Part shown: positions 1 to 39,979 of the stretch, piece after piece
How the letters are laid out: each line of letters starts with the position of its first letter
Position numbering within the stretch: position 1 is the first letter of the stretch
Origin: an uncultured Clostridia bacterium
GTDB taxonomy: Bacteria > Bacillota > Clostridia > Christensenellales > Borkfalkiaceae
Direction: 5' to 3'
Assembly: GCA_944372515.1 (NCBI GenBank)
Contig: CALVZM010000056.1
Span: forward strand, 1-39,979
Length of the DNA stretch: 39,979 bases
Translations under genes and position numbers: made by a program
Notes under the pieces: generated by a model
Databases searched by the model: none
What the model saw: the letters and a program-made list of their open reading frames with translations, nothing else
Told to the model about the DNA's origin: nothing

Positions 1-224
1 ATGACCACCTCGGCTTTGAGCGCCGCGGCGAGTTCTTCCGCCACGGCGCGAGGGGAATCGGGGGCGCTTTCCAGAACGGTGATCTTGATGAGTTCGCGCG
101 CGTCGAGCGCGTCGGACAGGGATCGGATCAGGTTGTCCCCGATGCCCTCTTTTCCGACCTGCATGACGGGCTGTAAATTCGCCGCAATCGATTTCAGATG
201 ACTTCTTTGTTTGCTCGTAAACAT
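1..224 (-). CDS. yhbY: YhbY-family (CRS1-YhbY/CRM) RNA-binding protein, 3' end outside window
   Basis: The minus strand from 224 stays open to the window edge and encodes 74 residues starting MFTSKQRSHLKSIAANL, followed by QVGKEGIGDNLI and LDARELIKITVLE. These are the hallmarks of the small YhbY/CRM-domain proteins, including the GKxG turn and the DARELIK strand. The family binds pre-50S ribosomal particles and has a role in large-subunit assembly. The usual length is about 95-100 residues, so only the C-terminal 20-25 residues are missing. AAGGAG lies 8 nt before the ATG at 224. The gene is 75 bp downstream of obg, a ribosome-assembly GTPase, and is probably co-transcribed with it. That pairing is common in Firmicutes and supports the call. 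Confidence 0.9.
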   Translation of the reverse strand, partial: MFTSKQRSHLKSIAANLQPVMQVGKEGIGDNLIRSLSDALDARELIKITVLESAPDSPRAVAEELAAALKAEVV

Positions 225-299
225 TGTTTTTCTCCTTCATTGTCCGAAACGCCCCGCGCTTCCCGCACGGAAACGAAACGCATATACCGCCGAAAAAAT

Positions 300-1556
300 T
301 TACGGTACGAAATCAAATTCCACATCGCCCACGATGACGGTATCCCCTTCCTTGCAGCCCGCACCTTCCAGCGCCTTGATGACGCCGCGCAGACGGAGCG
401 TGCGCTGAAAATATGCCATGGACGCCGGATCGTTCAGTTCCACATTGCGGCAAAGGACTTCAATGAGCCCGCCCGTAACTTCGTAAACGTGTTCTTCCAG
501 TTTTCCGACTTCAAAATGGTCCGCATCGGGACGGTCGGTATAGACAAACTCTTCGTCGGGGCGGACGGGTTCCACGGGCGGGAGCGTGTCCAGAACCTCG
601 AACACGCCGCGCAAAAGTTCCCCGAAATCCTTGTCCGAAACCGCCGAAAGGGCATAGACGGGGTATTTTTCCCCGTAAACGGCGCGAAATTTTTGTAAAT
701 TTTCCTCCGACTGCGGCAGATCGCATTTATTGCAGACGATGACCTGCGGCAAGGACGCGAGAACTTGGCTGTAAGAGGCAAGTTCGGCGTTGATCTTTTG
801 AAAATCCTCCACGGGATCCCGCCCTTCGCAGGCGGAGATGTCCACGACGTGCAGGATCATGCGCGTGCGCTCGATGTGGCGCAGAAAGTCATGCCCCAGC
901 CCCGCGCCTTCCGCCGCGCCTTCGATGAGCCCCGGAATGTCCGCCGCCACAAAGGAACGGTCATAATAGCGCACCACGCCCAGATTGGGCGAAAGCGTGG
1001 TGAAATGATAGTTGGCGATCTTGGGACGAGCCGCGGAAATGCGGGAAAGAAGGGTGCTCTTGCCCACGTTGGGAAAACCGACGATGCCCACGTCGGCGAT
1101 CATCTTCATCTCCAAAATGACATCGTGCGGGCGCACCTTCTGCCCCTTCTGGGCAAAGTGCGGCGCATGCCGCCGCGCGGTCGTGAACCGCACGTTGCCC
1201 TTGCCGCCCTGCCCGCCTTCGGCGATCTTCACCTTTTCGCCGTCCGAAAATACGTCGGCAATGATCTTTCCCGACGCAAAATCGCGGATGACGGTGCCGC
1301 AGGGCACTTTCAGCACGATGTCCGCGCCGTTTTTGCCCGTGCAGCGGTTGGTCCCCCCGCGTTCGCCGTTTTCCGCCGAAAAATGAGAGGCGAAACGGTA
1401 TTGCAGCAAGTCGGTCATGTCCTTGTCGCCGACGAAATATACGCTGCCGCCGTCCCCGCCGTCCCCGCCGTCCGGGCCGCAGGCAGGCTTGCCTTTGAAC
1501 GATTTGAAGGAATTCATGCCGTCCCCGCAGTCGCCCGCGCGGATGACGATGCGCAC
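300..1556 (-). CDS. obg: Obg/CgtA ribosome-assembly GTPase, with an in-frame TAG at its 5' end
   Basis: The protein is the Spo0B-associated GTPase Obg, which acts on the 50S subunit and in stress and sporulation control. Seen from the GTG at 1556: the glycine-rich Obg domain (residues 1-155, with GPDGGDGGDGG near 28), the G1 loop GFPNVGKST (160-168), the switch region DIPGLIEGA, NKCD as G4, and a C-terminal OCT domain ending GDTVIVGDVEFDF. Length is 418 residues. The start is odd. Upstream of the GTG the same frame reads Phe-Thr-Asp-Arg, which matches the conserved N-terminus of the family, but it is preceded directly by TAG (1569-1571). Four codons further up lies an in-frame ATG (1581-1583). 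No Shine-Dalgarno precedes the GTG. The true N-terminus is therefore uncertain: a GTG restart, or translation through UAG from 1583. The usual rplU-rpmA partners are not upstream; the gene has its own promoter. Confidence 0.93.
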   Translation of the reverse strand: MRIVIRAGDCGDGMNSFKSFKGKPACGPDGGDGGDGGSVYFVGDKDMTDLLQYRFASHFSAENGERGGTNRCTGKNGADIVLKVPCGTVIRDFASGKIIADVFSDGEKVKIAEGGQGGKGNVRFTTARRHAPHFAQKGQKVRPHDVILEMKMIADVGIVGFPNVGKSTLLSRISAARPKIANYHFTTLSPNLGVVRYYDRSFVAADIPGLIEGAAEGAGLGHDFLRHIERTRMILHVVDISACEGRDPVEDFQKINAELASYSQVLASLPQVIVCNKCDLPQSEENLQKFRAVYGEKYPVYALSAVSDKDFGELLRGVFEVLDTLPPVEPVRPDEEFVYTDRPDADHFEVGKLEEHVYEVTGGLIEVLCRNVELNDPASMAYFQRTLRLRGVIKALEGAGCKEGDTVIVGDVEFDFVP

Positions 1557-1589
1557 TCTGTCCGTAAACTAATTTTTATCCATACCCGC

Positions 1590-1618
1590 ATTATAACAGA
1601 TTTCCCCGCCGATGGCAA
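1590..1618 (-). promoter_or_regulatory. Sigma-A promoter of obg
   Basis: On the minus strand, TTGCCA (1613-1618), a 17-bp spacer and a perfect TATAAT (1590-1595). The expected start of transcription, about 7 nt downstream, falls on or next to A1583. A1583 is the first base of an in-frame ATG, so the transcript would be leaderless or nearly so. Confidence 0.8.
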
Positions 1619-1797
1619 GCAAAAAAAGACGCCGCGCCGACGCCTGCACGCGGTTGCATATGCGTCCCTGCGCATACGGGGGCTGAAAGCGGCGTTTTTT
1701 CGCCCGTATGCGGCAAAAGACATATGCCCCGCCGCACACATCGGGAAAAACCGCCGAAAATGCGCCGCCGACGGAAAAAACGGTGCCTGCGGACAGG

Positions 1798-2088
1798 TCA
1801 GATGCGCACTTTCCTGCCCGGATAAAAATCGGGCGTGCCGTTGAGCCGCAGAAAGCGTTCCTGACTGCCGCAGAGGGTGATCATATCGTCGCCCGGCTGC
1901 ACGGTATAGAGGTTTCCGGACGGGGGCAAGACGAGGAGCATGCCCGGATACAACGGGTCGGAAGCGGAGAGAAAGTTACATTTTGAAAGGGCAACCAAAG
2001 AGACGTTTGCCGCGCGGCAGATATCCGCCGCGGTGCACCCTTTCCCGACGACAACGACGTCGGTGGACAAAACTTGTAATTGCTGCAT
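1798..2088 (-). CDS. Small protein with two LysM-like segments
   Basis: A protein of about 96 residues (MQQLQVLSTDVVVVGKG...) with two LysM-like repeats. The first includes GCTAADICRAANVS and reaches YPGMLLVLPP; the second includes YTVQPGDDMITLC and FYPGRKVRI. Both have the LysM pattern of xVxxGD-like start, hydrophobic helix and PGxxLxIP-like end. LysM domains bind GlcNAc-containing glycans such as peptidoglycan. No signal peptide is visible, so surface location is not shown. The start is ambiguous. ATG at 2088 is preferred because the 14 residues upstream (from an ATG at 2130) have atypical codons, but neither start has a Shine-Dalgarno. A TATATT box (2094-2099) sits 6 nt before 2088, so this may be another leaderless start. 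The gene is divergent from the SpoVB-like gene. A member of this kind is often found as a sporulation or coat-type accessory protein; its function here is unknown. Confidence 0.75.
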   Translation of the reverse strand: MQQLQVLSTDVVVVGKGCTAADICRAANVSLVALSKCNFLSASDPLYPGMLLVLPPSGNLYTVQPGDDMITLCGSQERFLRLNGTPDFYPGRKVRI

Positions 2089-2090
2089 AC

Positions 2091-2096
2091 TATAAT
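2091..2096 (+). promoter_or_regulatory. -10 box of the SpoVB-like gene (overlaps the divergent LysM start)
   Basis: TATAAT on the plus strand, 48 bp before the ATG at 2145. No good -35 is seen at 16-18 bp. The AT-rich block 2089-2100 is nearly symmetric and may serve both divergent genes. Confidence 0.45.
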
Positions 2097-2144
2097 ATAT
2101 TGCGCGAAGGGCATAAATAAGCACGTTCATCCGTAAAATAGAGC

Positions 2145-3671
2145 ATGAGCAAGAGCACTTTCATCCGGACGGCGGCGCTGGTTACCGTCCTTTCCATCTG
2201 TGAACGCGGACTCGGTTTTTTGTACCGCATCATCCTCTCGCGCACCGTCGGTCCGGAAGGGCTGGGCATCTATCAGTTGTCCCTGTCCGTCTTTGCGGTG
2301 CTCGTTACCGCGACCTCCTCGGGCATTCCCATCACCGTTTCGCGGCTCATCTCCAAGTACCGCGCGGGAAAAAATCCCTATGCCGAGCGGCAGACGGTTA
2401 CCGCCGCGGTCTGCATCACGCTCGCCTTTGCCGTGCCCGTCTTTCTCGCCCTGTGGCTGCTCGGCGACAGTCTTGCCTTTCTCTTCTCGGACGAACGGTG
2501 CACACAGGTCTTTCTGATCCTGCTCTACGGCTTTGTCTTTACTTCCGTCTATGCCGTCGTGCGCGGCAGTTTCTGGGGAAACAAACAGTTCCTTGCCTAT
2601 TCCGTCATTGAATTTATTGAAGAATCGGTCATGATCGCCGTGGGATCGCTGCTCGTCGTGCATATGACGGACGTGCTGGACGGCGCGCGGCGGGCGGCGT
2701 TCGCCGTGGTCATTTCCTACCTGGTCTCCTTCACGATCTCCATGATCTATTTCTTCGTGAAGGGGGGCAAATTCGTCAATCCGCACGGACAATTCAAGCC
2801 CCTCCTCTCCTCCGCCATGCCCATCACCGCTATGCGCACGTCCACTTCGCTCATCAATTCGCTGATCTCCGTGCTTCTGCCCGCGCGGCTCATCTTAGGC
2901 GGCATGACGTCGGCGGAAGCCATGACGGAATATGGCGTCGTTCTGGGCATGGCTATGCCCGTTTTGTTCATGCCCTCGACCATCATCGGCTCGGTCGCGC
3001 TGGTGCTGACGCCCGAACTTTCGGACAATTTTTACCGCGGGCAGCACGAGAGGCTGAAAGGCAACATCGAAAAAGCCCTGCAAATCACCATCCTCGTCGC
3101 CTGCACGCTGATCCCCTTCTTCTTCGTCTTCGGTGCCGACGCGGGCATGCTGCTTTTCACCTCGGCGTCCAGCGGCGAGATCATACGCAACTGCTGCCTC
3201 ATGCTCCTGCCCATGTCCCTGTCGCTGATCACCACGAGCATGCTCAATTCCCTCGGCTGCGAAAAACATACCCTCGTCAACTTCCTCGTCGGGGCGGCGG
3301 TCATGCTGGCGTGCGTCTGGTTCCTGCCCCCTTACATCGGCATCTACGGTCTGTGCCTCGGACAATTCCTCGATCACACCGTTTGCAGCGCGCTCAACCT
3401 GCGCCTGCTGCATAAAAAATGCGTGCGCAAACCCGTCTTTGCCGCCTTCTTCCTCAAAGCGGCGGCGATCACCCTGCCGGAAGCGGGGCTGGGGGTCCTG
3501 CTCTATCCCCTCTTCCGCAGCGCGATGCATCCCTGGCTCGCCATTGCCGCCGCCGCAGCCGCCATGCTGCTCATGCAGGCGATCCTGTTGCGGTGCACGG
3601 GCATCTACCGTTTGTTTTTCAAAAATAAATCCGAAAAAAATCTGTTGGCAAAGGGGCTGAAATCCGTTTGA
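2145..3671 (+). CDS. SpoVB/MurJ-type polysaccharide or lipid II flippase (MOP superfamily)
   Basis: A 508-residue polytopic membrane protein. The N-terminus includes RGLGFLYRIILSRTVGPEG, which matches the start of SpoVB and YtgP/MurJ-type proteins (R-x-LGFxYRIxLSRxxGPEGLGxYQL). About 14 hydrophobic segments follow across the length, the usual topology of multidrug/oligosaccharidyl-lipid/polysaccharide (MOP) flippases. Known members move undecaprenyl-linked glycans such as lipid II across the membrane; SpoVB does so for spore cortex synthesis. The sequence alone cannot separate SpoVB from a vegetative MurJ paralogue. The Shine-Dalgarno is weak (TAGAG before ATG). The last codons overlap the -35 box of the pgi promoter, so there is no room for a terminator between the genes. 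Confidence 0.88.
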   Translation: MSKSTFIRTAALVTVLSICERGLGFLYRIILSRTVGPEGLGIYQLSLSVFAVLVTATSSGIPITVSRLISKYRAGKNPYAERQTVTAAVCITLAFAVPVFLALWLLGDSLAFLFSDERCTQVFLILLYGFVFTSVYAVVRGSFWGNKQFLAYSVIEFIEESVMIAVGSLLVVHMTDVLDGARRAAFAVVISYLVSFTISMIYFFVKGGKFVNPHGQFKPLLSSAMPITAMRTSTSLINSLISVLLPARLILGGMTSAEAMTEYGVVLGMAMPVLFMPSTIIGSVALVLTPELSDNFYRGQHERLKGNIEKALQITILVACTLIPFFFVFGADAGMLLFTSASSGEIIRNCCLMLLPMSLSLITTSMLNSLGCEKHTLVNFLVGAAVMLACVWFLPPYIGIYGLCLGQFLDHTVCSALNLRLLHKKCVRKPVFAAFFLKAAAITLPEAGLGVLLYPLFRSAMHPWLAIAAAAAAMLLMQAILLRCTGIYRLFFKNKSEKNLLAKGLKSV

Positions 3672-3696
3672 CATCGGCGTCCGTTTGGGGTACAAT
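3668..3696 (+). promoter_or_regulatory. Strong sigma-A promoter of pgi
   Basis: TTGACA (3668-3673), a 17-bp spacer and TACAAT (3691-3696). The TGA inside TTGACA is the stop codon of the upstream flippase gene. The predicted leader is about 40 nt and carries GGAGG 7 nt before the ATG of pgi. Confidence 0.88.
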
Positions 3697-3742
3697 AATA
3701 AGCGGAAAAAACAGAAAGTTTTTATGATTCCGGAGGTTTCAA

Positions 3743-5167
3743 ATGAAGAATAAGGCTTACTGCGAAAGCATGCGTTTGACCGTCGATTACACCAATATGA
3801 TGTCCTCGGCGCTGGGAGACAAAGGCTTCACCGATAAGGCGCTCGCCGGTTATGCCGCGCAGGCAAGACAGGCATGGCAATTCGTCGCCGACAACCGCGG
3901 CAAAGACGAATTGTATATGGGCTGGACGGAACTGCCCTACAACCAAAAGGAAATCGTTGCCGACATCAAAGCCACGGCAAAGAAGATCCGCAAAGAATTC
4001 AAATATTTCGTCGTGCTCGGCATCGGCGGCAGCGCGCTCGGTCCCATCATGGCGTTCACCGCCCTTTCCCACCTGCATTACAACGATCTGCCCGATAAGG
4101 TGCGCAAAGGTCCCAAATTCTTCGTGGAGGACAACGTCGACCCCGTGCGCATGCACGATCTTCTGGACGTCATCGACCCGAAAAAGACCTGCTTCAACGT
4201 CGTTTCCAAATCGGGCGCGACCAGCGAAACGATGGCGCAATACCTCGTCATCAGCGACCTGCTCGAAAAGGCGGGCGTGGACCTCAAAAACAACCTCATC
4301 TTTACGACGGACGCCAAAAAAGGCAATCTGGTCAAGATATCCGAATCGCTCGGCGGCGTGAAAAGTTATGTCCTGCCCGACGGCGTGGGCGGAAGGTTTT
4401 CCGAACTCTGCCCCGTGGGACTTCTCCCCGCGGCGGTACTCGGCATCGATATTTCCCTTCTTTTGGACGGCGCGGCGTACATGGATAAACTGTGCAAACA
4501 GAAGAATATGTACAAAAATCCCGCCCTCCTTTCGGCGGTGTTGCAGTTCGCCGCCATGCAGCAGGGCAAGAACATCGGCGTCATGATGCCCTATTCGGAT
4601 AACCTGAAATATCTCGCGGATTGGTATGCGCAACTCTGGGCGGAATCGCTCGGCAAGAACAAGACGCTCGACGGCAAGGCGTGCAACGTGGGACAGACGC
4701 CCGTCAAGGCGCTCGGCGTAACCGATCAGCATTCCCAGGTGCAACTCTACGCCGAAGGACCTTATGACAAGGTCATCACTTTCCTCTCCCTCGGAAAATA
4801 TAAATACGAAATGCCCATCCCGCACGGCTGCCGGGACATCCCCGACGTCGGATTTCTGGGCGGACACACGATGGAAGAACTCATTCAGGCGGAGAACAAA
4901 GCCACGGCGTTCGCGCTCATGCAGGCGGGCAGAATGAATTACACCGTTACCCTGCCCTGCCTCAACGCCTTCACCCTCGGGGAACTGCTCTTCTATTTTG
5001 AACTGCAAACGGCTTATGCGGGCGCCATGCTGAACATCGACACCTTCAACCAGCCCGGCGTGGAAAACGGCAAGAAAGCCACGTTCGCCCTGCTCGGCAA
5101 GAGCGGCTACGAAGCCAAGAAAGCCGAGATCGAATCGGCGGACGCGCTGCAAAAATATACCGTCTGA
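3743..5167 (+). CDS. pgi: Glucose-6-phosphate isomerase
   Basis: A 474-residue cytoplasmic enzyme interconverting glucose 6-phosphate and fructose 6-phosphate in glycolysis and gluconeogenesis. Both PGI signatures are visible: DGVGGRFSELCPVG near residue 210, and the C-terminal block that includes DTFNQPGVENGK. The sugar-phosphate loop GIGGSALGP and the SKSGATSETM motif are also present. Length is in the range of the shorter bacterial PGIs (about 440-480). GGAGG lies 6 nt before the ATG. The gene appears monocistronic, with its own strong promoter and a perfect terminator 22 bp after the stop. Confidence 0.97.
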   Translation: MKNKAYCESMRLTVDYTNMMSSALGDKGFTDKALAGYAAQARQAWQFVADNRGKDELYMGWTELPYNQKEIVADIKATAKKIRKEFKYFVVLGIGGSALGPIMAFTALSHLHYNDLPDKVRKGPKFFVEDNVDPVRMHDLLDVIDPKKTCFNVVSKSGATSETMAQYLVISDLLEKAGVDLKNNLIFTTDAKKGNLVKISESLGGVKSYVLPDGVGGRFSELCPVGLLPAAVLGIDISLLLDGAAYMDKLCKQKNMYKNPALLSAVLQFAAMQQGKNIGVMMPYSDNLKYLADWYAQLWAESLGKNKTLDGKACNVGQTPVKALGVTDQHSQVQLYAEGPYDKVITFLSLGKYKYEMPIPHGCRDIPDVGFLGGHTMEELIQAENKATAFALMQAGRMNYTVTLPCLNAFTLGELLFYFELQTAYAGAMLNIDTFNQPGVENGKKATFALLGKSGYEAKKAEIESADALQKYTV

Positions 5168-5189
5168 AAAAAATATCTGTTCGTAACAT

Positions 5190-5224
5190 CCGCCCGCGGC
5201 TTTTTTGCCGCGGGCGGTCTTTTT
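5190..5224 (+). terminator. Rho-independent terminator of pgi
   Basis: Perfect 11-bp stem CCGCCCGCGGC / GCCGCGGGCGG with a TTTTTT loop, followed by TCTTTTT. Confidence 0.93.
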
Positions 5225-5226
5225 GT

Positions 5227-5247
5227 GCGGGGCATGCCCGCATAAAA
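5227..5247. repeat. 21-bp near-palindromic intergenic repeat, copy 1
   Basis: The core GGGGCATGCCCGC with flanking bases and a 3' TAAAA is identical over 21 bp to 36601-36621. It lies just after the pgi terminator. A related sequence lies after uvrA. Its role is unknown; it lacks the 3' T-run of a terminator in this orientation. Confidence 0.6.
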
Positions 5248-5370
5248 CGGGAAAAAGCAACGACGGCAATCCCCCTTTTGAGCGGCAATTTTTTCCGAAA
5301 AAAGAAGGTATAAAAAACAAAACAGCGGGCAATACTGTCAGTGCAACAGGCAATCCGCCCGCATTTTACA

Positions 5371-5376
5371 TATAAT
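5371..5376 (+). promoter_or_regulatory. -10 box of the mazF-like gene
   Basis: TATAAT 42 bp upstream of the mazF ATG, in an AT-rich patch. No convincing -35 at 17 bp. Confidence 0.45.
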
Positions 5377-5418
5377 AAAGCAAGGGCGTATTGCAAAAGA
5401 AGCGAGGCGGAAAAAACC

Positions 5419-5772
5419 ATGAACATCAAACGAGGAGAACTCTATTACGCCGATCTGTCGCCCGTAGTCGGCAGCGAACAGGGCGGCGTGCGCCCCGTGC
5501 TGGTCGTACAGAACAACGTGGGCAACCGCTATTCCCCCACGGTCATCGCGGCGGCGGTTACCAGCAAACAGAACAAGGCAAAACTGCCCACGCACATCGA
5601 ACTGCCTTCCTCCTTCGGACTGGCGAAAGACAGCGTTATCTTGCTGGAACAGATCCGCACCCTGGACAAAAAGCGGCTCAAAGAGCGCATCGGCGAACTG
5701 TCCGACGATACCATGAGTTTGGTCAACAAAGCCATTCTCATCTCGCTCGGATTCATCGATACCCGACAATAA
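5419..5772 (+). CDS. MazF/PemK-family (NdoA-like) mRNA interferase
   Basis: A 117-residue protein from ATG 5419 ([16 protein letters not shown]). It has the family sequence [38 protein letters not shown], then LPTHIEL, the [11 protein letters not shown] strand and the RIGEL/LV-KAI-ISLG tail of Bacillus NdoA/EndoA. Known members are sequence-specific ribosome-independent endoribonucleases (UACAU for the Bacillus enzyme). The catalytic Arg (in RPVLV) and the Thr of AAAVTSK are present. GAGGCGG about 8-11 nt upstream supports this ATG; an upstream GTG at 5341 lacks support. There is no antitoxin ORF of about 90 codons between the pgi terminator and this gene, so it is an orphan toxin or its partner lies elsewhere. 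The stop codon overlaps the start of the terminator stem. Confidence 0.92.
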
Positions 5773-5807
5773 AAAAATCCCGTTCGGATTGGGAACGGGA
5801 TTTTTTT
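5771..5807. terminator. Bidirectional terminator between mazF and the alcohol dehydrogenase
   Basis: AAAAAAATCCCGTTC / GAACGGGATTTTTTT with a 7-nt loop: a 15-bp inverted repeat with U-tracts in both directions. It can terminate mazF (plus) and the convergent adh (minus). Confidence 0.93.
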
Positions 5808-5841
5808 CTGCGGAAAATCACGGGGAATCGTCCCCGCGCGA

Positions 5842-6897
5842 TCAATCGACGAGCACCAGCGGTTTGATGAGATCGCGGGGCTTGTCCTTCATCAGCATGA
5901 GGGCAGGTTCGACGTTTTCCAGCCCGCGGAAGGTGTGCGTGATGAGTTTTTCGGGATGGATCCTGCCCGCAGTTACCAGACGCGCCAATTTTTCCGAACG
6001 GACGCGCCCGCCGGGCATCAGACCGCCGTTGATCTGTTTGTGTCCCATGCCGCAACCCCACTGCGCACGGGGGATCTTGACGTAATCCCCTTCCCCGAGG
6101 TAATTGACGTTGCCGATCTTGCCGCCCGCTTTGAGCATGCGGATCGCCTGATCGAAGGTGTCGTTGTCGCCGCCCGCGACGATAATCTTGTCGACGGGAC
6201 CGTGATTGAGGTCGAGGATCTGTTCCACGATGTCCCCTTCGCGGTAATTGACGATCTTCGTCGCGCCGAATTCGAGGGCGAGGTCGGCGCAATTTTTACG
6301 GGAACCGACCGCATAGATGTTTGCCGCACCGCGGATGGCGGCGGCGGCAACGGACATCAGTCCGACGGGTCCGATGCCGATGACGGCAACGTTATCGCCG
6401 TATTCGATCTCCGCAAGTTCGGCGCCGTGGAAGCCCGTGGGCACCATGTCGCTGAGCATGCACGCCGCCCCGAGGTCCATGCCGTCGGGCAGATGCGCGA
6501 GATTGCCGTCGGCGTCGTTCACATGGAAATATTCCCCGAACACGCCGTCCTTGAAGTTGGAAAATTTCCAGCCCGCCAGCATGCCGCCGCTGTGCATGGC
6601 ATAGCCTTCCTGCGCGGCAAAGGAACTCCAATCGGGCGTGATGGCGGAAACCAGCACCTTATCGCCCGGCTTGAAGTCCTTGACGAGCGAGCCGACTTCG
6701 ACGACTTCCCCCACCGCTTCGTGTCCCAGGATCATGTTGTGCCGATCGCCGATGGCACCTGCCCAGACGGTGTGCACGTCCGACGTGCAGGGCGCGAGCG
6801 CAAGCGGCTTGCAGATGGCGTCGAGCGGCCCGCAGGCGGGCATGTCCTTTTCGACCCAACCGGTCGAACCGATTTTAAGCATTGCAAATCCTTTCAT
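5842..6897 (-). CDS. NADP(H)-dependent zinc secondary-alcohol (isopropanol) dehydrogenase, TbADH type
   Basis: A 351-residue medium-chain dehydrogenase closely resembling the Thermoanaerobacter brockii and Clostridium beijerinckii secondary-alcohol dehydrogenases throughout: MKGFAML, APCTSD-HTV, GERHNMILGHEAVGEVVEVG-like, HSGGMLAGWKFSN and the C-terminal FRGLENVEPALMLMKDKP. From MKGF, the active-site zinc ligands Cys37, His59 and Asp150 are all present. GIGPVGLM is the Rossmann loop. Ser-Arg after AVG and a Tyr about 18 residues later match the NADP-phosphate binders of that family. The family reduces ketones and aldehydes such as acetone, or oxidises secondary alcohols. ATG 6897 is chosen because it gives the MKGF start and a 7-nt gap to AAGGAG; ATG 6900 is the alternative. 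The gene faces the mazF terminator and is followed by no partner. Confidence 0.93.
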   Translation of the reverse strand: MKGFAMLKIGSTGWVEKDMPACGPLDAICKPLALAPCTSDVHTVWAGAIGDRHNMILGHEAVGEVVEVGSLVKDFKPGDKVLVSAITPDWSSFAAQEGYAMHSGGMLAGWKFSNFKDGVFGEYFHVNDADGNLAHLPDGMDLGAACMLSDMVPTGFHGAELAEIEYGDNVAVIGIGPVGLMSVAAAAIRGAANIYAVGSRKNCADLALEFGATKIVNYREGDIVEQILDLNHGPVDKIIVAGGDNDTFDQAIRMLKAGGKIGNVNYLGEGDYVKIPRAQWGCGMGHKQINGGLMPGGRVRSEKLARLVTAGRIHPEKLITHTFRGLENVEPALMLMKDKPRDLIKPLVLVD

Positions 6898-6981
6898 CAT
6901 TTTACTCCTTAAAAATAAATTTTTTTTCGATATTTTCTGCTTCTTTCTCGGGATATCCTCTCAAAAAATCCCTCTTGATTT

Positions 6982-7020
6982 TATCGGTCCGACGCGGACA
7001 CGGTAGATCCCGAACCGATA
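6982..7020. repeat. Inverted repeat upstream of the secondary-alcohol dehydrogenase
   Basis: TATCGGT (6982-6988) and ACCGATA (7014-7020) form a perfect 7-bp inverted repeat with a 25-bp spacer, about 85-120 bp upstream of the adh start. The half-sites are about three helical turns apart, so it could be a pair of binding sites or an RNA stem. No firm promoter was recognised in 6901-7100. Confidence 0.45.
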
Positions 7021-7102
7021 TTATTATCTTATTCCCGGCTTGTTTTTATTCCCGCCGCCGCGTCCGCCGCAAAAAAAGGACGAAAGCCGTTTGAAAGCAT
7101 GC

Positions 7103-7136
7103 AAAAGCCGACAAAAGGATCCCTTTGCCGGCTTTT
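7103..7136 (-). terminator. Terminator of the iron alcohol dehydrogenase
   Basis: AAAAGCCG and CGGCTTTT close an inner CAAA-GG/CC-TTTG helix. On the minus strand the hairpin ends in TTTT, 12 nt after the stop codon. Confidence 0.75.
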
Positions 7137-7147
7137 ACATATTCTCG

Positions 7148-8365
7148 TCAGAAATCGACTTCGGTGTCGTAATAGCAGCACTTCAAGAGTTTTTCCATCT
7201 CTTCCACGGAAGGCTGACGGGGGTTGGAACCCGTGCAGGCGTCGCCGATGGCGTTGACGGCGATGTCGTGCAGCCTGTCGAGGAAGACGTTCTCGGGCAC
7301 GAAGCCCTGTTCGCAGGGATAACTGTCCGCACCGTAGTGCTTGATGCAGTGCGGGATGTTGAGGTCATCGTTCATCTTTCTCAGGTAAGCGATGAGCAGC
7401 GCGACCTTTTCATCGTCGTTCTTGCCGCCCAGCCCCATGTAATCGGCAATGACGCCGTAGCGCTTTTTGGCGGTGGGGTCTTTGACGTTGAAGGCAATGA
7501 CCTTGGGCAGATACATGGCGTTGGCGGCGCCGTGGATGATGTGCGCGCCGTAGTCGGCGAACGCCGCACCCGTCTTGTGCGCCATGGAATGCACGATGCC
7601 CAAAAGGGCGTTGGAGAACGCCATGCCCGCGAGGCACTGCGCGTTGTGCATGCTGTCGCGCTTTGCCATGTCGCCGTTATAAGACGCGACGAGGTCGGAT
7701 TGGATCATCTTGATGGCGAAGATCGCGAGAGGATCAGTATAGTCGCAGTTGGCGGTGGAGACATATGCCTCGATGGCGTGCGTCATGGCATCCATACCGG
7801 TGTGCGCGACGAGTTTCTTGGGCATGGTCTCGGCGAGTTCGGGATCAACGATGGCGACATCGGGCGTGATCTCAAAGTCCGCAATGGGATATTTGATGCC
7901 CTTGTGATAGTCCGTGATGATGGAGAACGCCGTAACTTCGGTCGCCGTGCCGGACGTGGAGGAGATGGCGCAGAATTTTGCCTTTTTCCGCAGTGCGGGA
8001 ATGCCGAACACCTTGCACATTTCTTCAAACGTGATGTCGGGATATTCATATTTGATCCACATGGCTTTCGCCGCGTCGATGGGCGAACCGCCGCCGATGG
8101 CGACGATCCAGTCGGGACCGAAATCGAGCATCGCCTGCGCGCCCTTCATCACCGTTTCCACGGAGGGATCGGGTTCGATGCCCTCAAAGAGCCTGACTTC
8201 CATGCCGGCTTCTTTCAGATAGGCGACCGCCCTGTCGAGAAAACCGAACTTCTTCATGGAGCCGCCGCCCACGCAGATCATTGCCTTCTTTCCCTTGAAC
8301 GATTTGAGCGCTTCCAGCGCGCCTTTTCCGTGATAGACGTCTCTGGGTAACGTGAATCTTGCCAT
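7148..8365 (-). CDS. Iron-containing alcohol dehydrogenase (AdhE C-terminal-like, stand-alone)
   Basis: A 405-residue group III dehydrogenase. It carries the NAD(P)-binding GGGSPIDAAKAMW (91-103), typical of the alcohol dehydrogenase half of AdhE. Metal ligands by family position are Asp192 and His196 in GMDAMTHAIEAYVS, His263 in VHSMAHK and His278 in IIHGAANAMY. TSGTATEVTAF is also conserved. Known relatives reduce acetaldehyde, butyraldehyde or similar to the alcohol, so this is likely a fermentative electron sink. No aldehyde dehydrogenase half is fused or adjacent. ATG 8365 is chosen: AAGGAG lies 10 nt upstream and overlaps the alternative GTG at 8374. The gene has a very good promoter and an unusual paired box upstream, so it is probably regulated. 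Confidence 0.94.
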   Translation of the reverse strand: MARFTLPRDVYHGKGALEALKSFKGKKAMICVGGGSMKKFGFLDRAVAYLKEAGMEVRLFEGIEPDPSVETVMKGAQAMLDFGPDWIVAIGGGSPIDAAKAMWIKYEYPDITFEEMCKVFGIPALRKKAKFCAISSTSGTATEVTAFSIITDYHKGIKYPIADFEITPDVAIVDPELAETMPKKLVAHTGMDAMTHAIEAYVSTANCDYTDPLAIFAIKMIQSDLVASYNGDMAKRDSMHNAQCLAGMAFSNALLGIVHSMAHKTGAAFADYGAHIIHGAANAMYLPKVIAFNVKDPTAKKRYGVIADYMGLGGKNDDEKVALLIAYLRKMNDDLNIPHCIKHYGADSYPCEQGFVPENVFLDRLHDIAVNAIGDACTGSNPRQPSVEEMEKLLKCCYYDTEVDF

Positions 8366-8431
8366 AAATTCCACACTCCTTATTTACGATTGAATTTCCC
8401 GGGTCCTCTTTCCGACCCTCAGATCATATTC

Positions 8432-8460
8432 ATTATATCACAAGCCGCGGCGGAAAACAA
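8432..8460 (-). promoter_or_regulatory. Promoter of the iron alcohol dehydrogenase
   Basis: Minus strand TTGTTT (8455-8460), a 17-bp spacer and TATAAT (8432-8437), with an extended TGATATAAT -10. The leader to the ATG is about 60 nt. Confidence 0.87.
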
Positions 8461-8467
8461 AGGTCTG

Positions 8468-8496
8468 TATCGATAATAAATCTATTTTTATCGATA
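8468..8496. promoter_or_regulatory. Twin TATCGATA boxes, candidate operator
   Basis: Two identical 8-bp palindromes, TATCGATA at 8468-8475 and 8489-8496, start 21 bp apart, so they lie on the same face of the helix. They sit 8 bp upstream of the -35 box of the iron alcohol dehydrogenase promoter in an AT-rich stretch. The placement fits an activator site. The regulator is unknown. Confidence 0.55.
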
Positions 8497-8530
8497 AATT
8501 TTTATTTTTTATTCTTTGGGCATTTCCTAG

Positions 8531-8573
8531 GCGCGGCTCTCTGCCCCCGCAAAGCGGAAAGCGCGTTTTTTTT
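8531..8573 (+). terminator. Weak terminator-like hairpin with no assigned gene
   Basis: CCGC-AAA-GCGG inside an outer GCGC/GCGC pairing, followed by eight Ts on the plus strand. No plus-strand ORF lies upstream, so it may end an unrecognised short transcript or be fortuitous. Confidence 0.25.
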
Positions 8574-8589
8574 CAACGGCGGGAATTGC

Positions 8590-8618
8590 TTGACGAAAAG
8601 GACGAATTGAGATATACT
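8590..8618 (+). promoter_or_regulatory. Sigma-A promoter of the glycosylation operon
   Basis: TTGACG (8590-8595), a 17-bp spacer and TATACT (8613-8618). The leader to the first ATG is about 30 nt and contains AAGGAG. Confidence 0.87.
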
Positions 8619-8654
8619 ATATAGAAACGACGATAAGGAGAAGAACTCCGGACT

Positions 8655-9896
8655 ATGGAAAAAACAACCAGAAAAATCAGAGAATACGGCTTGAAGGACT
8701 TTATCAAAGTGCTGCGCGGGAATTGGCTGACCCTGCTGCTTTGCGTGCTGCTGACGGCTGCCGTCCTGGGCGGCTCGCTCGGCTGCGTCTCCGCCTTTAT
8801 CCGGCACAACGAATATTCCGCGACCATCGCCAAAGTGGACACGGCGACCTTTGACGTCCCCGTCGTGCGCGCCTCGCTGCGCGACCACATCGAGGTCATT
8901 CTGAAAGAGAAATATCCCCACAACGGTCTGAGCGACAAGGATTTCAACGACCTGAGCAATGCGGTGAACGCCCACCTGAGCCTCAGCGAAAACCCCGAAG
9001 GGACGTTCGCTTTCACCCTCTCCTCTTTCGATGCCAAACAGGTCCATATGTCGCAGGACGATTTCAAGGACATCCTCAACCGGATCATCGACTGGTACAA
9101 AGAATCCTACACGGATAAGATCGTAACCAGTTACCTCATCAAGGCATCCGCCATCGGCGAGAGCACCAAAAAACTCACCTATTATCTGCAAATACGGACG
9201 CTGGAAAACACCATCGACAGCCTGATCGGAGAAGTGCGGATCGTGGCGGGCATGGAGCAGATGCCCGGAATCGACATTTCCGACACGACGATCTCCTCTT
9301 CCACCACCGTGGACCGCTCGGAATTTGCCGCCTATTACTGCGAAGAAAACGGCAAGCGCGTGAACGACATTCTGACCGATCTGGAAAATCTCGACGCCGC
9401 CGTTGCCGCCGCGCGGGCGTTCGTCTGCAACAACGGCGTGGAAAATCCTGCCGCCTCTGCCAGCATGCAGGACTATATCGACGGGGAACTGCTCAAATAT
9501 CCCGTCGAAACGCAGGATGCCGTGTTGACGCAACTGAAAGGTCTGTTCGGGGACGATTCCCCCTACAACCAAGCGGATGCCGACGGCAAAACGGAGTTGG
9601 AAACGGGCACGCAGACGCGCATCGACGCCATCGTTTCCTCTTTGCAGACCATCTTGGACGATTATAATCTCCTCGCCCGCAGTTATGCCGCATCCACCAT
9701 TCCCAACTATGTCATCATCTCCACCCTGACGACGGACGAAGACCTGGGCGCCATCGCGCCGTTCGCCGTGGTGCTCATCACCGCCGCGTGCGCGATCGTC
9801 GCCTTCCTCATCGGCTTTTTCGTCTCTTTCAGCCGGATGCAGAAAGCGGGCGAGATCGGTATCGAACTCGTGGAAGAATCGGGCGAAGAAGCCTGA
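8655..9896 (+). CDS. Wzz-like two-TM membrane protein, first gene of the glycosylation operon
   Basis: A 413-residue protein with one TM segment near residues 26-50 (LTLLLCVLLTAAVLGGSLG), a long extracytoplasmic stretch of about 310 residues with helical, partly coiled-coil character, and a second TM near 365-390 ending in a short acidic cytoplasmic tail. This N- and C-terminal TM pattern is that of polysaccharide co-polymerases (Wzz/CapA), which set glycan chain length, but no kinase domain and no classical PxxP-TM2 motif is seen. The specific family is therefore not certain. It is the first of four genes driven by the promoter at 8590. AAGGAG lies about 14 nt from the ATG, a long gap, and GGAG could pair with the CTCC just after it. 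Context suggests a role in surface-glycan assembly. Confidence 0.7.
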   Translation: MEKTTRKIREYGLKDFIKVLRGNWLTLLLCVLLTAAVLGGSLGCVSAFIRHNEYSATIAKVDTATFDVPVVRASLRDHIEVILKEKYPHNGLSDKDFNDLSNAVNAHLSLSENPEGTFAFTLSSFDAKQVHMSQDDFKDILNRIIDWYKESYTDKIVTSYLIKASAIGESTKKLTYYLQIRTLENTIDSLIGEVRIVAGMEQMPGIDISDTTISSSTTVDRSEFAAYYCEENGKRVNDILTDLENLDAAVAAARAFVCNNGVENPAASASMQDYIDGELLKYPVETQDAVLTQLKGLFGDDSPYNQADADGKTELETGTQTRIDAIVSSLQTILDDYNLLARSYAASTIPNYVIISTLTTDEDLGAIAPFAVVLITAACAIVAFLIGFFVSFSRMQKAGEIGIELVEESGEEA

Positions 9897-9982
9897 CGGT
9901 CCGCCGCGGTCTCCTCACACAAAAAACGCAAAAACCGTCCGCCGCGCCGACCTTTTCCGCGGCGGCAGGAGAATTTGGAACC

Positions 9983-10495
9983 ATGAGAGCCTTTCTTGCA
10001 AATTTACGCGCAAAATACCCCACGCTGACGGAAATTTTCCGCTTTCTGGTCGTGGGCGGCATTGCCACCGTTGTGGACATGCTCGTGATGGCGTTCGTGC
10101 AATACCTCTTCGAGCCCGCCCTCTATCCCGACTTTCTCTCCCTCTTCACCGAAAAGGACGTTTCGCCCGCCGCCTATATCACCGGCACGGCGTGCGGCTT
10201 CACCGTCGGGCTGGCGGTCAATTACGCCCTCTCCTGCCTGTTCGTCTTTGAACACCGCGGCAGGAGCCGTTCCCCTTACGGGTTTGCGGTATTTGCCCTG
10301 CTCTCTCTGGGCGGGCTTGCCCTGCACGTTCTGGGCATGTATCTCGGCAACGGCGTGTGGGGGTTCAACGGCTGGGCGGTCAAGATCGTTCTGACCCTCG
10401 TCGTGCTGGTCTATAACTATCTCACCAAACGGCTCCTCCTCTTCCGGGAAGAGAAAAACACAAACGAAAAAACGGAGAAAGTACGCCATGATTAA
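9983..10495 (+). CDS. GtrA-family polyprenyl-phosphate-sugar flippase
   Basis: A 170-residue protein with four TM helices. FRFLVVGGIATVVDM (about residues 20-34), a second helix with GLAVNYALSCLFVF, and the C-terminal NYLTKRLLLF are the conserved parts of GtrA. Known GtrA proteins flip undecaprenyl-phosphate-linked glucose or similar across the membrane in O-antigen or teichoic-acid modification. CAGGAG 11 nt upstream fixes ATG 9983; a longer frame from 9788 runs inside the upstream gene and is rejected. The stop overlaps the start of the next gene (ATGATTAA), so the two are translationally coupled, which is the usual gtrA-gtrB order. Confidence 0.9.
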   Translation: MRAFLANLRAKYPTLTEIFRFLVVGGIATVVDMLVMAFVQYLFEPALYPDFLSLFTEKDVSPAAYITGTACGFTVGLAVNYALSCLFVFEHRGRSRSPYGFAVFALLSLGGLALHVLGMYLGNGVWGFNGWAVKIVLTLVVLVYNYLTKRLLLFREEKNTNEKTEKVRHD

Positions 10496-11459
10496 ATATT
10501 CTTTCGTCGTGCCCGCCTACAACGAAGAGGAATCCCTCTCCCTGTTTTACAGGCATGCCATGCCCGTATTCGAGCGGTTGGACGGAGAGTTTGAAATCAT
10601 CTTTGTCAACGACGGGAGCAGCGACGGCACGGCAGACATTCTCAAACAACTGTGCGCGAAGGACAAGCGCGTCAAAGGCATCTCCCTCAGCCGCAATTTC
10701 GGGCAGCAAAGCGCCCTTCTGTGCGGGCTGGCGCACGCGCGGGGCGAAGCCGTCGTCGCCATGGACGCCGATTTGCAGGACCCGCCCGAAGTCGCCCTGC
10801 AAATGATCGAAAAATGGAAAGAAGGCTTTGAGATCGTGCACGCACGGCATAAAAAACGCGCCAAAGAGACCGTTTTCAAACGGCTGACGGCGTTCCTCTA
10901 TTACCGCACGCTGAAAAAGGCAACGGGGCTTGACCTGCCTTTGGACTGCGGGGATTTCAAACTTCTCGGCCGCAAGGCGGCGGACGCCGTTTTGTCCCTG
11001 CACGAGCACGCGCGCCTTCTGCGCGCGCAGAGCGTGTGGCTCGGATTCAGACAGACGGTCATCGAATTTGACCGCCCGGAGCGCGTTGCGGGGAAGAGCA
11101 AATATACCCTGCAAAAGATGCTGCGCCTGGCAAAGAGCGGCATCATTCCCAACAGCCGCGCTCCCCTCTCCTTCCCGCTCCAAGCGGGCATCGCGCTCTG
11201 TCTGCTGTCCGTCGCCGCCTTCATCGTTCTCGGCGTGCTCACGGGCATGGGCATCGGATACGGCGGGCTGACCGCCTGGCTCTTCCCCGCCCTCGCGCTG
11301 ACCGCGGGGATCCTCTCCCTGAATACGGGGCTGCAAAACCTGTATATCGCCGAAATTTACGAAGAGGGCAAGAACAGACCGCACTTCGTCGTTTCGGAAA
11401 CTTATAACCTGCCCGAAGCGTCTCCAAAAAACGGCGGCAACGAGGGGGAGCATGCATGA
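10488..11459 (+). CDS. GtrB/DPM1-like family 2 glycosyltransferase
   Basis: A 323-residue enzyme. GT-A motifs in order are VPAYNEEE (8-15), VNDGSSDGT (40-48), SLSRNFGQQSA (66-76) and the DxD region MDADLQDPPE (92-101). RVAGKSKYTLQKM is the conserved C-terminal part of the catalytic domain, and two TM helices follow (about 224-250 and 260-285). This is the architecture of bactoprenol glucosyl or mannosyl transferases (GtrB, CsbB, DPM1). They move a sugar from a nucleotide donor to undecaprenyl phosphate on the cytoplasmic face. The gene overlaps gtrA by 8 bp and the GT-C gene by ATGA, so the three products are likely made together. The sugar cannot be told from the sequence. Confidence 0.92.
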   Translation: MIKYSFVVPAYNEEESLSLFYRHAMPVFERLDGEFEIIFVNDGSSDGTADILKQLCAKDKRVKGISLSRNFGQQSALLCGLAHARGEAVVAMDADLQDPPEVALQMIEKWKEGFEIVHARHKKRAKETVFKRLTAFLYYRTLKKATGLDLPLDCGDFKLLGRKAADAVLSLHEHARLLRAQSVWLGFRQTVIEFDRPERVAGKSKYTLQKMLRLAKSGIIPNSRAPLSFPLQAGIALCLLSVAAFIVLGVLTGMGIGYGGLTAWLFPALALTAGILSLNTGLQNLYIAEIYEEGKNRPHFVVSETYNLPEASPKNGGNEGEHA

Positions 11460-12688
11460 AATTCGCGTCAAATTTTCGGGAGACCTACGGCGAAAAACTC
11501 CTCGCTTTGTATAAAAAATACGAATATCCGCTGTTTGCCGCCGCCTTTCTCGCCGTCGCCGTGATCATGCGGCTATGCATTTTCGACCATCATTCCAACG
11601 ACTATGATATGTTCCTGTCCGTCTGGTTTGAAGAGATCAAAGCGGCGGGCGGACTGAGCGCACTCGCCGCCGACCTGGGCGACTATACGCCCATGTATAA
11701 ATACATCATCACCCTGCTCACTTTCCTGCCCGTCAACAGCCTGTACTCCTACAAAGCGGTGTCCTGCCTGTTCGACGTCGTCATGGCGATCTATGTGGGG
11801 TTGATCGTGCGGCAACTCGGCGGGAGCAAATTGAAAGGGCTGCTGGCGTATGCCGCCGTTCTCTTTCTGCCGAACGTGTTCCTGAACAGCGCGGTCTGGG
11901 CGCAATGCGACGCCATTTTTACCTGTTTTTGCATCATGAGTTTTTACTACATGCTGAAAAACATGGACAATGTTTCCGTTGCGCTCTATGCCGTGGCGTT
12001 TTCCTTCAAATTGCAGGCGATCTTTTATGCGCCGGTCATCGTCGTCGCAATCCTGCGCAAGCGGCTGAATCTGCGTTCCCTGCTCGGCTTTCCGCTGACC
12101 TATTTCCTGTGCGGGCTTCCCGCCTGGATCGCGGGTATGTCCTTTTTCGACGCCTATTTCGCCGCCTATTGCACGCAGGTGGGAGAATATCCCATTCTGA
12201 CGCTGGGCGCGATGAATCTCTATCAACTGCTGCCTTTCAACTATACTTATGAAAACCTGGGACGCCTGCTGGTGTTCTTCTCCGTCGGCGTATGCGCCAT
12301 GTTCTGCCTGTTCTTTTATAAGAAGAACTATGCCGAACGGAAGGAAAATTGGGTGATCATCGCCTATACGATGACCACCTTGCTGCCCTTCGTTCTGCCC
12401 CATATGCACGAACGGTATTTTTACATCTCCGACATCTTTGCCGTGCTGTTTGCTTTTACCTTTCCGAAAAAGATCTACATCCCCGCGGCGACCGTATATG
12501 CCTCGCTGCGCGCGGTGGCGTCGTCTCTGTTCGGCGCGCAGGACCTGTCCTTCCCCGCCGTCGCCTTTCTGGAATTTGCGGCGATCGTGGCGCTCTGCCT
12601 CTTCGCCTTCCGACAATTGAGCGACAAAGGCAAGGGAAAACGGCAACTGCCGCCCCTGCCGCCGACGCGGGAAGAAACAACCGAATAA
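11456..12688 (+). CDS. GT-C family polyprenyl-phosphate-sugar-dependent glycosyltransferase
   Basis: A 410-residue polytopic protein with about 10 TM segments. The acidic cluster DHHSNDYDMF (44-53) sits just after the first TM, where GT-C enzymes keep their catalytic Asp residues; YTPMYKYI follows in the first loop, and HMHERYFY lies in a late TM/loop. HERYFY is characteristic of GT39/GPI-mannosyltransferase-like GT-C proteins. Such enzymes take a sugar from a polyprenyl-phosphate donor outside the membrane and attach it to a glycan or protein. With the upstream GtrA and GtrB-like partners, this completes a three-component glycosylation system. A C-terminal Pro-rich tail follows the last TM. 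The start overlaps the previous stop (ATGA) and a terminator follows directly. Confidence 0.85.
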   Translation: MKFASNFRETYGEKLLALYKKYEYPLFAAAFLAVAVIMRLCIFDHHSNDYDMFLSVWFEEIKAAGGLSALAADLGDYTPMYKYIITLLTFLPVNSLYSYKAVSCLFDVVMAIYVGLIVRQLGGSKLKGLLAYAAVLFLPNVFLNSAVWAQCDAIFTCFCIMSFYYMLKNMDNVSVALYAVAFSFKLQAIFYAPVIVVAILRKRLNLRSLLGFPLTYFLCGLPAWIAGMSFFDAYFAAYCTQVGEYPILTLGAMNLYQLLPFNYTYENLGRLLVFFSVGVCAMFCLFFYKKNYAERKENWVIIAYTMTTLLPFVLPHMHERYFYISDIFAVLFAFTFPKKIYIPAATVYASLRAVASSLFGAQDLSFPAVAFLEFAAIVALCLFAFRQLSDKGKGKRQLPPLPPTREETTE

Positions 12689-12693
12689 ACCAA

Positions 12694-12723
12694 AAAAAAA
12701 GAAGGCAGCCGCCTTCTTTTTTT
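12694..12723. terminator. Terminator of the glycosylation operon, bidirectional
   Basis: AAAAAAAGAAGGC / GCCTTCTTTTTTT with an AGCC loop, 5 nt after the operon's last stop. It can also serve the convergent aldo-keto reductase. Confidence 0.93.
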
Positions 12724-12783
12724 CATCCTCGGTGCCCCCCTGCCGCCGCACGCGGCGAGCACGAGGAAAGGGAAAACAAACAA

Positions 12784-13749
12784 TCAGCAGGTCTCCGACT
12801 GCAAATTCATGTAGGCGCGCTCCGCGGGGGTCAGCGCGACGTCTGCGGCGGGCAGATCGGCGCGCAGTCCGTCGCCGCGGGAGGTGCCGACGATGGCAAA
12901 GACGTTCATTTCGCTCCCGAGCACCCAGGCAAGGGCGGTCTGCGGCACGGTCAGTCCCCTGCGCTTTGCGATCTCTTCGCAGCGGCGCAGCCGCTCAAAA
13001 TTTTCCTCCGTGAAGAACCCCCTTCTGCCAGCGGCGTCCGCCGCGCGCCGTGCGCCCGCAAGGTCGGCGGAAGAAAACTTGCCCGAAAACAACCCCCTGC
13101 CGAGGGGAGAATATGCCAGCACCGCCATACCGGAAGACCTGTACCATGCCCGCGCCGAAGCCCGTTTTGCCCCCGTCAGCGTCAGACACCCCTGCCAGGG
13201 CATGCGCACGGCTTCCGCCAGGGAATAATGAGGCTGCGACGCGCTGAAAGGCTGCAACCTGTGTTTGTAAGCATACTCCTGCACCTGTTCAATGCGTTCG
13301 TGCGTCCAATTGGACGCGCCGTAAGCGCCGATCTTGCCCTCGGCAATGAGCGCGTTCATGGTCTCGGCGATCTCCCCCGCGTCCCGCGACGGATCATCCC
13401 GATGCAAAAAATACAGATCGATCCGCTCGGTGCGCAAGGCTTTGAGGGAGCGGTGCAGATCGGCGCGGATGCATCTTTGCGAAAGACGCTTGTTCCCCAA
13501 AACCCCGTCCAGCCCGCCTTTGGAGATGAGAAAAATTTTATCCCGCACGCCCCGCCGCTCCATCCATTCGCCGATGACGCTCTCACTGCGCATGTAACAG
13601 CGCGCCGTATCGATGGCGTTCACGCCCGCTTCCAGCGCGGCATCGAACAGTTCGTCGCAATTTTTGCCCCACTGCACGGCGGGCACCGCCGTGCCGAGAA
13701 TGATGCGCGGAACGGGGTTCTTGATATAGGCGATCTCTCCGTATTTCAT
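12784..13749 (-). CDS. Aldo/keto reductase family protein
   Basis: A 321-residue TIM-barrel NAD(P)H-dependent oxidoreductase. The catalytic tetrad is visible: Asp and Tyr in DTARCYMRSE, Lys in LISKGG and His in YFLHRDD. Also conserved are GASNW, the QPHYSL strand and AYSPLGRGLFSGK. The C-terminal cofactor part, with GTSRGD, fits the family. Substrate unknown; the YajO/Tas-like group reduces small aldehydes and ketones. ATG 13749 is chosen because GGGAGG lies 12 nt upstream and the residues before it look like out-of-gene translation. The gene follows the beta-helix lipoprotein on the same strand after 80 bp and may be co-transcribed with it. Confidence 0.9.
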   Translation of the reverse strand: MKYGEIAYIKNPVPRIILGTAVPAVQWGKNCDELFDAALEAGVNAIDTARCYMRSESVIGEWMERRGVRDKIFLISKGGLDGVLGNKRLSQRCIRADLHRSLKALRTERIDLYFLHRDDPSRDAGEIAETMNALIAEGKIGAYGASNWTHERIEQVQEYAYKHRLQPFSASQPHYSLAEAVRMPWQGCLTLTGAKRASARAWYRSSGMAVLAYSPLGRGLFSGKFSSADLAGARRAADAAGRRGFFTEENFERLRRCEEIAKRRGLTVPQTALAWVLGSEMNVFAIVGTSRGDGLRADLPAADVALTPAERAYMNLQSETC

Positions 13750-13829
13750 ATAGACAAAACCTCCCGCGGGCACAGACGCCCGCCCGTTTTTTTTATGATT
13801 CTTTCCGATGCGCCCGCGGCAGACGCCCG

Positions 13830-15860
13830 TCAAAGGGACGGCACGCCCGCGACATAAGACGCCATCTGTTTTTTCTGTCCGCCGGAAGGATAGGGCTTGA
13901 CGATGCCCTCCCCCGCGTCGTTCACGAAGTGCAGGATCCCCGCGCCGTCTGGCGCCGAAAAGACGGAAAGGGCAATATGGTACAGTGCGATCTGCCCCGC
14001 CGCAGGCGCTTCCACCGCATGGTCGAGAACGTAGACCGCGCCGTCCGACACGAAGTATACCCCGATGCCGTAAGCCGTGTGCTTTTGCACTTCGTCGGCG
14101 ATCTTATAACTTGCATATCCGAAGTAACGCGTCCCCCGCCACTCGGACATCCACGCCGACTGTTCGGGGACTTCATAGGGCGTTTCGGACTGATAGAACG
14201 CGACAAACCCGTTTTCACCCTTCCAGATCGTCTGATATTCGTGGAAATGCTCGCCCATCAGTCCGTAAACGGTTACGTCGTCGCCGTTGACGACGACTCC
14301 GTTCTGCGTTACGTTGACATCCCAGCCGACGCCGTCGGTGTGGTCCCCGCGCCAGACCCAGAAATTGTCGCCCAGCACGTTGCAGGCGTTGATGACCAAT
14401 GCCTGCCGCACATACGTCGGCGCATCCCGCGCCCCGCCGATGCGGAAAAATACGTCGCTGCACGCGATGGGCGCATCGGCATGCGAAATGCCCGTATAAC
14501 CCGCGCCGAGGCGCAGCAGGTTTTCGCTGTGCGTTCCCGCCTCAAAGAGCAATCCGCCAAGCAGAATGCCGTCCGCGTCGGCGACTTCCATCGCCGTGTC
14601 GCGGTTGCCGCCCGCGATGCGCAGCGTCGTCAAGCCGCAGCCCAGGATCACCGTGCCCGCGTTCTCCACGCGCAGGGGCGCGTCAATGTCGTAGATCCCG
14701 GGCGTGAAGAAGAGATGTTTGCCCGCCGCCAGAGCGGCATTGAGGGTCTTTGCCGTGTCGCGGTCGGAGCGCGCCACATAAAAATCCTGCAACGGGATGT
14801 AGCGGTTTGACAAACTTTGATCGTCCGCACTCGGACCGACGGCGTTCCTGCGCAGCGCGGGAACGCAGACGTAATATCCGTCGTCGAAGACCAAAAAGGG
14901 CTTTTCCTGCACGACGGGCGTCTTTTCGACCGTTACGCTCTCCAATCCGTTGATGCCCTCTGCGGGCACGGGACTGTCGGCAGACGGACCGACAAAGGTC
15001 AGGTTGATGTCCCCGCCCTGCCAGCCGCCCCAATCGCTGTTGCGGGTCAGCCACTGCTGCTGCACGCCCGCATCGATGAGCCCTTCGACGCGGCTGTCGG
15101 CGATGAATCCGCCCGAACCCCAGGAATTGCTCTTCCCTTCCGTCAGGAACATATCCCCGAGGACGTTCATCCGCCGGAAAGAAGTCGCCTGCGACGCCGC
15201 CCAGAGCACGTCCCCGCGGACGGTCATGTTCTCCGCCGCGAACCAGAAGTTGCACGTCCCGTTGCCGTTCGGAAGTTGCGCGGGCACGCGCAGTCCGTCC
15301 ACGGCAACGTCTTCGGACGTTTTTCCCAATCCCCCGATCGTCATGTAATAGCGGAGCGTGCATTGCAGACCGTCATAACTGCCCGCCTTGAAGAACGCCG
15401 CAAACCGCGCGGAAGAAAACTGCCCCGTCCGTTCGTAAGCCGCGGCAAAGTCCTCTTCCACCGAAGCAAGGTCGTCCGTCGGCGCGTAAATGTACATATT
15501 CTCCCCGAAAGTTTCCGTTTCGTAAGAGAGCAGTTCGCTGTGGATGACCTGCCCCTCCGCCACCGCGTCCACGCGGAAATAGCCGTAGGCGTCCTCATGC
15601 TCATACGTCCTGCCCTTCTGCCGCGATACCTGTTCATACCTTCCGTAGCGGCTCGGGCTGTGGTATATGACATATTCCTGCGCGCCCTTGACTTTGGTCA
15701 GCGTCAGTTTCACGCCCGTATCGGTCAGTTCCGCCTGCGTTTCCCATACGGGCGGTTTCGGGGCGCACGCCGCGATCGGCAGCGCCGATGCCGCCGCCAG
15801 CAAAAAACAGACCGCCAGCGCTACAAGACGCTCTTTGATTCCTCTTCCTCCCGTTTTCAC
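13830..15860 (-). CDS. Secreted lipoprotein with a GH55/pectate-lyase-like beta-helix domain
   Basis: A 676-residue protein. A signal peptide with a lipobox (LPIAAC, Cys32) predicts a membrane-anchored lipoprotein. Residues about 38-110 look like a fibronectin III-type module. The rest is a right-handed beta-helix, with repeated short strands such as GTVILGCGLTTLRIAGG, ADADGILLGGLLFEAG and QALVINACNVLGDNFWVWR, and a late GENGFVAFYQSETPY block. From memory this pattern matches uncharacterised actinobacterial and Firmicutes proteins related to GH55 exo-beta-1,3-glucanases, so a glycan-directed role is likely, but no catalytic residue can be named. The GTG start at 15860 is supported by GGGAGG 7 nt upstream. 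The product is probably exposed on the cell surface. Confidence 0.75.
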   Translation of the reverse strand: MKTGGRGIKERLVALAVCFLLAAASALPIAACAPKPPVWETQAELTDTGVKLTLTKVKGAQEYVIYHSPSRYGRYEQVSRQKGRTYEHEDAYGYFRVDAVAEGQVIHSELLSYETETFGENMYIYAPTDDLASVEEDFAAAYERTGQFSSARFAAFFKAGSYDGLQCTLRYYMTIGGLGKTSEDVAVDGLRVPAQLPNGNGTCNFWFAAENMTVRGDVLWAASQATSFRRMNVLGDMFLTEGKSNSWGSGGFIADSRVEGLIDAGVQQQWLTRNSDWGGWQGGDINLTFVGPSADSPVPAEGINGLESVTVEKTPVVQEKPFLVFDDGYYVCVPALRRNAVGPSADDQSLSNRYIPLQDFYVARSDRDTAKTLNAALAAGKHLFFTPGIYDIDAPLRVENAGTVILGCGLTTLRIAGGNRDTAMEVADADGILLGGLLFEAGTHSENLLRLGAGYTGISHADAPIACSDVFFRIGGARDAPTYVRQALVINACNVLGDNFWVWRGDHTDGVGWDVNVTQNGVVVNGDDVTVYGLMGEHFHEYQTIWKGENGFVAFYQSETPYEVPEQSAWMSEWRGTRYFGYASYKIADEVQKHTAYGIGVYFVSDGAVYVLDHAVEAPAAGQIALYHIALSVFSAPDGAGILHFVNDAGEGIVKPYPSGGQKKQMASYVAGVPSL

Positions 15861-15894
15861 GCTCTTTCCTCCCGTGTTTGCATGCTTTTGCCGT

Positions 15895-15949
15895 CCGCGG
15901 CAAAAAAATTACCGCGGCAAAGAAAGTTCCTTTTCCCGCCGCGGCAAAA
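15895..15949. repeat. Three CCGCGGCAAA repeats upstream of the lipoprotein gene
   Basis: CCGCGGCAAA occurs at 15895-15904, 15912-15921 and 15939-15948 within the 149-bp gap between the aminotransferase and the lipoprotein gene. The copies at 15912 and 15939 can also form a 7-bp CCGCGGC/GCCGCGG stem. Regulatory or structural role unknown. No clear promoter is seen in this gap. Confidence 0.5.
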
Positions 15950-16009
15950 CAAGATTTTTTCCGTTATTTTCGGACATGCCCTGCACTTATACCGCCAACG
16001 GAATGATTT

Positions 16010-17212
16010 TTATTCCTTTCCCTCCCGATATTCCTTTGCCAATTTTTCAAAGGCGGGCAGTGCGCGGCGGATGGTTTCGGGCGCCACGCAATAGGCGATG
16101 CGGACATATCCCTTCACCCCGAAATCGTCCCCGGGGACCAGGAGCAGTTCATACTTCTTCGCCCGTTCGCAGAAGGCGGAAGCGTCCTCTTCGAGCGCCT
16201 TGACAAAGAGATAGAAGGCGCCGTCCGGATGGATGACTTCATAGCCATAAGACACGAGCGCGTCATAGAACAGGTCGCGGTTGGCTTTGTAGACGGAGAT
16301 GTCGGACGTCATGCCGATGCAGGCGGCAACGACGCGCTGCAAGAGCGCGGGAGCGCAGACGTAGCCGAGCGAACGCCCCGCACCGCAGACGGCGGCATAG
16401 ACCGCCTGATGGTTCTCCATGGCGGGATTGACGGCAATATAGCCGATGCGCTCGCCGGGGATGGAGAGGGATTTGGACCAGGAATAGCAGACCAGCGTAT
16501 TGGCATAGTAGCACATCGCATAGGGCACGACCATATTGTCGTCGTACACCAACTCGCGGTAAGGTTCGTCGGCAATGAGATAGATATCCTTTCCGTATTC
16601 CCGCTGTTTGGCTTCCAGAATCGCCGCCAGACGGCGCAGGACGTCCTCCCCGTAGACCACCCCGCTCGGGTTGTTGGGAGAATTGATGAGAACGGCGCGG
16701 GTGCGGGCGGAGATCGCCCTTTCCAGCGCGGAAAAATCGGGGAGCAGTTTCCCGTCGGACGGGAGCACTTTCAGCGTGCAGCCCGCCCCTTCGGCGAATA
16801 CTTTATATTCGGTGAAATAGGGTGCAAAGGTGATGATCTCTTCCCCCGCCGACGCCACGGCGTGCATGGAGATGGTGAGCGATGCGGCGGCGCCGCAGGT
16901 CATATAGAGATTGTCCGCGGTGAGCGGAACGCCGAAATTGCGGCGGATATATTCCGCGACCGTCTTTCTCACGTTCCCGTCGCCCTGTGCGGACGTGTAG
17001 CCGTGCAAGAGCACCGAGGGCGTTTCGCGCACGATGCGTTCGATGGCTTCGTTCACGCAATCGGGCGCGGGCACGGACGGGTTGCCGATGGAAAAATCGA
17101 ACACGTTTTCCGCGCCGATCTCGGCAGAACGCACCTTGGCATATTCAAAGATCTCGCGGATCACCGAACGCTTTTCGCCCAACTCCCGCATTTTTCCGTT
17201 GACCGTTTTCAT
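16010..17212 (-). CDS. Class I/II PLP-dependent aminotransferase
   Basis: A 400-residue fold-type I enzyme. SIGNPSVPAP (41-50) is the N-terminal substrate-binding loop, SPNNPSG (178-184) holds the PLP-binding Asn, Asp215 in IADEPYRE binds the pyridine nitrogen, and SWSKSLSIPGERIGY (244-258) carries the Schiff-base Lys247. The C-terminal part (VRIAYCV) holds the carboxylate-binding Arg. Family members are aspartate, alanine or aromatic aminotransferases; the exact substrate cannot be assigned. AAGGAG 8 nt before the ATG supports the start. It lies between the lipoprotein and KDG kinase genes with 100-150 bp gaps on both sides, so it is probably transcribed separately. Confidence 0.92.
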   Translation of the reverse strand: MKTVNGKMRELGEKRSVIREIFEYAKVRSAEIGAENVFDFSIGNPSVPAPDCVNEAIERIVRETPSVLLHGYTSAQGDGNVRKTVAEYIRRNFGVPLTADNLYMTCGAAASLTISMHAVASAGEEIITFAPYFTEYKVFAEGAGCTLKVLPSDGKLLPDFSALERAISARTRAVLINSPNNPSGVVYGEDVLRRLAAILEAKQREYGKDIYLIADEPYRELVYDDNMVVPYAMCYYANTLVCYSWSKSLSIPGERIGYIAVNPAMENHQAVYAAVCGAGRSLGYVCAPALLQRVVAACIGMTSDISVYKANRDLFYDALVSYGYEVIHPDGAFYLFVKALEEDASAFCERAKKYELLLVPGDDFGVKGYVRIAYCVAPETIRRALPAFEKLAKEYREGKE

Positions 17213-17336
17213 TGTCTGTCTCCTTAATTCTCCTTATATCTGATTCCGGCGGCGGCGTTTTTTATCGCATAAAACGCAAAATCAACCGTCCCATGCCCGT
17301 ATTTTACGGGAAATATGTATCAAACGCTCCCGCCGC

Positions 17337-18377
17337 TCACCGCTTGACTTCGGCATCGCCGTTGGAGTGCATGAATGCCTCGATGTCCGCGCAGGAAAGG
17401 GTGAAGGCGTCGCCGTAAATGGTGTGTTTGAGCACGGAGGTGTTGAGCCCGTATTCCACGGCATAATCGGGATCGGCATAATTTTTCAGCAGTCCGTGAA
17501 TGACCCCGGACGCAAAGGCGTCGCCCCCGCCGATGCGGTCGTAAATGTTGAAACGCACGGGCGCCGTCGCGCCCGAAACGAACCGCCCGTCCCGCATCGT
17601 GAAATAGTTGCCCGCCAGGGAATTTTCGGTGGCGGAATAGACCACGCGGTCGGTGCAGAACACATATTGCAGGGCGTATTTTTCAATCATCTTTTTCAGA
17701 ACGTCCTGCCGCTTTGCCGCGACCGAGGACAGATCGGTGTCCGCGTCGAACGGGATCTCCAACAGGGTGCTTGCGTCCCAATCGTTGCCGAACACGACGT
17801 CGGCATACGGGATGAACTGCTTATAACTCGCCCGCGCTTCCTCCACCGTCCAGAGCGTGGAGCGGTAATTGAAGTCAAAACTGACGATCGCGCCCGCTTC
17901 CTTGGCTTCCCGCACGGCGCGCAGGGCGACTTCCCGCACCCGTTCGCCGAGGGCGAGCGTGATGCCGCTGACGTGGAACCACGCCGCGTCGCGAAAGATC
18001 TCTTTCCAGCGAAATTCACTCTGCTCGACCCGCGTGATCGCCGAATGACGGCGGTTATAAATGACCTTGCTCGGTCTGCCGCCGAAGCCCGTTTCGAGAA
18101 AATAGATGCCGATGGTGGTCGAACCGCGGACGATGTGGCGCGTGTCGACGCCGTGCGAGCGCAGATGCGCGATCGCGCCGTCGCCCAAAAGATTGGGAGG
18201 CAGTTTGCTCAGAAAGCAGGTCTGATGCCCCATGTGCGACAGCGCAATGGCGACGTTGGCTTCGCCGCCGCCGTAGTTGACCAGAAAAGAATGCGTCTGA
18301 TCGATGGTCGCATAATCGGGCGTCGAAAGCCGCAGCATGATCTCCCCGAAGGTGATGATTTTTTCCCGTTTACCCAA
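17337..18377 (-). CDS. PfkB-family sugar kinase, probable 2-keto-3-deoxygluconate kinase
   Basis: A 346-residue ribokinase-fold enzyme. The first PfkB motif is NYGGGEANVAIALSHMG (about 34-50); the second is DRIGGGDAFASG (about 287-298), with the catalytic Asp in GGGDAF. FGEIMLRL at the N-terminus and SFDFNYRSTLW in the middle are typical of KdgK rather than of fructokinase. KdgK phosphorylates 2-keto-3-deoxygluconate in uronate breakdown. No KDPG aldolase or uronate isomerase is adjacent, so the pathway role is inferred. The start is TTG at 18377, supported by GGGGAGG 5 nt upstream, and the gene has a strong promoter. Confidence 0.88.
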   Translation of the reverse strand: MGKREKIITFGEIMLRLSTPDYATIDQTHSFLVNYGGGEANVAIALSHMGHQTCFLSKLPPNLLGDGAIAHLRSHGVDTRHIVRGSTTIGIYFLETGFGGRPSKVIYNRRHSAITRVEQSEFRWKEIFRDAAWFHVSGITLALGERVREVALRAVREAKEAGAIVSFDFNYRSTLWTVEEARASYKQFIPYADVVFGNDWDASTLLEIPFDADTDLSSVAAKRQDVLKKMIEKYALQYVFCTDRVVYSATENSLAGNYFTMRDGRFVSGATAPVRFNIYDRIGGGDAFASGVIHGLLKNYADPDYAVEYGLNTSVLKHTIYGDAFTLSCADIEAFMHSNGDAEVKR

Positions 18378-18424
18378 AATGACCTCCCCGTCCCGCCCTT
18401 TCCGCGCGGGAACCTGTCGTTTCC

Positions 18425-18453
18425 ATTATACCGCAGAATGCGCGCAAGGTCAA
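18425..18453 (-). promoter_or_regulatory. Sigma-A promoter of the KDG kinase gene
   Basis: TTGACC (18448-18453), a 17-bp spacer and TATAAT (18425-18430) on the minus strand, about 48 bp before the TTG start. Confidence 0.9.
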
Positions 18454-18464
18454 TCCCGTAAAAG

Positions 18465-18491
18465 AAAAAAGCGGAAAAAATAATTTTCCGC
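18465..18491 (-). terminator. Terminator of the HdeD-like membrane protein gene
   Basis: GCGGAAAA/TTTTCCGC (8-bp stem, 5-nt loop) followed by six Ts on the minus strand. It lies just upstream of the KDG kinase promoter and separates the two transcripts. Confidence 0.85.
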
Positions 18492-18530
18492 GCAAAAAAA
18501 TACCGCCGCAAAGGGAAAAATTTCCGTCCG

Positions 18531-19199
18531 TCAGCGCCGCCCGGCGTTCTCTCCGCCGTCCGTTCCCCGTTTTTCGCCGTCCCCGTCCGCCTTCTGCACG
18601 CTCTCCGTCCCGCCGCGCGGGCATTCCCCGCCACACGGACGCTCCCCGCCACACGGGCGCAGAAAGAGCATCAAAAAGTTCAGAGCGCCGTCGAGCACGA
18701 GCAATCCGCCGAAAAGGCAGACCATCGGACGGGCGTGCTCCGGCAGGTAGAATTTGAGCAGGACGGCGGCGACGGCATAGCACGCAAGCATCAGGGCAAT
18801 GACCGTCCACCAAAGCGCGCCCCGCGCATACCCGCCGCGGACGAAGGTCTGCAAGCGGAAGGAAACGAAGATGACGACGAAAAACGCCGCCCCGCCGACA
18901 ATGTATTCCAGCGCGTTTTCCTTGCTGACGATGACGACCGTCCCGCAAAGCAGCGCGAGGATGCACAGCGCCATTTTCAGCCAAAACTTTACGCCGCGCC
19001 TCTTCCCCGCCAACGCCACCGCGGCATTGAATGCCGCCGCCAGCAGCGTGAGCCCGCCCAGAAGATAGCACATGACGGCGATCGCCTGCGAGGAAAAAAT
19101 GATGAAACACAGCCCCGACACGACCAGACTGACGGCAGACAAAAGATAGCCGGCCGGAGAATTTTTTTCTTCTTGTTTTTGTCCTTTTTGTTCGAACAT
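18531..19199 (-). CDS. HdeD/DUF308-like integral membrane protein with a Cys/Gly-rich repeat tail
   Basis: A 222-residue protein with a short charged N-terminus (MFEQKGQKQEEK) and then about six TM segments in pairs of short loops, such as LLSAVSLVVSGLCFIIFSS, VMCYLLGGLTLLAAAFNAAV and MVCLFGGLLVLDGALNFLMLF. This is the HdeD/DUF308 layout. The function of that family is mostly unknown, with acid resistance suggested for HdeD. The C-terminus carries the in-frame 18-bp tandem repeat described separately (PCGGER/PCGGEC). ATG 19199 is chosen because it has GGGAGG upstream, although the gap is long (12 nt); residues further up are Arg-rich and look non-coding. A terminator follows the stop. Confidence 0.72.
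   Translation of the reverse strand: MFEQKGQKQEEKNSPAGYLLSAVSLVVSGLCFIIFSSQAIAVMCYLLGGLTLLAAAFNAAVALAGKRRGVKFWLKMALCILALLCGTVVIVSKENALEYIVGGAAFFVVIFVSFRLQTFVRGGYARGALWWTVIALMLACYAVAAVLLKFYLPEHARPMVCLFGGLLVLDGALNFLMLFLRPCGGERPCGGECPRGGTESVQKADGDGEKRGTDGGENAGRR
18626..18660. repeat. Tandem 18-bp repeat in the HdeD-like gene
   Basis: The unit CCCCGCCACACGG-CGC occurs twice in a row (18626-18643 and 18644-18660) with a partial further copy upstream. It keeps the frame and encodes a PCGGEx repeat in the hydrophilic tail, so copy number could vary by slippage without loss of frame. Confidence 0.7.
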
Positions 19200-19269
19200 T
19201 TCCCGGATATACCTCCCCCGCGGCAAGAAGCCGCGCTTCCCCCGTCGGAAAATCCACGCCCGCCGCAAC

Positions 19270-19283
19270 CGCCCGCGCGGGCG
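19270..19283. repeat. Perfect 14-bp palindrome
   Basis: CGCCCGCGCGGGCG lies between the GNAT and HdeD-like genes. On the minus strand it follows TTTTATTATT. It could be an operator or a stem-loop; there is no T-tract on its 3' side in the direction of transcription. Confidence 0.4.
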
Positions 19284-19311
19284 AATAATAAAACACCGAC
19301 GGCAAAGACGC

Positions 19312-19761
19312 TTACAGCCGTTTTTCAAACTGTACGTTCACGCGCTCATATTCCCCGCGGGTGAGCGGGACTTGACGAAAGCCCGCCTTGGCGTAAAGCC
19401 CCATGGCGGCGGTAAGGATGCGGTTGGACAGGATGGTGAGTTTTTTCGCACCGTGCGCGGCGGCATACGCCATGCACGAGCGCAGAACGCCCTCGCCCGC
19501 CCCTCTGCCGCGGTAATTCTTGTCGGCGGCGAGTTTGCCGATCTCCCATTCGTCCCCGCCGAGCGGGAAAGTCATGCAAACGGCAACGGGCAGACCGCCT
19601 TCGAGCGCGACAAATACGCCCGCGCCCTCCCGCACCATTTGATCCACCGAAGAAAAGATCTTTTCGTCCTCCGGCTCGACGTGAAAATACTCTTGCAGCT
19701 AGGCGGTGTTCAGATCGACGAACGCCCGACGATATTCCGGTCGGTAAAAAACGATCTCCAT
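19312..19761 (-). pseudogene. GNAT N-acetyltransferase interrupted by an in-frame TAG
   Basis: From the ATG at 19761, with a strong GGAGG 7-11 nt upstream, the frame reads MEIVFYRPEYRRAFVDLNTA and then TAG (19699-19701, codon 21), and continues LQEYFHVEPEDEKIF without any frame change to a TAA at 19312. The full product would be about 149 residues. The rest has the GNAT fold: the acetyl-CoA loop in DKNYRGRGAGEGVL (Q/RxxGxG/A type), the LTILSNRIL strand and the C-terminal GLYAKAGFRQVPL. Homologues from memory often have Trp at the TAG position (LNxxWLxxYF), consistent with TGG to TAG. No good ribosome binding site precedes the internal GTG at 19647. It is either a pseudogene or sequencing error, or is read through. 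It lies 46 bp after uvrA, probably in the same transcript. Confidence 0.8.
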
Positions 19762-19792
19762 ACCTCTTCCTCCATTGCTTTTTCCGCTTTTT

Positions 19793-19807
19793 ACGGGCAT
19801 GCCCCCG
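19793..19807. repeat. Divergent copy of the GCATGC near-palindrome after uvrA
   Basis: On the minus strand, directly after the uvrA stop: CGGGGGCATGCCCGT followed by AAAAAG. It resembles the 21-bp repeat at 5227 and 36601 (GGGGCATGCCCG then A-run). Confidence 0.45.
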
Positions 19808-22621
<2,814 letters not shown>

Positions 22622-22725
22622 GGTCTTTCACTCTTTCTTTTTTTCTGCTCGTTTTTTGTCCGCCGCAGGGCAAGACTGCCGCCTTACGGTTCACTTCAAG
22701 GCTCTTTTATAAGGGGAACCGCCCG

Positions 22726-24684
22726 TCAGCGGCGCAGACGGGCGCGGAGTTGCGCGATGGCGTCGCGGATCTCGATGGCGCGCTCGAAATCAAGTTGCGC
22801 GGAAGCGACCTTCATCAGCGCTTTGAGTTTTTCGATCTCCGCCGGGATATCCTTGACGGACATATCCTCCCCCGCCTTCTTTTTCCGCGTGATGGAGAGC
22901 GTGGACCGGACTTCCTTGACGATGGTCTTGGGCGTGATGCCGTGCGCCTTGTTGTATTCGTCCTGCACTTTGCGCCGCCGCTCGGTCTCGGAAATGGCGC
23001 GGCGCATGGAATCGGTCATGCTGTCGGCATACATGACGACCCGCCCTTCGGCGTTGCGCGCCGCCCGCCCGATGGTCTGCACCAGCGACGTTTCACTGCG
23101 CAGAAAGCCCTCTTTGTCGGCGTCCAATATCGCCACCAGCCGCACTTCGGGCAGGTCGAGCCCTTCACGCAGGAGATTGATGCCGCAAAGCACGTCAAAT
23201 TCCCCGCTCCTCAGCCCGTTGACGATGTCGATGCGCTCTAAGGCGTCGATGTCCGAATGCATATATTTGACCTTGACGCCTTGTTCTTTGAGATAGTCGG
23301 TCAACTCTTCGCTCATGCGCTTGGTCAGCGTGGTAACGAGCACCCTGCCGCCCGCCGCGACGACCGTGTTGATCTCGGAGAGAAGGTCGTCGATCTGCCC
23401 CTTGGTCGGACGGACGGTTACGGGCGGATCGAGAAGTCCCGTGGGACGGATGAGTTGTTCGACCACGTTATCCCCCGCCTGACCGAGTTCGTAGGGCGCG
23501 GGGGTCGCCGACACGCAGATGAGTTGCGGGATGCGTTCGTCGAACTCTTCAAAGGTGAGCGGACGGTTGTCGTAAGCCGACCGCATGCGGAAGCCGTATT
23601 CCACCAGATTTTTCTTGCGGGACAGGTCGCCGTGATACATGGCGCGGATCTGCGGGATGGTCATGTGGCTCTCGTCGATGAACACCAGAAATTCCCCGCG
23701 GGGGAAATAATCGAGCAAGGTGAAGGAAGGTTCGCCCGGCTGCCTGCCGTCAAAATAACGGGAATAATTCTCGATGCCCGAACAGTATCCGATCTCGCGG
23801 ATCATTTCCAGGTCGTGTTCGGTGCGCTGGGAGAGCCGCTGCGCTTCGAGCAGTTTGCCCTCGGCGCGGAACGCCGCCACTTCCCCTTCGAGATCCTGCG
23901 CGATGACGGCGAGCGCGGCATCCCGCTTCTGACTGCCCACGGCATAGTGGCTGGCGGGAAAAATGGCGGCGTGTTTGAGTTCGCTGACGATCTTGCCCGT
24001 CAGCGCGTCCTCTTCAAAGATGCGGTCGATCTCGTCGCCGAAGAACTCCACGCGGATGGCGATCTCCGAATTGGAAGCGGGGAAAATTTCCAGAATGTCG
24101 CCGTGCGCGCGGAAGGTGGCGCGCTTGAAATCCACGTCGTTGCGGGTGTATTGCAGTTCGGTCAGCCGACGCATGAGTTCGTCCCGCTCGATCTCCATGC
24201 CGGGACGCAGGGAAATGCTCAGGCGGAAATACTCCTCGGGCGCGCCCAGACCGTAGATGCAGGACACCGAAGAAACGACGATGACGTCCTCCCGCTCGCC
24301 CAGGGAACAGGTCGTGGAATTGCGGAGTTTGTCGATCTCGTCGTTGAGCGCCAGATCCTTTTCGATGTAAGTGTCGGTGGACGGGATGTAACTTTCGGGC
24401 TGATAATAGTCGTAATAGGAAACGAAATACTCCACGCGGTTTTCGGGAAAAAATTCCCGGAATTCGTTGCAGAGTTGCGCCGCGAGCGTCTTGTTGTGCG
24501 CGATGACGAGCGTGGGCTTGCCCACGTTTTTGATGACGTTCGCCATGGTAAAGGTCTTGCCGCTGCCCGTAACGCCCAAAAGCACCTGCGTGCGCACGCC
24601 GTCCATGACCCCCTGCGTCAGTTTTTCGATCGCCTGCGGCTGGTCGCCCGTCGGCTGAAATTTGGAATGAAGCCTGAACTCCAT
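22726..24684 (-). CDS. uvrB: Excinuclease ABC subunit B
   Basis: A 652-residue DNA-damage verification helicase that receives the lesion from UvrA and then binds UvrC. Visible parts: [11 protein letters not shown] at the start, Walker A GVTGSGKT (37-44), the beta-hairpin [12 protein letters not shown] (about 92-103), the DESH Walker B motif, helicase motifs around [15 protein letters not shown] and QTIGRAARN, and the C-terminal UVR coiled coil ([20 protein letters not shown]) that contacts UvrC. ATG 24684 is chosen because GGAGAAAGAT precedes it and the product then starts [11 protein letters not shown], as in relatives. A sigma-A promoter lies 34 bp upstream. No LexA/DinR box (GAACN4GTTC) is seen in the gap. 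Confidence 0.98.
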
Positions 24685-24717
24685 ATCTTTCTCCGTCTGC
24701 AAATTTTCTTCCCCTGT

Positions 24718-24746
24718 ATTATACCGCGTATGCATAAAAAAAGCAA
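24718..24746 (-). promoter_or_regulatory. Sigma-A promoter of uvrB-uvrA
   Basis: TTGCTT (24741-24746), a 17-bp spacer and TATAAT (24718-24723). The -35 box is part of the terminator stem and T-tract of the upstream gene. Confidence 0.83.
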
Positions 24747-24776
24747 TTGTTTGCGGGACAAAAAAGCAAACAATTG
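24736..24776 (-). terminator. Terminator of the small paralogue pair
   Basis: Minus strand CAATTGTTTGC / GCAAACAATTG (11-bp stem, 11-nt loop) followed by C and seven Ts, immediately after the stop at 24778. It overlaps the uvrB -35 box. Confidence 0.88.
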
Positions 24777-24777
24777 T

Positions 24778-25137
24778 TCAGGAAAACAGGGTGCGCAGCA
24801 GAAGCCCGACGAGAAAAGACAGCGCGGCGCAGACTGCAGCGAGGGAAATTTTGAGCGCTATGTTCCGCCGCTGCTGCAAGTTTTCCCTGCGGTAAGCACA
24901 GCCGACGGGGCGCAGGGTGATGACGTAGACCCGCTCCCCTTTGCGCGAGGAAAGGATGACGTCGAAATATCCGTCCGTCTGCAACGCCCGCAAAATATCT
25001 TCCAACTGCCTTTCGTCCGGGCGCACTCCGGCGGGAAATTGCCGCTGGATGTCCCAGGGAGAACAGAGGCAACTCCCCTCCTTTTCGCACAGCGCATACA
25101 CGCAGTCCATGACCCTTTTTTCCCGTTTGTTCAGCAT
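24778..25137 (-). CDS. Small winged-helix-like protein with C-terminal TM anchor (paralogue of the upstream gene)
   Basis: A 119-residue protein I do not recognise as a named family. Residues 1-80 look like a winged helix: MLNKREKRVMDCVYALCEKEG, then RPDERQLEDILRALQTDGYFDVIL and a two-strand wing with GERVYVITLRP. Residues about 93-116 (IALKISLAAVCAALSFLVGLL) form one TM helix. The gene directly upstream aligns over the whole N-terminal part (shared YALC/NALC, LxxDGYFDV / LKENRYIDV, and LRPxGxxY / LRPLPAGRSY), so the two are tandem duplicates that have diverged. AGGGAG precedes the ATG; the gap to the upstream stop is 6 bp. Membrane-bound DNA- or protein-binding function is inferred only. Confidence 0.75.
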   Translation of the reverse strand: MLNKREKRVMDCVYALCEKEGSCLCSPWDIQRQFPAGVRPDERQLEDILRALQTDGYFDVILSSRKGERVYVITLRPVGCAYRRENLQQRRNIALKISLAAVCAALSFLVGLLLRTLFS

Positions 25138-25143
25138 ACTCCC

Positions 25144-25524
25144 TTAACCGATGAAGGCAATGATCGCCGCTACCATGCCCGCGCCGAGCAGGGCACCCGC
25201 AAAACCGCCCGCAAAGGCGGCGAGCAGCATTTTTTTCACGGTTTTTCCCGCGGCGGTGCGCTCTTTTAAGACCGATGCGGCATAGGACCTGCCCGCGGGC
25301 AGAGGGCGCAGGCAATAGACGCCGCGCGCTTTGTCGGCATAGCGCACGTCTATATATCGATTTTCTTTCAAATACGCGATCATACCGTCCGTTTCTTCCG
25401 CCGACGGCATGGAATCGGACGGATACGCGCGCAGCAGTTCTTCCCTGTCCGCGATCGTATAAAGATCGTCCGCGCAGAGCGCGTTGATTTGCCCCAGCAG
25501 AAGCGCCGTTTGACTGTCGAGCAA
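25144..25524 (-). CDS. Small winged-helix-like protein with C-terminal TM anchor
   Basis: A 126-residue paralogue of the next gene. N-terminal helices (MLDSQTALLLGQINALCADD) and SAEETDGMIAYLKENRYIDVRY, with GVYCLRPLPAGRSY as the wing, are followed by a basic linker (KERTAAGKTVKKM) and a Gly/Ala-rich TM helix (about 99-125). The function is unknown. The start is TTG at 25524 with AAGGA 8 nt upstream. It is first in a two-gene operon that ends in the terminator at 24736. A possible -10 (TATAAA) lies near 25571-25576 on the minus strand but has no good -35. Confidence 0.75.
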   Translation of the reverse strand: MLDSQTALLLGQINALCADDLYTIADREELLRAYPSDSMPSAEETDGMIAYLKENRYIDVRYADKARGVYCLRPLPAGRSYAASVLKERTAAGKTVKKMLLAAFAGGFAGALLGAGMVAAIIAFIG

Positions 25525-25602
25525 GGTATTTTCCTTCTTTTTTGTTCTTACTATGCCCCGTTCCCGCCCGTTTTATACCCCGCCGCACCGCTAAAAGGCA
25601 TG

Positions 25603-25626
25603 AAAAAAGTCCGGCGGTTGCCGGAC
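25603..25626 (-). terminator. Terminator of the plsX-rnc-smc-ftsY operon
   Basis: GTCCGGC / GCCGGAC with an AACC loop followed by six Ts on the minus strand, about 80 nt after the ftsY stop. Confidence 0.85.
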
Positions 25627-25704
25627 GAAAAAACGGACACTTTTACAGGAGGCAGACGCCGCGCGGACAGGATTGCAAATAGGATGCACGCTTTGCGGGA
25701 TACG

Positions 25705-26601
25705 TTACAAAATCGCTTCGACGAACTCTTCGGCGTCGAAGAGCGCGATGTCCTCCATCTTCTCCCCCGTGCCGACAAAGACGACGGGGATGTGCAAATC
25801 GCCGCAGAGGGAAACGATGAACCCGCCCTTGGCGGTGCCGTCCAGTTTGGTCAGGACGACGCCGTCGAGATCGACCGCCTCGTTGAACGCCCTTGCCTGC
25901 GAAACGGCGTTCTGTCCCGTGGTGGCGTCCAGCACGAGGAATTTATAGAACGACGCCTGCGGATATTCCCGTTCGACGACGCGGTGCATTTTTTTGAGTT
26001 CGTTCATCAGGTTGTCCTTGACGTGCAGCCGTCCCGCCGTATCCACGATGACCACGTCGGTGCCGCGCGCCTTGGCGGACGACACGGCGTCATAGACCAC
26101 GGCGGAGGGATCGCTCCCCTCTTCGTGCTTGACGATGCGCACCTTCGCCCGCTCCGCCCAGACGGAAAGTTGATCGCTCGCCGCCGCGCGGAAGGTGTCC
26201 GCCGCCGCGACCGTAACGCTCTTGCGGCGGTGGGTGAAATAGGCGGCGAGTTTGCCGATGGTCGTCGTCTTGCCGACGCCGTTCACCCCCACCAGCATGA
26301 TCACGCAAGGGTATTTGATTTCGGGCATGGGTGTCTCTTCCAGGATGTCCTGTATGATATCTTTCAAAAGATCGGTAACGTAATCCCCGTCCTTGATCTT
26401 TCCCTCGATGGCTTCCTGCCTGACCTGTTCGACGACTTCTTCCGCCATGGTAACGGACACGTCCGCGCCGATCAGGATCTCTTCGAGTTCATCGTAGAAC
26501 TCATCCCCGAGTTTGTTGCGGGAAAAGAGGGTGCGCAGTTTCCCCGCGACGTTGTCTTTGGTCTTTTTGAGTGCGGCGAACAGATTGCCGAACAATCCCA
26601 T
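25705..26601 (-). CDS. ftsY: Signal recognition particle receptor FtsY
   Basis: A 298-residue SRP-family GTPase that docks the SRP-ribosome complex at the membrane. Short N-terminal region with amphipathic [16 protein letters not shown], the four-helix N domain (about 20-90), then G motifs [10 protein letters not shown] (105-114), [12 protein letters not shown] (about 135), DTAGR and [10 protein letters not shown], and the C-terminal [13 protein letters not shown]. It lacks the long acidic A domain of E. coli, as is usual in Firmicutes. AAGGAG is present but about 14 nt from the ATG. It follows smc by 99 bp in the conserved rnc-smc-ftsY order. Confidence 0.97.
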
Positions 26602-26700
26602 ACTTGTTTTTTACTCCTTAATTCAGACTGTGTTGCGTCCGATTTGCCCCTGCCCGGCGAAAGGCTTCGCCGCGCAGACGGAAAAGCGGAAAAAACGGGC

Positions 26701-29700
26701 TCACTGCACGGTGTCCCCGCCCAGGCGGGACTCAACTTCGGAAAGTTTGACCGAAACGATCTTGGACACCCCTTTCTCCTCCATGGTAACGCCGAAGAGG
26801 GAATCTGCCTGGTTCATGGTCGGCTTTCTGTGCGTGATGACGATGAACTGCGTTTCCTTGGAGAATTTTTTCAGGTAACGCGCAAAGCGGTCGACGTTGG
26901 CGTCGTCGAGCGCGGCTTCGATCTCGTCCAGAATACAGAAAGGCATCGGGTTGCTCTTCAAGATCGCAAACAGGATGGCGATGGCGGCCAGCGCCTGTTC
27001 GCCGCCCGAAAGCAGGGAAATTTTGGTGAGTTTTTTCCCGGGAGGGCAGGCGTTGATCTCCACGCCCGCGTCGAGCGGGTCTTCGCAATCGGTATAGTCA
27101 AGTTGCAGTTCGGCTTTGCCGCCGCCGAAGAGTTCCTTGAAGATATACATGAAGTTTTCGTTGATGGTATTGAACCCCGCGTCGAAGCGTTCGCGCATGT
27201 CCGCCTTGATCTCTTCGAGCAGTTGCCGCGCGTCGGCAATGGCTTTCTCCACGTCGTCGCGCTGGACGGTCATCTCGTCGTAACGGGCTTTCAGCGCCTC
27301 ATAGTCTTCGAGCGCGTTGGCGTTGACGGGACCGAGCGCCGTGATCTTGCGCTTTAACGTCGAGATCTCGTTTGCCGATGCCGCAATGTCGTAATCGGGG
27401 TCGCGCAGCGGCAGGCAGTCCTCGTAAGAGAGCGAATATGCCTCCTCGATGCGCTGGCGGAGATTTTCCAGGTTGGTCTCGATGCGCCCGACTTCCACCT
27501 CACACTTGCCGCGGCGGGCGGTCGCCTCGTTGATCTTTTCCTGCACGCCCGTCTGACGGTTTTCAAGTTCGATCTGACGGAGGTTGATCTTCTGTTTTTC
27601 TTCCCCCGCGCGGTCGATCTCGGCGCGGAGCCTGTCCACCGTCTCCTGTTCCGCTTTGGTGAGCGCCTGGCGTTCGGCTTCGCGGTCCCAGCGCACGATC
27701 TCCCGTTCGTATTCGGCGATCTCGCCCTTCTGCCGCTCGATGGCGGCGCGCAGGTCGTCGCGCTCGCCGTTCAGGCGCAAAACGGTCTGTTGATCGCTCT
27801 CCAACCCGCCCGCAACGGAAGCGGCTTCGACCTGCAAGGCATTGCAACGCTCCTGCAAACTCTGCCGCGCCCGACGGAGATTTTCGTTTTCGCGCCGCTT
27901 TTTATCCCGTTCCTCGTCGGCTTCGACGCGGATCTTTTCCAATACTTTTTCGCTCTCCGAACTTGCCTGCGCCTCGTCGGAAAGGGTGTTTTCCTTCTGG
28001 CGGAGTTCGTTGAGCACGCCGTGATAGACAGTGATGTTGCCTTCCACTTCTCCGAAGAGTTGCTGCAAAGAGGCTTCCTGCTGGCGGACGGTGGCAAGGT
28101 CGGTCGCCGCCGCCTGGAACCCCGCGCGCAGTTCTTCGAGTTTTGCCTGCGCCGCCGTGCGCGCCGCCGCACACCCGTCGAGTTCGCCGCGCAGACGGGT
28201 CAGTTCGCCGCGGCGGGAACGGAGTTCCTCTTCACACTGCTTGATCAGACGCTCGTTCTGCAACAGATTGCCCGCGTCCTTCTTTCTGGAACCGCCCGTC
28301 ATGGCGCCGCTGGTCGCAATGATGTCCCCTTCCAGCGTTACGATCCGGAAGGCATGGGCATATTTCTTTGCAATGCGCACGGCGTTATCGTTGTTGTCGC
28401 ACACCAGCGTGTTGCCAAGCAGGTTGCGGATGACGGGGGCATAATATTCGTCGTATTTGACGATGCGGTCGGCAAGCCCCAGCGCGCCCGGCTCCGAGAG
28501 CGCGCGTTCGACTTCGCGGCTGTCGTATTTGGGACGCATGGAATCGACGGGCAGGAAGGTTACCACGCCGATGTTGTTGCGCTTCAAAAATGCGATGAGA
28601 TCGCGGGCATGCTCGCTGCTGGCGGTTACGATGTTCTGCATGGCGCCGCCGAACAGCGTTTCGATGGCGAGTTCATATTTGCTCTCGCAACTCACGATGT
28701 CGGCGATCATGCCGCGGATGCGCTTGTTGACTTCCGGATTGCTTTTTGCCGCCGCCAACAGACGGCGCACCGAATCCTTATACCCCTCGAAGCGGTTTTT
28801 GAGCCCCACGTACAGATCGAGGGAATTTTCCGCGCTTTCAATGCGCGCGTTGCAGGCATGGATGTCGTTGTTCAGGCGGTCATATCTCTCTTCCTCCGCC
28901 TTGACGGCGGCGTTCTGTTTTGCAAGAACTTCGTCCGCGGACGCGGCGAGCGCGGTGAGTTTTTTAATCTTTTCCGCGCAGATGGACAATTCCTCCCGCA
29001 GTCCGTCCCGCCGCTTTTCTTCCTTTTCGATGGCGGCGCGCACCTCTTCCATGCGCTCCGCGACGGCGGCTTTGCGCGCCGACAGGCTGCCCATGTTCTC
29101 TTTGAGTTGGGACAGGTTTTCCAGGGACGAAAGTTCGCGCACGCGATCCTGCATCGCGTCCTTTTCGTAAGACGCGATTGCCTCGTCAAGCGAGGCGATC
29201 TTACGGGAAAGACCGTCGCTCTCCGCCTTGATATCCGCGGCGCGCTTGCGTTTCTGCTCGATCGATCGGTCGCATTCTTCCAAGGCATGCCCTATTTCTT
29301 CAATGCGTTCTTTGCAGGAAGCGATGTCCGCCTTCGCGCCTTCGAGTTTTTCGCGGAAGGCGTTGGCTTTCTCCTTGTAGAGGCGGGCGTTGCCGCTCTT
29401 TTCCGTATTGCCGACGGTGTACTGCAAGAGTTGTTCGTTGAGTTGCGACAGACGTCTGTCCGCCGCGTCGAGTTCTTCGCGGTGCCTCTCGCGCTCCTGC
29501 AATATGGCAGAGATCTCGCCGTTGAACCTGCCGATCTCGCCGCTGAGCCGCTCCATTTCGCGGGTGTAGCGGCTCTTTTCCGTTTCGGCGTTTTCACGGC
29601 GGAATATGTAAGCGTTGACTTCGTGGTATTTGAGTTCCGCGGCGTATTCGTTATATTTTGCCGCCGTTTCCGCCTGTTTGGCAAGGGGGGTGAGTTGCCG

Positions 29701-30297
29701 CTCCGCCTCCGCCATGCGCTGTTTGTAGACGGCGAGGTTGTCCTCGGATGCTTCGAGTTTGCGCTCCACTTCCAATTCGCGTTGCTTATGGATCATGATG
29801 CCCGTCGCCTCTTCAAAGATGGTGCGGCGGTCCTCGGGTTTGGAGTTCATGATCTGCGCGACCTTGCCCTGCCCGATGATGGAATAGCCTTCCTTGCCCA
29901 CGCCGACGCCGTGCAAAAGGGCAACGATGTCTTTGAGACGGCATTTCTGGCGGTTCAGAAGGTATTCGCTCTCGCCGCTGCGGTAGAGCCGCCTCGTCAT
30001 CGCCACTTCGCCGTAGTCGATGTCAAAGAGTTTGGACGAATTGTCAAAAGTGAGCGTAACTTCGCAAAAGGAAAGGGAACGGCGCTTCTGCGTGCCGTTG
30101 AAGATGACGTCCTGCATGCTGGAACCGCGCAGGGTCTTGGCGGACTGTTCGCCGAGCACCCAGCGCACCGCATCCGCCACGTTGGATTTGCCGCAGCCGT
30201 TCGGTCCGACGATGCACGTTACGCCGTCCTGGAATGGAATTGTCGTCTTGTCGGCAAACGATTTGAAACCGACAAGTTGCATCTCTTTCAGATTCAA
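26701..30297 (-). CDS. smc: Chromosome segregation protein SMC
   Basis: A 1198-residue condensin ATPase, full length for the family. N-terminal Walker A is GPNGCGKSNVADAVRW (about 32-47). Two long coiled coils flank the hinge (about residues 510-680, with GAMQNIVTASSEHARDLIAFL). The C-terminal part has the ABC signature LSGGEQALAAIAILFA and Walker B CILDEIEAALDD. It works with ScpA/ScpB in chromosome organisation. The start is TTG at 30297, giving MNLKEMQLVGFKSFADKT, which matches the usual MYLKxLEIxGFKSFADKT; the Shine-Dalgarno is poor, but the gene lies 1 bp after rnc, so coupling is likely. The internal ATG at codon 6 would remove the first conserved residues. Confidence 0.98.
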   Translation of the reverse strand: MNLKEMQLVGFKSFADKTTIPFQDGVTCIVGPNGCGKSNVADAVRWVLGEQSAKTLRGSSMQDVIFNGTQKRRSLSFCEVTLTFDNSSKLFDIDYGEVAMTRRLYRSGESEYLLNRQKCRLKDIVALLHGVGVGKEGYSIIGQGKVAQIMNSKPEDRRTIFEEATGIMIHKQRELEVERKLEASEDNLAVYKQRMAEAERQLTPLAKQAETAAKYNEYAAELKYHEVNAYIFRRENAETEKSRYTREMERLSGEIGRFNGEISAILQERERHREELDAADRRLSQLNEQLLQYTVGNTEKSGNARLYKEKANAFREKLEGAKADIASCKERIEEIGHALEECDRSIEQKRKRAADIKAESDGLSRKIASLDEAIASYEKDAMQDRVRELSSLENLSQLKENMGSLSARKAAVAERMEEVRAAIEKEEKRRDGLREELSICAEKIKKLTALAASADEVLAKQNAAVKAEEERYDRLNNDIHACNARIESAENSLDLYVGLKNRFEGYKDSVRRLLAAAKSNPEVNKRIRGMIADIVSCESKYELAIETLFGGAMQNIVTASSEHARDLIAFLKRNNIGVVTFLPVDSMRPKYDSREVERALSEPGALGLADRIVKYDEYYAPVIRNLLGNTLVCDNNDNAVRIAKKYAHAFRIVTLEGDIIATSGAMTGGSRKKDAGNLLQNERLIKQCEEELRSRRGELTRLRGELDGCAAARTAAQAKLEELRAGFQAAATDLATVRQQEASLQQLFGEVEGNITVYHGVLNELRQKENTLSDEAQASSESEKVLEKIRVEADEERDKKRRENENLRRARQSLQERCNALQVEAASVAGGLESDQQTVLRLNGERDDLRAAIERQKGEIAEYEREIVRWDREAERQALTKAEQETVDRLRAEIDRAGEEKQKINLRQIELENRQTGVQEKINEATARRGKCEVEVGRIETNLENLRQRIEEAYSLSYEDCLPLRDPDYDIAASANEISTLKRKITALGPVNANALEDYEALKARYDEMTVQRDDVEKAIADARQLLEEIKADMRERFDAGFNTINENFMYIFKELFGGGKAELQLDYTDCEDPLDAGVEINACPPGKKLTKISLLSGGEQALAAIAILFAILKSNPMPFCILDEIEAALDDANVDRFARYLKKFSKETQFIVITHRKPTMNQADSLFGVTMEEKGVSKIVSVKLSEVESRLGGDTVQ

Positions 30298-30298
30298 T

Positions 30299-30997
30299 TT
30301 ACCGTACCTGTTCCTTCTCTAACCTTTCAAGAATTTTCTTTGCCGCCGCCTGTTCGGCTTCGGCTTTGCTGCCGCCCGTTCCCGTCTCTTCCATGCCCTG
30401 CGCGATCACGCGCGCGCGATAAACGGGACGGTGATCGGGACCGCTCTTTTCGGGGTCGGGATATTCCGCGCGCGGCAATCCCCTGCCTTGCAGGTATTCC
30501 TGCAAACGGCTCTTATAGTCCTTTCCCGCCGCGGCGGAGCCCGTGCGTCCGATACACAGTTCCGCCTCGATCAGTTTTTCACGGAGAAACCCTTTCGCCG
30601 CGGGCATGCCCCCGTCGAGATAGATGCCCGCCGCCAGCGCTTCAAACAGACTTGCCAGGGACTTTTTGCCGAGATTTTCCTGTCTGCCCGAAAACACGAG
30701 ATACCTGTCCAGCCCCAGCCGCTCGCAGACGGAACGGAGCATGCCGTTGGAGACGAGTTTCTTGCGCCGCTCGGTCATATCCCCTTCGTTCTCCTCCAAG
30801 CGACGGTATAACTCTTCGGAAACGCACAGTTCGATGACAGCGTCGCCGAGAAATTCCAGCCGCTCGTTGTTGATCTCCTCCGATGCCGACGCATGGGTGA
30901 AACAACGCCGCAAAAGCCGCCGCTCGGAAAAGGTATACCCGATGATGCTCTCGATCTCATCGAGTTCGGCGTCGGTCAGCGCCCGCCGCTCAGACAT
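30299..30997 (-). CDS. rnc: Ribonuclease III
   Basis: A 232-residue double-strand-specific RNase for rRNA and mRNA processing. The signature NERLEFLGDAVIEL (44-57) holds the catalytic Glu and Asp; the second acidic set lies in LASLFEALAAGIYLDGG. The C-terminal dsRNA-binding domain (about 155-228) includes KDYKSRLQEYLQ, GTGGSKAEAEQAAAKKIL. The ATG overlaps the plsX stop by 8 bp (translational coupling). Downstream are smc and ftsY, the order found widely in Firmicutes; acpP, usually between plsX and rnc, is absent here. Confidence 0.97.
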   Translation of the reverse strand: MSERRALTDAELDEIESIIGYTFSERRLLRRCFTHASASEEINNERLEFLGDAVIELCVSEELYRRLEENEGDMTERRKKLVSNGMLRSVCERLGLDRYLVFSGRQENLGKKSLASLFEALAAGIYLDGGMPAAKGFLREKLIEAELCIGRTGSAAAGKDYKSRLQEYLQGRGLPRAEYPDPEKSGPDHRPVYRARVIAQGMEETGTGGSKAEAEQAAAKKILERLEKEQVR

Positions 30998-32036
30998 TTT
31001 CTTCGCGGCACTTCTCCTCGATTGCCGCCAGATCGACCGAAGAGAGCATCTCCTCGATGGTCTGCGTCAGGTGGTTGCAATGCGCTTCCGCCGCTTTGAG
31101 CACGGAGGCGCAGATCGTTCTGCCCTTGGAAGAACCGTGCGATTTGATGACGATCTTTTTGAGCCCCAAAAAGACGGAACCGCCGTATTTATGATAATCG
31201 AGCATGGATTTCAGTTTGCCGATCGTGCCCCAGGCGCAGAGCGCGCCCAATTTGGTGAATATGTTGCGCGTCGCCGCCTCTTTGAGCACCGTCTGCACGG
31301 TCTTGCCGCAGCCTTCGATGGCTTTGAGCGCGGTGTTGCCGCTGAACCCGTCCGACACGATGACGTCATAGTCGCCGTACATCAGTTCGCGCCCTTCCAC
31401 GTTGCCCGCAAAATTGACGCATTCCATGTTGGAGAGAATGCGGTACGCCGCCCGATGCACTTCGTCGCCCTTATGTGCTTCCGCGCCGTTGTTGAGCAGC
31501 CCCACTTTGGGCTGCGCGACGCCGAACGCCGCCTTGGCATAAGCCGACGCCATGATGGCAAAGTGCGCGAAATGGATGGGCTTGCAGTCGAGATTGGCGC
31601 CGCAGTCGCAAAGGAGCGTCTGTCCGCCGTATACGTTGGGCAGCGCGGGACAGAGCGCGGGGCGGGAAATGCCTTTGATGCGCCCGATCATGAAGATGCC
31701 GCCGGCGAGCGTCGCGCCCGTGGAACCCGCCGTAACGAGCGCCACCGCTTCGCTGTCCCGTTTGAGCCGATCAAACGCCACGGTCAGGGAACTGTCCGTC
31801 TTGGTGCGGATGGCTTTGGTCGGAACGTCGTCGTTGGTGATGACCTGGGAGCAGTGCACGACTTCCATGCGGGAAGGGTCGTATTTATACTTTGCAAGTT
31901 CGGCGTCGAGCAGCGCCTTGTCCCCCGTCAGGACGACGGAAATGTCGTCGCGCGCGTCGAGGGACTGCACCGCGCCTTTGACGATTTCGCCGGGCGCGTT
32001 GTCCCCGCCCATGCCGTCAATGATAATCTTCATCAT
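30990..32036 (-). CDS. plsX: Phosphate acyltransferase PlsX
   Basis: A 348-residue enzyme that makes acyl-phosphate from acyl-ACP at the start of phospholipid synthesis. Conserved: KIIIDGMGGDNAPGEIVKGA at the start, TAGSTGATLAGG, LCDCGANLDCKP, GLLNNGAEAHKGDE, GNVEGREL and SDGFSGNTALKA. ATG 32036 is chosen because AAGGAG lies 10 nt before it; ATG 32033 immediately after is equally possible. Residues upstream are Arg-rich and overlap the leader. Its promoter begins in the last codon of vanW and drives plsX-rnc-smc-ftsY. The 85-nt leader is GC-rich with possible short hairpins; no FapR-like box is seen. Confidence 0.97.
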   Translation of the reverse strand: MMKIIIDGMGGDNAPGEIVKGAVQSLDARDDISVVLTGDKALLDAELAKYKYDPSRMEVVHCSQVITNDDVPTKAIRTKTDSSLTVAFDRLKRDSEAVALVTAGSTGATLAGGIFMIGRIKGISRPALCPALPNVYGGQTLLCDCGANLDCKPIHFAHFAIMASAYAKAAFGVAQPKVGLLNNGAEAHKGDEVHRAAYRILSNMECVNFAGNVEGRELMYGDYDVIVSDGFSGNTALKAIEGCGKTVQTVLKEAATRNIFTKLGALCAWGTIGKLKSMLDYHKYGGSVFLGLKKIVIKSHGSSKGRTICASVLKAAEAHCNHLTQTIEEMLSSVDLAAIEEKCREENV

Positions 32037-32128
32037 ATGCCTTTTTCTCCTTCGGATGTCCCCGGCGGGAACCCCTGTCCCTCGGGGGAAACGCCCGCGG
32101 CGGGAACGCCGCAGCCGCATTTCTATAT

Positions 32129-32157
32129 ATTATACCATCTTCCGAAAAAAATTTCAA
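32129..32157 (-). promoter_or_regulatory. Sigma-A promoter of plsX-rnc-smc-ftsY
   Basis: TTGAAA (32152-32157), a 17-bp spacer and TATAAT (32129-32134). The TGA within TTGAAA is the vanW stop codon, so the promoter overlaps that gene's end. Confidence 0.9.
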
Positions 32158-33185
32158 TCGTTTTGCACAACTTTCCCGCAGGAATTGCCCTTTTCGCCCG
32201 CCGCACCGCGTCCGCTTTCTCCCCCGCTCTCTTCCTGCGGCAAAAGGGGACATTCTTCGCGCTTTTTCTGCAATTTTTCCCGCACCCAGGCATAGGTATC
32301 CCGCCGCAGACGGACGCTGCCGACCCGCCTGCCGCGGCGGTAGCGCACGAGGTAACTCTCGCTTTTGAGCCCGTTCTTCCCGCGGCGGAGAACGCAGTCC
32401 TCTTCCCCCTCGACCTCCTCCGCGGGCGGCGGGGGCAGAACGCGCAAAACGGCGCTCTCCGTCCTGTATTCATACCCCGTCGCCCGTCCGTAGATCTCGG
32501 CGGTGATGCTGTTGCCGTCGGCGTGCATGCGGATGACCGCGGGGGCGCGCGACGGATTAAAAAAGCGCAAATCGCTCGCCGCGGAGACCATGGCGTCCAG
32601 TGAAGGGGGGACATAGCCCACTTGCAGGGAATGAGGATGCACTTCCCCGATGCGCATTCCCGCCAGCAGGGCGGCGTTGTAGAGCGTCGTGCTGACCTGG
32701 CAGACCCCGCCGCCCGTGCCCGTGGTGAACTCCCCCTCGAAAATGACCGCCGCGTCCTTGAACCCCCGCGCCGCCGTACGCTTGCCCACGCGGCGGTTGA
32801 AGGAAAACTCCTCCCCCGCCGCCAGACGGCAGCCGTCTATCAGTTTTCCCGCCAGACGGATGTTGTGCGACCGCGGCGCGTTGGAACCGTCGAAACGGGT
32901 GGTGAATCGGCTCAAAAGCACCTCTTCCCCCGTGCCGCCGAAAGCGCTTTGCGGGGGCGGGACCACCGCGCATGCCGCACACGCCGCACAAGCCGCACAA
33001 GCCCCTTCCCGCCGCGCCGCGGAAAAAACAAATTGCGGTCCCAAAGGAAAAATAAGGCAGAGAAAAAAGAAAAAGACGCCTGCCATGCCCGCAAACATCC
33101 TCTTTTTCGCGCCGTTTTGCAAATTGTTTTCTCCTTGCCGCGCCCGACGGAAATTTTCCGCAAAGCCCCTCTTCCGTTCTTTCAT
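32154..33185 (-). CDS. VanW-family membrane-anchored protein
   Basis: A 343-residue protein with a basic N-terminus, one TM or uncleaved signal (about 34-56), and then a Cys/Ala-repeat linker CAACAACAACA. The VanW domain is clear: FNRRVGKRTAARGFKDAAVI, then TGTGGGVCQVSTTLYNAALL, HPHSLQVGYVPPSLDAMVS and FFNPSRAPAVI. VanW occurs in some vancomycin-resistance clusters and widely in Clostridia; its biochemical role is unknown. There is no G5 domain, but a basic C-terminus (VRYRRGRRVGS) follows. ATG 33185 is preceded by an AAGGGGGCGGAG stretch. It is the third gene of recF-PHP-vanW. No van resistance genes are nearby, so resistance should not be inferred. Confidence 0.88.
   Translation of the reverse strand: MKERKRGFAENFRRARQGENNLQNGAKKRMFAGMAGVFFFFLCLIFPLGPQFVFSAARREGACAACAACAACAVVPPPQSAFGGTGEEVLLSRFTTRFDGSNAPRSHNIRLAGKLIDGCRLAAGEEFSFNRRVGKRTAARGFKDAAVIFEGEFTTGTGGGVCQVSTTLYNAALLAGMRIGEVHPHSLQVGYVPPSLDAMVSAASDLRFFNPSRAPAVIRMHADGNSITAEIYGRATGYEYRTESAVLRVLPPPPAEEVEGEEDCVLRRGKNGLKSESYLVRYRRGRRVGSVRLRRDTYAWVREKLQKKREECPLLPQEESGGESGRGAAGEKGNSCGKVVQND
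32973..33003. repeat. 9-bp tandem repeat in the vanW linker
   Basis: The unit GCCGCACA(A/C) is repeated about three and a half times in frame, encoding Cys-Ala-Ala repeats between the TM segment and the VanW domain. Length may vary between strains by slippage. Confidence 0.75.
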
Positions 33186-33205
33186 CTCCGCCCCCTTGCC
33201 GCCTT

Positions 33206-34039
33206 CTATGCCGACAGCCGCACGGCGCGCAGGAACGCATCGTCCGGCTCAAAGAAAGGCTCGCCGATCGTGCGTCCGCCCCCTTCGCGGTGAAAATCGC
33301 TCCCGCCCGTCTCCAACAGCCCCAGACGGGCGCAAAGCGCGCGATAATACGCCGTTTCACCTACAGTATGCGTGGGATAATTGCATTCTATACCGTCCAG
33401 CCCGCTTTCCCGCAGTGCGAAGATCAGCCGTTCGCGCTCCGCCGCGGGCAGAAATATCCTGCCGGGATGCGCCAGACACGCCACGCCGCCGAGGGCATGG
33501 ATGATCTGCACGGCATCGAAGGGAGTCGGTCTGCCCACGAAAGAGTAGGTCGGGAGGTCAGGACGGAAACAGTCGCAAAAGGCGTCGCGCACGCTCGGAT
33601 AAAAGCCTTTTTTCACCAGCGCCGACGCGATGTGGAAGGTGTGCGGCGGCACGTCTTTCTCCCGCACGGAGAGCACGTCCGCCGCGGAAAGGGAGATGTG
33701 CTTGTAGCGTTGCAACCGTTCCAGCACGTCGTCCAGCCGCGCATATGCCGCTCTCTCCCGCTCCCGCTGCGCGGCAAGGCACTGCGGCGCAGCCGCATCG
33801 TAGCCGTATCCCGTGATGTGCACCTTCGTTTTGCCTTCATAGGCGGAAATTTCCACGCCCGTAAGATATTTTACGCCCGCCGCGGCGAACGCGGCGCGCT
33901 TTTCCCCGTCGCCCGCGAAATTATCGTGATCGGTCAGGGAAGCGAGCATGACGCCGTTCCTGCGGCACGCTTCCGCCAATGCCGCGGGCGTGCAGGCGCC
34001 GTCCGAATAGACGGAATGTATGTGCAGATCGGCTCTCAT
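33206..34039 (-). CDS. PHP-domain metal-dependent phosphoesterase
   Basis: A 277-residue protein with the polymerase and histidinol phosphatase (PHP) fold. Metal-binding motifs in order: DLHIHSVYSDG (4-14), LTDHDN, GVEIS, HITGYG, CLAHPGR and GSDFHRE. Relatives (YciV/RnaseAM type) are 3',5'-nucleotide phosphatases or 5'-3' exonucleases; the precise substrate is not clear. The start overlaps the recF stop (ATGA). The stop is TAG (33206-33208), the only TAG terminator of 30 in the window. If UAG were read, eight residues would be added before a TGA overlapping the vanW ATG. As read normally, vanW starts 20 bp downstream. Confidence 0.92.
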   Translation of the reverse strand: MRADLHIHSVYSDGACTPAALAEACRRNGVMLASLTDHDNFAGDGEKRAAFAAAGVKYLTGVEISAYEGKTKVHITGYGYDAAAPQCLAAQRERERAAYARLDDVLERLQRYKHISLSAADVLSVREKDVPPHTFHIASALVKKGFYPSVRDAFCDCFRPDLPTYSFVGRPTPFDAVQIIHALGGVACLAHPGRIFLPAAERERLIFALRESGLDGIECNYPTHTVGETAYYRALCARLGLLETGGSDFHREGGGRTIGEPFFEPDDAFLRAVRLSA

Positions 34040-35121
34040 CGGATGATCTTCCCCCCCGCGATGCGTATTTTGTTGCAGTCCTTCCCGTAGAGCACCCTTT
34101 CGGCGTGGGTGCAGGTGATGATCGTCTGAACGCCTTGCAGGCGGGAGACGAGTTTCTTGCGGCGGGGCAGGTCGAGTTCGCTCATCACGTCGTCGAGGAT
34201 GAGCACGGGATATTCCCCCGCGCGCTCTTTGAAAATTTCAAGTTCGGCAAGTTTGAGGGCAAGCGCCGCCGTGCGCGCCTGTCCCTGGGACGCATATCCC
34301 TTGGCGTCCATTCCCCCGATGGAGATTTTAAGGTCGTCCCGGTGGGGTCCCACGCCGGTGAATCCCAGCCGCAGATCCCGCTCGTAAGCCCCCTGCATCT
34401 CCCGCCTGAGTTGCGCCGCGATCTCCTCTTCGTCGCCCTCATACACCTTATCCATGCCCAAGGATAACCGCTCGGCGCCGTCGGTGAGGAAGGCATGCGT
34501 CTCCACGGCGAGCGGCGCCAAGCGGGCGGTAAATTCCATGCGCGCGGCGACCACGCGGGCGGCGTACAGGCAGAGTTGTTCGTCCCAGAGGGGCAGCGTT
34601 TCCAGCACGAGGGAAACGTCGCGGTCTTTCAAAAGCGCGTTGCGCTGTTCGACGATCCGGTTGTAGCGCAAAAGCGCCGTATAGTAGGAGCGGGAAAGTT
34701 GCGAGAGCGACAGGTTGAGAAAGCGTCTTCTCTCGTCCGGTCCGTCCTGGATGAGACGGAGTTCCCCCGGGGAAAAGAACACGCTGTTGATGTTGCCGAG
34801 CAGTTCGGCGTTTTTGGCGATCTTATTGCCGTTGACGCGGATCTCGCGGGAATTTTCGCCGATCTCCGCCTCGATCGACACTTCCCCGTAACGGTTTTCG
34901 GCAACGGCGGCGATGCGTGCGCGCGGGGCACCCGCACGGATGAGTTGGCGGTCGTGGCGGATGCGCAGGGAAGAGCCCGTGCAGAGATAAAAGACGGCTT
35001 CCGCGCAGTTGGTCTTGCCCTGTGCGTTTTTCCCGAAAAGGATGTTGAGCCCGGGCGAGAACGAGAACTCCTCTTTTTCGTAATTTCTGAAATTTTCAAG
35101 GGATAATTTTTTTATTTGCAT
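34036..35121 (-). CDS. recF: DNA replication and repair protein RecF
   Basis: A 361-residue SMC-like ATPase that helps load RecA at gaps. Walker A is FGKNAQGKTN (29-38), followed by the lobe with SVFFSPGELRLIQDGPDERRRFLN. The ABC-like signature is SQGQARTAALALKL and Walker B is PVLILDDVMSELD. Length is normal (about 360). Unusually, recF is divergent from dnaA rather than downstream of dnaN in the same direction. It heads an operon with PHP and vanW, and its promoter overlaps that of dnaA. No strong Shine-Dalgarno is seen; AAGT-rich sequence precedes the ATG. Confidence 0.96.
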   Translation of the reverse strand: MQIKKLSLENFRNYEKEEFSFSPGLNILFGKNAQGKTNCAEAVFYLCTGSSLRIRHDRQLIRAGAPRARIAAVAENRYGEVSIEAEIGENSREIRVNGNKIAKNAELLGNINSVFFSPGELRLIQDGPDERRRFLNLSLSQLSRSYYTALLRYNRIVEQRNALLKDRDVSLVLETLPLWDEQLCLYAARVVAARMEFTARLAPLAVETHAFLTDGAERLSLGMDKVYEGDEEEIAAQLRREMQGAYERDLRLGFTGVGPHRDDLKISIGGMDAKGYASQGQARTAALALKLAELEIFKERAGEYPVLILDDVMSELDLPRRKKLVSRLQGVQTIITCTHAERVLYGKDCNKIRIAGGKIIR

Positions 35122-35164
35122 AATCTCGAAACGGGGGGCAAAAACACTTTCTTTTCGGTAAAAA

Positions 35165-35194
35165 TTGTATTATAATGGATACTGCGATTATATT
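35165..35194 (+). promoter_or_regulatory. Probable dnaA promoter
   Basis: TTGTAT (35165-35170), 18-bp spacer, TATATT (35189-35194), about 50 bp before the dnaA ATG. A weaker match than the recF promoter it overlaps; no DnaA box cluster is present. Confidence 0.5.
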
Positions 35195-35196
35195 TG

Positions 35197-35225
35197 ATTA
35201 TAGCATACTTTCCGTAAAAACGCAA
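35197..35225 (-). promoter_or_regulatory. recF promoter
   Basis: Minus strand TTGCGT (35220-35225), 17-bp spacer and TATAAT (35197-35202) with extended TGCTATAAT. It faces away from dnaA and overlaps the dnaA leader. Confidence 0.8.
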
Positions 35226-35245
35226 AAATTTTTGAGAGGGAAAAC

Positions 35246-36586
35246 ATGACCGAAAAGACGCAAATCGATTTTATCTGGAAAAAAATCAGCGAAAAAGCAC
35301 AGATGCTCATTCCGCAGATGACCTATTCGACCTATGTCGAACCCATCGTGCCCGTGGACATCGCGGGGCGGAAGATCGTTTTGCGCGTCATTTCGGAAAT
35401 GGGCGCCAACATCCTCATGAAAAAGTATGCCGAGCAACTCAAAGAGGCGGTCGTGCAGGCGGGGACGGGACTGAACGGGTTCCTCTTCGTCGTGGACGGA
35501 AGCGACGTCTATACCATGGAAAACGCCGCCGCCGAAGAGGACGATTTCGAACCGCTCCCCATCGATAAAAAATTCACCTTTGATTCCTTCGTCCCCGGTC
35601 CCTCCAACAAATTCGTATATGCCGCCGCCAAAGCCGTGGCGGAAAATCCGGGCGCGTCCTTCAACCCCCTCTTCATCTACGGCAGCACGGGCTTGGGAAA
35701 GACCCACCTGATGCAGGCGATCGCCAACGATATCCGCGAAAAAAAGCCGTCCTTGAAGGTGCTTTACACCACCTGCGAAAAATTCCTGAACGAAATCATC
35801 GACAACATGCTGACCAAGAACGGCGGCAGGGACCGCGACGCCCTCTTCCGCGCGCATTACCGCAACGCCGACGTGCTGCTCGTGGACGACATCCAGTTCA
35901 TCTCCAAGAAAAACGTCGTGCAGGAAGCCTTCTTCCATACCTTCAACGAACTCTTTGCACAGAACAAACAGATCATCATTTCGTCCGACCGTCCACCCAA
36001 GGAGATCGCCGCGCTCGAAGACAGGCTGCGCACCCGCTTTGAAGGCGGACTGACCGCCGACATCCAGCCCCCCGACCTGGAAACCAAGATCGCCATCTTA
36101 AAGCGCAAAGCGCTCGAAAAAAAATGCGTCCTGCCCGAGGACGTGCTGGAATTTCTCGCCAAAGATTCGGGCATCGACGTGCGCACCCTCGAAGGCAGGC
36201 TGACCAAACTGCTGTTCGCCGCCAAACTGCACGAAGAACCCGTATCCCTCCGCCTGGCGCGGCTGGCACTGAGCGAATCGGTACCCGAAGAACAGGAGAC
36301 GGTTACGCCCGAAGCGGTCATCAAGAGCGTCTGCTCCTATTATAAAATTTCCAAAAGCGACCTTCTGGGCAAAAACAAAAAGCAGGAACTCGTGCGCGCC
36401 AGGCAGATCTGCGCCTATCTCATGTGCGACATGCTCTCCCTGCCCCTCATCAACGTCGGCAAACTCCTCGCCCGCGATCACGCCACGATCATCCATTCCC
36501 GCGACAGGATCGCCGATTTCATCAAAGTCAACGACCGCGTGGCAAAGGACGTGGACGACATCAAAAACATCATACTCAAACAGTAA
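35246..36586 (+). CDS. dnaA: Chromosomal replication initiator DnaA
   Basis: A 446-residue AAA+ initiator. Domain I about 1-85 (MTEKTQIDFIWKKISEKA), an acidic linker (about 92-105), then the AAA+ core with Walker A GSTGLGKT (146-153), Walker B LLVDDIQFI and the sensor region. The C-terminal DNA-binding domain (about 330-446) ends with the signature LLARDHATIIHSRDRI. AGAGGG lies 5 nt before the ATG. Usually dnaN and recF follow; here mnmG does, and recF is divergent. No dnaN is in the window and no clear oriC lies in the 124-bp upstream gap. Confidence 0.98.
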   Translation: MTEKTQIDFIWKKISEKAQMLIPQMTYSTYVEPIVPVDIAGRKIVLRVISEMGANILMKKYAEQLKEAVVQAGTGLNGFLFVVDGSDVYTMENAAAEEDDFEPLPIDKKFTFDSFVPGPSNKFVYAAAKAVAENPGASFNPLFIYGSTGLGKTHLMQAIANDIREKKPSLKVLYTTCEKFLNEIIDNMLTKNGGRDRDALFRAHYRNADVLLVDDIQFISKKNVVQEAFFHTFNELFAQNKQIIISSDRPPKEIAALEDRLRTRFEGGLTADIQPPDLETKIAILKRKALEKKCVLPEDVLEFLAKDSGIDVRTLEGRLTKLLFAAKLHEEPVSLRLARLALSESVPEEQETVTPEAVIKSVCSYYKISKSDLLGKNKKQELVRARQICAYLMCDMLSLPLINVGKLLARDHATIIHSRDRIADFIKVNDRVAKDVDDIKNIILKQ

Positions 36587-36600
36587 TACGCCATTTTCAA

Positions 36601-36621
36601 GCGGGGCATGCCCGCATAAAA
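36601..36621. repeat. 21-bp near-palindromic intergenic repeat, copy 2
   Basis: Identical over 21 bp to 5227-5247 (core GGGGCATGCCCGC). It lies 14 bp after the dnaA stop. Confidence 0.6.
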
Positions 36622-36691
36622 AGGCAAATTGCGCATGCAAAAGGGAGAACAAGACGGAGATTTCCGTCCCCTTGAAAACCCAAAGAATGAA

Positions 36692-36717
36692 AAAAGAGGG
36701 CGGAAACGCCCTTTTTT
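36692..36717 (+). terminator. Terminator or attenuator between dnaA and mnmG
   Basis: GGGCG-GAAA-CGCCC with flanking A-run/T-run, ending in six Ts. The mnmG Shine-Dalgarno (AAGGAGG) starts 2 nt after the T-run, and no separate mnmG promoter is seen, so read-through must matter. Confidence 0.75.
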
Positions 36718-36734
36718 CAAGGAGGAAACGGCAT

Positions 36735-38621
36735 ATGCCCGAACGGGAAGAAAACTACATCATCGGGGAATACCGGGCGGCGGTCATCGGCGCGGGACAT
36801 GCCGGATGCGAAGCCGCCCTCGCGCTGGCGAGGACGGGGATAAAGACGGTCATGCTGACCATGAACCTCGATTCGATCGGATTCATGCCCTGCAATCCTT
36901 CCATCGGCGGTACGGCAAAGGGACATCTCGTGCGGGAGATCAACGCCCTCGGCGGGGAAATGGGGCTGAACGCCGACAAAACCGCCCTGCAAATCCGCAT
37001 GCTGAACGTCGGCAAAGGCGCGGCGGTGCAGTCCCTGCGCGCACAATCGGACAAGAACGCCTATCACCGCGAGATGAAGCGCACCCTGGAATCGTGCGAA
37101 AATCTGCGCATATTGCAGGCGGAAGCGGCGGAGATCCTCACCGAAAACGGCACCGTAACGGGCGTGAAAACGGCGTTCGGCGGCATCATCCGCTGCCGCG
37201 CGGTCATCGTCTGCACGGGGGTATATCTCAACGCGGAGACCATCACGGGGGACTTCATCCAAAAGACGGGACCGAACGGATTTCAGCGCGCTTCCCTTCT
37301 CACCGACAGCCTGCAAAGGCTCGGGTTCAGGGTCATGCGGTTCAAGACGGGCACGCCCACGCGCGTGGACGGCAGGACGGTGCATTTTGAAAAATGCGAA
37401 GTGCAGAAGGGAGACGACGACATCTATCCCTTCTCTTTCCTGACCGAAAAACTGCCCGAAAACCGCGCCGTCTGCCATCTCACCTATACCAACGAAAAGA
37501 CGCACGAGATCATCCTCGACAACCTGGACCGCTCCCCCCTCTATAACGGCACCATCCTTTCGACGGGTCCGCGCTACTGTCCCTCCATCGAAACCAAGGT
37601 CGTGCGCTTCCGCGACAAGGCGCGCCACCAATTGTTTTTAGAGCCCGAGGGCGCGGACACGAACGAGATCTACGTGCAGGGCATGTCCTCATCCATGCCC
37701 CACGACGTGCAGGAAAAAATGTATCGCTCCGTCGCGGGATTGGAAGACTGCCTGTTCACGCGGTACGCCTATGCCATCGAATATGACTGCATCGACGCGC
37801 TCGACATCCTGCCCACCCTGGAATACAAACGGGTCAAGGGGCTGTACACGGCGGGACAGATCAACGGGACGAGCGGTTATGAAGAGGCGGCGGCGCAGGG
37901 ACTGATGGCGGGGCTCAATGCCTCCCTCGCGCTCCGCGGCAAACCGCCCCTCGTGCTGCGCCGCGACCAGGCTTACATCGGCGTGCTCATCGACGACCTG
38001 GTAACCAAGGGCACGGACGAGCCTTACCGCATGATGACTTCCCGCGCCGAGCACCGCATCTTCCTGCGGCAGGACAACTCCGACTTCCGCCTCACGCAGA
38101 TCGGCTATGACTGCGGGCTGGTGAGCGAAAAACGGTATGCCGCCTATCAAAAGCGCAAGGCGCAATATGAAGAGATCCTGCGGCGGCTGGACGAACGCAT
38201 CTCCCCCAAAGCCGCCGATCCCTTTGTCGGGAAATACGGGTTCAACGCACTGACGGGCGGCATCTCCTATGCCGAAATGCTCCGCCGCGGCATTCCGCTC
38301 AAAGACGTGCGCGCCGCCTTCGGCATCCTCGGCGGTTACCCCGCCGACATCTTAGAAACGGCGGAGATCGCCGTGCGGTACGAAGGATATCTCAAACAGG
38401 GATACGAACAGATCGAACGGGCGAAAAAACTGGAAGACAAGGCGCTCCCCGAAAACATCGACTATCTCTCCATGGAAGGGCTGCGCCTGGAAGCGCGGGA
38501 AAAACTCGATAAAATCCGCCCGCTCAACCTCGGACAGGCGGGGCGCATTTCCGGCGTCAGTCCCGCCGACATCGCCGTGCTCATGGTCTGGCTCGCCGCA
38601 CAAAGACAAACCAAAACGTAA
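36735..38621 (+). CDS. mnmG: tRNA uridine 5-carboxymethylaminomethyl modification enzyme MnmG (GidA)
   Basis: A 628-residue FAD-dependent enzyme that with MnmE installs the cmnm5 modification on wobble uridine 34. Conserved: AAVIGAGHAGCEAA (FAD-binding, 15-28), MLTMNLDSIGFMPCNPSIGG, RFKTGTPTRVD, AGQINGTSGYEEAAAQGLMAG and the C-terminal SRAEHRIFLRQDN. Length is normal (about 630). AAGGAGG 9 nt before ATG 36735 fixes the start, and the longer frame from 36672 lacks a site. mnmE, its usual partner near oriC, is not in the window. The gene lies directly after dnaA with a stem-loop between. Confidence 0.97.
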   Translation: MPEREENYIIGEYRAAVIGAGHAGCEAALALARTGIKTVMLTMNLDSIGFMPCNPSIGGTAKGHLVREINALGGEMGLNADKTALQIRMLNVGKGAAVQSLRAQSDKNAYHREMKRTLESCENLRILQAEAAEILTENGTVTGVKTAFGGIIRCRAVIVCTGVYLNAETITGDFIQKTGPNGFQRASLLTDSLQRLGFRVMRFKTGTPTRVDGRTVHFEKCEVQKGDDDIYPFSFLTEKLPENRAVCHLTYTNEKTHEIILDNLDRSPLYNGTILSTGPRYCPSIETKVVRFRDKARHQLFLEPEGADTNEIYVQGMSSSMPHDVQEKMYRSVAGLEDCLFTRYAYAIEYDCIDALDILPTLEYKRVKGLYTAGQINGTSGYEEAAAQGLMAGLNASLALRGKPPLVLRRDQAYIGVLIDDLVTKGTDEPYRMMTSRAEHRIFLRQDNSDFRLTQIGYDCGLVSEKRYAAYQKRKAQYEEILRRLDERISPKAADPFVGKYGFNALTGGISYAEMLRRGIPLKDVRAAFGILGGYPADILETAEIAVRYEGYLKQGYEQIERAKKLEDKALPENIDYLSMEGLRLEAREKLDKIRPLNLGQAGRISGVSPADIAVLMVWLAAQRQTKT

Positions 38622-38634
38622 AAAAACGGTCGCC

Positions 38635-38671
38635 GCAGGCGGGAAAAGTCTTTCCCGCCTGCGTTTTTTTT
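38635..38671 (+). terminator. Terminator of mnmG
   Basis: GCAGGCGGGAAA / TTTCCCGCCTGC (12-bp perfect stem, AGTC loop), then G and eight Ts. Confidence 0.94.
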
Positions 38672-38870
38672 CTTACCGCGCCCCGATTTTTTCCGCGCGT
38701 TCCGTTATTTTACAAAAAAATACTTTCACGGACAAAAGACGACGGCGTTTTTGCCATATTTTTCGGTATAGTGGATGCCGAAAGAACAAATTGCGGCACA
38801 GACCCGTTTTGCCGCCGCCCGCGCGAAAAGCCGCGCGGTAAGCGAGGCGCGCCGCGGAGGTATTTTTTGT

Positions 38871-39979
38871 ATGCGCGTTTTCGGAAGAAAAAAAATATGC
38901 GAACACGACCTTGCCCTGTACGGGACGATGCTCGCCTGCTGCCTGCTGCTGTCCTTTACGGGCGGGCAGGGGGAACCCTTTTCCCTGCCGCTGCTCTTTG
39001 CCATGCTGACAAACGGGCTGTCCCTGCCCCTCTCCTGCCTGTTTTTCCTCGCCGCGGGCGCGCTCACCCTCTCTGTGCAGAAATTCGTCGTTTACGGCTG
39101 TCAGGCATTCCTGCTCTTTGTCGCCTTCTTTCTTTTTCGGCGGCTGGGCGGAAAAAACCGCATCCTGCACGCCCTCGCCGCCCTCCTTTGCCTGCCCTTT
39201 TTCGTCCTGCTCTTCCCCCTCGAACCCTATCCCTTTCTCTCCTTTCTGACCCCCTTGCTGCAAAAACTGTGCATCGCCGCCGCGCTTTTTCTTTTGTGCC
39301 TGTTCTTTGACGCCGCGCTGCGCATCATCCTCGAAAAACTCACCCGCTGCCGCCTCAGCCGCGAAGAACTCCTCTGCATCGCCGTCTTTCTCGGCACCGT
39401 CGGGAGCGGGCTTTACCACTGCGGCGGCGCGCTCGTCTATTTCGCGGCCGCGCTATTTTGCATTCTCTTGTACACGTCCCTGCTGAAAAACGCAGGCGCC
39501 GTCGTCTTCGCCCTCCTTTGCGCCCTGCCACCCGCCCTGCGCGAATATTCCGCCGTCCCCTTCGCCTTATATGCCTTATACGCGGGCATGGCGCTCTTCT
39601 TTTTGCCGTCCGGGAAATTTTCCTGCGTGCTCGCCGTCGCCTTTGCCTATACGGCGGTACAGTTCTTTTTCGGGTTGTACACCGAGGACGCGCTGCAAAT
39701 ATCGCTCACCCTGCTCGCCTGCGTCCTGCCCTGCACCCTCTTCCTCTGCATCCCCGTTTCCGTGCTCAAAGCCGCAGAAAAAAAACTTATCCTCTACCGT
39801 GAAAATCATCTGAGCCGCATCGCCATCAACCGCAACCGCGCGGCGATCGGAGAAAAACTGTACGCCCTGGCGAACGTCTTCCGCCGCATCGAAAACACCT
39901 TCGAGGCGATCTCGCGGGAAAACCGCGACGGCGACGAAAATGCCCGCGCACACATCCGCGAGCGCATCGGATCGGAACT
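38871..39979 (+). CDS. spoIIE: Stage II sporulation protein E, N-terminal part (continues beyond window)
   Basis: The plus strand from ATG 38871 (GGAGG 10 nt upstream) stays open to the end, giving 369 codons. The protein begins MRVFGRKKICEHDLALYG and has about ten strongly hydrophobic segments up to about residue 300, then a basic stretch. YRENHLSRIAINRNRAAIGEKL and the following AL-NVFRRIE match the juxtamembrane region of SpoIIE, including INRNRxxIGEKLYxxxxVF. SpoIIE is a membrane PP2C phosphatase that dephosphorylates SpoIIAA in the forespore and so activates sigma F. The phosphatase domain lies beyond the window. Frame and motif fit well. The 200-bp gap upstream (38672-38870) has a -10-like TATAGT near 38766-38771 and a short CGCGCG stem but no sure promoter. 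Presence of this gene indicates a spore-former. Confidence 0.9.
   Translation, partial: MRVFGRKKICEHDLALYGTMLACCLLLSFTGGQGEPFSLPLLFAMLTNGLSLPLSCLFFLAAGALTLSVQKFVVYGCQAFLLFVAFFLFRRLGGKNRILHALAALLCLPFFVLLFPLEPYPFLSFLTPLLQKLCIAAALFLLCLFFDAALRIILEKLTRCRLSREELLCIAVFLGTVGSGLYHCGGALVYFAAALFCILLYTSLLKNAGAVVFALLCALPPALREYSAVPFALYALYAGMALFFLPSGKFSCVLAVAFAYTAVQFFFGLYTEDALQISLTLLACVLPCTLFLCIPVSVLKAAEKKLILYRENHLSRIAINRNRAAIGEKLYALANVFRRIENTFEAISRENRDGDENARAHIRERIGSE

Follow-up and report, generated by a model that had tools for sequence, protein, structure and literature searches.

A predicted four-gene surface glycosylation unit with a genus-restricted Wzz-like partner in Clostridia

The four genes at positions 8655-12688 of the window, by which we mean the whole analysed stretch of 39,979 nucleotides (contig C56 of a 1.57-Mb genome assembly, 96.6% complete), probably form one transcription unit for extracytoplasmic glycosylation, in which a side-branch route is joined by a genus-specific, co-polymerase-like partner acting on the same polymer. 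The GT2 enzyme would move a sugar from its nucleotide donor to undecaprenyl phosphate at the cytoplasmic side, GtrA would carry the lipid-linked sugar in what is presumably the outward direction, and GT-C, in which an Asp just behind TM1 is conserved, would hand it to an acceptor at the surface, for which a Wzy-type polysaccharide or some other polymer of the cell wall is the likeliest candidate. The Wzz-like protein, a putative divergent member of the Wzz superfamily that appears to be membrane-anchored by its N- and C-terminal helices, would most likely be a scaffold or a length/assembly factor for the same polymer, co-regulated with its decoration. Three-component systems are known for decorating finished polymers, and Wzz proteins for controlling length in Wzy polymerisation; should the two be coupled here, one operon would link the decoration of a polymer with its assembly. 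Gene identity, key residues, gene order, a conserved promoter box and co-occurrence within the genus are all read from the sequence, and the monosaccharide side-branch function of the operon is likely.

All four genes predicted by the initial annotation were found on the + strand at these coordinates, in the order Wzz-like, GtrA, GT2 and GT-C. The first gene (8655-9896) encodes a 413-aa protein with two TM helices, a remote relative of the Wzz/polysaccharide co-polymerase proteins; the second (9983-10495) encodes a GtrA-family membrane protein of 170 aa with 4 TM helices, a putative flippase of the lipid-linked sugar; the third (10488-11459) encodes a GtrB/DPMS-type GT2 of 323 aa with two C-terminal TM helices, a predicted polyprenyl-phosphate sugar synthase; and the fourth (11456-12688) encodes a polytopic GT-C glycosyltransferase of 410 aa. 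The genes had been described as overlapping, which holds for GtrA and GT2 (8 bp) and for GT2 and GT-C (4 bp), but not for the Wzz-like gene. A longer GtrA frame starting at 9788 was rejected in favour of the ATG at 9983, from which the relatives align and which has an AGGAG upstream; with this start, the Wzz-like stop (9896) and the GtrA gene are separated by 86 bp. A candidate sigma-A-type promoter box, TTGACG-17-TATACT (8590-8618, + strand, 10/12 consensus matches), lies 5' of the Wzz-like gene. Taken alone, the count of such boxes in the region is no higher than in shuffled sequence, but the same box, again with a 17-nt spacer, also precedes the Wzz-like gene in three other genomes of the genus (G037, G022 and G004). 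The operon is closed by a terminator-like, A/T-flanked hairpin (12693-12724, both strands) between the GT-C gene and a convergent aldo/keto reductase gene; its - strand form comes from the terminator listing, and its + strand form, a hairpin followed by a T run, was read from the sequence.

The GtrA and GT2 proteins are readily assigned. GtrA matches Pfam PF04138 with 56 bits (cut-off 26.1), GT2 matches PF00535 with 111 bits, above the cut-off, and residues 2-308 of GT2 align with the Synechocystis GtrB sll0501 (PDB 5ekp/5eke) at an E value of 8e-64. The residues of the Synechocystis enzyme that have been probed by experiment (PMC4728340) were used for mapping GT2. The D94, D96, D157, R125, K132, A136, Y140, R200 and A216 residues of GtrB are all kept, so that GT2 resembles the Synechocystis enzyme over its full length and in most of the juxtamembrane residues, and retains the DXD motif and the equivalent of the catalytic acid D157. 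It differs from GtrB by R122H, L212M and R290E in all four genus copies, at positions which are essential in the Synechocystis enzyme (PMC4728340).

The GT-C protein alone gave no Pfam match. A profile of its 11-sequence family matched GPI mannosyltransferase 1 (PIG-M) chains 23gx_B/23gf_B with an E value of 3e-9, five of the eleven relatives matched GT87, and Asp49, located just after TM1, and Arg320 are invariant columns of the family. The window protein, which is bacterial and by itself falls below detection, is related to PIG-M (GT50) and GT87 at the level of the family profile. The copies of the window genome (G000) and G004 are 59% identical. Based on the identities of GtrA, GT2 and GT-C, three of the four genes correspond to a standard three-component system, and the three-component route proposed earlier is backed by the profile matches and the conserved catalytic residues, with the function predicted.

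Conservation within the genus separates the GT-C gene from the other three. The Wzz-like, GtrA and GT2 genes occur together in four of the five genus genomes (G000, G004, G022 and G037) and all three are absent from the fifth (G050), but the GT-C gene accompanies them only in G000 and G004. It was not found in G037 or G022, and no remnant is present in the slot, which is occupied in G022 by adjacent genes for a DNA methylase (PF01555) and for a 266-aa protein lacking a Pfam match and in G037 consists of about 365 bp to the next gene. Thus, the four-gene order is conserved for the first three genes and breaks at the fourth, and we dropped GT-C as part of the conserved core. The loss of GT-C with retention of the others suggests that the core is composed of Wzz-like, GtrA and GtrB, and that the transferase is exchangeable; in G037 and G022 either a different enzyme would carry out the last step or the three remaining genes would serve another purpose. 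The question raised at the outset, whether the first gene is conserved with the other three, is answered in two parts: the Wzz-like gene is tightly kept with GtrA and GT2, and GT-C is the dispensable member. The same four genes stand in the same order in G004 among other flanking genes, and this linkage argues that the unit is held by more than a shared neighbourhood. If decoration and assembly are indeed coupled, comparing members of the genus that have GT-C with those that lack it could show, as an experiment of nature, which protein is served by the Wzz-like partner. The G022 slot (L010, G022:C52, 13090-15010) has AT-rich flanks and looks like a small inserted modification/restriction island.

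The Wzz-like protein required more sensitive comparison. Hydropathy places its TM helices near residues 16-34 and 362-380, flanking a large extracytoplasmic region, as in the Wzz topology proposed initially, and no Pfam or NCBIfam match exceeded the cut-off: Pfam Wzz (PF02706) gave 10.4 bits (E 0.86; cut-off 25.5), and its relatives reached 22.4 bits at best in A2, an alignment of 14 sequences, and 25.1 bits in the related L163. In hhalign comparison against a canonical Wzz profile, built from 16 proteins found via PF02706 within the same order, the 4-sequence genus profile scored 94% (E 1e-7), as compared to 0.2-5% for reversed profiles, GtrA, GT2 and GT-C. After splitting, the signal proved to be N-terminal only, and a whole-protein likeness to canonical Wzz was abandoned. 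The N-terminal 60 aa alone scored 87.9% against the 16 canonical proteins, the first 55 aa as a 4-sequence profile scored 95.7%, and the ectodomain alone scored 1.4%. Among 110 control ORFs with an N-terminal TM helix, the best non-Wzz score was 53.9%, and every control above 60% was itself a two-TM Wzz-like protein. The family that the initial annotation had left unclear thus becomes a specific remote homology: judged from these profiles, the protein is a remote Wzz relative in its N-terminal helix and TM1, i.e., at the membrane-entry module. Structural comparison of the 413-residue protein, also suggested earlier and here directed at the alpha/beta base domain and helical ectodomain of a Wzz fold, added little to this N-terminal match, since the model, built with one relative, had a pLDDT of 44 and the family profile gave chance-level matches only against solved structures. 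The pN/pS values between the window and G037 (0.33 for wzz-like, 0.31 for gtrA and 0.26 for gt2) indicate purifying selection, which argues that wzz-like is a real gene. As compared to the Wzz/co-polymerase family (PF02706; YveK/CpsC type), the protein shares an N-terminal amphipathic segment with TM1, two TM helices and an external domain, but has a larger ectodomain, a C-terminal helix that matches weakly and no BY-kinase neighbour, and stays below the Pfam cut-off.

Outside the genus, GtrA is common, being present in 10 of the 18 genera of the family and in 270 of the 391 genomes of the class sample. We fetched 79 GtrA loci outside the genus and re-identified GtrA by profile in 64, none of which had a Wzz-like gene within 3 kb, as compared to four of four in the genus; the 15 further loci, in which GtrA was not re-found by profile, held no ORF matching the Wzz-like profiles. 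A general association of GtrA-GT2 pairs with Wzz-like genes was therefore rejected, the claim that the pairing is unusual was borne out within Clostridia, and the Wzz-like/GtrA/GT2 partnership was found only in one genus among the genomes checked. Distant Wzz-like relatives (17-21% identity) occur in family f6 and genus g7, none of them beside GtrA or GT2. In five f6 loci (L045, L047, L050, L054 and L056) the Wzz-like two-TM genes follow a conserved run of Fe-ADH, Fe-ADH and QueH-like genes. None of the GT-C relatives in other families adjoins GtrA, and a GT2 match lies within a few kb of a single one of them (L140). Away from GtrA loci, the GT-C relatives are arranged as tandem pairs or triplets at L131, L132, L134 and L135, which belong to other families of the order.

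These distant relatives bear on a different reading, in which the Wzz-like protein has an unrelated function as a general scaffold or sensor of the envelope and a common promoter is its only tie to the side-branch glycosylation system. It would fit their neighbours, which are QueH, Fe-ADH, DbpA-type helicase or BioY genes rather than glycan genes, the absence of Wzz signal in the ectodomain together with the poor structure model, and the faster evolution of the Wzz-like protein relative to its neighbours (69/50/37% identity as compared to 75/78/69% for GT2). We consider it unlikely, because the N-terminal Wzz match is specific against the 110 controls, co-occurrence with GtrA and GT2 is strict in the genus with a linkage that survives other flanks in G004, and one distant relative (L051) adjoins a Wzy_C/O-antigen ligase gene. 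The missing GT-C genes of G037 and G022 and the R122H, L212M and R290E changes of GT2 count against the preferred reading, a side-branch route with a co-polymerase-like partner on the same polymer, as do the lack of ectodomain signal, the low pLDDT and the distant relatives without GtrA or GT2.

In the Gtr systems (phage/Shigella gtrABX; Gram-positive GT-A/GtrA-type flippase/GT-C; PMC8035078), a GtrB-type Und-P-sugar synthase, GtrA and GT-C are encoded together and GT-C is the exchangeable part, as in the window operon, which differs in being led by the Wzz-like two-TM protein. The review, which deals with multi-component glycosylation in Gram-positive bacteria, uses neither the term "Wzz" nor the term "chain length", and no pairing of GtrA with Wzz or a co-polymerase was apparent in those parts of the open literature covered by full-text searches. 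The sugar-attachment part is of a known kind, and the operon with its Wzz-like partner is, as far as it goes, a lineage-specific variant and not a new class. The Lactobacillus johnsonii FI9785_241/242 genes (PMC7117936) likewise form a GtrA-GtrB pair in a Gram-positive bacterium, but there an entire glucan depends on them; the term "Wzz" is absent from that paper.

A bolder extension, that the undecaprenyl-phosphate-monosaccharide route (GtrB/GtrA/GT-C) has acquired a co-polymerase-like protein and that one complex would run both polymer length/assembly and extracytoplasmic transfer, possibly with direct external polymerisation of monosaccharides, seems quite improbable. A polymerising GT-C, which would join undecaprenyl-phosphate monosaccharides into a homopolymer on the outside of the cell with the Wzz-like protein as its length-setting co-polymerase, was kept as a rival since the L. 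johnsonii pair is essential for the whole branched glucan EPS1 (PMC7117936), and it would suit the coupling of a co-polymerase-like gene to the GtrA/GtrB pair in all four genus genomes carrying the pair, but we regard it as very doubtful, as the known GtrABX systems add single sugars and the Wzz-like gene persists without GT-C in G037 and G022, the opposite of what a polymerase and its co-polymerase predict.

The genome also encodes components of polymer assembly elsewhere, including two Wzy_C genes (C71) and Wzx-family genes on C93 and C65, with one more in the window at 2145-3671. In addition, a canonical Wzz gene, distinct from that of the operon, stands ahead of a BY-kinase-like gene (C72:476-2132), the kinase identity being read from sequence. 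These Wzy-family and Wzx-family genes and the canonical Wzz and BY-kinase-like pair make a polymer acceptor plausible, and the canonical Wzz on C72 means that the Wzz-like protein of the operon is not the only co-polymerase of the genome. Elsewhere in the window, a MazF/PemK-type gene (5341-5772, + strand; PF02452, 124 bits) lies between the glucose-6-phosphate isomerase and alcohol dehydrogenase genes. A 676-aa predicted lipoprotein without a Pfam match is encoded at 13830-15860 on the - strand, and it is tandemly duplicated in the sister loci L003 (10659-12662 and 12777-14777) and L010 (16268-18316 and 18409-19806).
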